Origin: Fomitopsis serialis
Lineage: Eukaryota; Basidiomycota; Agaricomycetes; Polyporales; Fomitopsidaceae
DNA length: 64,000 nucleotides
Assembly: GCF_022376445.1 (NCBI RefSeq)
Contig: NW_025954998.1
Span: 62,001-126,000, forward strand
Direction of reading: 5' to 3'
Notes under the pieces: generated by a model
The model's database searches: none
Seen by the model: only the letters and a program-made list of their open reading frames with translations
What the model was told of the DNA's origin: nothing
Position numbers and translations under genes: made by a program
Shown here: piece by piece, positions 1-64,000 of the stretch
Numbering within the stretch: the first letter of the stretch is position 1
How the letters are laid out: each line of letters opens with the position of its first letter

Positions 1-35
1 TCATGCATACGGACTTATCAGATCGCCTCCAATAG

Positions 36-1550
36 TTCTTGGAGACGTTCAAACGGCCATCGAAAGTGGACCGCGCGACCTTGATCAACGTAGCTCACAC
101 TTCGCTTGCAACGAAGGTCAACTCCGCTCTCGCGAAAACCCTTGCAGCCGCAGTTGTAGACGCGGTTTTGACGATCCGCCCTCCTCCCCCATCGCCTGGT
201 AAGTCCAGCCGGTCGTGACTCATGGCCATTTCGTTCAGACATATGTTAGATTCTTCGAGCCAATTCCAGGAGCCGATCGACTTGCACATGATAGAGATTA
301 TGAAGATGCAGCACAGAACTGCATCAGAAACTCAGCTCGTTCGTGGCCTGGTCTTGGACCACGGTGCGCGGCATCCCGACATGCCCAAACGCGTGGAGAA
401 TGCCTATATCCTCACCCTCAACGTCAGCTTGGAGTACGAAAAGACGTAAGTCTTCGCTTCACAACGTCGATGTTCCCTGCCTGACATTCGTTCAGCGAGG
501 TGAACTCCGGCTTCTTCTACTCTTCCACTGAGCAGCGAGAAAAGCTCGTCGAGTCGGAGCGGCGGTTCACGGACGCGAAGTGCAAGAAGATCGTCGAGCT
601 GAAGAACCTTGTGTGCGACCAGGCCGTCGACTCCAATGAGAAAAAGAAAAACTTTGTCGTCATCAACCAAAAGGGTATTGACCCGCTCAGTCTTGATATT
701 CTCGCTAAGAACGGCATATTTGCTCTCCGGCGAGCCAAGCGGCGCAACATGGAGCGGTAGGCATCCCCTGTGCATTCTTGCAGGAACTTATCTAACAAGT
801 GATGCTTAGGCTGCAACTCGTCTGCGGTGGAAACGCCCAGAACTCAGTTGATGATCTCACGCCCGATGACCTTGGCTGGGCAGGCCTCGTTTACGAGCAC
901 ACCCTGGGTGAGGACAAATTCACCTTCGTTGAGGACGTCAAGGACCCGAAGTCCGTTACCCTCCTCATCAAGGGCCCGAACCCGCACACGATCCAGCAGA
1001 CGCAGGATGCGCTCCGCGACGGGCTCCGTGCGGTCAAGAATGCGATCGAGGACGGTGCGCTCATTCCCGGTGCGGGCGCATTTGAGGTTGCGTGTGCGGC
1101 GCACTTGACGGGCCCCGTCAAGAAGGCGGCTAAGGGGCGCGCGAAGATGGGTGTGCAGGCGTTCGCGGAGGCACTGCTCATTATTCCGAAGACGCTGGCG
1201 GCGAACGGTGGGTTTGACGTGCAGGACGTGGTTGTCGCACTGCAGGTAGAGACGTATGGTATATGATCATCAATATCGTGTTGACATTTCACCTACACAA
1301 GGAGGAGCAAGCAGAAGGCAACGCCGTCGGGCTTGACTTGCAATCCGGAGAGCCCATCGACCCTACCGTCGAGGGCATCTGGGACAATTATCGAGTTAAG
1401 CGACAGATGCTGCACTCCTGGTGAGTACACGCATACTATTGTCGAAGTGTTCGCTAACACATCCGTAGCTCGGTATTGCCGTCAACTGCTGTCGACAGAC
1501 GAGATTTTGCGTGCGGGCGTAGTTCATTGAAACCAGAAGGCCAGCAGTAG
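36..1550 (+). CDS. CCT6: T-complex protein 1 subunit zeta (CCT6), 3' part
   Basis: Subunit of the cytosolic CCT/TRiC chaperonin, which folds actin, tubulin and other proteins in an ATP-driven double ring. The N-terminal ~135 residues lie left of the window; base 36 follows an intron acceptor. Exons read as 36-198, 270-445, 496-756, 810-1245, 1302-1420 and 1469-1550 encode about 412 residues. Diagnostic stretches are [53 protein letters not shown], the [11 protein letters not shown] hinge segment and [18 protein letters not shown] near the C-terminus. The last exon is split over three frames (…SV / IAVN / [11 protein letters not shown] / [10 protein letters not shown]) by three missing single bases near 1475, 1485 and 1516. 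The 198/270 junction is also out of phase by one, next to a run of five C. The protein order is otherwise normal, so sequence errors are likelier than a pseudogene. Confidence 0.9.
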
Positions 1551-1937
1551 ACTCATCACACATGTATATCACAACAACTTTTGCTCGCTAATCTGAAACC
1601 TGTTACACGGGGTATCCACGGCCAGCGACGCATCTTCGGTCTATTACAAAGGCAAGGTATGTATCGTACACACAATAACGGACTTTGCGTCGACCAGTAA
1701 GGTACAACTCGAGCCAATAGGATAGGATATGGGAATAAGGAGCAATAAGAACAGCATGCAGGACACAGTTCAGGCTAGCACAGCGGATGATGCAAGAAAG
1801 AGTACCGTTCGCGATAGCTTACACAATACGTACGAATCAGAGTGCGAGTCCACGTTCCGATGCGAGTCATTATCGTCAATAGTCTGCTCCTAGCGTTGCT
1901 GTCCGACTTGGATGTAACTTCGACAAACTGAATAAGT

Positions 1938-4900
1938 TTAGGGCCTTTGGAGGAGAACAGTCCGCTTCCAATTCATGGATGGAGACTTGCTTGCGACTTT
2001 TGACAGTACTGATGAACCGGACGGCGAGCCTTTACCGAGTTTGTCGACGGAATGCTCGGAACGAGGGGAAGAATGGGTAGTAGTGAGTCCTTTGACGGGT
2101 GCGCGGCGAGTACCAGACTCGGGGATAATTGTCGGTGCGCGGTATTCCACTCGAGGCAACTCCTCCTCACCGCCGTCTTCCGACTCTGTCCAGGGCCAAC
2201 CCCACTCCTCCTCATCGGACCAGTAACCTTCTTGATTCGTACTGCTATCCAGCTGGTCCACTGAAGGCAGCGTTTCAGCGGATGAGTCATCCTCCTGCTT
2301 TTCTGTCGAGAACCGAGGCGGAGGTGGTGCCCAGCGTCGTCTAGAGAGTTGATCGGAGAGGGCTTCAACGTCACTTTCCAACGAAAGGTGCCGGTGCCAC
2401 AATTGAAGGAGGTTCCGCGTCCTCTTCAGCGCTGTCCGTCTCCGGGTGATACACTACGACAGGGGCAGGCCCGGAGTCACAGGCAGGTCCGTTTCTTCAT
2501 CTGTTGTACGCGCCTCGTCCGTGACTCTAGATATTGGGTCAGCGCGGGCCGTCGCCCAATTGCGACGGGCGAACGACACAGGGTTGGGCGCACGCAGGAG
2601 ACCGATTCCAGGCTTAGCTCCGGTCAGGAGAGACGGACGAAAGTAAACTGGTTCCTCGCCGCTATCGCTGCGTCCGCGCATTCTCATCTTCTTCCTCCTC
2701 TTCCTCCTCCTCTTCCTCCTCCTCCATGCGTATTTTCTTTGATGATGGCTCTTCCTCTTCCTCTTCCTCCACCATCTCACGCGCCGACCTTTTCAAGGCA
2801 GCGGTTCCTCCATCGCGACCTCCACGTCGATGACTTCAACCGGGAATGCGGGGCGCCCTCATCCGCGGACTCCCACTCACTGTCGTCGCTCTTGCCTGAG
2901 GTCTTGACCTTGGTCCGGAAGTTACCCTTAAGCACCCTCTTAGCACGGTTCTTCCGACCGCCGACAGCGAACGCCATCGGCTTCTTGGCATTCTTCCGTC
3001 CGAACCTGCCGTTCGACTCCCTCGGCTGCGCAGCGACTGCCAAAGACTTGGGCGTCGGTACCTTGGGGCTCTCCACTCTTCACCCTCAGGCCGCTTCTTT
3101 ACGGGTGTCTGGGGCAGCTCGGGTAGACCTCGCTTTCCAATCCCGACAGCGCAGAGCCCGTACTCGAGCTAGACGGTGGCGGTGTGACAGGCCGAGCAAG
3201 GCGCGACCTTGACCTCGACGGAAGCCTGGAGTTGGGGGTTTCAGTCTCGCGGAGCTTCAGACTGGGCACGCGGGTCCGTCCGCTTCGCCGACTGTTCTCC
3301 TCTTCCGCCGCCTTCTCTGTCTCCTTGCCCTTCGACGCAGCCACGGGCTTCGCATTGTCTTTCGCCGCACCCGCGCTGACCTTTAGAATGAGCTGCGCAT
3401 TCGTCGACATGCCCACTTTGTTTTTCTTTGGCGGGCGGCCTCGAGGTTTGCCGGTGCTCGTCGGTGCGGCGGGCTTCAGCTTCTTCGCAGGGCGCGGGTC
3501 CTCCTCAACCTCCTGAAGCTTCCGCTTGTTGTATGGCCGCTTCGGTGGAGCGTACCCGTGGGTCGCAAAGTTGAGTTTGCGGTCAAGTGCGGCGAGGGCG
3601 GCGAACGTGATCGGAGTGCTGTTTCGCGTGTCTCGGGGCGTCGGGAGGAACGCGGTACTGCCGTCGCCAGGTAGGCGTTCTGGCCACTTGAGGTTGTATA
3701 TCTCAGAATGGCGCATACACCTGGTAGATGTACACCGTTTGTGAGCACACCAAACTTGTCATACTGGAACAAATTCACATACCTGGGGCATTCCACATTC
3801 ACGTTCTTGCGTGGTCTCCCCCGCTTTCCCGTCCGCCCCAGCGCAAGTCCCCACACCGGCTTGCCCTCTACATGGATCACAGGCAGCACGTTATGGCAGG
3901 TCACACACGTCGGCAGCAGTTTCCCATCTACACCTCTCGGCCCCTCCTCCGGCATCTTCGCCTTCGCCTGTGCCTCGAACGCGCCTAGGTGGAACTGCCT
4001 CGGCCGGAGAGTGCGCGTCTCAGAATGAGGCTCGACGTCCTCGCGGCCCTTGCCCTTGTCCCCCGCCGTTGAGGCAGATGCAGAGGTCGTACCGTCCGGT
4101 TTGTCTTTAAGAGGCGTCGGCAAGCGCGAATTGTCGGTGTCCCGGTCGCCCGCGCTCTTTCGTATCCGAGAAGAGGACCGCACGCTCACAGACGTAGACG
4201 AGTCTGGCGGTGTTGGCAGTTGACTGTTATGCTCGACTTGCGGCTGGTCACCACGTCCAGTGGATGTACGCCCACCCTTGCCACGACCTCGACCGCGTCC
4301 TCGCGATATCGACGCGCTAATGCTCTCTGGAGGCTCCGATGCGGACGCTTCCTCCTTCGCCTTCCGGCTGCGTGTTGATATCATCGAGCGATGCCTCGAC
4401 GGCGTGGATGTCGGCGTGGACACAACACTGATCGACGCAGTGGCCATCATCGGTGTCGAGGGCGGGATCACATCGTCTTCTCTCGGGATCTCCGCGGCTA
4501 CTGTTGAAGCAAGCCATTCCGTCAACGGGGCGGGCTCCGGGTCAGGCGTCATTAACCCATTCCCCTTCGATGGGCCGGCACCCGCGTCTGCACACAACGG
4601 ATCAGGCAGCGACGCGCCCGATGACCCGAGGGAGGTGAGTTCCGACGCAACGTCCGGCTCCACCTCTGCCTCGAGCTCAATGCCGCTCTGCCCAGGCAAC
4701 TCATTCTCTTTCCCCTTCTCGCTCTCCTTCACGACCGCATACACGCCTCGTCGTGTGCGTCGCTCGTTCACATCGACTTCTTCGTGCTCGGACTCCTCCG
4801 AATCACTGGACTCGGCCACCCGTCGCGCGCGGGGCTGCTTTGGTGAGCCCGACGCCGAGTCGGAGAGTTCGTCGTCAGACGAGTGCACTGCATATCCACC

Positions 4901-6787
4901 GCGCCCATGCTTCTCGCACGTCTCGCACAAACAGTGTCTGTTCTTCCCGCCGACTGTCACGGAGGCGTCTCGCGTCAGAGACACTGATCGGGCACAGTAC
5001 CAGAGACACGACTCACAGTATCCATCCCGTAATGCGCTGTTACTTCCTCTCCGACGCCAATAGGCTTTATGACACGAAACGTGATATAGCGCCCCTCACG
5101 GAACAGCTCGACGTTGTGGTCGCAGTCATGCTACAGGCGCCACCACCATGTTAGCGCACATAAACCAGGTTAGGCGGGCGACTCACGTTCACGAAGCGCG
5201 CAGGTCCGAGGAACAGGTGGTTCTTCTTGAGCTGTTTCGAATGAATGACGCTGAAATCGCGCCTAATGGCCACGCCGTCGGATCCCTCGCCAATGCGCTT
5301 CAGTTCCAGGTCTTCCTCCTCGGTAAGGTCCGCCATCGACCCCTTCAGCTCGGTGATCACCATGCCCGGCATGAGTGGTCGCGTCGCCAGTATGCACAGC
5401 TCGGACTTGCCCGTCTTGTGCGAGTATCGCGACGTGTGCGCGATCTCTATTGAGCCTGAAGGGAGGTAGAGTTCGAAGTAGCGGGATGCGTGTCTGCTAG
5501 AGTATCAGCAACAACGCTCAGACATGCAGATCATTAGCCCGGAGAGCATCCAATAGCGGCGCGACGACCCATGTTCGTATACGCAGATCACTCCGATCAA
5601 TCTACATCTCGGCCACCTTGGCGTTTGGTCCGAGCCATCACAGCGCGGTGACGGAAGGCAGCGGCGTAGCCACAGATGACAGAGTGGCATGCACGAGTGT
5701 GTTCCGTCATCCGCGGCAGCTGAACGATACAATGCGGTCCCTCGCGTGCACTTGTGGATGCGACGAACTGTGCGCACATATGCAGGTCAAGCTGCATATA
5801 CCAGTTCACCAACGTCTCGACATGTGGCGTTTGTACCACTGCTTCCAGTCACCACAGTATGGTGACAGGAAACAGCGACGCGGACACAGATGTCAGATCG
5901 CTGCACGCGCACATACAGGGTTGTCCTGCCGAATGCCACCGCGCAGTCCCTTGACCACGCAGTCTGTTTGAGGTTCAAAAGCCGCGGCGCCAACGACGTA
6001 ACACTCCGAGCGAAACGCAACACCCAAAACCCGTCGCGGGGTCATTAGGCGCATAGAGTTGAACTTCGGATCGCGCACAGGCGCGTCGAAATGCGCCACG
6101 GTGAAACCCCAATTCTCAGCGCGAACGGGGTCGGCGTTTGCGGCGCAAAAGGCAGGGACGCGATGCGCAGATGGCGAGAAGGTGCCGCGGCTTCTCGTGC
6201 TCGTTCAATCTCGGCTGCCAGCCCTTCCGCGTCTTTTCCCGAGCCTCCCGCGGTGGGCGTCGAGTTGGCGACAGAGCGTCGGACGCCTCCAGGTCTATCG
6301 AGAGGAAGAGGGACGTACGTGGCAAACGCGTTGATCTGCTTTGGTTCGTAGCCCCTTAGGTAATAGCGGACCGCGTCGAGGCTGGGTGGGGTGGGCATGT
6401 GAGCGGCGATGACAGAGCGGACAGGGGCGGGCACACGCACGTCAGGAGGTCGTCGACGGCGTCGCGGATCGCATTCTGCGGCTGGCCGCGCGCGGTGACG
6501 AGCTGGGAAAAAAACAGCATTAAATCCGACGCGTCGCGGGCGCGGACAGGGGCGTGAAGTGGCGGGCTTACACGGCGGACGATGCGGATGAGATCGTCGG
6601 GGTCGGCCTTGGGGATCGAGCGGTTGGCGTCCATCTTGTGCACGATGAGGGGGACGGCGCCGGTGCCGAGTTTCTCGACGAGCAGGTGGCTGAGAAAGTC
6701 GTCGTCCCGGGAGAGGTCGCGCATGTTCATGATCTTGGTGGGGCGCCATTTGGACAACGAGCTGGTGCCCGCCTTAGGCTGAGGCAT
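1938..6787 (-). CDS. SET9: Histone H4-K20 methyltransferase SET9 (Suv4-20/Kmt5 family)
   Basis: Predicted nuclear enzyme that methylates lysine 20 of histone H4. Exons read on the minus strand: 6787-6572, 6502-6441, 6381-6319, 5493-5187, 5130-5017, 4953-3783, then 3720 onward. The N-terminal family signature is SHLLVEKLGTGAVPLIVHKMD, followed by KQINAFATHASRYFELYLP. The SET domain shows SIEIAHTSRYSHKTGKSELC, ITELKGSMADLTEEED, ARFVN-HDCDHNVELFREGRY, ITFRVIKPIG and a post-SET HCLCETCEKHGRGGY. A CVTC…ECPRC cysteine set follows near 3780. The rest is a long acidic and basic tail with GAA/GAG runs at 2690-2770; I include it down to 1938 because open frames continue, but that end is inferred. Frame breaks: one missing G near 5023 (inside the SET motif YGDGYF), one missing C near 3126, and more in the tail. 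The third intron is 825 bp, very long for this genome. Confidence 0.85.
5550..5975. repeat. Diverged ~210 bp direct duplication inside SET9 intron 3
   Basis: Two imperfect copies lie head to tail, about 5550-5760 and 5760-5975. The best-matching parts are near 5637-5700 and 5850-5913, where blocks such as GGTGACGG/GGTGACAGG and CACAGATGACAG/CACAGATGTCAG align. By eye roughly 70% of bases match in the core. No coding function is visible. The duplication explains part of the unusual intron length. Confidence 0.5.
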
Positions 6788-7207
6788 ACTCCTCAGCGGT
6801 GGAGGGGGAGGGGACGAACGGAGGGGGAGGGACGGCGAGGGGGAGGCAGGTGGCGGGTGAAGAGGAGGTGAAAGACGCGGACAAGACGCGACCGGCGGCA
6901 GGCCTTGTGGCAGTCGCGTGCGGGCGTCTGTGTGTGTGGCCTGGTGCGCCGTCGCAGGCGCTGACATCATCTCACCGCTTTTGTGGACAGGGCACTGTCG
7001 CTCGCTCTGCCCTGTGGCTTGGCTGCTCACGCTCGCCACTCGCTCGTTGCTTCGTTCCGACAGCGGGCACGCATTGCATACAGTACGGACATACAGAAAA
7101 TCATCGAAAGGCGGTGCATAGGACAGACATAGCAGTAGCAGTTTTGTACTATACACCCGCCGCCGGACGCCACCCCTCTCGCAGGCCCCCACAACATCAC
7201 ACCCAAC

Positions 7208-8249
7208 TCATGCCGCATGCGCGTGCTTCTGCTTGCCCGTCCGGAGCTTCCGGAGGTAGAACTACCCCAGATCTCATCAGCACTATCTCTAAGAACGCCC
7301 CGATTGGCAACCACCACCTCGAGTTCCTTGCCCTCCAGCACGTACCCGTCCGCACGTCCAGACTGGCCCGGTCGGCTGCTAATCGCCGCGTACAGCCGTC
7401 CAGCAGCAAACTGTGTCTCCAGCAACGGGTCAACCTTCGCCTCTGTATCGCCACGGGACACGGTCAGAAATTTTGCGCCCCACTATAGCCTGCACACACG
7501 CGCGCTCACCCTTCTTGCGCTCCTCGTACTTGCGCTGCGCGTGGTTCGACAGTTTTTTCTCCTCCGTCGTCTCGGTCGTATCCTTCTTCGCACCCCGCTT
7601 CGTCACGGGTGCCGCGTACTGAAAGAGAAGCACGGCGTGAGAACCGCATTTACACCATAATCGACCACTGTACGTACGTGAGACTCATACCACTGGCGGA
7701 ACGGCGTCGCATCGACCTGGATGATAGCGCTCTTCACGAGCGTGTTTGTTCGCACAAGCTCGTTGTTGGAGGCGTTGTACACCTATTAACCAATCGCAAT
7801 TAGTCCCTCGTAATCTACCCATCCCCGGTCTAATGCCCTAGCCACCCGAATAGCAGAAAGTGACACTCACGACACCAATAATCCTCGTCTTCCGAGTAAC
7901 GTGCTCGGAGCCCCACGCAAAGTTGCCCGAGTCGAGACGGAGGGCGCGGTACTTGAGGTTCCCGCCGCGAACCCGCACGCTGTGGATCCGCTTTGCGCCC
8001 AGCTTCGTCATCGCAGGCTGGCGGCCGAGCTCGAACTTTCTCTTCTTGCGGTACGCGGGGCGTTGCGCACCCGTCGCCGAGCGTTTGTGCCGCGAGCTAC
8101 GCGAGATACCTAGTCAGTGTACCGTCGGTCGAGCAAGCATCGCAGGTGCAAAGATTGCGGTGGGAGCACAATTGGGACGGCAAATGTAATCGGAGAGAGG
8201 CATGGCCATCAGAGGTGCATTCGCTGACAACAGGGGCAGCACTTACCCA
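7208..8249 (-). CDS. RPS8: 40S ribosomal protein eS8
   Basis: Structural protein of the small ribosomal subunit. Six exons read cleanly with GT-AG introns: 8249-8246 (ATG plus one base), 8109-7871, 7782-7678, 7618-7510, 7442-7318 and 7261-7208. They total 636 bases, that is 211 residues. The start [17 protein letters not shown] is the conserved eS8 N-terminus. [86 protein letters not shown] and [15 protein letters not shown] are all present. The tiny first exon ending right after ATGG is a common ribosomal-protein gene layout. The gene is intact with no frame breaks. It lies in the same orientation as SET9, with about 420 bp between them. Confidence 0.97.
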
Positions 8250-9581
8250 TGTTGAATGTCTTGAGGCTTGGGGGTTGGTCAAGTCGGGCGCTGCTTGCAG
8301 TAACTGTGGATGGCGGCGATTGCAGTTCCTCGAATAAGGTTCACACACATCAGTCGGGGCGTGAAACCCAGCCACAGGTCAGCCACCCTCAGCCACCCGC
8401 GCTCTTCGCCTCGGCGACGCTTCGGTGACTCCTTGGGCAGCTGCCGACCATCATCGACTCCGCCTCTATTCACTGCACTTCAACGCGAAATTTCCACGTG
8501 GAATAAGCGGGGGAGAGACGGTATATTCTGTACCTTACCTATTAATATCGCGCCCGACCGATGTCCTGCCTCTTTCCCTCTCTTTCCTCGATTGGAGCCT
8601 GATTTGGAGCCACCATGACGCGAGCTCGTGACGTATTACCACGACGCGTCGCGGGCATCGTGGCTTTCGCGCATACATCCACCTCATCGACATCCTTGAT
8701 CCACAACTCCCACCTCCATGCAAAGTTGCAACCGTCGAGTCGCGTGTTCAAGGCCCCTTTGTGGTATGCAATGCGGTTCAAGCCTAAGGCGTAGCAGTCC
8801 GAGTCAGGCGAATCATGCAGGCACGACTGGAGATCGAGTAGCTAGTGTGGCACTGCGGCGTGCGCACACAAGACCTACAGGTGAGTGAGTATGGCTGGGG
8901 TTGAACGAGCTGCATTGCGATGCGCGCAGCGACGGACTGACCTGGGTTCGACTTGCAGGAGGTGGGCGGCCAGCGGCGGCGGCGGAGGACGGCGTCCGCG
9001 TTGGTCTGTTTTGGACAGTTGGTCCGAGTCGCGCGCTCGTCTTTGAGTTCAAACCGCCACTCTGTGAGCATGTCTGTGATCTCGATCGGAGGGAGGGACT
9101 TACCCGATGTAAGCATACGCCGCCACGGCACCGTCTCGCAAACGATGATCATCCGGAGTCCATGGCTCAAAACAGCTGACAAACTCGGGAAAGTAGAAAT
9201 TTCCTGTCTGCTCGTAAGTACTTCCGCTTTAATTGCCATCATTTGTGAGCTCAATATTAGCCTTCTACGGCACGCACACGGTGTCATACAGCCGCTCCTC
9301 GCGCAGGCCGGGGAGAAGACGCGAATTCGCGAGAAAGCTTTACAGAAAAGGTACGTAAAACTCCCAGGTTCGGAACGTGTACATCGCTGACCATGATGCG
9401 GAAAGTGATCTTCCGGCCCTACAGCACATTTCTGGTACGGTAATTTTCGCTCCGATGGCTCCGAGTCTGTTGCCGCTGCAAATGGCATGGTCCCCGAGTC
9501 TGGTTTCGCACATGGGTAACAGAATGAAGTCAGCGGTACTAAAATAGGTGCGGCATTCTCGGAAACTAGTTTTGTGCGCAC
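8250..9581. other. Intergenic interval, no recognisable gene
   Basis: The first part is presumably the eS8 promoter. A minus-strand open frame (9581-8784, 265 codons) and overlapping shorter frames exist. Their translations are rich in Arg, Cys and Ser and lack recognisable motifs. GTAAGT-like donors near 9100 hint at an exon structure, but I could not join a convincing protein. Confidence 0.4.
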
Positions 9582-9629
9582 TCGACATGATGACTATGGG
9601 TCCAGCAGCGAGCCAGGTACGAGGCTGAG

Positions 9630-9995
9630 ACATCGCCCTCTTGCTATTTTGCTTACTACCTGCTTGCTCGCACACTGCTCGCTCGCCCTCGTCACCCGCT
9701 CGCCTGCGCTCGTCGTCCTTCTCGCCCTCCGTCACCTCGCCCGCCTGCTTGCTCGCCCACTCGGCTTATTGTCCGACCGCTCGTTCACCCTCAGGCTCTC
9801 TTCCCCCCTCGCCTCTTGCCCGCTCGCCTTCCTGCCCGGCGCCCGCTCGTTCTTGCCCGCCTGTGCTCCCCCTCTAGCCAGCTCTCCCACTCTCCCACAT
9901 GCCTGCTCGTGCTTGTCTTATTGCCCACTTGCCCTTCTCGGCCGTCCACCCATCTTCCTGCTAGCCAGCCCGCTTGCTCACCCACTCGCCTGGCC
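9630..9995. repeat. Low-complexity GCTCGCC-like tract
   Basis: About 360 bp are made almost wholly of degenerate units built from CTCGCC, GCTCGC, CTTGCTCGCC and CCCGCTCG, strongly C/T-biased on the plus strand. Translation in any frame gives Leu/Ala/Ser/Pro-rich filler such as LLAHCSLALVTR. It looks like a decayed minisatellite rather than coding sequence. Confidence 0.6.
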
Positions 9996-10429
9996 CATGC
10001 AGGACGAGCTGCACAACCCGCGTCGAACCGCGCAGCACCTGTACACAGGCAGGTACAGGTCGGGGTCGCGCATCTCATCCGTGCTCGGCGCTATCTAGGT
10101 CCTACGTATACTGTTGCCTGGCAGCTCGCTAACGCGTTGACGGTTGGGCCTGTCCAATGTGTACATAGCATCATAAAATACATACCAATGATCTAATATA
10201 ACGAAGCTGAAGTGAAGCAGGAGACGCGAGCTAGGGATGCGAGCGAGGATACCTGGCGGATTGGGTGGGGAAAGTGCTCGGAAATGATTCGGAAATCTTG
10301 TTTTACCTGCGCCTTTTCGTCCCATATCCTCCGAGGAAATACGGCGGGAAAGCGCAGGAAATCTTGCCTTTCCCACATATATCCTGTCAGAAAATTCCGC
10401 TTGACGCGCAGTGATTACAGTACTTGATT

Positions 10430-11520
10430 CTCGACCAGTCCTAACAACTATTGGTTTGTCAATCAGAGTTGCATTCAGCGGTTCCCACATGCCTTCATCG
10501 CAGTGCTAAGTGCTCGGTAGCACAGTCGACGTCGGTCGGCTCTTCTGCGGATACCGCCTGGCAGAGGTACTGTATCTCGCCCATGAGCTCGAACTCAGTG
10601 GGCCGGTATGGATTTTGTCGCAGCACTCTTGTTATCCTTACGGGAAACGCACAAAGTAAGCAGCCTTCACTGCAAAGTTCGCCATGTCTGTCAGTAGCTG
10701 CCGTGTGTATCTCACTGCCTTCAGCTGACTTTTGCCAGTGATTCGGATGTCTTTGAACTTACTTGGATTCAATTGCCCTGGACCGCTCATCAGAGTCTCT
10801 GTGACTTCTCACGCGCAGATAAGTAGCACATACGCTTCACCGAGATGAACGGCAGCCTCAATCTTCGTGATGGTCCGATGACTGCTCGTCCACCGCCTTT
10901 GGAAGAGTTTGCTCTGTCAAACAGCTGTCAGAGCACGCAATCTGTACGGTTTTGTTTACATTACATTGCTCTCTTAACTCTTCCATGTCGCCGTGACTGA
11001 CAGTCGTAAGTGGTCTAGTGTTTTCTCTCTCTTTCGATTGCGTGGTATGTAGTGCCTCTGCGCACGTAACTGTATCCAATTGCCTTGCTGTGAACACGTT
11101 TTCGTGGCTGAGGTTGTGACGATCTTTCTTCCGACCGGCGCTGTACGGTATAACGGAGGTCCAGTGTGTTCTGAAGGATGCCTGGGGCTCCAGTTCTCAC
11201 CCAGTGGTTCTCTTGCATCTGTGGAAGCACTCAGCTGATTCGGAGCACGTCCCTGGGGAGCTCGAGACTCCGCACCATTTCAATGTGCAACCACTCACCG
11301 CAGAAGATGTCCACACTCGCCAGCATTAGCTGCGCGCCTCACTGGGAGACTAGGAGCACAAGTGGATTCCCATGAATGTTGCCCCTTCGCCTAGACAGTT
11401 GCACCAGTCTGCTGCAGTATGTCGAGGACTTGTACCAACTCCGAGTCTACAGGGGACGCCCGATGGGATCTACATACAGAGTAGGATCACGATTGAGATC
11501 GTACACGATCTGAGCGCGCT
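10430..11520 (-). pseudogene. Decayed or error-broken minus-strand gene of unknown type
   Basis: Several protein-like segments follow each other on the minus strand but are cut by stops and frame changes. Read 5' to 3': QIVYDLNRDPTLYVDPIGRP (near 11510), TRSWYKSSTYCSRLVQLSRR, LMLASVDIFCGEWLHIEMVR (near 11310), LPQMQENHWVRTGAPGILQ (near 11210), GQLNPSKFKDIRITGKSQLK (near 10750) and NPYRPTEFELMGEIQYLCQA (near 10600). Amino-acid use looks coding, unlike the shadow frames. I do not recognise the family. Without a homologue I cannot tell a relic from an intron-rich gene with sequencing errors. Confidence 0.3.
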
Positions 11521-11625
11521 TGGGACACGCAGGCACAGCAGTCGCGCAAGGCCGCCCAGCCTCAAGGCCTCACCGCGACACGCCCACTCCTCCTCCTCCT
11601 CTCCCTCTGTCTCTTCGTCCGCAGC

Positions 11626-13686
<2,061 letters not shown>

Positions 13687-14707
13687 GCATCTACGACGGT
13701 AATCCATCACGGACCACCCTCAACACACGAGATACCCCAGTTTGGACAGTCTTGCTCGCCTCTGCGGACATTCACGCACACTTACGAACGGGTATACGAT
13801 CACGGAAGCTAGCCAACTAAATTCGGCGCATTGCTTTGATAGACAGATGTTCCTCTTCTTGGGCGCATGCATGGCACACATATGCTCTCTGCAATACACC
13901 GAAAGTTATTGTACAAGTCTTATGCCTTGAACAGGAGTTTCGGGCCACGGTGGAGGTATGCGACTTCGTACCGCCCTTATATGACTATATGGTGCGAAGC
14001 GAATGGGTCAGTCTGTTCACTGACACATTTTCAGTAGTGTTTACCGGCTTCGGGTGGGGTGCAGAGTACTGGACTGCAGTGTTGTCCAAGTTGTCTGTTA
14101 CCGGTGCGCGGATGCATGCGGTCACGTGGGTGGCGCGTCAGTTATGCGGCTGGTCGTCGAGAACCACCACTGTGATTCGTCCTGCGCTCACAAGGATATG
14201 CCAAGCGAATACCCAGGTCTGACTCCGACAGCACGAACCTTACCTACCCTTGTAGGCTAGAGCTCGAGCCTTGTCTACATAGGGCGGCCTCGCAGACAAT
14301 AAAAGGATTCAAAACAGGATATGCTGGCGGGCGGGCGCTGGGTCTCCCAGTCAGGCTGTCGCGCAGCAGAGCCAGACTTTCGATACCTTCCCATAACAGC
14401 GTGTTCGACTAATAATCAAGTTCACATTCACGACCATACATGTATGAGACGGCGACATACGAACGGACGTGCGAGCGGACAGCGTGATTGGTACACACAA
14501 CAGTGACCGGAGAGCGACAGCGTAGACAGAACAAGAACTGACAGCGAAGAGCGAGAGACGAGAGATTGCGACGTATAGTACAACCTGTAGTCAGGTAATT
14601 CGTCGTTACCTGCCCAGGTTTTGTCAGACGAGCATCATCAGTCGGAAAACGTCGACGTACTCACATTGAAACCGGAAAGTATTGAAGCTCTACTGAATGG
14701 GATTCAT
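13687..14707. other. Intergenic, 3' flanks of two genes
   Basis: Lies between the ends of UGPase copy 1 and the convergent membrane-protein gene. Only short overlapping frames with no family resemblance. No repeat was noticed. Confidence 0.5.
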
Positions 14708-16308
14708 TCACTGGCACTGAGAGTCGTTGACGTCCCACATGCCGACCATCCCATAGAATGCGCCCTGCAAACAAGTAAGCCAAGCTGTATGCGGGTATGG
14801 GTTCAAAGGTTGACATACTCGGTTTTCGCAATGCGTCGGGCCATCAAAACGCTGGCCACGGATGTCGGTGGGGGTGGTGGCACACATGACCATCCAATCC
14901 ATGTCACCATGAAGATCCCACAGACGGGCTTCGAAGCGCTGCAGCAGTGGGTGAGCGCGTATTGTATGATGACGGGAGACAGGGAGGACTTACGTGCTTG
15001 CCAGAGCCCTGGCCAATACAACCCTGCAACACGGCCCAATCAACCCTGCACCGGTAGAGTCTGATTGTCGAACTGACGAACCTTGTCATACAGGTCGCCC
15101 CAGTAGGGCTTGCATGCTGCTTCGCCCTGGTCGATGTTCCAGCGGCTCACAAGAGTGTCTCCTTCCTGCAGTCCGTGCATCAATAATCATACGAACAGAT
15201 GGACGTCGCGACCCACCATGACGCACTCGTGAGGCGTGCTGACCGCAGCGCCATTGACAACGATGGGCATATGCTGGCACGCCTCCTTCACATCAAAGGC
15301 AAGGTGCGCCGTATACTCCCGAGTCCCATAGCGGACGCACTGGTGGCTCTCAATCTGCCCCCAAGACAAGCCCAGCACATTACCCTCGTGCACGCGGTGC
15401 TGGTCCGCCTCCTCCGTCCACTCCCGCTCGCGTGTCTCCCTCTGACGCGCCCACCCCTCCTGCTCCTCCGCCCACCTCCTCTTCGCCGCCTCATACCCCT
15501 GCATCGCGCGCCTCCACCGCCCCGTATCCGCGTCGTACGCGCGCCGCCCCCTCACCCACCGCTCCTTGTCCATCTCGTGCTCCTTCCCCGCGACGCGCCA
15601 CGCCTCGCGCTCCTCCTCGAACACCCCGCGGTCGTGCGCCCACGTCTCGTACTGCGCCTCGTGCGTCGTGCGCTCCTCCGCCCACTCTGCCTTGAGCGCG
15701 TCGAGCTCCACGCGCGTGGGTGGGTACTCCGCCAGGCGGCGGTCTAGGGCGTCGGCGCGGTGGGTCTGTCTGTTGGCACGGCAGGTCTGTAGTATGCCAA
15801 AGACCGTGACCACGATCCCCACGATGAAAGCCGCTACAAACAGGATCCAGACCCATTTGGGAACCGCCCGCGCCTTGTTCGGACGCTTGATCGGCGGTGG
15901 GGGCGGCTCAGTTCGATAGCCATGTCGAGGGAGATCGCCGTTGAGGGGCGATCTCTCGCTAGGCCCACTAAATCAACAGCGACTCAACAAATCGTGTTCA
16001 CCGAGTAATGCAGGTATCGAGGCATACCTGTTTTGGCCATACGGATTGTACTGGCGGCGGGCTGTATTCGGCTGGTAGTTATGCCCGCTAGCAAAATATC
16101 AGCGCATGTCTAACTGTCCTACGCACTGCACATACGAGTTCGTTCCTTGGTATGGGGTATACGGGGGTGGTGCGGCAGCCCCGTTGGCAGGGCGGGCCGC
16201 GCGGCCATTCTTAGCAGGCTGTGAGGCGCGGCGACCACGATTGTTCTGATTCAAGTACATCGTGCTTCTGGCACGGTTATTAGGCCTCGCGTCCCCCAAC
16301 ACCACCAT
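14708..16308 (-). CDS. Single-pass membrane protein with coiled coil and C-terminal Cys/Trp domain
   Basis: Unnamed protein whose type I recognise from Agaricomycete genomes but cannot assign a role. The N-terminal ~115 residues are polar and disordered (Asn/Arg/Pro-rich, YTPYQGTNSY, NPYGQN, PPPPPIKRPNK). One transmembrane segment follows, WVWILFVAAFIVGIVVTVF, at about residues 118-140. Then comes a charged coiled coil of ~120 residues (ALKAEWAEERTTHEAQYETW, EEEREAWRVAGKEHEMDKER). The C-terminal domain has RYGTREYTAHL, MPIVVNG, KPYWGDLYDKGCIGQGSGK, FEARLWDLHGDMDWMVMCA, FDGPTHCENR and FYGMVGMWDVNDSQC, with paired cysteines likely forming disulfides on the lumenal or outer side. At least five introns are readable, e.g. 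around 16130, 16020, 15215, 14990 and 14790. It ends at TGA 14710-14708 and sits between the two UGPase genes. Confidence 0.75.
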
Positions 16309-16799
16309 CTTGGCAACGTACTAGGTCTACAATTGCAGTGTCGAAAGTCAGAGTCGTTGACCCAACTCGCCCGCTCGAATACACTGATCGCAGATGGTGG
16401 GAGAGACGAACGACACAGCGAGCGCCGGCACTGCGGCCGCTGGGCGCGAATACGTGCACAGATCTGGATCTGGCGCGCAGAACACGGTCACGACCCCTCC
16501 GCACGACGTCGCGACGTACTTACATACCTCAAACATTTGAAGCGCGCGTTCGACCGACGGAGGCCAGTCGTATAGTATGCTATTCACATCGGTATCGGTA
16601 TCGTACGTGACACAATTGAAAACACTTCATTTGCCGACTGCCTGCCAGACCAGCCCAGTCCATGACCAACCCGTCGCACATTCGTCTAACAACATAGATG
16701 CAGAAAGGGGGAGCCGCGTGTGGAAAACAATGTCCGTCGTGAGTATACTAAGTTGAGATGCACGCTGAGGAGAATGTCGAATGGAGAGGAGAGAAGCGC
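16309..16799. other. Shared upstream/downstream interval
   Basis: The 5' flank of the membrane-protein gene meets the 3' flank of UGPase copy 2. No gene is supported. Short frames on both strands are shadows. Confidence 0.5.
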
Positions 16800-19106
<2,307 letters not shown>

Positions 19107-21522
19107 GGTTGCTGCTGCTGCGCTGCGGGGGTGGTGAGGACGACGGGGCGCGAGAGGGAGGGCAGGGTACGCACGCGGAGGGGTTTATGTGGACAGGCCT
19201 TGTGGTGGAGGTGGAGATGAGCTCTGGGGAAGAGTGGGCGTGGAGGGGCTTGGGGCGGGCACGGGGCGTGTGATGACGTTTATATATGTCGAGGTGCTCG
19301 CCCGGATATGGGGCGGACGACGGGGACGCTGCAGATTCCTCGCTGATGGGCTCGAAGATCGATCCCAGCACAGGGCACGTTCTTCGCCGCACCACGCTCG
19401 GCCGCGCGGACCCCGCACGCCGCCGCCGTTCCTCCGCTGCCCGCGCCGGCCCCGCCGCCGTCAGCACCGCGTCCCCCGCCAGCGACACCCGCGCGATCGG
19501 CGACGACATCGGCGCCGCCCTCCTGCGGGACGCCGCCGTCGCCGGGCCCGGCCCCGCGCGCGGCTGCACGGCCGGTGGCAAGTGCTCGAGCTGCTGGCAA
19601 CGTGCGTGCATGGCGGCGGCCTCTGTGCGACACGGCGACCGCGCCCGGCCAGCTTTTGTACCAGTGTCCACGCGCCCACGCACGACGCGTCTGCGCCATG
19701 ATACGTCCCTCGCCAAGCCGCGTGCTTCTAGACCGGCCCCATCATATCCTCGCCGCCCTCCCCCGTTGCCCTTATCGGGCCAGCGAACACACCACCAATC
19801 TGACAGCGTGGCCTCCGCGACCCTGTCCTTTCCTCCGTGCGCGGGCGTGATAACCACCGCTCAGTTCTCTACGCACGTCGCGGCCCCGCTGCCTGTGCGG
19901 CGACATCTCTCCGTTCTCTCTCCATATGGATCGCCTATTGCGAATGATGCTTCCGCCGGCTGCCTTGTCGCTGCTACCCTCGCACCCCGACACGTTCCCG
20001 CTTGCGGCCATTCTGCTCACCCTTCCAGCTGTTGCACACCAACGCGACCATCATTCCGTGCCGGCCGCTGGTGACGCCATTCCCGCAAAGCTTATCACCA
20101 TGCATTGACCTCACTTCAAAGAAGGTATACGTCTTCTCGTTCTCTCCCATCCCGCAAGCTTCATTATATACGCTTATGCACGGTTCGCCGCAGCGATGTG
20201 CACGCTACGCATACCCTGCTACCACCCTCGCGTGACATAACCCAAAAAGCTTGCAGCATCGGCATTGTTGAAGCTTCGACATCCCGTGCCTCGCCCTGAG
20301 CATCTCGCAATTCACTCGACAGGTTGCTGTACGTGCATTCCATCCACCGTTCTTGTCAGTTCCCTCCGAAACCAATCCAGCGTGGCATTCCTTGAACCTT
20401 TCTGCAGTGTTCCTATACAGAGCGTCCCTGAGTGCCTCGGCCATCACGGTCAACAGCGTACGGCGCAAGGCACCCATCTCTATCGCGCCACTGAACACCG
20501 ATGCTGAAGCTGACGTGCTCGAGACCGACCGGTCATGTCGACCATTCGCCCTCTCCCACGTCTGCCACGGAGTGGACAGAATCAAACCACAGAGCACCTG
20601 TCGTCTCACTGCGACTTTCCATACCTGGCACGATCGCTCAAGCGCCCGCAGGTAAGTCCATGATCAGGACGGACGAGTGGATCATCGAGCTGCGGAAAAT
20701 ACGCTGCAGAGTTTACTCCGTGATCTGCGTGCATGTCATGTCCGGGGTGCCAGTCAGTGCGCATGGCGAAGTTTGCACTAGCCCTCCGGGCCGTCCTCGT
20801 CGTCCGATCGCGTCCCACTTGTCCTCGGTCTGGCCGTATATGCTCGGATCATCCTCGACTCGACTTAGCGTTCCGCATCTGCCGATGTCGGACCACCGCA
20901 GGCCCTCTCAACGCCGCGAGACAGCGTGCAATTTCCGAGTCTGTGGACGATCCCGACTAAGTGCCGAAGATGCTGGTCCACGCGTCCCAGCCCCAAGTGC
21001 CTGGTTTCAAGTGGATCGGAGGCAGACCCTCCGGACTGATCGTCCCTCTATCGTCGATCGCGCCGAGATCGCTTTAAGTGTATGTATTCTGCTATAGGTT
21101 GTATGGTCCTGAGCGTGAGTCAGTGGTGCTCCCGGGTGTTGGATGGTTAATCGATGATCTGCCGCAGCGAACCTTCGAGCAAGCTTGGCCAGGGTGTGAT
21201 GATGGCAAGGATGCTCCTGACCGGAAGACTGGAAACCGCCATGATTTCGTTGTATTGTATCTTCAAGGGAATGTGTGACATACCGTCTTAGCACTTGCAG
21301 TTGAAATTTGTCGTCTACATCGTACGTATTACTAATCTACACTGCATGTGACATACTTACCACCATAGTTTCAAGCACCGGTAAGTTCGTTCTTTGTACC
21401 TCAGTAGTGCCGCGACTGTCACCTCGAGCTCAGCTTACATCCTAGCCGACGATTGTACACCGGCTCTCCTGCTCTCATTATACTAACAGTCGTATAGCTG
21501 AGATCTTTTATCCGTCCTGACG
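19107..21522. other. Divergent promoter region with no supported gene
   Basis: Two genes start outward from here (UGPase copy 2 leftward, F-box copy 1 rightward). The first 800 bp are very GC-rich, so long random frames occur (plus 19286-20074, minus 19857-18862); their Arg/Pro/Ala-rich products look like composition artefacts. Plus-strand frames at 20350-21100 are unrecognised. Bases about 21405-21490 match the relic near 49040-49130 and belong to the F-box-linked repeat family. Confidence 0.45.
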
Positions 21523-23245
21523 ATGACAACCGCAGTGCCACCGACTATAGCTCATCGAGCTCTGTCACGGACGATATCATCCAGGACATCTTCGAGCAGA
21601 TGCTATGCATACAATTCAAGGACGAATTCGAGAAACGCAGAAGCCTTGCGCAGTTAGCTCGTACGTGTAGGAGATTCTCGCGATACGCACTGCCAGCGCT
21701 GTGGAAACATCTCCCATCTCTGAGGCCGCTGCTATCCCTCCTCGCGCCGCTGCGACCCACACGAATTGATGCCAATGGGGACGAAACGCCGCGGTGGCAG
21801 CACTCCCTGGGCCATGCTCCTTCTGAGCGCGACTTAGGCTACACTTGGGTGAGAGCCACATTGGTCAATATTCCAAGTTCCTAGCCAGTTGTTCACAGAG
21901 CGCATATTATGTGCAGGCGTTTGACGGACCGATTGCACCGGAAGGCGATTTACCGTTACGCTTCACCCAGTACGCCAGCTTTGTGCGCGTACTCAACATC
22001 CACCGATTCCCGCAATTCAACCCCTCCGTGTTCACTCATCTCGAGGATGCGGGTTTACATGGCCCGCTCCTTCCTGCCCTCACGAATCTGGATTGCGAAC
22101 GCACTCCGCTCTCGGCAATCGCTGCGAAGTGGGTCGTAGGGCCATCGTTGCTCTCGTTCTCCATCACGCCTCACATCGATCCGTTGATGTACATGCCGTT
22201 TCCACCCTCAGGATATCGACCACGAGAGAGTATCACCGATGGACCAATGCTGGGGTTGGATACGTTGGTCACCCGCCTCCAATCGTCGTCACCGAATATC
22301 GAGACTCTGAGAGTGTTCGACAATGTATCCCACTGGGCTTTGCATTCCATCCTCGCTTTCACGAACCTCCGTATCGTGGACATCTCAGTCTGGCATGACT
22401 GCGATACCGATGTCCTGCGGTCCCTCGCCACATTACCGCATCTACACACGCTTCGGCTCTCTGTGCGCGCCTTTGTCGGCGAGTCTACGCCTCTCCCAGG
22501 TGGCTTCGCGCATCTGGAGTGTCTGGCCATTTCTGGCAACCAAGAGGCCATCGCTCGGGCGGCGGAGATGATCGTCCCTCCTGGATTGTGCGCTCTGTGG
22601 ATTTCGGGAGTGTTTGATTACAGAGAGGTCATGCGCAGAACCCTCTATCCTCTCTGCAATCGCTACTCCAGCACACTCACGGAAGTCCACCTGGAGTGCA
22701 CCAACTTATACGGATTCGACCTCATGGAGATATTGGATCCGCTTCTCCCGGTGTCCAACCTCCGCGTGTGCATGCTGTCCACAGAAATGGGGATGGTTTC
22801 CTTCACGGACGCGGACTTGATGGTACTGGCAGCGCGATGGCCAGCGCTATCCGTTTTCAGCATCATGTGCGGAAAGGGCCGAGCGCTGCCTACACTGCAA
22901 GGCATCGCGGACTTTGCGGACGCTTGTCCTAATCTTACGCAAATCAGCCTGGAGCAGATTGCGTGGCCGCTTATCCCTGAAGCCGAAGAAGGAGAGCACG
23001 TCCATCGCAAGAATAAGCTGAAGCTCTTGACGCTCCGTCGAGGAGCCAATGTCGGGAACATTGTTAGGACGGACCCTCGCGCGGCGGCACTTGTCGTCGA
23101 TCGCCTGTTTCCTGCATTGGATGTCCAGTCGTCGAAGGCGATGATCGAACCCACTCGCCCAGTCACTTGGGCGATGTTTTGGGAGAAGGTCTTGAACGTG
23201 ACTGAAGAGGTGCAGAAGACTCGCCGGGTTATTGATAATGCATGA
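21523..23245 (+). CDS. F-box protein, copy 1
   Basis: Predicted substrate adaptor of an SCF ubiquitin ligase. The N-terminal F-box-like stretch reads LTDDIIQDIFEQMLCIQF…LAQLARTCRRFSRYALPALW, the usual layout in Agaricomycete F-box families. The C-terminal ~430 residues have irregular leucine-rich segments: SFVRVLNIHRF, LTNLDCERTPLSAIAAKW, SSPNIETLRVF, FTNLRIVDISVW, LPHLHTLRLSV, FAHLECLAISGN, STLTEVHLECTNLYGFDLME. One intron of about 65 bp lies between YTW (near 21850) and AFDGPIAPEG (near 21916). One base is missing near 21564 (ALxTDDIIQD); copy 2 keeps it there. The target substrate is unknown. It pairs with the inverted copy at 28363-30083; I estimate 80-85% protein identity by eye. Confidence 0.8.
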
Positions 23246-23473
23246 CTGATTCCGCGGGCTATCTCGACTGTTAACACAGTAGCGAATATGACGAAGTTCG
23301 CGTGCAGTTTGACCGAGCATTGTACATCTTCACCCTGTATCTGTATCTAACCTCACGATCGACGACGATCTACAATCTCTACAACAGATGACAACAAACA
23401 CGGCAAGGATCCATGAGTACAGTAGAGCACAACAAACAGAGCACAAAAAATACAGGCACAGATACGCTGTCAC

Positions 23474-25626
23474 CTAGAAAACCCACCAAGCAAGCCCAAC
23501 GAAAAGCAAGAGCGGCATCCAGGCCACATTCACAACATCCCTCACTGCACCGCCCAACGCACCGCCTGCACGCACAGTGCTGCCTCTTCCTACCGAGGGC
23601 CTGTTCCCCCCTAGCTCCACGTCATCGCCGTCGCACGGCTGCTCGCTGATCGAAGGCAGCCGCAGAGTCATCCTCCTGCCGAAGAGCACGAACCTCACGG
23701 ACACCCGCAGGCACTGGCACCAGCGGGGCAGGGCCACCCAGTTGACGTAGCGGCCGCGTGTGCGCACGCGGTGGATGTTGGATGCGAGGAGCAGGGCAAC
23801 GCTGAAGACGAAGAGGGGTACATAGACGTTGATGTAGATGCCTAGTTGGTCCGGGAGGAGGCATGGAACCGTCGCGAGCGATGAGGTGAAGTTTGAGGGA
23901 GGTGTGCCTACGGAGAGGAGCTGGAACCCCGGCTGGCGGATGCCCATCGCCATAGAAAACGACTTCACGGTGATCTCCTGGACAGTACCTGTACTCGGAG
24001 TGTCCTCGACATCGGAGGAGCCGTATGTATGCGTGTAATCACAATAATCATGGTCGTCACCGCTGAGGGGCGTCCATGAGCTGTCGCGAGCGTGACGACA
24101 GTAGACAGAACATACCTGAACACAAGCGAAGGTCGCACGTGCTGCAACACGAACTCAGTCGTGTGCGGTGCGAGCGTGTTTTGGTACCCAAACCCCTTGC
24201 CTTGGTGGATCGTACCCCGTTCACGCAACGGCCCACAAGGCGCATCCTCGGGGCGCGCGAGCGGGATATGTGTAAACAGCACTCGAGGCTTCGCATCCTC
24301 ATCTAAATCAGAAACGTCGGCGAGGAGAACAGCGTAGATCATATCGAGATACGCACGAACGGCCAACGAATGTATGAACGCGATCACGCCAGTCGGACTC
24401 ACGTCCACCCACTGAGAGTAGCTTCGTCCGCTCCTCAGGCGCATGCCCTCTTCCGCTACAAGTCCAGGAGCGTCTATGAGCACAAATGTATGGTCCCCAA
24501 GCTCGACGAGCTGATTGAGAGGGCCAAAATGCGACACATATCGCTCTGCGGCGTCTTGAGAGAAACGAGTTGAGGCTCCGAGCCTAGTAGACCTGTATGA
24601 GAAATATATAGACACTCAAGGGTGTACATACGCACCCGACGTCATGGTTACCAGGAATGTATTGGGTTGGCACTGGTTCGTCGGTTCGGAAGACCTGGCG
24701 GAATCTCTGGAAGTATCTTTCGTACCTACGCAAAAGGTGTCAGCTCTCATGACCTCACTGAGGGTCAACCTTAGATGTCGCGACGATCCATTTGGCAAGG
24801 CAATAATGGCAAGGAAAATGGTTTCTCGGAGGTCCAAACGGCACCCAGCAGACGACATTTGGTCGGCCCGGGAATGCCAGCCACTGGACAGCGGGTTCCC
24901 CCGCCTGTGCTTCCAAGGACAAAGTGGCTGCGGCAAAACCAGTTCATCGTGTATGGCTTGGTTCCATCATGTACTCAGAACCCGCTGCGTGGGGATGACT
25001 ACGCGGCCAAAACGTTTGTGGGTCATGACTCCATCGAGGTGCAGTCGCGAGATTATCGCGGCCAGCCGGCGGTTCCGAACACTGACCATCTAGTGCTGCC
25101 ACCCTTCGTCGGCAACGTGTGCGAGCAGGGAAAATGTTGTCGCACGGCCGGATTGCAAATCTAAGGGAGACGTACTCATCGTCTGATTGATCCATGCGGC
25201 CATTATCCATCATGTCCCCGAGAAAGACCACCGCGTCCGGATGTAGAGCGAGAGAAGCCCGCCAGCTCTTGCGCATATTCAGGTCGACCATAAGCTGGCT
25301 CAGCCATACTAACCATGGGTTGCGCCCAGGGTACGACTGAGAATCCAACAGCTGAGGGTCTGCGACCAGCAGGACGTGGTTGACTTGCGCATGTTGCTCA
25401 CTGCTGCGGCGCTGAGTATACGTAGGCGTCCCTCACGATATGCACGGCGGAAAACAGCGTACCTGGAGCGCTACAGCTGCGTCGGGCCATTTGCACCTTT
25501 TGACGTGTTGTCTGAATGTGCCGGTTTCGTTGAAACTGACTGCCGCGACCCAGAGAATGTGGAGGAGGTCGAGGAGGACATCGTACGGGTTCGACACCCC
25601 CAGCCTGAGTCTGGTGCGATACATGT
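23474..25626 (-). CDS. Ted1/Cdc1/PGAP5-family membrane metallophosphoesterase
   Basis: Predicted ER-membrane Mn-dependent phosphodiesterase of the family that trims ethanolamine phosphate from GPI glycans (human PGAP5, yeast Ted1 and Cdc1). Metal-site motifs occur in order: NHVLLVADPQLLDSQSYPG, PDAVVFLGDMMDNGRM, TQYIPGNHDVG, LFTHIPLARPEDAPCGPLR and SGDDHDYCDYTHTYGSS. Family blocks RFSQDAAERYVSHFG, TFVLIDAPGLVAEEG and GFGYQNTLAPHTTEF are also clear. A membrane segment (YINVYVPLFVFSVALLLAS) follows the catalytic domain, and a hydrophobic tail (VVNVAWMPLLLFVGLAWW) ends the protein. An N-terminal hydrophobic stretch (DVLLDLLHILWVAAVSF) precedes FRQHVKRCKWPDAA. The start at 25626 is my choice (MYRTRLRLG); the first intron join is out of phase. 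The intron after MDQSDDE is about 440 bp, long for this genome. Which of Ted1 or Cdc1 it corresponds to cannot be decided here. Confidence 0.85.
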
Positions 25627-26188
25627 ATACGGTTCCGAGATTAGCCCTCGTGGGATAGCAGGATAGGTCTTGTCGCGCCAAGAAATGAGCAGATATGAAC
25701 GATAAATCGTCATCGGAGGGCGGCCATTGAGAGCAAAGAGACAGCGCGCTGGTGACTGGTGAGTAGGGAACCGAGGGAGCAGAGAACCCAGGTGCAAGTC
25801 GCTGCCTGCCAGTCGCCGGCGGCCGCAGCCGGCCGCTGTCAGGTTGTTGTCAGTGCGAAGTGCAGAACCCACGCACGTTCCATGATACCGGTGGCGCGGC
25901 GAAGTGCGCCGTCTCTCCTGAACATTTTATCTCACCTGGGCAATACCTAAAGAAGACCTAATTGATGGAGGTGGTCTTCATCCGTAAGCCATGACCGTCT
26001 GCACTGAGTCTGCAGTCTCTTCCAATAGATCACATACAATAAGCACCCATCATCACGCACACGATGTACAGAGTATCACGAATGGCCATTTCCCTTCTGT
26101 CGGATAGCACAAACATTAGTTACATCCCAGACCAAAGCAACAGAACCATAAGAACCAGATGCAGCACACAGCACTGAAGACGACGAGA
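25627..26188. other. Intergenic interval
   Basis: Contains the 5' flank of the phosphoesterase gene and the 3' flank of CPA1. A minus-strand frame (25872-25471) overlaps the phosphoesterase start and may include its leader. Nothing else is seen. Confidence 0.45.
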
Positions 26189-27619
26189 TCACGCAGCCGC
26201 AGCGATCCGCCGCGACACCTCGAGCTCAGGAGCCAGCTGCGGTACCTCCTGCTTCGAGCCCATGACGTCGCCCGTTTTCAGCCCGAGCTGCATCTTGTGC
26301 GCTCGGCACTCCGCCAAGAAGTCCGTGAACATCTAAGCGCACAAGCGTCAACACCCAGTCACACCACCACGCCGTCAACGCCGGTGCTCACCTCGATCGT
26401 GTCCAGCGGGCCGCCCGCACTCTCAGGGTGGAACTGCACCCCCCAGACCTTCTTCCCGCTCTGCGTCGTGCTCTTGATCCCCTCCACGCTCGAGTCGTTG
26501 CAGTTGATGAAGAACGGCTCCCAGCCTTCGGGGAACGGGTCCTGCAACCGCAGCGCATACTGGTGGTTCTGGCTCGTGACGTACACCCGCCCCGCGCGGA
26601 TGCTCCCCGACGACGCCAGCGCGAGCACGGGCTGGTTGTGGCCGCGGTTGCCGAACGTCATCCGGTACGCGTCCAGGCCCGCCGCCATCCCGATCACCTG
26701 GTGGCCCATGCAGATCCCGAAGATCGGGCGGTCCCACTCGCGCAGCGTCCGCCGCAGGTGCAGCGCCGCGGGCATGCAGTGCGCGGGGTCGCCCGGCCCG
26801 TTCGAGAGGAACAGCCCGTCGTACCTGTCCCGGATCGCGTTGAAGTCGTAGTCCCACGGCAACACCGTCACCGCGGCGCCTCGCCGCACGAGCGCGCGCA
26901 GGATGTTCGCCTTCGCGCCGAAGTCAGCACCGCGATCTTGACGTCGCCCGACGGGTTCAAGTCGTACGGCTCCGTGGTCGACACTTGTGCGACGAGATTT
27001 TCCTCCGTGGGGTCCCAGTACTCTTCTGACTGGGGAGATGGTAGGCCAGCATCAGGTCCAACCGCGAGTCGGCCTAGTGTGGTACCCTGATCGCGGAGAA
27101 GACGCGTGATGGCGCGGGTGTCGACACCTGTGATGCCGGGGACGTTGTACCGCGCGCACCACGCCGCGAGGCTCTCAGCGGCAGCATGGTGTGAGTACCT
27201 TTCCGCCACATCCGCAACGACGACGCCCGCGCACTGTATGGATTCAGACTCAAGCACGACTCCGACGTCGCGCGAGTCGACGGGCGTGCGGTTGTGCGGG
27301 ACACCGTAGTTCCCAATGAGAGGTGTAGTGAAGACGAGGATCTGTCCCCGGTATGACGGGTCTGTCATCGACTCTGTGTCTGTAGAGGCGTCAGTCGGCA
27401 TAGGAGAGGAAAGTGAAAGCACACACAAGATGTGATCGACGTCGAAAACACGGTCTCGCCAAAGACGCTATGCGGTGCACCGAAGGAGCGACCCTGGAAC
27501 GACTGGCCCGTCTTCAGGTGCAACACCGCCGGGACCGACGCGTTGCCCTGTATTTTAGCATGCGTAGCAAGACCGCGGTAGAACCGCGGAACACGGGTGA
27601 GGGTTCGCGCAAACATCAT
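26189..27619 (-). CDS. CPA1: Arginine-specific carbamoyl-phosphate synthase, small (glutaminase) subunit
   Basis: Hydrolyses glutamine and passes ammonia to the large subunit to make carbamoyl phosphate for arginine synthesis, probably in mitochondria. Exons 27619-27427, 27379-26392 and 26332-26189 sum to 1325 bases; one missing base near 26925 (KIAVL-DFGAKANILRAL) restores 441 residues. The N-terminus MMFARTLTRVPRFYRGLATH looks like a mitochondrial presequence. CPSase_sm signatures: LHLKTGQSFQGRSFGA, GETVFSTSITSYTESMTDPS, TTPLIGNYGVP, GVDTRAITRLLR. The class I amidotransferase domain has GLFLSNGPGDP, the nucleophile in FGICMGHQV, and the His-Glu pair in VQFHPESAGGP. Expression is probably arginine-controlled through the leader uORF ending 10 bases upstream of this start. 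Confidence 0.95.
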
Positions 27620-27629
27620 GGCGGCCGTC

Positions 27630-27752
27630 TTAATGGCTGAGCAGAGAGAAAACGAGGTCGCTGAGGTAACTGACAACGATGAGTATGTCTGGGAGGAGAG
27701 AAGGGGAACGGGAAGAGACTCACTCGTCGCGAGTGTTCTGCGTGAAGATCAT
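27630..27752 (-). promoter_or_regulatory. Spliced uORF encoding an arginine attenuator peptide (AAP)
   Basis: In the CPA1 leader an ATG at 27752 opens a frame that begins MIFTQNTRD. A donor GTGAGT follows base 27724, and an acceptor TCAG ends at 27670. Joining 27752-27724 to 27669-27630 gives a 22-residue peptide with the core DYLSD, followed by eight residues and TAA at 27632-27630. Neurospora arg-2 and yeast CPA1 leaders encode 24-25 residue peptides with the same DYLSD/DYISD core; arginine makes the ribosome stall at their end. Here too eight residues follow the core, as in Neurospora. Unspliced, the frame stops after 10 codons and lacks the core. Confidence 0.85.
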
Positions 27753-27934
27753 GTACGAGCGGGGTCGCTCAGAGGAGGGAGGCGGTCGAGAGCAAATTAT
27801 TCGAGTCACAGTTGGAGTCCAATGTGTTGCCTGCAAATTTTCGGAGCTCGTACGCTCGATTACGTCAGGTTTACCTGATGCGGCAATCACTGGCATCGAC
27901 AACGCCTTGCTCAGGCTGTATACCAACCGCTTGG

Positions 27935-28110
27935 CAATGCAATTCGTGTGCGATAAATCTTGAGTATCATACCATGAGCCACGATGGTAAATGAGACAGA
28001 GGCCGCTCTGCGATACGCAGCTACGGGCGGGATAGTCACCCAAAACGGTAAGATGACTACCGGATTTAGCCATTGCCTGCCTGTCGTGCACTGTCGAGAC
28101 TCGGGATACA
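27935..28110 (-). repeat. Dispersed repeat fragment, downstream of F-box copy 2
   Basis: The reverse complement of this stretch closely matches 48997-49235. Shared blocks include TAGCTGCGTATCGCA, GCGGCCTC, GTCTCATTTACCAT and TTCATGGTATGATACTCAAG (GCTCATGGTATGATACTCAAG here). It lies just beyond the 3' end of the inverted F-box copy. Confidence 0.6.
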
Positions 28111-28362
28111 TTTAGATTCGATACAAACCCCTTCACTGTTGGAGACTTTTGCATGCTTGTATCTCTTGGAGGTGATTGGATCTTCGCCAATTAGCACGAA
28201 GTTGGATGCAGGATGTAGGTAGCCTCCTCATATATTGAAGAGGAAAGCAGCGTAACCATCGTCCACGCGAGTACTACAATACCTTGAAACAACTGTACTG
28301 ATGCGACCTTCGTCATCTCTACTACCATTTATTTGACAAAACGGTCAGGATAGCCTTCGGAG

Positions 28363-30083
28363 TCAGTCATAGCATTCAATAACCCGGCGAGTCTTCTGCA
28401 CTTTTCCAGTCTCATCGAAGACCTTCGTCCAAAACGACGCCCAGCCGTCTGGGCGAATCATTGCCTTTGACGACTGGATATCCAAGGCAGGAAACAGGAG
28501 ATCCATGACATGTGCCACCCTGGAAAGGTCCGTACTACCATTGTCACCAATGTCCCTGAGATCGGCTGCTTGACGGACCGACAAGAGCTTCAGCTTATTC
28601 CTACGATGGCGGCGCTCTCCTTCGGCTTCAGGGATGATAAGTGGCCATGCGACGTACTCCAGGCTGACCTGCGTTAGAGAAGGACAGGCGTCCGCAAATT
28701 CCGCGATGCCTCGCAATGTAGGCAGCGCTCGGTACCACTTGCACAGGACACTGAAAACGGACAGCGCTGGCCATCGCGCTGCCAGCACCATCAAGTCCGC
28801 GTCCGTGAAGGAAACCCTCCCCAAGGCGGCGGACAGCATGCACACACGTAGGTTGAACACTGGGAGAAGTGGATCCAATATCTCCATGAGGTTGAGCCCA
28901 TATAGTTCGGCGCACTCCAGGTGAACTTCCGTGAGTGTGCTGGAGTAGCGATTGCAGAGAGGATAGAGGGTTCTGTGCATGACTTCTCTGTAATCAAACT
29001 TTCCCGAAATCCACAGAGTGCACAATCGAGGAGGGACGATCATCTCCGCCGCCCGAGCGATGGCCTCTTGGTTGCCAGAAATGGCCAGACACTCCAGATA
29101 CGCGAAGCCACCTGGGAGAGGCGTAGACTCGCCGAGAAAGGCGACCACAGAGAGCCGAAGCGTGTGTAGATGCGGGAATGTGGCGAGGGACCGCAGGATA
29201 TCGGTATCGCAGTTATGCCAGACTGAGATGTCCACGATACGGAGGTTCGTGAAAGCGAGGATGGAATGCAAATCCCAGTGGGATGGCTGATCGATCACCC
29301 TCAGAGTTTCGATATTCGGCGATGAAGATTGGAGGTGGGTGACCAGCGTATCCAACTCCAGCATTGTGCCATCGGTGGTACTCTCCCGTGGTCGAGATCC
29401 TAAGGGTAGGGACGGCATGTACATCGACGAATCGCTATCATGAAGTGTGATGGAGAACGGAGAACGAGAGCAACGATGGCCCTACGACCCACTTCGCAGC
29501 GATTGCCGTGAACGGAGTGTGTTCGCAATTAAGCTCCCTAATATCAGGAAGAAGTGGACAATGTAAACCCGCATCCTTTAGATGATCGAACACGGAGGGG
29601 TTGAGTGGCGGGAATCGGTGGATGTTGAGTACGCGCACAAAGCTGGCGTAATGGTTGAATCGTAGATTGCCATCAGGTGTAATCGCTTCGTCAAACGCCT
29701 GCACATACATATGCCCTTTATGAACAACTGGCTCTCGGAAGGAATGGTCGATGTGATTCTCACCCAAGAGTAGTCTGTGCCGCGCTCAGGAACTTCAAGG
29801 CCGTGCCACCCACGGTGTCCGATCGGCAGTTCGTCCCCTAGTATGGGTCGACATCGCAGCGGCGCAAGAAGGGATAGCAGCGGCCTCAGAGATGGTAAAT
29901 GTCTCCACAACGCTGGCAGCGCGTATCGCGAGAACTTCCTACACGTACGAGCTAGCTGTGCAAGGCTTTGCGCCTTTCCAGTTCGTCCTTGAATTCCATG
30001 CATAGTATCTGCTCCAAGATATCCTGGATGATATCGTCCGTAAACAGAGCTCGATGAGCCATAGTGGGTGTTGTGGTTGTCAT
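28363..30083 (-). pseudogene. F-box protein, copy 2 (inverted, frame-broken)
   Basis: Closely related to the gene at 21523-23245 along its whole length. The start MTTTTPTMAHRALFTDDIIQ at 30083 is conserved, as is the intron between SW (near 29770) and AFDEAITPDG. LRR-like segments SFVRVLNIHRF, TNLRIVDISVW, HLHTLRLSV and YLECLAISGN match copy 1, with many conservative changes such as NLYGFDLME to ELYGLNLME. Two lesions: one A is missing near 29965 (ERRK-SLAQLARTCRKF), and the 7-base unit GTTCTCC is tandemly duplicated near 29457, shifting the frame between SLLSFS and the next exon part (29424 onward). The duplication is not a homopolymer error, so this copy may be a real pseudogene or make two partial products. 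The downstream 353-codon frame is fully open. Confidence 0.65.
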
Positions 30084-30348
30084 CTTCAGGACGAATGAAT
30101 GAAAGATCTCGGCTGTACGGCTGTGGTGCTGAAGAGTAGAACATGAACGGATCTGCCTTCTGGACCACAGCAAGTTATGCCGTGCAGTTGCGCACATTGA
30201 AAAGGGCACGTGCGTTCGTTGGTGCCACCTTGAGGCGGGAATTGCTTTATTTGGATGTGGCGGCTATGGCGTTGTGCTGGTCTGAGTTGGGTCGCCTACT
30301 CGACTCTCTCTAACTGTCCACTTCTGCTTTCCTGCTCAGTTCTCCAGC

Positions 30349-31763
30349 ATGATCTTCCGCGAACTGCTCCTCCTGTCACTCCCGCTTTCCTGCCCCTTGC
30401 TGCGTGCTCCCCAGCGCAGCGCCAAGTCCCCAGCCAGAACCTAGCGCAAGTCGTCAAGCTCTCGGGCGCATGGGAACCCCTCGTTGAGGTCTCGAACGTG
30501 ACGAAGCCCCGCCCTCTCGTCATATGGCATGGCCTCGGCGACTCCTACAATTCGCCCGGCATTCTGGAGTTCATTGCGCGCGTCAAGACCATACACCCTG
30601 GCATCTTTGTCCACTCTATATATCTCGCTGATGCGCTGGACGATGATAGGAGGGCGACATTCGTGAGTCTTCATCGTCTACGCAGTCGTTCCGGAGACCT
30701 TCAGACCAGCCTGGACGGCGGGTCAGTCTGGTCGCGATGTCCGGAATGCTGTCTCTTTCCTCGTGTTGCGGGTGCTGATATAGAGGTCCGCTCGTGGACA
30801 GTATGGAAACGTGAACGAACAGGTTGAGCAAGTGGCAGCCCAACTCGCCAATATCACCGAAATAGCGGACGGGTTCGACGCGATGGGGTTCTCACAGGGT
30901 ATGTACACAGCACACCCGCCATTCCAGCCTCGCAGCTCCTATCATCACCGGCATATAAACCTTCCAGTAGACTGAACTTCCCTTAGGCGGCCAATTCCTC
31001 CGAGCCTACATCGAGCGCCACAACGCCCCGCCAGTCCACAACCTCATCACCTTTGGCTCGCAGCACATGGGCATCTCCGACATCCCAGGCTGCCGGCCCT
31101 TCGACGTGATGTGCCAGCTCGCCCGGCGCGCGGCCCTCCACGAAGTTTACACCGAGTGGGCACAGAAGCAGCTCGTCCAGGTCCGTCCGTCTCTCCCCTC
31201 CAGCCGGCCCACACACTTCGTTGACTGACTACTTGTGTCCTGTCTCTGCTACTCACACAAACGCGCCGCGGCACGCAGGCACAGTACTTCCGCGACCCCG
31301 CGCGCCTTGACCGTACCTCGCCGCGAACACCTTCCTGGCGCCGTTCAACAACGAGCTGCCCGCCGAGCGGAACGCGACCTACGCAGCGAACTTCGCGAGC
31401 CTCACTAAGCTCGTGCTCGTGCTCTTCCTCCAGGACGAGACCGTCGTCCCGAAGGAGAGCAGCTGGTTCGGCGCGTACGCCGTGCCGAACGACTCGGCGA
31501 CGGAGGTGGGCGCGCAGCCTCAAGAAAAGACGGTCGTCCCAATGCGCCTGCAGCCGCTCTACATCGAGGACTGGATTGGGCTGCGGACGCTGGACAAGCG
31601 GGGCGCGGTCGTGCTCGAGACGTGTGAGGGTGAGCATATGGTCCTCACAGACGATTGCTGGCAGCCGCTCGTCCGGCGGTTCGTAGGCGGCGAGACCGCC
31701 GAGCCTGAAAGTGCAGACTTAGAGCTGGGTTGGGTTGGTGGTGAGTTGGTGGTGCAGGCATGA
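30349..31763 (+). CDS. PPT1: Palmitoyl-protein thioesterase
   Basis: Secreted or vacuolar alpha/beta hydrolase that removes palmitate from cysteines during protein turnover. Exons: 30349-30662, 30802-30898, 30987-31180 and 31279-31763. The start MIFRELLLLSLPLSCPLL looks like a signal peptide but must change frame before KLSGAWEPLVEVSN, so the first exon holds an unread intron or a base error. Family blocks: PRPLVIWHGLGDSYNSPG, PGIFVHSIYL, FYGNVNEQVEQVAAQL, the nucleophile elbow GFDAMGFSQGGQFLRAY, NLITFGSQHMGISDIPGC, catalytic Asp in LVLVLFLQDETVVPKESSW, and His in CEGEHMVLTDDCW. One base is missing near 31311 (ARLDxYLAANTFLAPFNNEL). The gene converges with the dehydrogenase at 32108-33011. 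Confidence 0.9.
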
Positions 31764-31972
31764 GGCGTCGAGAACGCGGATGATTGTAGGTGCTTTGTTA
31801 TACTGTTCTTGGTTTGTATTTGTATGATTTCTTGGTGTCGGAAGTGTCTGTATGAGTATCCCGATTTGATGCATCCTCGCTACCTGCTGCCGAACGGGGG
31901 GACACCTTTCATAACCACTCACTACAATGTCACCGTATGCGTCGTTCAAAACTAGTCACCCAATCTGATCTC

Positions 31973-32066
31973 AGCAGAGCATGGGGGTTGACTGATTTGA
32001 TGGGAATCAACCTGTTGACCTAGTCTCACTTATCAACCCCCATTAATTACACAGGTGTGCTCTGCT
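31973..32066. repeat. 94-bp two-part inverted repeat between convergent genes
   Basis: Outer arms AGCAGAGCA (31973-31981) and TGCTCTGCT (32058-32066) are perfect complements. Inner arms TGGGGGTTGA (31982-31991) and TCAACCCCCA (32033-32042) are too. Fifteen unpaired bases sit on the right side between the arm pairs. It lies in the shared 3' flank of the thioesterase (+) and dehydrogenase (-) genes. It could be a small MITE-like element or a 3'-end structure. I saw no clear target-site duplication. Confidence 0.6.
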
Positions 32067-32107
32067 ATGACACCGTACATTTATCGATGTGATTTCACAA
32101 GCTCAAT

Positions 32108-33011
32108 TCAACAGGATCCGCCATCGACCTACGGGTCCACCTGTCAGCCATCCACCCCGTCGGTCGACCTAGGACGCACTCACCCCAATGACGGCCCCCG
32201 AGACATAGCTCCCCGACCGACTCGCTAAATACACCACCGCGGCTACCACGTCCTCCGGCTCGCCGATCCTGCCCACCGGCATGCCTGCTGTGCGGGTCGC
32301 TCAAGCTGTTCATCTCGCTCGGTACGTTCGCGGGCGAGGCTCTGCGCGACGCTGTGCGCGCCCGCCTTGGACGCGCAGTAGAGGTGGATCGACTGTGAAG
32401 GCTGGAAAGCGGAGACGGAGGTGTTGACGACGATGCTCCTACGCCCGTCGCGCTTCCCGGAGCTCGCCGCGCGCACGAGGTACGGGAGCAAGCATGCGGA
32501 TAGCCACTGTGCGATTGTGAGTGCCAGGGATGGCGGGATGCAGGTAGGTGGGCGTGGGCGTACTGACCTGGATGGACCCGACGTTCACAGCCATTTCGTC
32601 TCGCCAGTCGTCGTCGCTCGCCTTCAATAGGCTCTCTGCCAACTCGTTCACGGTAGCCTCGGGCGACGCGTGTCCCTCTCGTCTGGCAATCCCCGCGTTA
32701 TTCACGAGCAGGTCCAGCTGAATCTCATCTTCCGCGATTCCTGCTCTCTTCTCCGCCTCGACAAAGCCCACCGCGATCTTCCTACATCCCGCGATGGTGC
32801 CTACATCGCCTGGCAGCGGGATGATGGATGACGCGTACGTCGAAGAGGACGCAGTAGAGGCGAGCGCCGCGACGCGCCGACCAACGATGTAGATACGGTT
32901 CGTGCCGTTACCCGCGGCAGCGAGGCCCTGGGTGACGTATGCACCGATGCCAGAGCCTCCGCCGGATATGAGGGCGATTTTATTGGTGAAAGCGAAAGGA
33001 TCAGTAGACAT
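32108..33011 (-). CDS. Short-chain dehydrogenase/reductase (SDR)
   Basis: Predicted NAD(P)-dependent oxidoreductase with a Rossmann fold; substrate unknown. The cofactor loop is LISGGGSGIGAYVTQGLAAA, an SGGGxGIG variant of TGxxxGIG. The NNAG motif is in LDLLVNNAGIARREG. The catalytic Tyr-Lys pair is in SIHLYCASKAGAHSVAQSLA. The C-terminal MPVGRIGEPEDVVAAVVYLA and SGSYVSGAVIG-VDGGSC are classic SDR. Introns follow VNVGSIQ (near 32576) and GAVIG (near 32190). The frame changes near 32294 between SLARERTE and TAGMPVGRIG; one base appears lost from a C run. The start could be 33011 (MSTDPFAFTNK) or 33032. Stop TGA is at 32110-32108. Confidence 0.85.
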
Positions 33012-33750
33012 CGCGGAGTCTTGTGGTGACAACTGGTAGGAACGGACGACCCTTATATGCTCGGTTTACGGATGGAAGAGAACCTGAATGATAATTGTAC
33101 CCACCAGCATTTCCAAGTGAGCGGACACGTGTTGTGTTGACCACAGGAGGAATTAATGGGCCCGGAGGTCCAACTACCGTCGATCGGAACGACCCACCTA
33201 GGTCCCGAGCTGTTCAGTATCTCCGTTGGTATCTCAAGTTCGACTCACCGCCTGCGGAAGATTAACCCGCAGACGGGGAATCATACGCTATGTCGGTGAG
33301 ATACATACTACTGGGTTTTCGCCCGAGTCACCGTCGCATGCCACCCAAATGAGGGATGCGCACTGGGCGCGATGGCATTGTGATGGTGTAGTATGAGGCA
33401 CTGACCACATATATTCATGAGTTACAGTGGTTGCGGATGGGCAATGGAGCAGCCACTTGAGGCGAGGGGACTCCCGTCTTCAAAGCAAGTTGGAGGTCAG
33501 TCGTATCTACGCCCCAAGTCCGACCCCTGGCGTCGCCCCGCGCACCCGCTCACGCGACGACGCGCCCTCGCGCCTTGCCGTACCCCACAATGTTGCTAAT
33601 GCCTCCCCGTCTCGCTCGCCTCGCCCTCCGTCCATCTCGCGCCAATCGTGCCGTTTGCCCAGTCGACCGTTCACCTCCAGCGACCCGTACGTCCGCGGCC
33701 CCCCCTGTCCTCCATGTCGTCCGTCCGCCCGTCCCACAAGTAAAACAACA
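33012..33750. other. Intergenic interval
   Basis: The 5' flank of the dehydrogenase gene, then a C/T-rich stretch at 33540-33740. No gene is supported; a T run on the minus strand near 33742 probably ends tRNA transcription. Confidence 0.5.
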
Positions 33751-33840
33751 GGCCCAGCGAGGACTCGAACCTCGGTTAGCGGAATGACATTGATCCATGG
33801 ATATCAGAATCCGCTGTGATAACCACTACACTACAGAGCC
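33751..33840 (-). tRNA. tRNA-Gln (anticodon CUG) with intron
   Basis: Minus-strand sequence begins GGCTCTGTAGTGTAGTGG and ends CTCGCTGGGCC. The B box GGTTCGAGTCC lies in a T arm CGAGG/CCTCG. The anticodon stem GCGGA/TCCGC encloses loop TTCTGA-T, so the anticodon is CTG. An intron of about 18-19 bases follows position 37 and contains the palindrome ATCCATGGAT. Without it the tRNA is about 72 nt. The acceptor stem has one T-T mismatch and one G-T pair. TTTT follows shortly downstream as a Pol III stop. Confidence 0.9.
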
Positions 33841-34694
33841 CTGGCACGCACTCTATTGAAATTTAAGGTATGCTGTGACGCCTTGCGATCGCGGGAGAGG
33901 AAAGCAGTTGTAACAATGTAAGCATTGGGGGATGCACCGATACCATAATAGCCAGTATGTCCGGTACCAACGCCAGAGACAGAGACAAACAGAAACAATA
34001 CGGTAGACACTGGAGAAGAGGCTGGTGGGCCTACCGGGATGCACATATAATCATCAGTCACTTACGAAAGACCGGCGCGGCTGCAATCTACTTTCAACAT
34101 AAAGTCAGCCATGAGTACTTGAGTGCCCCGGACAGACGAAAGGGCGATCGGAGGATTCTAGTGCCGTATCAATAGATTATACAAGGCGTGTCGACAACTG
34201 ACATGCCTGACAGTAACGTACCTTACCTACGACTGATCGGTAGGCTGGTCAGGCCTTCAGGGCCCACATGTACAGGCGTTGGAGTGAAGTATCGTAGTAG
34301 CTGTCTTCACCGACCGTCTGCGAGAAGAGGGACTAGAGATGTGAGACACGATATGTCGATACGAAGCCACGCACCTGGTTCCTCGGCTACATCATGGGTT
34401 CGCGCATTGACATGCATAGCAGAGGAGCACATACAGGGGCATGTCTTCATTATTAGATTTATTAGAGATGCTGATTAGATTGGTACGTAGTTGATGGTAC
34501 AGTGTAGTGGGTATCGGAGGACGAGGAAGTTATAGATACAGCAGAAAAGAGATCAGCAGAAAAATGGTGATGTTAGAACGAATGTTTGTGGAGCAGTGGA
34601 CGAGAGCCACGTCAGGCGATAGGCAGGGCAACATCCAAATCGCTGAAAGGAGATGGCATTACTCAGCGATCAAAACACGGATCATCAGGCAGAC
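33841..34694. other. Intergenic interval
   Basis: Upstream of the tRNA gene and downstream of the BTB gene. Only short shadow frames. No repeat noticed. Confidence 0.5.
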
Positions 34695-35626
34695 TTACTC
34701 GACAGTCTGGGGTAGTGCGTCGATGCACTCTCGCACAACGCGGAGGGTCTCCGCCTTGTCATACAGCACCCGATTGCACGTCAGACACCGCGCATCCCAG
34801 CACGCGCGCGCGGCGGGCCACTCGAGCAACCCATGGCTGCAAATTGTGTCACCCGCGGGCCGCACGTCCATCTCCAGAATGATCGCGTACTTCAGGATCC
34901 GCCAGGTATGGTAGTCCGCAATCGAGCCGCAGTGGCTGCACGCCGTGTCGCCCGTGTCGTTCACGAACGGCGGCTCGTCGAGCCTCTGGCGGAGGGCCTC
35001 GCGGCGGCTGCGGTGGAGCTCGATGAGGCCGAGCAGTGCGGGCGTGCCGAGCTTCATGAGGGTGGGCTTGTGCTCGGGCGCGTAGATGTCCAGCGTGAGC
35101 GTGTGCGTGCTCGCGAGGCGGGCCTCCTCCGCCCACCCGTACCTGCACGCGATCGCGTAGAGGCGGATCGGCTCTGAGAGGAAGGCGGGGCGCATGACGG
35201 CGATGCGGACGATGCTCGTCGGCCCAGGCATGTCGTACTTCTCCGCGGCGTGCAGCAGCGCTTCGACCTCGTCGTAGCTGTCGAGCGGCGGGATGGGCAG
35301 GCCGCACGCCATCCGGAAGAGCCCCTCGAGCGTGTGCGTGTCCTCGTCGAGGAAGAGCGTCTCTGCGGACCCGGGCGGGGGTTGGCCTTCGTCGGCAGAG
35401 AGAACATGGCGCGGAACCAGGCAGAGGTCCGCTTGAGGGTGGCGATGTTCAGGCGAAACAGGACTCGCTCCCTGGAGCCTAGGATGATGTCTGCTTCAGA
35501 GAAGGATGAGAAAAGAGGGTGGAAGTTGGAGGGCGGGCTCATGAGCGTAGCCTCGGTCACGGTAGCGTCGCTCATATCGCTGTCCGAGAACATCGTAGGC
35601 GGCCTCAGCATCGTGGCGGTCTGCAT
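34695..35626 (-). CDS. BTB/POZ-domain protein
   Basis: Member of the expanded Agaricomycete BTB family; such proteins act as Cul3-ligase adaptors or dimerising scaffolds, but no partner can be named. The N-terminal BTB fold reads FSEADIILGSRERVLFRLNI, ATLKRTSAWFRAMFSLP, ETLFLDEDTHTLEGLFRMAC and DEVEALLHAAEKYDMPGPTS. The helical part continues LYAIACRYGWAEEARLAS. Two cysteine pairs follow: ACSHCGSIADYH and CWDARCLTCNRVLYD, perhaps metal-binding. No intron is visible. One base is missing near 35390 (LPT-EGQPPPGSAETL, a GG on the coding strand). The start is uncertain among in-frame Met codons at 35626, 35611 and 35593; all give the same domain. Confidence 0.8.
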
Positions 35627-37401
35627 CGCAGCCAGAGGGCCGCTGAGTCTCTCTGAGTGCAGCAAAAGGATTGATGTGGAAGGGGGACAAGGAGGTTGTG
35701 CGCAGTCACGGTGGCGGAAGGGCAGCACAGAACGCCCTCACATCGCTCCGGCCTCGGAGAGAGGGTAATCATAAGCGCCTGAGAGAGGCGCATCAGCCCG
35801 ATCAAGCAAGTGCGCGCATTCAATTGATCGAGGCCGCGCCAAAACCTTCTTCCAAAATGGCAAGACGGCGGAACGGCGGAACATCTTACAGTAGCTGAGC
35901 GCGGCCTTGTCGTTATTGACATCCGTGCTTACTGTCGTTGCTCACAATTGTAGACACTCGAAGGTCCTTTCCGTCTACATCGTTGAGCTCCAGGAACGCA
36001 CAGCAATCAGACACAAGCAGTCTCACAATAAAGCGATACACTCAAACCTGATTGTCTCATTCCCAACAACAACCGGCCACCGGAGACACAATCGCATGCC
36101 TCGGCCAGTCTTCGTCCCCACCGAACAAGACACTCATCACACGGCCCACACACAATTCCGAGTTCCGAGTTCCAAGGGCCAGCCGGCCCATCGATGTTTA
36201 TTCCGAATCCGACAAGTTTAAATAACCGCGACAGAGACGTGAGCCAACGAAACACAATTACTGCAGACAATGTGAGGACGAGGGGATACGGATACGAGTG
36301 GGACGAAAACATAACGTTCCAGATACCAGATGTTCGCCGCTGCGTGTTATGCATGCGCACCAAGAAGACCGGGGGGATGGAGGGACGTGTGGGGGAGGAG
36401 CAGGCCGGACGGGAGTATGCAAGTGGGGCGAGTGCGACGGAGATATGCGGGACGAGCGGGATCGATGCAGCGTAGGAAGCGATAAAATTAGGGATATAGA
36501 GGGTATGATATGGACAGAGAAGATAGAACCGTACTGCGCCAGAGATGTTGTGTGCGAGTGGATGCGATGTGTTGACGATGGGTAGGCGAGGGACGCGAGC
36601 CTCCGGGATCTGCGGTCGGGCTAATGGTGCTAGCATCAACACCACTGGTGTCCACAGTTCGTGCTCATCGCTCGAGCGAGGATGAGGACCATGTCGTCAG
36701 CCAAAGTGGGTGCGGTCCCGACGGAGATGAGTGAGAAGAACGGGCTCGCTCTCCGCGGCCGCCGGACGGCACGCTCTGAGACCCTAAGCGACCGCCTCAT
36801 GCAATTGAGTCGGCGATGCAGTCCGTGCCGGGGGTGATGCGATGATGATGGACGACGACACGACGCGATGGCTTTTGATGGGAGGCGTGCTGCGTGGGAC
36901 GGGATGTGCGACGCGATGCGGTGCGGGGGTAGGGAGGGAAGAAGGTGATGTTACAGATAATGTACACAGGAGAAACAAAATGTGCGTGCGATGCATGTAG
37001 ATCGTGCGATGGTGAGGCGAAAGGGATACAGGCTGTGTTGACGGCAGAGATACATATGGTGGCCAGGCGCCCGGTGGCTGAGGTCACTTGCGAGCAGCGG
37101 CGTCTCAGCACCGTCGTGTAGAGACGGTGGCGGCGTTGGCGACAAGTGGCAGGGAGCAATACAGTCCAGATGTGCGATGATAACAAGGATGCGGGCGCGA
37201 AAGCAGCATGACAGCAAGATGCAGCGGCCAAAAGAGGGTGCGTTCACGCAAGGTCGCAGAATGGCCCAGACAGAGGGGAGCCTTCTAATTGCGGACCCGG
37301 GTGCACCATGGCGGAAGTGGGCATGTTGATGACGAGCGACATCCAGATGGGGTTCCGACGACGGTCATTCAAGGGTGCGCGAGGGCGACGGGACCGTGAC
37401 G
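35627..37401. other. Intergenic interval with unrecognised frames
   Basis: The largest frame (minus 36645-36007, 212 codons) has hydrophobic patches but no motif I recognise, and starts and ends without splice context. Bases 36290-37250 may be the long 3' flank of the gene at 37402. No RNA gene or repeat was noticed. Confidence 0.4.
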
Positions 37402-39133
37402 TCACCGTGCGGAGGCAGCGGCCTTCGTCGCAGGGTCTTGGGAGTGGGGGAAGTGTCGCGGGTCATCCGAGTTGTGGTAGCCAGCGGGCAGCGGGAGCGC
37501 GCCGTCGACGCCCTTGTAGCCATACTGCTTCGCATACTCCTTCACCATCGCACGGCCCATGTAGCATATCCAACCGAGGCCCTCGCTGCCGACCACCTGC
37601 CCAGGCCAGAACAGCTCGCCCTCCTCGTCGTCAAAATCTGGCTCGTGCTCGTCCGCCGTCGACAGACTCGAGTACGCCATGCGTGCGAATGTCCGCGGGA
37701 AGTGCTTCGCGATGATCGGCAGTGTGATCAGCCGCCCCGCGACGTCCGCTGCGCGCTTTGCGTCGTAGAGGCCGAATGCCTGCGAATGATACGGCCCGAC
37801 CGTGTTGATGTTGACGGCCACAGTGTGTGCGGGGTTGATCTGGGTAGAGCGCTCGCGCTGCTCGGGTTGTGGCGCCTCGGTATGCGGCGGCACGGCCGGT
37901 ACGGGCGTAGCGGGGGCAAGCGCCGCATTCGGGGTGCCCTCCACGCTGTTTGGCGTCGACCCCGCACTGCTCGCCGGTGACGGCAGCATCGATGCCCGCT
38001 GCTTCTCCAATTGTGCCTCCTTCTGCTTCTCTTCCTGTCGGCGCATATCATCCTCCGCGTCCTGACAGATATGCAGCCGCATCATGAGCCTCGCGCTATC
38101 CCCTCTCGTCAACGAGAGGTTGAAGCGCCACTTGCGGCCATGGATGTATGCCTCCACCAGGCATCTACTCGAATGTTAGTCGCCGTTCGCAGTGTATGAG
38201 ATGTGAGAGGAGCGCACATAAGCCCGTGGAATGCTCGCTCCCAGTCCTCGCCGTCGTCACACCTCCACTGCGTTTTTGCATGCTCGACGAGCTTGAAGAC
38301 CAGTGGCCAGTTCTTGCGGAAGCAGGCGTTGTTGCCGACGTCGAGACACCACAGTGCATAGGTGAAACACAGCAGGGCGTCTACGCACTCCAAGCGCGCC
38401 ATTAAGTGGCCGAACTTGTGGTACGCTGTGCCCGCCGGTGGCGGATTCGGCAGCGCCCTGAAGCGGGGGTCCGTCGATGGATAGGTCGAGTCGATCCTCG
38501 CCTTGGCCGAGTACTTGAGGCGTACGCCTTCCGCCTGGTACTTGGCGTACATGTCCTCCCAATAGCTCTGTGCTACTTGGCGGCGGCGCGGCCGGCGGAC
38601 GGGCACGTTTGAAACGACGGCGATGGAGTTGCGGTATATCGGGAGGCCCTCCCTCACCTCGCCGTCCTCTGGGCTGTCGGACGGTGTTGAGGCGGACGAT
38701 GCCGGGGCCTGAGTGCCTGACCGAGACTGTGGGAACAGTGGGACGGGCGGTCGGGTCGATGCAGGCTGGGTGGTGGCGGGGGCCGTGCGGGGCTTCTTGG
38801 ACAGTGGCTCGTCGGTGGCGACGTCCTCGAGCTTGCGTTTGGGTCTTGCGGTGGCCTGGGCGGGGTGCGGGGACGGTGGCGTGGGGAGGGTCGGTGGGAT
38901 CATGGATGTGAGGTCGCCGAGAGCCTGTCAAACGCGGGTCAGATAACGAGGGAGAGGCAGGGACGAGGAAGGGCAGAGACCTGGAGGGTCCCGGCGAGGA
39001 GGACGCGCTGGATCTTCCTGCAGATGGGGCGGGTGAGCAGGGCGGCCACGAGGGGCGGGGCAGGGCGTGCATACCTCTTCTTGGGTCTGTACATGGTCGT
39101 CGAGGACGATGCGGCGCTGGCTGGACGCGACAT
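37402..39133 (-). CDS. Conserved-looking nuclear protein, family not recognised
   Basis: Four exons join cleanly: MSRPASAASSSTTMYRPKKR / KIQRVLLAGTLQ / ALGDLTSMIPPTLPTPP… / CLVEAYIHGRKWRFNLSL. The N-terminus has a bipartite-type nuclear signal (RPKRKLEDVATDEPLSKKPR) in a Pro/Thr/Ser-rich region. A folded-looking middle part reads SYWEDMYAKYQAEGVRLKYS, FRALPNPPPAGTAYHKFGHL, MARLECVDALLCFTYALWCL and VFKLVEHAKTQWRC. After the last intron come a helical charged stretch (AEDDMRRQEEKQKEAQLEKQ) and a C-terminal module with ITLPIIAKHFPRTFARMAYS, DFDDEEGELFWPGQVVG and GWICYMGRAMVKEYAKQYG. No catalytic motif is visible. The middle part (two helix-rich blocks rich in Tyr/Trp) resembles a regulatory or scaffold domain. 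I give no function. Confidence 0.7.
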
Positions 39134-42100
39134 GAGTGAGGATGAGATGGTGGTGGTGGGAAGGAAGAAGAGGGCCGCAACAATGGCGTGAAGGCCGGAG
39201 GGTCAAACGCATTGGCCACAGGTTGTGTGGGCTCCGGCTGCACGGGCGCCTAGCTGACCCAGTCGGTCGGGTCGTCGCCATCCCTGCGAATAAACTGGAC
39301 ATCGCCTCCCCGCCCCAGCGACACCAGCCGTCGCCACGCTCCCTGCCCTGCCCGCCTGCACCGCCCGCGTCGATGCCCTCGCTGGGTCCGTGCGCCCCTC
39401 AGCCTCCCCGCACCGGCGTCCAGCAGACGCTGCCCCTTCGGCGGTCCCGGATCGATGGCGTCAAGCCCCGATTCCATATGCAGGCTGGAAATGGCAGTCC
39501 TGCGTTATATTGCATGTGCGCATCACCCTTCCATTCTCATGACTGCATCACTCATCCGCCGTGCATTAGTATCGTCCTGAGCTTGGTAATGCAGCCTTCA
39601 CGGTGAATTTACCGCCACCTCGGTGCGCCCACTCTGCAGGTCTCAGGCCGCCCAACTCCAGGACCTGAAATTCCTCGACGCGACTTGTACCGAACTTACA
39701 TAATGCAGTAAGCTACCTCGACGTATTCCCTTTCCCCGTACCCCGTGCTCATTCCCTCCGCCAGTGTGCCGCTGCCCATGACTCCGGAGGCAAGCCGTCC
39801 TCGGACAGACACGAGCGCGCCGGACAGCGCCTCCAGCCGTTGGACGCTGGCAAGCAGCTCGCCTCGGACGGCATGCCCGATTTGCGACGGTGGCACAAAG
39901 CGCCCCCGTTCGCTGTGACGTACCAGCCACCCCCGCTTCGCTTCGCGTTCCTCCACGAACGAGCCCATGGAAGGGCCAAAGCACCACCCCTTTCGCATCC
40001 GGCGGGTGGATGCACGGATGCACGCACCGACCGCTCCTCCCTCCCTATGAGCTGCTCGCCATTCACCTGCGCCCACCCCCCGGTGACCAAGCCTGCTGCT
40101 AGCCCGGACCTATCACTTGTTTCGCGTTACATGGACAGGCAGGCGCTCCCCGGCCTACACACAGCATCCTCGACCAAGCAAGGTGCGTCCATTATCCTCT
40201 TTCTCACGCAAAGATACGCTTTCTAGGGTCAAGGCGCCACAGCACTATCAGGCTCGGCGGCCCGTGCCCCTAACCTACACTCCATTGTGGTAGACCAGCG
40301 AGCGAGCGAGCTTTGTCCATTCCCTGCGCGACCCCGGCGATTGCGAGTGTGGGGAGACGCTTTGGCACGCACAGGCGGCAGGGAGCCCGATCGGTGTCTT
40401 GTCCACCTCCAGGACGCTCTTCCACAAACCCGCGGCGTGGTCTCGGCCGCCTCGCGCCCGCTCCGCCAGGTCGCGTCTGGACCGTCCCCCACCGAGGCCA
40501 TCGCCCCGACTCGTCCACCTAAGAGCCGCCTGGGTGAGACGGCAAGCACTCTGGTTGGCTGGCTCAACACGCAGGGGCCTGCCCAATGGTTTGTGCGCCG
40601 CGGACGGGCTAGCGCACGGTATGCTTCCGCCAGGACGAGCGCGTCCTGCCGCAGGCACTCGGGCTTGGCGCTACTTGCAGAGATCTGTGATCGGTCCCTG
40701 AGCCCCGCACCGGACCTGCCTCATCGGGATGCTCTCTTTCGCCGGAGCCGCCCTCCCGCGCCTCGGCTGCTCGACGGCCGCTGCGCCGCACGCTCGCTGC
40801 AGCCAGCGTCGACACCCGCAGCCGCAGCCGCGACGACATTGGTATGCGCGGGGGAGCCTGAGGGGAGCTGTTGAAGGCGACGATCGTCTCGGTCATACGC
40901 GCTCACACGTGCGAATCTGTCATTTCGAGTTCTCCCGGCTTTGACCAAACGTTTACCTATAGATAGCGGCGGTACGGGCACCGTGCGGGTGCGAGGGCCA
41001 TGTGCACCGTGATTGTCCGTGAATGCGTGTTGGTATACGGGCCACGGCGTGGCGCGCTCGAGGGCGTTGCACGTTGCACGGCTGGCTGGCCTCGATAGGA
41101 TGTCGCTCCGACTCGCAAAGGGGCGAGTCGTCGTACGTACGTATTGGGGCCCCGTGAAGCCTAAGCTTATGGGCCTAGTGTAGCACCCGCGTTATTCTTA
41201 GACTCAGGCCAGTCCAGCACCAGAGGGACTAGAACACTCGACAGGATATACTTGGGATATACTGCCCGACATTGTCATCGCACGCGGACATTCCCACCAC
41301 GCTCCCACTCAGGCCGCGTCTGCGATTCGCGTCCGTCGCTCTAAATCCGGCCGCACGACTCTATTCGCAAATCCCGCTGCGCTCCCATGCACCCACGTCG
41401 TTGAATGGCTGCGGGGAAAGTATGACAGACTGGCATGACCGGACGCTGAGCCGCGTAGATCTCGCGATGGTGTCCTCCCGACGGGGACGTCCGTATCGCT
41501 CGGACAGCCTGGATGATGTCAAGAGTTAGGTTGCGCCCGCCGTCTGCGCGCTGACAGAAGCACCTTGGAAACACTGACGGCTGCGCTTGCGCACGAGCGC
41601 ATCTGACAGGAAGTTGAAGTCGACGCTACTTAAGTTACGGCGTTCCAGGCGACGTGGTTGACGCACCGTCATGTCCGCGATTCCGACAGCGTCGAGTGAT
41701 AGAGTCGCGAATTATCCCGACTCGAATCTCCCGTCTCCTACATCCCGACTCAGCCCAGGGCCTTATCTTTGCTGCATCCTACGTGTATTGTCGGAGCGCG
41801 CTCGAGGCGCACACCAGCAGTCTATTGGCAGGGTCTATACTTGCGGAGCAGACCCCGATTGAGACTTGCTCAACGCGCTCATCAGGCAGTACGCTCTGCT
41901 ATCTCGTCGTGCTCGGTGTCCATAGACTGAGATATGGAGGAAGCGCTCCTATGTCCGTTCCAGAGAGAAGTACGCGTGCATACGCTATTACATACTTAGG
42001 AGCCTCTCCGTCGCAGGAAATGGAATGCCGTTGGCTTCGATGTAGCTATGAGCACCCCACAATTGAGACTGACGACCCTATAATAACCATATCCTTCCAC

Positions 42101-42872
42101 ACGTTCGACTTGCTACCATACGTCGCCCGAGCCGCTGTGGGCCACATATCTGTCTCAGGTGCAAGGGATTCGAAGGAATGGAGACTGAGTGTCGGCGCCG
42201 CCCCGCTGGGGATCTAGATCTCGCCCGATCGCATCTCCCTTCCTCCGTGTAATCACACCGCGTGTGATGCGGAGGCCGAGGCGCCCAACCGCGAAATGCG
42301 CGTCCCGCGTGCAACCCGCGTGTGCCGGGTCCTGCCGTGCTGCTCTCCGGTGGCAATCCGTCCTGCGAGGTCGTCCTGCGCTCGCTAGGCAGTGTCGAGT
42401 GTGCGTGTAGGACAGACCGGGCATGCGCTGGTAAGTGAGAACGCCAGCACCGTTGGTCTTATAGTTTGCTAACGGGTGTGGCACGGTATCGCAGTTAGGA
42501 TTATGTCCGTGGCAGCTGGCATGCAATAATGCCACTGGCACTGCCAACATACCGAGCTGAACCACGAGGGTACATACAGGACGTCAGACACCGCTCGGAT
42601 CGAGACACGGACTTCAACCGTATCACCGTTATTGCGGTGAAGCATCCGAGAAACATTCGGACGGACAGCATCGCTCACGTTTCTGAGACATTTTATCAAA
42701 CACCGGACACCGTAAGCATAGGCGGCCTATAGGCCTCGGCCGTCGTTGCCAGGTTGAGGTGATCCCGCCATTCTCATTGATGAGAGCGGTGCGATTGAAC
42801 TTACGATTGATGTTGCAGCTAGCTCATCGGTGTGGTAAACTACACTGAGGCCTGACATTTAGCCGTCCCAAG
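39134..42872. other. 3.7-kb gene-poor interval
   Basis: Between two divergent genes. Bases 39250-40870 are GC-rich and produce long overlapping Arg/Pro/Ala frames on both strands (e.g. plus 40287-40874), typical of composition. A plus frame 41654-42217 (187 codons) has no recognisable motif. No repeat or RNA gene was found by eye. It may hold long leaders of the Med12 gene or a lost gene. Confidence 0.4.
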
Positions 42873-45800
42873 ATGGCAAAAGGCGAGAAGGAAGCGCTTC
42901 CAATATACGAGTTACACCCTCCTCCATGGTTACCCAAGACACATACCTCAGCAGACTTGGGTTGGTCGACACTCGTTCCAGCTGGCTACATCTAACTAAC
43001 ACTGTGCAGGCTACAGTGGATTCCACCCTCCTCGCCCAGACGACGTTGAAGAGGTCCTCACCGATGTCACCGTACAGAACGGACTCATTCTTCAACCAGT
43101 GGTGTCGGTAAGTTGTACGCTATCTCTCACTTCATGCCTTGCTCACAACAGGCCACAGGCAGAGGGCTGGACGGCTGTCGGGCAGGTCCAGGGACCACAG
43201 CAGCTCCACCACCTGGAAGACCTCATGCACAAGATTTTCTCTCGCCGCGCTGAGAATGTCCCGCCCGTCCCGTAGGTTGTGCTCCAAAGAAGTGGACTTC
43301 CATGCTGATAAGTGTACAGCGCCTCCACCTTCCGCATGCCGTCGCGGGTGACCCTGAACGATACTAAACGAACTCAGTGGTTCGCCGATCTCGCGAACCC
43401 GGAAGTCCCCTTGTACAAGCTCGGCAAGAACGTGCCGCACGGAGCGAAGGGCCACGACCTCCTGGACCTCCTGCAGTACAACAACGTCGCCATTTCCCGG
43501 GCAGTCTGGTTCCTCCGTGTCTTCGGAGGGAACGAATCCGTGAGTACCGCTGCCTCCGCGGTAGTACAATTGGGAGTAACACGTCGTCCAGGCAGGCCTG
43601 CGCAACAAACCGGGGTACAACCCCACCCAGTACAGCATCGAATGGGCTAACGTGGTCACGAGCTACATGAAGAAGCTGCTCGCGGACATCGCCCTGCCAA
43701 TCGCACCCCGCCCCGGGCTGAACATCAAGATGTCCTTCAAGAACATGCTCGCCGATCCGCAGCCCCGCGAGCGTTGGATCTCGCGCTTCAGCTACTGGTC
43801 AGTTCTCTCCGCTCAAACGTCGGACTCCGCACCCTGATCCTCCGGCGGACACGATAGCCTGGAGCTCCTGCGCACGTTCTACGCGGAGGGCCTGGTCGAC
43901 AACCGCACGTTCCTGACATGGCTCGTGCAGCAGATGGGGACGTGCAACCTCGCGCAGCTGGGCTTCGTCGCGCGCCTCGCTGACGAATACTCGACGGTAT
44001 GCTTATCAACCGCGCTCTCACGCATCATTTCGTCGACGCCTCTTTGAATCGACTTGAGGAGGTGAGTCATGGTGGCTGGTCAAGGGAGTGGGGATGCCGA
44101 CATGAGAAATTCAGATCCGATCGACCTCGGGACGAGACCTTCTCGCAGTCTTGAGAGCACGTTGAGAAACTTGGTAGCGGTGCGTCCGCATGACCGACTG
44201 CTAACTTTGTGAGCTGACAGCATCGCCAGCGTTCGTTCCTTGCGCTTCCCGACGCGTTTGTCAGTCCCCGTGCATGGCAGCTGCATTCCGAGCTGCTGGG
44301 CGAGATACTCTCGACCGCGGTAGCGCCTGCCGAGGGCACTCCGCCACAGAACACTCAGGCGCTTCAGCAAACGCTCCATGAGCTCTTCGCAGATGTCAAG
44401 CGCCGAAACGAAGCCATGCTATTTCGCCACCTGCCTCCCCGCATTGTGGGAAGCCTCACCTCAGCGCTTTCAGATATCAAGGTAGGCCCGGGACTCGTGC
44501 AGAAGATCGCGCAGGGCTGAATGTAATTCGCAGCTTCTGAACTCGTTGACCGGGGACACCGACATTAGCAGTGTCTTCTTCTTCGAAGACGTCTCGATCC
44601 CGCACCCGTCGTTCGCGCGCAAGCTCGACATCCTCCTCACCTGGAGCGTGACTTCACTGCAGTATGGTGACCACCGGCCGTACGCTGCTGCGTGTATCCT
44701 CGCAGAGTGGCGGCGAAAGGCGGGCGAGCGGGCAATCCGCCATGAGGCGGAATCACCGGACCAGTTCATTCAGGACCAGGTCTTCGATTGGCTTGACGGC
44801 TCGTGCGATGCCGCCGACCCGGAGAACCTGCCCGCCGTCTCGCTTCTATTAGGTCAGCTCGTGAAGCAGGGTCTATTCTCTTACCAGCAGTATGTGCAGC
44901 GCCTCATCGCGCGCGGCGAGGTCGGCCTTTCGTTTAGTCAGGTGCGCGCCACGTCCGTCACCTGTGCAGGTGGATTGAGTGCGGCTTTGTCAGGAGGGCC
45001 ATTCACGCCACAGAGAGTTCTTGCGATGGACGTGTCTGCATACCGCGGATGCATCGGTGACTCGCCAGCGCAAGGTCACTCTGTATGGCGTGCGCGCGCG
45101 ACAGACGCCGGAGGACGAGCATGAGCACCAGATGCGGAGCGAGCTTCGTCAACTACTCCCGGAGGTGTTCAACGGTACGAAGCGATCCTCGTTGAGATCG
45201 AGATTTGCCGACACTCATGACTTCCGCAGGTCAGGGGCGAGATGCGCAATCAGTGCCAACCAGGTTCTGGGAGAGTTGTCCCACTTTGTATTCCTCGCCC
45301 CGGTACGAACAAGTTAGAACGATCCGAGAGTGGTTCCTCCCCATACTTCGCAAGCATATAACCAGGTATGTCAATCGTGGATAGTGTTCCTGGCACCCAG
45401 TGTTGACGATGAGCAGTCAGGAACAGGCTTTGGCGAATGGCAGCAGTGATGTGTTGAAGACTTTCACGCTATCTGTGGAACTCATGGCACGTACGAAGTG
45501 CTACGGCTCTTTGCTCGACGTGCGTTGCTGCGTTATGCATCCACACGCTTCTCGACTGACGTGGCTCTCAGCTTACCCTCTTCACCCTTGAGCGGGCCAC
45601 GACTCACCCTCTTTTAGTCGGAGTACTTGAAACACTCTCCCAACACATGGAAGTTTGGGCATGCATGAACGTGATGAGGACTATCGCCGTTGCTTTGTAT
45701 GCGACACATCAATACTGGCGAGGGCGCGGAATTCATAGCCGTCAGCTGCTATCGCTCCTTACGCAAGTGGACAAGGGTCGGTATCTCGAGCAGACACAGC

Positions 45801-48575
45801 GAGATCAAGTTCTGAACGACATATCCGCATACAGTCATGTCGGTGTCACGCACTCAATAATCGATCATGACGCTGACGACACCATCCACAGGCACTTCAC
45901 CCGATGAGCCAAACCTCCAACACTGTTCCGGTGCACCTTCCTGAGGTCCTCTTGCTCGCAACAGACCCTAATATGGAAGCTCCCTCAAACCTTGCCAAGA
46001 GCTTGTGGTACAAGTACATGACGACATCGAACTGGGCTTGGACTGTTTGGGACAACACTATTGCCAGTCTTCGTCAAATCCCCGTCATGATCACGGACAA
46101 CGAGGGGCGCGTGGCCTGTGCTCTCAAGTACGCGCATTTCCTATGGCAAGTCGACCAGCATCTCCCGCAGGGCTTCGACTCTCATGTGCTCAAGTGGTTC
46201 CTTGGCTCGGGGAAAAACGAAGCTGCTGCGCTCACCGTGGAAGTCTGGGACGTCGTCACAGTGGTCCTCCTCCAACTCTGCATACATGGCGCTCTCACTA
46301 CCACCACGGTCTTGCAGGGCCTCATCTATTCCGTTTGGCAGAGTGCAGCGACGGCATCCACTCCTGAGCAAGGACGTAGCCTGGAGGTTCTCCTCTCCGC
46401 AGTGAATCTCCTCTTCGAGCACCTGCTCCTGAGGGACGAATGCGGGACTGGGTTTCCTCCGGCTGATATCTTCGAGTCCCAAAGCCTCCAGACTCGGCGC
46501 AGGGACGTGTTCAGGGAGCCCCATTTCTCCGAGCTCGTGGATAACCTTCCCGCCCTGGTTCTCGTCGAGCATAACCATTTCCTTACCGACACCCTGCGGC
46601 AGGGCTCACGAGCCCTGCGAGAGTCAATTTGCCGCTTCAGCGTGTTCAGACTTGGGGTCTATCGAGACCTTGATGCCGTGAGACGCGCATTTGAGAGCTT
46701 CTTGAATCCCGAAGCGTATCCGAAGAACTGCACGCTCATTTGGTCACAGCACTTCGTTTGATGTTGCGTGATCCTAGTCAAGGTCGGTCCCTTCGCTCGC
46801 GATGTTCACGAGAACTGAGCCATATGCAGGTGCAGCGGAAGATAGCGATGGCTTCGCCACCGTGTCATCTCTGCTGACACCTTGGAAGTTGGCTGCTACT
46901 GCTATTGAGATGCGCCTGACGCTCAAGCAGCTCGCAGAAGGACTGACTAGGGAGCCCACGCGAAGTGCAGCGAAAGCTACACTAGACAGACTCGGCAACT
47001 TCGTCTTCCACCAATGCAAGTCAACCGAGGAAGTTGACTTCGTAGCAGGGATGATGACGGACGTCAGCAGAGATGTCGCAGGGAAGGTAAGACCGCTCTT
47101 CGACGCTAAGGACAGCGTGCTCACCGATTCCTAGTTTGTCAATGCTGGTCTCCAACGCATCATTGAGTTGTTCCAAGTGCCCTTCGATTCAACGAGCGAA
47201 GACGATGTCCACGCGTTCGTCACCAATACAGGCGAAGTCTTGAGGCTATTATCTAAGATTGTGGAGCGCTTCCGAGACAACGCGACCCTCCCGATATTAG
47301 ATCCTGCTGTTCAGGACAAGTTCTTCTCGGGCCTGGTTGGTAAATTCGCACAGATGAAAGAAGCATGTGCTGCAGGGCAGTCAGACGACGCAGACGACTC
47401 ATTCAATCAGGCATCTCATTGCATCATCTTTCTATCTCGACTGCTGCAGTTCGACCTGGGCTTCCCAGGCGCGTGGACTCCACAAGCCATGGAACTCAGC
47501 ACGCCCCTCTGTAGGACCCTCATTGACTTGGTTCTGGTGCGTCTCTTCCTCGTAAGATCCGACTGAAGCCTTACATGCGCCTCAGCTGCACGCAGAGGGC
47601 TCTGGGCTTGACATTGTGGCCTTCCCACTTCTCTTCGACACCCTACTCTATTTCCTAGACGAAACACCTGTGGATCCGAAGAGTGCCACCTTTGATCCAT
47701 CCCGGAACTACCCTGAGATCGAACTCTCCCACCTGCCTATAGGCATGCCCCCAGAGTACCGCACGCGCATCCGGACGCTTCTCCCATATGTCGCGCTCAA
47801 CCCCGCCGTCGCCGACCTCGCCTACGCTACGCGCGACACCTCAGGAGTGCTGACGCTGACGCAGCCCGTGCAGAACCGACCTTGGGAGTGGACGGAGTAC
47901 CTCGGAGACGTGTCCCCCGGCGAGATCAACCCCCGGACAGACGAGCGCGCAGGGACTCGAATCGAGGAGCACGCGAGCGTGCGCAACTGCGCAAGCGTCG
48001 CACTCGAGCTGTTCGGTGCGCGCCTCACCGGCGACGTCCTCATCCCGGCGCACGCGGGCGGTGATCAGCGCGTCGAGGCCGCCTTGCGGACCTTCCAGGA
48101 TGACCATGCAGGCGAGAGCGTGTTCGCGAGGGATTGGCGGGAGGCGCGGGTCGCGCTGAACGACGATTCCGCCAGATCGAGATCAGGGACGGACCATGAA
48201 GACGATCAAGTTGGTGGGGCTGTTGCTGGTGTCGTAGGACAGCATCAGGGTGCCTCGCGCCGCGGGTCGCCCGCACTCTCCATCCGCTCGGGCGTTGCGC
48301 GTGTGTCAGGCTCGAGCTCGGCGGGTTCCCGCAGGCAGAGCCCCGCGACCAGCACGACGGTCGGGCATCCGCTTAGCCGACTGTCTGTGTCGACGGCTTC
48401 GGAGCCCATCGACGTGGATGCATTGGATTTCGGGAGTACGGCGACGAGCGCTGCTGCGAAGCGGAGGCCGGAGACCGACGACGATGTGCAGGTCATCGAG
48501 GGGCCGGGCCCATCGCGCGCAAGCAAGAAGCCTAGAGCGAAGGTGGGGTCGAAAACGAAGGGGAGGAAAAGGTGA
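42873..48575 (+). CDS. MED12: Mediator complex subunit 12 (Srb8)
   Basis: Large subunit of the Mediator kinase module (with Cdk8, cyclin C and Med13), which represses or tunes RNA polymerase II initiation in the nucleus. The start at 42873 gives MAKGEKEALPIYELHPPPWL-PKTHTSADLG, followed across an intron by GYSGFHPPRPDDVEEVLTD, the conserved N-terminus that activates Cdk8. The Med12 domain continues NVAISRAVWFLRVFGGNES, KPGYNPTQYSIEWANVVTSY and RTFLTWLVQQMGTCNLAQLG. Long helical repeats follow (YKYMTTSNWAWTVWDNTIAS; FDSHVLKWFLGSGKNEAAAL). The C-terminus is a Ser/Arg/Lys-rich tail ending KTKGRKR. Many 50-60 bp introns. One base is missing near 43990 (DEY-LDGMLINRAL), and other joins from 44000 to 45650 are not all resolved. 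The single long coherent protein over 5.7 kb supports one gene. Confidence 0.9.
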
Positions 48576-50042
48576 TATCGCGGATAGGACATCACGTTGA
48601 CGTCAAGAAATATGGTTTTTGGATGATTCGTTTGTTCTTGCATGCATCTCACTGGACTGTCACATCTGCCCACCATTGTACTAGCTGTAGCATTGTTACT
48701 ATCATCGCCTTCGCATCATTCCAGCGTCCCACATCTCGCTATATCGATAGAGGCTCAATAATGGAACACATCACGCGTCAGATACATGATTCCACTGTTC
48801 ACGATACGATGAAATGGCGGTTTTGTACAAGGTTGGGTCGACCGGAGGTCTGCGTTATGTCTGAGGAGTTTTAGACAATAACGCAGACTACTTCGGCATA
48901 AAATGGATCGTCATCGAAATAACCGAGTGTCGAGCTTCCGGGCTTAGCCTGAACCCGTAGCCTACTTACGCCTGGCATGATACTAATACGAACAGACAGG
49001 CGATGACTCGATTTCGTAGTCACCCTAAGTACCGCTTTGACAGTTGTGCCCCAACGGTCACCTCAGCTTATATCCTAGCGGCCGAGAAATGTACACAGGT
49101 GCTCCCATTGTCACTCTACTTACTTAGACCATCAGTACTAGCTGCGTATCGCAAAGCGCTGCAAAGCGGCCTCAGTCTCATTTACCATTATAGTTCATGG
49201 TATGATACTCAAGAGTTATCGCGCATGAACTGATATTGCAGCTAGGCTGCAGGCAAGCAGCCACGGCGCAGCATGACCCCATAGCCGCCACATCCCGAAT
49301 TAAGCAATTCCCGCCTTAACGGGGCGCCGATTAGCGCACGTGTCCTTTCTAATTACCTGTGTGTGTGAGGCGTGCCAGAGCCCAAACGACGCGGTCCGTG
49401 TTCTACAATCCAGTAACAGGTGTTTCCTCAGAAGTACTTTCGATTTTCCCGGTTACATTCTGAGGGAGCCGCACAATATCAATGGCCGATCGCAGCAGAT
49501 TGGGAGCTCGCCAGGCATTGGCAATGCGCTGCAGCCGTCGCCGGATCCTCACCGAAAGCTCGCGAGGGTTTTGCTATTTCATAGCAGCACAGTTTGGGAT
49601 TGGAGTAGCCTTCATGAGAATGATATCAGCGGTCTGTACATTTCTGTGTGGGTAGCTTCTCACTACTTGTGCCGCGCCGTGTCAACTGAGCATGATGAAG
49701 ACCACACTGACCGCAAGGGGAACCGTCTCCGCGGTTTCATGGATCACAGCATGACCCAAAGCCAGAGGAGCGTATACTACATAGGCGAATAGTTGTCGCC
49801 TGAGTTCGAGCAACAGCCGACTTACCAGCCACCCGGCGGGATCCAGCCACATCGGACGGCGGGGTCGGAGCCTGATTTGGAAACAGCAGCGGCGCGCCCG
49901 GGCGCTTGCCCAAGGTTCAACTGCCAAAAAGCGCCAACGGCCACTCTTGGTCACCGCGCTCTCACAGGCAGCCACTCCCCCTTGCCCCCCAACCACTACC
50001 ACCTCCCCCGTCTCGCAGCAGCGTCTCTCCTCCCCCCACACC
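48576..50042. other. Intergenic interval carrying F-box-linked repeat relics
   Basis: Bases 48997-49235 match the reverse complement of 28110-27935, with an extra block (about 49040-49130) that matches 21405-21490 upstream of F-box copy 1. Bases 49253-49340 match the promoter of F-box copy 2 (reverse complement of 30270-30195): shared CCATAGCCGCCACATCC, AAGCAATTCCCGCCT and GCGCACGT/AACGCACGTG blocks. No F-box coding sequence remains. The final 500 bp are presumably the promoter and leader of the RING gene. Confidence 0.55.
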
Positions 50043-51145
50043 ATGCCCGCCATTCGTGCGACGAGTGCGCGTCCGCGCAGACAGTACACACCTCTTGCGA
50101 CATCCAATTCTGACGACTCCGTCATCATCATCTCGTCGGACGACGAGCTCAAGACTATGCCTCTACACCACGAAGAGCGAGGTCGAAGCAGAAGAACCGA
50201 GCGCCTGTGCCCCAAGCCGCGGAAGTCGTGGAAATTTCGTCCGACGACGAGGCGGTGGCTTCCCGGCCAAAGCCTGCACGGCGGTCCCAGCATGAAGCCA
50301 ATGCGCATCTCCAGCGGCAGCTCAAGGAGGCCTTGCAGGTGCGTCATCACCCACAACCACCGTGTGCCACTCGCGTTTACCGACGACACTTGGCGCCTAT
50401 AGGAGGTCGAACGATTGCGTAAAGAAGCCCGCGCAGCTGAGAAACAGAAGGCGGTGGCTGAACCACCAGATCCAACGGTATGTGTGTTCTACTAGCTGCT
50501 CGATGGGGAAAGGGCCCTTGCAAGCGCAAGGTCGCGTTGTGGTCTACGGCTCTCAGTCCCAGGAGTGTCCGTGGCTGACAGATTTGCCACACGCCCTGTG
50601 TCCCCAATCCCTGATATGGCAGCTTTTCTAGTCGCCTCAGTGCATTGTATCTGACTAACTGTGTTACAGCTGCTTGCCGACCTCGAAGAGTCAGTCACTT
50701 GCGAGATCTGCACGCTCAAGATGTGGGCACCCTTCGCGCTCCCTTGCGGCCACACCTTCTGCCAGACATGCCTCCAAGACTGGTTTGGCTCCACACAGGC
50801 GCAGCACCTCACGAATTACCCGCAACAGGCGGGACCCGACCTGGCGGCCTACCGCAACCCCTCCGCAGCCCGCACCTCACCGCGCACGCCCGTCGCCACA
50901 TCGAGGCGCAGCTCGCACAGGTCGAGGCGGCGTTCCCGCGCCCGAAGTACACATGCCCGACGTGTCGCACGGAGTGCAAGACACGCCCGACGGAGGTGTT
51001 CGCGCTCAAGTCTATTACGGAGCGCGTCGCCAAGGCGCAGGGCGAGAATGCGCCTGAGAAGAGCGCGCCCGTCCGGTCACGCCCCGGACAGCCCAAACTC
51101 ATCGACGGGCCCTTTGACGGATTCTTCCCGGGACACCGGACGTAG
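50043..51145 (+). CDS. RING-finger protein with SUMO-interaction-like motifs
   Basis: Probable E3 ubiquitin ligase. The N-terminus has two short acidic-hydrophobic motifs, SVIIISSDDE (near residue 25) and EVVEISSDDE (near residue 60), which fit the SUMO-interacting motif pattern. A basic linker and a coiled stretch (LQRQLKEALQ-EVERLRKEARAAEKQK) lead to the RING: CEICTLKMWAPFALPCGHTFCQTCLQDWF, then about 55 residues before YTCPTCRTEC. That is C3HC4 with an unusually long gap before the last cysteine pairs. Three exons: introns after EALQ (near 50337) and DPT (near 50475). Single missing bases near 50150 (after SSDDEL) and 50861 (C run in YRNPLRSPHLT). The plan resembles SUMO-targeted ubiquitin ligases; this is inference. 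Confidence 0.8.
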
Positions 51146-51647
51146 CGAGGGGCCGTCCTGCATTGCTTGCAGCTTCTTGAAGTATCTTGCCAGGGTTGTG
51201 CTGCTTGGTGGACAGTGTGTTCCCTCGTATTCTTATTCCCCCATGTCTACTGTACTCCTGGGAGCGCGGCTTCGTCGTAGTCTCTGGGCCTTTATGTCTT
51301 CGCATTGGTGTATCCCTATCACAGCTCCGGCATACCCTCCGCATACACTTATTTCATTTCATACATCACACACAATGCATTGTTTCGCGAGTTAAACCTG
51401 AAGTCCGTATGTCTGTATTTTCTTCCATTAGCGTAGATGTGCCGTGTAAGTACGTAGAACAGTATTCGATTCAAACCAGACGTGCTAAGACAAAGCAAGC
51501 GATGCGTAACAAAACTAGATTAGAAAGCGATGTTCGTAGTCTCTCGTCCTGTCTCATCTCACCCCACACATCAAGATCATACAAGAAAAGAACCAAACAC
51601 CTAGAAACCATATCCTCGCACCTAGATATCGGCGGCTACGCCCACAC
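51146..51647. other. Intergenic 3' flanks
   Basis: Lies between the convergent ends of the RING gene and the large nuclear-protein gene. The plus-strand frame running through it reaches into the next gene as a shadow. Nothing else is seen. Confidence 0.5.
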
Positions 51648-54600
51648 TCACTTCGAGAACGAGGCCAGCCCGCTCGTCTTCTTTTTCTGCACGCCCGCGC
51701 CCGCACGCCTGTCCTGCGGGATGTGCGACTTCTTCGCCCCTCCCCCCTCATCCTCGTCCTCCTCGTCCTCATCATCGTCATCACTGTCATCGTCATCCGA
51801 CTCCCCCGCCTTCTCCGCCGCTTTCTTAGCCGACCATGGCGCGTCCTTCGCGACGGGCGTAAGCGCGAACGGCGTGAACAGCGCCTGGGTCGCGATATCG
51901 GACAGCCGCCGGAAAGGCGCGTCCCTCAGCCAGGGGCGCTGCGAGCGCCGCACGGCGATGGGCCGCTCGTCCTCAGAGGAGGACGAGCCGGAAGGGAGGC
52001 GGCGCGGCGGCGGCCGGTGTGGAAGTGGGGCCGGGGGCGAGCGGGGTCCAGGGGACTTGGCTGCTGCTCGGGAGGAAGAGCGGGTCCGAGTTCGGGACGG
52101 TGTCTTGCGTCTGGGACTCTGGTTGGGATTTGGGCTCGGGCTCGGGCTGAGCCTGCGGCTGCGAACTCTCTGGATGCGACTGAGATTGCGATTGCGAAGC
52201 AGCTTTCCGAGTTGATGCAGCGCGTTTGCGTGTAGAGACGGGTTTGCGCGATGTCTTCTCCGGCTCTGCTGCGAGCGGACTCGAGTGCGCGGGGCTGCTA
52301 GACCGCAGCTCGTCGATCATCATCGACTCCCTTCGGCAGCGAGCCCTCCTGCGTCTGCGGCGTCTGGTTGAGAATCGTCCATCCCGGCCTCTGCGACTGC
52401 CCAGCCGCCTTCGGGGTCTTCTGCGGCTCGGCGACGCCACCTGCTTGACTTGTCCGCGTCCACCGCCGGCTCCCCGTCCTCGTCCTCCGACTCGATGACC
52501 GACGCAGGCTTCGGCGCCGCCGCCTTACCGCCTCTGCCTCCCTCTTAGCCGCCTCTCCTCGCGTATGCGTGCCTTCTCGGCCTCCTTCGCCGCCTTGTCC
52601 GCCTCCCGCTTGGCCTTCTCTCCGCCGCCAGGCGCTCCTCTCAGCTGCCCTCCTGTCCTTCTCCTCCTGAGAGATGCGCGGGCGGCCTCGCTTTTGGGGG
52701 CGGGTTCAGCGACCGGAGCCGGGTCTGGCGGGGGCGGCATCGACGCAACAGAGCTAGTTCTCGTCGACCTTCGTGCAGGCTGCGAAGCCGTCGCGTCCTC
52801 GTCGAGCTCCGCGAACGAGGGGATGACGTGCGGGACCGCGGGCAACTCGAGCTTTGACGCGAGGACGGCCGCGGAGTGCCGACTTTACCCTCCCTGTCCT
52901 TCATGCGCTTCACCGTCCCTGGCCGCGAAACGGGCAGAGGCGGCGGAGTGCTCAATCGCCTTTCATTGCGGGTGAATGTGCGGCCGGTTCGGGTTCGATG
53001 GGGTCAAAATCGTCCATGCGTGGCGACTCGGGGATGATGAAGTCCTCCGCGGGTTCTATGGGATCGGCGGGTTCTTCGCCCGCTGTCGTTCGCACTGCGG
53101 GACGGGAGGCGAGTTGCGCTTGCTGTTGGAGTGGTAGCGTCGAGCTCGACTGACGGTGTCACAGGAGGGCTTTGCCGTGAGTCGGCAGCGTCGCGAGCTG
53201 CAGATTCGGCCCGTTCTGAGCTTGAAGATCCCGGCCTTGGTACCTCTTGTGACTGGTTTCCATCCTGTTCGAGTAACTGATTTGAAGTGTCTTGTTCATC
53301 GTTCTCGTGATGATCTACTTCCATCATGGACACAGTGGGTGAGACCGGTCCACCCACAGCTCCCGCGGGACCCTCTGGCGATTGCCGTCCGTCGTCTCCG
53401 GTCGGTGCGAAATCGTCTACAGCTTGGTTAGCTGATATAACTGTAGGAGTATCCCTTGTATAGACCTAGCACCCACATCAGTACTCGTAGTTAGATGGCA
53501 ATCTTGAGCATACCTGTCCCTCAAAGGTATCCTGGGGATCGACGTCCATGAGTGTGGCTGCAACGACCTCGTCTTCCTCCTCCGCGGCAACATCTGGTCC
53601 CGGTTCCTCATCCTCATCTGAAGACGAGCCTTGCCGTTCAAAGCGTTTCGACAGACGTCGAAACTTCTTGTCAAGCTTGGCCTCTTCCTCTTCGTCGTCG
53701 TCCGCTTCGCTCTGCTTCTCGTTGTCGGAATCCTCTTCCTCGCTATCCGAGGGCAATTCCTCGAGGATGCTCTTCCTAGGTGCTGGGCCCCGTAGCAATG
53801 CATCCACGTCCACCTGAGATAAGTCGGGACCAGGCTCCTCTTCCTCGTCGCTCTCCTCGTCACTCGATGAGCTTTCGTCGCTGCTGCCTTCACCGCGTCT
53901 CTCAACGGTGACTTCATCTACGTCAGATCCCGCAGGCGGTCGCGGGGGGGAAGAGCCCTGGACATCACGCAGCAGTCGGGAAGCAAGACTCGGCGGAGGC
54001 CGGGGAGAGCTAGGCCGGCCAAAGACAGTCGGAGCGACAGGGACTACCGCTCGTTTCGTCGAGCTTTTTGCACGCTCATCAGCAGCGGCCGATTTGAGAA
54101 CAGGAGCAGCATCAAGCGGAACAGGCATGTTCGACTCAGCAGTAGGTCCGCTAGCAGAGTCCACGTCCATATTGCTAGCTTCAGCCGAGACGGCCTTTCC
54201 CTTGCGCTGCCGCTTCGAGGGCTGCGGTTCAACAGCAGTCACAGATGTTCCCGCAGGCGAAGCAGGCTCCGCATCATCAGCTGCCGCCGTGTCAGCAGTG
54301 TCTATGGGCTTCAGGTCGGCGGGCTTCTCCTTCGCCTTCTCCTTCCGGTGTTTCTTGGGCTTTACTGGCGCTTCCTGAGCCTCTTCTTGTATAACCTCTG
54401 GTACAGGGTCAGGTATGCTGGGTTGCTGAGCTACCTTGATTGGGCAGGAGTGCCAGCGTGTTGTCTGCGCATGACGGCTAAAATGGCAGCTTGCACGGCC
54501 TTCATGTTGTCCGACGGCTTGTCATCATCTAAGAGAACGAGATGAGCGATCTATTCGTTCAAAACGCGCAAATGTGTTACCATCCGCCTGTGTTGACGGC

Positions 54601-56837
54601 GGAGCTACAGCAGTGACGTTCGTGGCTGAGTCGTCGCCTTTGCGCTTCTTGCTCTTAGGTTTCGCGACAGCCGTGGGCTCCGTTGCAGGAGCGGCCGGCT
54701 CTGTGGACGCTGAAGGAAGGTATCTCAATTGTTAGCTCTCTGTGTACCTCCTGCTGTCCAACTGCATACCGTCCTCTACGACCGCTGTACTTGCTTTCTT
54801 CGACTTGGACTTACGTTTCTCTGCAAGAACATAGGATCAGTCACGTCGAGAAAGCTATATCATATAGCCGTCCCACTTACCTTTGCTGGTCGACGTAGAG
54901 TCTAAACGAGATGGCCCTGCCATAGGATCTACAGATGCTATCAGATAGACATACATGGATGAACGATCGTACCAACCTTCCTGCGCATGACTGGCATCCA
55001 TCTTTGACGTAGAGGAGCCAGGAACATTAGCATCACCTGCTGCTACAGCAGGCTTATCGGCCTTCTTGGATCGGGCAAGTATGACGGCCATAGCGTTAGC
55101 TACTGCCTCCGCAGTATCCATAGGCTGGTCAGCGACAACAGGAGGAACGGCAGGTTCGGCCTCTGGAGGAGCAGCCGCGCTCTCGTCTTCTCCTCGCTTC
55201 TTCTTGCTCTTCTTCTTTGGCTTCGTCTCCGTGGCCGGCGGTACGCTGTCTGCGGCGACGGTCTCAGGAACGGTCTCCGAGACGGTTGGGTCATCCGCTT
55301 GCTCGACCTTTTCTGGCCGCGCCTTCTTGGACCGTTTAGGCGGCTCGGAGGATGGTGCCACCTCGGTCTGCTCATGCTCAGTAGCCTCGTCTCGCCTGCT
55401 CTCAGCTTTCTTCCCCTTCTTGCTCTTCGTCTTTGGAACATTAGCTTCAACATCCTTTGTCTTGACGGGCGGAGTTGATTCCGATGGAGGTTGAGGCTGA
55501 TCAGGCACGACTACCTCGCTCGGCACCTTCTCTTTCTTACGCTTCTTGATGGGAGAATCGCCAGGCGGAGCATCCGGTGTTTCCGTAGTCAAACCACCAG
55601 TATCTGCAGAGGGACCAGGTTGCGGCGTGGGCATCACAGGCTTGGGTATTTGCCTGCGTTTCCACAGTTTATGCTTGACCATGACAGCGGTCGATGGCTC
55701 AGCATCGTCCATCGGTGTCTCGGGAGGTACTGGAGGGGGTAAGGGATGGTCAATGGGAGAGTTTGAAGGACCAGCAGCGTCGGCGTCAGTAAGAACTGTT
55801 GGGTCCACAACACTCTTTCGTTTTCGCTTCTTCTTGAGCAAGTCGCGATGCATTCTGGACCCCGCTTCAGGGCGCACTGCGTCCAGTGACACACCAGAAG
55901 GATCGACATCCTCGTTGGGATGTGTGCGCGCAGGACCAGAACCCGAAGCCAGCGAATCGGGAGTGGCTGAGCGAGTCTGTCAGTAGACTGGTGATGTAAA
56001 GCGTAGTCAGAAACATACGAGGGACATAACTTGGGGGCGGGTTCGAAGCGGAACGATCCACTAGGTCCTGTATGCTCGAGTCTCTGAACTTCTGCTTCTT
56101 CTGCTTCTTCCGGGGGCGTTCGACCTCGAAGTCATGCGGACCCGCTGTCTCAACATTCGGAAGCGCTGACACGGCGCCATCACCAGTATGAGTTGCTGGA
56201 GGGATGGTCTCATTTGGCTTCATCAGAGAACCAGCCATGTAGGAAGTTGACGCGATAGGGCCATCCCCAGGTGAAGGCGCCATCGAAGTTCGCTTCCTCT
56301 TGCGTTTACGCACCCCAGTCTACAGACGCTTAGAATCACCGTACGGTATGAAAGAATATACCCTCACCAGAACGCTAGTGGACTCCGGTTGAGGGTGGCC
56401 ACTGAGCACGCTAGTGGCCGGTTGAGCATGGCTAATGGATGTTCCAGCACCGACGGATGAGCTACCGACGCTCACAGAGACTTCTGCTGCGGTCTTCGAG
56501 CGTGTAGCAATACGAAATGCGTCGAAGTCATCGTCTGCGAATACCTGTTCGGGAGACGAGCGGCGGGAAGGAACAAGCGCGCTCACCATCGTCCAGATCA
56601 ATACGTTTCCCATTCTCGATTCGCGCCAGCTGTATTGCCTTATCGGCAGAAAGCTTGAGCTTCTGCCTCACCGCGTCCTTCGTTTGCGATAGGGTGGCAT
56701 CTCATCCATAACTCTCATCAGACCTTTGAGCAGTTGTTCAATGCGACTTTATACTCACCTCGGAAGATCCTCTGAAAGGTCCGCCCTCCGGGCGCGTAGA
56801 ACGTGATCAAAGGCCCTGGCTGCCTTCCGTTCGCCAT
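51648..56837 (-). CDS. Large charged nuclear protein with N-terminal ubiquitin-like fold
   Basis: Starts MANGRQPGPLITFYAPGGRT at 56837. After an intron comes DATLSQTKDAVRQKLKLSAD then ARIENGKRIDLDDxDDFDAF, a beta-grasp-like pattern similar to the N-terminal domain of Net1/Cdc14-anchor-type proteins; this likeness is tentative. The following ~1,300 residues are low complexity: alternating acidic and Lys-rich blocks (KKRKRKSVV, KKKSKKKRGEDES, SSDEESDEEEEPGPD), several KxKKxRK signals and Pro/Thr linkers. The C-terminus has RRLSDIATQALFTPFALTPV, an Asp run and ends KKKTSGLASFSK at 51648. Numerous short introns and frame changes (51970, 52450, 52640) mean exon joins are not final. Two adjacent genes cannot be excluded, with a break most likely around 52.4-53.4 kb. 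Nucleolar or chromatin location is inferred from composition. Confidence 0.6.
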
Positions 56838-57053
56838 CGCCGCCGATGTCTAGAAGATGCGAGCGTGATGTGGGACACGTCCAACGTGCAAACGGACGCG
56901 TTCAACTTGAACGTAAAGCCACAGCCGACGCGAAGGTCGCCTCGGCGAAGATATTTAGCTGCCCGAGGCAAGACGGGGGTGTGTTTCCGCATTTGGGCAG
57001 ATCCCACAAACCATCACACGCACAAATACTCTCCTCGCTACCTCCCTCCAACA
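56838..57053. promoter_or_regulatory. 216-bp divergent promoter
   Basis: Separates the start of the charged nuclear-protein gene (leftward) from the complex I subunit gene (rightward). Both cores must lie here. I see no unambiguous TATA box; CCTCGGCGAAGATATTTAGC near 56940 is the most AT-rich part. Confidence 0.4.
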
Positions 57054-57410
57054 TGGCCGGACACTACAGTATGTGCTACGACCTGTGTGTCATGTTTTCA
57101 ACGTTCTGAAGTGCTGCACGCTAGGTCCGGGCTTTCACCCGCATCTACCTGGCTTCAAGCACAGGTTCCTCGCGATCACACTCGGCGCGAGCATGTGGTT
57201 CTTCATCTTCTACCGTGCCAGGTGCGTCACGCCTATGCACTCCCAGGCGGGGACTGACTTTCTCGCAGGAAGGACGGTGCGAAGCTGTTGGTAAGTGGCC
57301 GCAATCTGCGCGTGTGATGCTAACTAACGCTGCGGTAGGGCTTGAGTCACCCGTGGGAGGCACATGGACATGGGCACAATGAAGCCGGTCACCACGAAGA
57401 GCACCACTGA
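57054..57410 (+). CDS. Small mitochondrial complex I subunit (NDUFB2-like)
   Basis: Accessory membrane-arm subunit of NADH:ubiquinone oxidoreductase. Four exons, 57054-57069, 57125-57221, 57269-57290 and 57339-57410, sum to 207 bases and encode 68 residues with no frame break. Sequence order: MAGHYSPGFHPHLPGFKHRF, one transmembrane helix FLAITLGASMWFFIFYRAR, then KDGAKLLGLSHPWE and a His-rich tail (HGHGHNEAGHHEEHH). The FxAITLGxxMWFFIFYR plus HPWE pattern is what identifies it. The His-rich end is a feature of this subunit in several eukaryotes. The 16-base first exon would be missed by most gene finders. Confidence 0.8.
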
Positions 57411-58274
57411 TAGACGGACCATTGCGCATTATGTGACTAGAGTATGAGAAGACAACATCGGTCTATCTGCTTGCGGAAACATCTATGTGAAGGAGTTGAG
57501 CCTAATACGCTGGTGTTGGAACATGCTCGCGACTGCCTGCAACCCTCTGGACAGCAAGGCACATGTGCCATTATTTCCTTCGCTTTCCTCCTGTCTGCCG
57601 ATAGGTAGGTCGCAATTATTCTTGAAGGACTGCCCTGTGCCCACATTGCAATATCTCTACCGTCATCGTGTCATTCCGACGCTTGGTTGCGGCACCCTCA
57701 TGCTCGTCAGTATCGAACGATCTGAGGCATTTTCCGCGTGTATACTCTTTGGTCGCTGCTCGCCGCGAATGACCGAAGTTGCATGAGCTTTCCTAGCTCC
57801 CCATTCTCAGGTCCGCAATACGTAGGGCGCTGTTCAGACCATTGTTCATCGTAGTCAGTCCATATCTTTTACTGAGCTCTCACAAAATTGGTAAGCACCT
57901 CCGATTACAGTCCTTATTTCCTTGGAGCTTTCAAGCTAAGCTTGATACATCATTCAGTACGCAGTCTCAATGCGTTCACTGAATTGATGTGCATACAATG
58001 GCCTGAATTCATGAACGGCTCGCATGTATCTACGTCACTATGTAGCATTTTGTCACGTGCAATATTTAGCGTGTGGGCGCGCAGCGAATCAACGCGGGAT
58101 GCAGCTGCGACTGTGGACTGAGGGCTCTCTATTCAACACAAGCTTTCTTGGCCCTTGGAACTCTTACCGCACTTGCAATCCGGGCTTGATACTCCTAGGT
58201 CTGTATATCCGTATGACGAGGTAGACGAGTCAAAGGCACCTACTCTCCAATTCTCTTGATCAACGGAACGTCTC
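57411..58274. other. Intergenic interval
   Basis: Between the complex I subunit and the gelsolin-type gene, both rightward. AT-richer than its surroundings, with only short frames; no repeat or RNA gene noticed. Confidence 0.5.
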
Positions 58275-61200
58275 ATGGATCGACCATCAAGTGCTGCTCG
58301 TCGGCGGACGTTCGACCTTCCCTCCAAGCCAGAGACCGGATTGGCAGAATGGACAAGCAAGATCAAAGAGCTACAACGGCAGGTCGACCAGGACGAGGAG
58401 ACGGAACATAAGCGACTTGAGGAGGAGATCCGGGCATCCAGGATGGCTCGTCTGCGTAGGAGCGGTCAAATCGGGAGCGTCGACCTATGTGAGTGTTCAT
58501 TGGCATTATATAATAGCAAGTGAACAGATAGGCTTTGTCCGACAGCTAAGAGCGACCTGTCCAGTGTGGCCTCATCGCCCGCGCCGGACAGCCCAGCGAG
58601 CCCGGCTGGAAGGCAGCAGGGTCAAGAAGACGCCTTACGGAGACTGACTGGCGAGGCACGGCCATCCACAACGGAGCCTGTGAAATCCGTCTCCTCCAAG
58701 GCCCCCATGTCGCTCGCGGAATTCATGGGAGGTCGTGCGACTGGTCCGCGACTTACGCGGCATGCACCCCAACAGGATGCCCATGACCCGACTCAGTTTG
58801 AGCAGCGTACGCTCAGGAATATCACCACCCCTCATCCGGTCTTTGGCCGTGGCGGCGTCGCTATGCCTGGCATGACAGGCAGAAATCGCACACCCGCGCC
58901 ATCTACGCCGGAGCCGGAGGAGCGAGCGAGGCTAGCCTCGGTGGCCAACCATATCACTGGACGGGACCGCAAACAGAGTACGCCCTCCGTCGTGCAGTCG
59001 ATCGTACACAAAGTCGAAGTGGAGACAGTAGCGCCGCAGAAGACCGGAGCCTCAACCGCTTCTTCTTACACGATGCGACAGCGTACAATCAGTACACCGA
59101 CTGGTAGCGCCCCCCTAATAAGCGCACCTCCGACTCGTACATGGGAGACCACGGTACAGCACAACAACGGCGCTACATCCCGGCCAGTGTCAATTTCCCC
59201 TGGCCTACGTTCAGCAACACCTGGACAGGACCGTCACACACCCGCGAGGCCTATACAAACCCCACCACCTGTATCTTCATCCTCCATATCACGTCCTTCG
59301 AGTTCTTCTCGCAGCCCTGCCCCAACTTCTCCAACCACCTCATCCTCCCCGAAAGCAACCATAAGCACGCCATCCCTGGCGAGACCAATCCAACCGTCAC
59401 CGCGCGCTTCTCTCGGACCTCAGCTCCCAATCTCCCTAAATCCTTCGCCTGCGTTCCTTCGTGCACCTCCACCTAAAGACCCCACGCCGAGTATCAGCCG
59501 TCTGCAAGGACGCGGCTTCGTCAAGAGCATGGTACAAGCGACCGCTCAACTTTCAGTTGTAGCGCCTCCCACCCCACCCCTGCCAGAGAAGAAGGATTCC
59601 GGAGGGCGAAAGTCAGCGCCTGTTCTAGACCGATGGCAGAACACCGGAACCACGAGCTCGACGCCATCTCCTCCGCCAATTATCTCTCCTCGGCCCGCTG
59701 CGATGCGCAAGTCGTGGACGGTTGACCCGTCTTCTCCGGATACGACGCCCCCGCGCTCGGTGAAGACGGACTACACGGGCAGGTCGCTCAAGTCCGTCTC
59801 CTCTGTCCCCTCCTTCCACCACTCAGACGCAGCATCGTCTTCAGCCAGGAGCGATGCGGGCGACGGCTCTCCGCGCGGGCGAGGCCTCGGGTCGTCCACG
59901 ACGATGATCTCGTACATCAAGCCCATCAAGACGGGCGACAGACCGATGACGGCGTCGCCGCCTCCTCCAGAGGTGGTGGACGAGATGGGCGTGCGGGTGC
60001 GTACGCGCAGCAAGAGCCAGCATCGCTCGCGGAGCCGGCACCGCTCGAAGAGCAGAGAGGCGCCGCGCGAGGAGCGGGAGGGCGGGGGAGCATCTGCGGG
60101 GCTTCCGCCAGCGGGCAAACCACTCAGTCATGTAGGTCCCCTTTGGTAATGACATTGTTTGCTTGCTTCTGTTGGGGCACGCGTGATTAGGGCTGCAGTT
60201 CCTTCGGTTTGCTGCCTGAGCTGGACTTGCGCTAATGCTGTGTGTTCTCTCTCTCAGCTGACGAAGGACAGGGCGAAGAAGCCTCGGAAGGCGAGGTTTG
60301 CGCAAGACCCTGTCCAGGAGACTCGTGTAGTCTCTTCTTCAGCAGCTTCTGCTGAGGTGAAGCAGACCTCGCAGCCAGAGCCGGCGCCGCTCTCTCACCT
60401 TATCTCGACTGCACCGGCCCCGGAGGTTGTGGTCTCTCTTCCGTCGTCGGACCATGCACCGACTTCGCAGCAGGAGCAAAAGCCTGTTTCGCCGCTGAAG
60501 AGCAGGTTCGAGGATGACTTTGTCCCTTCAGCGTCCCCGCCGGTGGCAAACAAGCCTAGCCAGCTCAGCCAGCTAGTGATGCCGAAGTCGCTGGTGGCTC
60601 CTACGCAAAGCATCGCTTCCCCTGTCACGCCTAACCGTGGCTTGACCCCATCGCCGACCTCACAGCAGGCGAAGGAGAAGCCTCCGGCGTCCCCCGGACG
60701 TCACACTCGTATTCCGAGCACTGGAAACCGGGCACTAGTCATGGATGTCGCGCAGGCCCTGGCAGTGCAGACCGCCCTTGAACAGAGGCAGCCGCGAGAG
60801 GAGCAGGAGGCTGAAGTACCTCCACCGCCGGACGTCAAGATCGTCGCGGCGAACTGGGGACCCAGGAACGGGACTGCCAGGGCCGACGCTGATAAGCGGA
60901 AATCTAGCTACGAGAGATACTCGGCGATCATGATGCCCCCGCTAGAGGAGGAAAAGACACCTACACCTTCGCCGGCTGGGACACTTGCTCGTTCGTCTGT
61001 CCCTGTGGTGCCAGACGTCATCCCTGAAACAGAGCAAGAGGTCGCGCCTCCTGCAGTGGAAGGGCCTGCAGAGTCTTCAGCGTCGTTGGCAGAGGTCGTG
61101 TCAGAACCAGCAGCGCCCGCTGAAAGCAAGATCATCCACATTGGTTTGTCTTCATTCATAAATTTCGCGCTCTCATAAGGCTGATTATGGCTGCTATCAG

Positions 61201-62773
61201 AATCTGTCGACGAGCCATTGCCTAATATCGATGTCGCCGCGCTGCTCAACTCAGGCTGCAGTCCGTACTCGCCGGATGCAGATGTGCAGACGATTTCGGT
61301 CGATGTCATGATTATCGTGGGGAACGTGGCGACCGCCATTCCTCGTGACACTTACATCTTCTACGACCACGACGTTTTGGCTATCATACATCGCGCTAAA
61401 GTGCGGTCTACCGGTCTCGTCTCAACAAAGGTGTGGGGATGGAAAGGGAAGCACGGCCGCCTCGGGGAACGAGAGGAGCAAAAGCTTCAGGGACTTGCGC
61501 GACAATACGGGACGAAAATGGTAAGAGAAGTCCTTGATTGTGAAGACAGAACTTCAAATGATTGCGTTGCCCGAACATAGGTCAGGATCCAGCAATATTG
61601 TGAACCCACGGAGCTAGTAGCGGTCCTGGGCGGGAAGCTTGCTATTCGTCAGGTATGTGTCTACCGCTGTGTAGGTGCCTCTTACTAAACCGTACGTAGG
61701 GTTCGCGGTCGCACTGGTCTCCCGAGAATACCGCCATGCATCTCGTTCGGTCCCTGAATGGGGTAACCTTCATAGACGAGGTCGACATAGTGAGTGCATC
61801 GAGACTAAAGCATATGCATGCACCTTCTCAACCGATATCATCAGGGCATCCGGAACCTATGCTCAGCGTTCAGCTATTGCTTGTCCCTCCTGGGATCGTT
61901 GTATGTCTGGCACGGATGCGGTTCTGCTGACGCTGAGCGCGCGGCCGCTTGTGAATATGCGAGGGCCCTTGCTTCGTCGGCAAGTGTCATTGAACTCGTC
62001 GAGGGCGAGTCAGATGCGGATGACGAGATGTTCTGGCTAATCCTTGGCGATGGCGAGTATGCGAAGGCCGATTATTGGAAGTGGAAGGCATCTTCTCCGT
62101 CTGTTCACCCACGCATATGGTCAGTAGATGCAACGAAGGGAGATGATGCGGTGCGTCGTCCCTGTTTCTGTTCGGCTATCCCTCTCATACTGCCGTGATT
62201 TAGATCCAACCTGTCCCTGCATTTGCGGATCACCCAGAATTCCACCACCTTGTTCACCTCGTGGACTGTGTCTGGGAGTTCTTCGTCGTCGTCGGCAGTG
62301 AAGCTCGTGGCAAACGAAGAGATATCAAACTGGCACTCGCAGTAGCTACGGTACGAGTGGACGTCGCCCTGTGCTGTGCGACCGGGTTCTGAGACATTGA
62401 TGCAGAAATTGTCTGATATCACGGCCTCATCGAGGCCATTTACCCCAACGGTACATGCATTGATCCTGCCTTCACAACTGCCTACCGACCTCAGGCTTCA
62501 CTTCCGAGACCTTGATGAGGCTGCTGTGGTACGTTGTTCCCTAGCAGTCATGGCTTGATGACGTTCATCCGTTGTCAGAATGCCGGACATATACCAGAGC
62601 ATATGAATCTCCTCGCTGCAGGGGATGCAGAGGAACATGTACGTTAGGATTTCGTTACTTGAACGTCTATCTGATCGTTCTTTTTATAGCTGAAGACAAC
62701 TACATGGGAAAGGGCTATCACGAAAGACCCCTCTATGTTGCCCTTGGGCGTACACGTTTCGGATCTGAGGTGA
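58275..62773 (+). CDS. DUF4045-gelsolin-repeat protein
   Basis: Probable actin-binding protein. It starts MDRPSSAARRRTFDLPSKPE with a short coiled coil (EWTSKIKELQRQVDQDEETE). About 850 disordered residues rich in Ser/Pro/Thr follow, with DUF4045-type landmarks: SLAEFMGGRATGPRLTRHAP, TQFEQRTLRNITTPHPVFGR, GGVAMPGMTGR, GRGFVKSMVQATAQ and VKIVAANWGPRNG. The C-terminal third has gelsolin-like repeats: RDTYIFYDHDVLAIIHRAKV, LVSTKVWGWKGKHGRLGERE, EPTELVAVLGGKLAIRQGSR, GSLYVWHGCGSADAERAAAC, EMFWLILGDGEYAKADYW and FHHLVHLVDCVWEFF. The end reads NAGHIPEHMNLLAAGDAEEH / LKTTTWERAITKDPSMLPLG, stop 62771-62773. The first intron follows IGSVDL (58489). The 527-codon and 339-codon frames are fully open, so this gene shows no obvious base errors. 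Confidence 0.9.
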
Positions 62774-63445
62774 TCTGATTCACTATTTCAGGAACACTAT
62801 CTCCATCCCGCACCACTCGCTTTATATACCTCCGCTGGACTAACCAAGCTATGCTTATGTGGAATGCTATCTATCGCAGTTCTCGTGCTTCATCCTTCAG
62901 CTATGTTGTTTGACTCCCGGATTTGCTCACGCTCCAGTCCCAGTTGAGCACTTGATTTCAGAGCAAACGCGTGGACGTGGACGTTCGATTCAAGTTCGCA
63001 TTGACTTCCTCCGAGAGATTGACCCGTGATACCATGAGGAGGACTCGTGACCGTGTTCAATGCACGAACCTTGTAGCTGCTCACAGCGTGACCACTTCGC
63101 CCACGATGGTGGTATTCAATCGCGGGGATAGCGGGGCTCTCTTGCACGTTCAATGAGACCATGGTCCAATACAGGAATGTAAGCGCGCCGTTTTTATCGG
63201 TAGCAGTCTCAGCTGACGCCTCGGCCCTCAAGGTGACAGCTTCACTGATTCACCAGCCCATACCTGAAGGTCATCTTGCCTTATCGCGTACCACCTTTGC
63301 TTGCAAAACATACGGTGCTTTCTCGTGGGAGATTTGGATGCAGTCTTTCGACTCTTCTAATCGGCCCTGGGACGTAAGGCATGGTCCATAAAACCTTGAT
63401 TTAATCTGCAATGACTTCGCACTCGAAGGCGTGGACGGGGTCAAG
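62774..63445. other. Intergenic interval
   Basis: The 3' flank of the gelsolin-type gene and promoter of the following secreted-enzyme gene. A minus frame 63231-62890 and plus frame 63161-63391 overlap; neither is recognised. Confidence 0.45.
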
Positions 63446-63979
63446 ATGGTTTGCCTTCCCCACTCTGTGCTCGTCGTACTGAGCGCCTCCTTGGCTCTAG
63501 ACGTTTTCGCCCATCCCCTCGTCGACGATGTGACAGCCGAACTTGAAGTGCGCGAGTTGAGCGGACGAACTGGGACCGCACTTCCCGCGCCGTTTTGCTT
63601 TCCTGCCCTTGGGTTTGTGATGCCGCCGGTACTGCCCCCGGACAACACTATTTGGTGGTGCGATCCTAGCACCGAGTACGCGTTTGTCGGCTTCAGCTAT
63701 GAGGTCACTGCATGTAAGTCCGCTATGTTGGGTGTGATCACTTAGTTTCTTATCTTGGCTTGGACAGGTCAAACTCCCGAACAACTGCACCGGGAATTTG
63801 CCGACATTCGCTATCACTTCAATTCTCGCTACGTCCGACTGTATGGGGCGTGCGATAGGGAGGGCTTCTAGTGAGTCTTTCACGATCATCACTGACCTCG
63901 AGAGTCAAATATAGTGTTTAGTGATGATATCGTCAATGCTGCATGGGATAATGGCCTGGGAGTACATGCTCTCGTCTGG
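63446..63979 (+). CDS. Secreted glycoside-hydrolase-like protein, 5' part
   Basis: Runs off the right edge. The start MVCLPHSVLVVLSASLALDV is a signal peptide ending near AHPL. Exons 63446-63713, 63768-63870 and 63923-63979 are in phase. Recognisable stretch: TIWWCDPSTEYAFVGFSYEV-TACQTPEQLHREFADIRYHF, NSRYVRLYGACDREGFYDDI, VNAAWDNGLGVHALVW. The order (FxSxxVRLYGxCD, then IxxAxxxGLGVHALVW) is that of beta-1,3-glucanase-type (beta/alpha)8 barrels related to GH17, common in basidiomycetes and active on cell-wall glucan. Catalytic glutamates lie beyond the window, so activity cannot be judged. Confidence 0.7.
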
Positions 63980-64000
63980 GTGTGTTTCATCTACCCCGCG

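Follow-up and report, generated by a model that had tools for sequence, protein, structure and literature searches.

A splice-assembled upstream open reading frame in a basidiomycete CPA1 leader probably encodes a divergent arginine attenuator peptide

Introduction

Few nascent-peptide regulators have been studied as closely as arginine attenuator peptides (AAPs), and the known work centres on Ascomycete peptides that carry a Trp after the core; a Trp in this segment (Trp-19 of Neurospora) is important. To our knowledge, the upstream open reading frames (uORFs) of yeast and Neurospora are read from unbroken frames. The AAPs of Neurospora crassa arg-2 and Saccharomyces cerevisiae CPA1 (PF08252, Leader_CPA1; PDB 2xl1) are encoded, as is the peptide described here, by a uORF in the leader of the gene for the small subunit of arginine-specific carbamoyl-phosphate synthase (CPS). 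In the yeast peptide the substitution D13N abolishes the arginine response (excerpt of PMC7969011).

Among basidiomycetes, Cryptococcus neoformans and C. deneoformans have a conserved CPA1 uORF that has been called an AAP; ribosome occupancy of the uORF is strong, CPA1 translation is low and the mRNA level rises 5-fold in a upf1 mutant (excerpt of PMC7049704, in which Hood et al., 2007 is cited for conserved CPA1 uORFs). The likeness of that uORF to the one reported here is one of gene and description. An AAP-like peptide with an essential Asp is also encoded by a uORF of Toxoplasma gondii ApiAT1, where it confers arginine-dependent repression of the downstream frame; this is a transporter gene of an apicomplexan, and convergent evolution has been proposed if the function is shared (excerpt of PMC8370653). 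Plant conserved-peptide uORFs resemble the present one in that their peptides are conserved, with conserved intron positions in one group, and in plant uORF–mORF fusions alternative splicing alters the uORFs; the peptides and genes are different, and the portions of these papers that were available mention no arginine sensor (excerpts of PMC2075485 and PMC3426882). On the evidence of Coprinopsis cinerea, the start context preferred in Agaricomycetes is reported to resemble the one used by Pezizomycotina and mammals (excerpt of PMC5487733).

Here we describe the leader of a CPA1 gene in a 64,000-nt stretch of fungal DNA (the window). It is very probable that the CPA1 mRNA carries a conserved uORF that is assembled by splicing and encodes a basidiomycete-type AAP, at which an arginine-dependent stall would block CPA1 translation.

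Methods

The genome that was searched comprised 66.2 Mb in 806 contigs. For the chance scan, unspliced frames and frames joined across any single GT[AG]NG...[CT]AG intron of 40–100 nt were searched for ATG...DY[LI]SD followed by 4–14 residues and a stop. The 20 control stretches from the same genome were drawn from three contigs and do not constitute a random sample.

Relatives of the peptide were sought among 5.8 billion proteins using a 40-residue composite query, which returned two candidates, the Neurospora AAP itself and the environmental protein P0123. In a second search, three of 37 candidates were returned at E ≤ 10, namely P0123, which had formed part of the query, together with P0124 and P0125. 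Intron-bearing forms can be found in this way only where the read-through is open, and the frequency of open read-through is not inferable from them. The branch site was assigned by eye from its fit to a consensus.

Results

The CPA1 gene and the architecture of its leader

Matches to PF00988 and PF00117 were obtained in the two open segments of the gene. The protein showed 93 % identity to its counterpart in Rhodofomes roseus, a polypore, 91 % to that of Daedalea quercina and 90 % to that of Fomitopsis schrenkii, which points to a Fomitopsidaceae-like polypore as the source of the window. A second in-frame ATG at 27616 followed the one at 27619, and in seven of eight aligned related proteins the start Met corresponded to the second. 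Near 26920 (26915–26930, minus strand) the frame shifted by one base between KIAVL and DFGAKANIL, a site at which the frame was unbroken in all eight aligned relatives; the shift is likely to be an assembly error, the alternative being a real lesion. The CPA1 leader region was present in the genome as one full copy, and the exon-1 codon pattern of the uORF occurred once in the 66 Mb.

Table 1. Positions of features of the CPA1 leader and gene within the window
Feature	Position	Strand	Basis
uORF start codon ATG	27752-27750	minus	sequence
uORF exon 1 (29 nt): MIFTQNTRD and GA of the Asp-10 codon	27724..27752	minus	sequence
Leader intron (54 nt), GTGAGT...ACTCATC...TGTCAG; phase 2, falling between GA and T of the Asp-10 codon	27670..27723	minus	sequence
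uORF exon 2 (40 nt): T of Asp-10, then YLSDLVFSLLSH, TAA	27630..27669	minus	sequence
In-frame TGA inside the intron, 100 nt 5′ of the CPA1 ATG; ends the unspliced uORF	27720..27722	minus	sequence
Gap between uORF stop and CPA1 ATG (10 nt), GACGGCCGCC; G at −3 of the CPA1 ATG	27620..27629	minus	sequence
Stretch with a possible alternative acceptor (CCTCAG) at its end, 9 nt 3′ of the main acceptor	27661..27669	minus	sequence only
Next in-frame ATG upstream of the uORF; 70-aa N-terminally extended form after splicing if transcripts reach there	27894..27896	minus	sequence
CPA1, carbamoyl-phosphate synthase small chain; introns 27426-27380 and 26391-26333	26189..27619	minus	Pfam, alignment; stop read from sequence with the last frame

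Read directly from the minus strand and joined across the leader intron, the two uORF exons (Table 1) gave MIFTQNTRDDYLSDLVFSLLSH, a frame of 22 codons followed by TAA (27632–27630). The start codon, GTGAGT donor, TCAG acceptor, DYLSD-containing frame and 10-nt distance to the CPA1 ATG that an earlier note on this DNA had described were all recovered in this reading. The uORF start lay in the context TCGTAC-ATG-A, with T at −3, as against the G at −3 of the CPA1 start, which lies within GCCGCCATG.

The leader intron had GT...AG ends and a candidate branch site, CTCAT, whose A was 10 nt before the last base of the intron, and the first AG after this site was that of the TGTCAG acceptor. Its length was ordinary, intermediate between the 47 and 59 nt of the introns within CPA1, so that by ends, branch site and length it has the features of a spliceosomal intron, as predicted from sequence. 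The tandem acceptor at 27661 was built from the Tyr-Leu-Ser codons, and its predicted use would remove YLS and keep the frame. Left unspliced, the uORF read MIFTQNTRDE*, 10 codons lacking the DYLSD core, and there was no ATG between its stop and the CPA1 ATG.

The uORF frame was also open upstream (27720–28154, minus strand) through ATGs at 27896, 28073 and 28154; longer transcripts, if they start above these ATGs, would encode N-terminally extended peptides. A TGACTC element, similar to a Gcn4/Cpc1 site, was present on the minus strand at 27808, 56 nt upstream of the uORF ATG, with a second at 28365; these may be due to chance. Further upstream of the leader, a 72-nt stretch (27940–28011) showed 86 % identity to 49161–49232, 21 kb away and in the opposite orientation.

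The peptide and its break point in environmental proteins

The three environmental proteins read as follows: P0123, MIFTQNTRD-EYVFICFPKEKILIFVLLIMNHS-YLSDLVFSLLDPFKTF; P0124, MIFTQNTRD-EYVLISFNGAPKLISIS-YLSDLVFSLIEDLSNPKAA; and P0125, LNHQHSCSSTLAHCSY-MLFTQNTRDDYLSDLVFSLINL, the last with the exons already joined. E-values were weak (5.5 for P0123 in the first search; 0.012 and 0.11 in the second) because the peptide is short and the database of 5.8 billion proteins is large. The relatedness of P0123–P0125 is argued instead from the long identical stretches, which reached 17 consecutive residues between P0125 and the window peptide, and from the coinciding break point.

The nine residues of exon 1 were identical in P0123 and P0124, and eight of them were in P0125; of the exon-2 residues YLSDLVFSLL, all 10 were kept in P0123 and nine in each of P0124 and P0125. 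Once the read-through residues had been removed, 18 of the first 20 columns were invariant in all four sequences. The number of residues between core and stop was 8 in P0125, 12 in P0123 and 15 in P0124. A Tyr precedes the Met of P0125, which places T at −3 there too.

The middle segments of P0123 and P0124 differed from each other in length and sequence, and both were inserted exactly at the place of the window's intron. Both opened with E-Y-V and closed with S before Y, which fits a phase-2 intron (GAG TAY GTN ... AGT), as the residues permit GTAYGT and AG ends; introns of 66 nt (P0123) and 48 nt (P0124) at the same phase-2 place are implied. The joined form of P0125, encoded on a 1191-nt contig, represents either a transcript or an intron-less gene; the contigs of P0123 and P0124 measure 4038 and 3842 nt, respectively. 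At the level of protein sequence, all three environmental proteins thus conserve the peptide, and P0123 and P0124 also conserve the break point, which in the window is the predicted intron within the GA|T of Asp-10.

The string that would mark the same leader elsewhere is MIFTQNTRDDYLSDLVFSL upstream of CPA1 together with a phase-2 intron. No fungal leader was found when viral_contigs were scanned with CPA1 (three stretches, with one relative at 44 % identity) or when the prokaryote genomes of genome_contigs were scanned with a polypore CPA1 protein (76 stretches with 61 relatives, all bacterial by record title), and the exon-1 pattern had no matches in viral_contigs. By title we take these 61 relatives to be largely Bacteroidales and kin, a composition biased by the search patterns.

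Consequences of intron retention

Retention of the intron had been expected to give a 10-codon frame without the core. This is so in the window; in P0123 and P0124 the retained form instead carries an in-frame insert that places Ser before YLSD. The outcome common to all three intron-bearing sequences is the loss of the Asp of DYLSD, and the early stop is not shared.

These features bear on the idea that splicing of the leader intron is itself regulated and forms a second input, the spliced form being arginine-repressible and the retained form escaping. The retained 10-codon uORF would then allow reinitiation, so that CPA1 would be made regardless of arginine, an arrangement that would add to the AAP reading and does not exclude it. 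The intron splits exactly the essential Asp codon, and retention would remove this Asp in P0123 and P0124 as well; the retained uORF of the window is short, with its stop 100 nt 5′ of CPA1 and no ATG between, which would favour reinitiation; and the in-frame second acceptor could also spoil the core. Against this, the intron signals are ordinary and the length lies between those of the two CPA1 introns, and the retained frames of P0123 and P0124 stay open into exon 2 with no early stop, so that the escape route is not conserved there. Regulated splicing at this intron is accordingly considered unlikely. The broader proposal that Agaricomycete arginine attenuation is gated by splicing, with a fixed intron in the essential Asp codon and a sensor that would be turned off by retention or by use of the 27661 acceptor, is similarly improbable.

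Comparison with Ascomycete arginine attenuator peptides

In position and core the window peptide resembles an AAP: the uORF lies upstream of the gene for the small subunit of arginine-specific CPS, and it has the motif T..DY(L/I)SD, including the critical Asp, and the core is followed by a tail of eight residues in the window just as in Neurospora and yeast. The earlier note had drawn the parallel with the eight-residue Neurospora tail, and the Neurospora peptide (P0122, which has the same letters as PDB 2xl1) bears it out. Asp-13 of the yeast peptide is the equivalent of the split Asp-10. In the stop-anchored alignment seven of 22 positions were common to Neurospora, namely T, D, Y, L, S, D and a later L, and M, T, D, Y, S and D were invariant when both Ascomycete peptides were aligned. 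Of 20,000 shuffles in each comparison, 12 attained the stop-anchored score for Neurospora and none did for yeast; for the best local score the counts were 42 and 2, respectively. Profile–profile comparison with the Ascomycete AAPs gave P = 4.7e-5 and a probability of 68 %. A profile match to 2xl1 was rejected as independent support, as the profile already contained the Neurospora peptide, and the window peptide alone had no match in the PDB set at E ≤ 10.

The differences lie in the segment after the core and in the gene structure. The window peptide has Phe in place of the Ascomycete Trp and Leu in place of His, and the Phe/Leu form was found in all four sequences, that is, in the window and in the three relatives; in addition, the window frame spans two exons whose junction falls inside the Asp codon. 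At the curated cut-off of 18.5 bits, PF08252 did not match the window peptide, its 70-aa extended form or the form produced by the alternative acceptor, nor did it match P0123 and P0124 (unspliced forms), P0125 or trimmed P0125, whereas the Neurospora and yeast controls scored 56 and 58.8 bits, respectively. None of four peptides, the two known AAPs among them, was matched in NCBIfam, which makes this result uninformative.

In a search of the genome, the PF08252 model hit only two places, both under the cut-off and elsewhere than the CPA1 leader. When a second AAP was sought in the genome by a codon pattern for a DYLSD-like core with an aromatic or similar residue after it, the two matches, on contigs C160 and C796, were read as part of a protein, presumably ABCE1/RLI1, rather than of a leader, and were rejected. 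The copies on C160 and C796 were diverged from each other, and the 66-Mb assembly may hold uncollapsed haplotypes.

The assignment as an AAP-type uORF is thus upheld by position, the T..DYLSD core, the eight-residue tail, the weak start context and the conservation of peptide and break point, and is qualified by Phe/Leu for Trp/His and by the lack of a Pfam match. In its position, its core and its probable mechanism the window peptide is AAP-like; it is a divergent form outside the Pfam definition. The same missing Trp and His raise the question of whether the uORF is translated into a conserved peptide that responds to a signal other than arginine or represses constitutively, and both the Phe and Leu found at these places in every sequence and the silence of the Pfam AAP model speak for this. 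The Asp, Tyr, Ser and second Asp of the core and the upstream Thr are nevertheless kept, the downstream gene is the same arginine gene, and the CPA1 uORF of Cryptococcus is described as an AAP (excerpt of PMC7049704), all of which make such a function quite unlikely.

Occurrence of the frame by chance

The CPA1 uORF was the only frame that passed the scan on either strand of the whole window. None of 1500 dinucleotide-shuffled leaders yielded a spliced or unspliced uORF with DY[LI]SD, and none of the 20 control stretches of 10 kb (400,000 bases, both strands) passed, either with this core or with the looser D[YF][LIVM][ST]D. That an ordinary 5′-UTR intron lies beside a meaningless frame which happens to read DYLSD is therefore extremely unlikely: the core is only five residues long, one splice is needed to read it and the single-sequence tests (PDB set and Pfam) were negative, but the shuffled leaders and control bases gave nothing comparable and the idea is already contradicted by three environmental proteins that keep 18 of 20 positions, two of them sharing the break point.

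Discussion

The reading that we favour, a splice-assembled uORF encoding an AAP, would operate as follows. Removal of the intron would join the Asp-10 codon and make the full DYLSD core readable, and the peptide would be synthesised by ribosomes starting at the weakly placed uORF AUG. When arginine is plentiful, the nascent chain would stall ribosomes at the uORF stop, 10 nt 5′ of the CPA1 AUG, where they would block scanning ribosomes; the mRNA might also be targeted for decay. When arginine is scarce, ribosomes would get past and CPA1 would be made. The T at −3 of the uORF, found also in P0125, and the G at −3 of CPA1 fit leaky scanning, and with only 10 nt left beyond the uORF stop, ribosomes that have read the spliced uORF would be unlikely to reinitiate at CPA1. 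For the window leader, we infer stalling, the arginine response and decay by analogy with known AAPs.

A need for splicing is strongly implied by the sequence, because the unspliced frame lacks the core. As the intron splits the Asp-10 codon, and as the change of the equivalent Asp to Asn kills the response in yeast and the equivalent Asp of the Toxoplasma ApiAT1 uORF is also required, unspliced mRNA is predicted to be incapable of making the sensor. The peptide is probably a divergent AAP of basidiomycete-wide occurrence.

No title or opening of an abstract among the matches listed in the literature search dealt with an AAP uORF interrupted by an intron. Basidiomycete AAPs or the intron may already be described by Hood et al. 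(2007) or Spevak et al. (2010), and the novelty of a basidiomycete AAP with an intron is provisional. In a search of the literature for peptide strings, those of the present peptide were absent, but so were those of known AAPs, and the result hence carries little weight.

The Phe/Leu form, conserved in all four sequences, offers a test of what the ribosome tunnel requires for arginine sensing. With an intron within the Asp codon, such peptides would be expected to escape scans for uORFs in unspliced genomes, and the Pfam model does miss them. The leader intron is also well suited to asking whether splicing feeds into amino-acid control; if it is indeed regulated, two layers of control would be coupled through a single codon.
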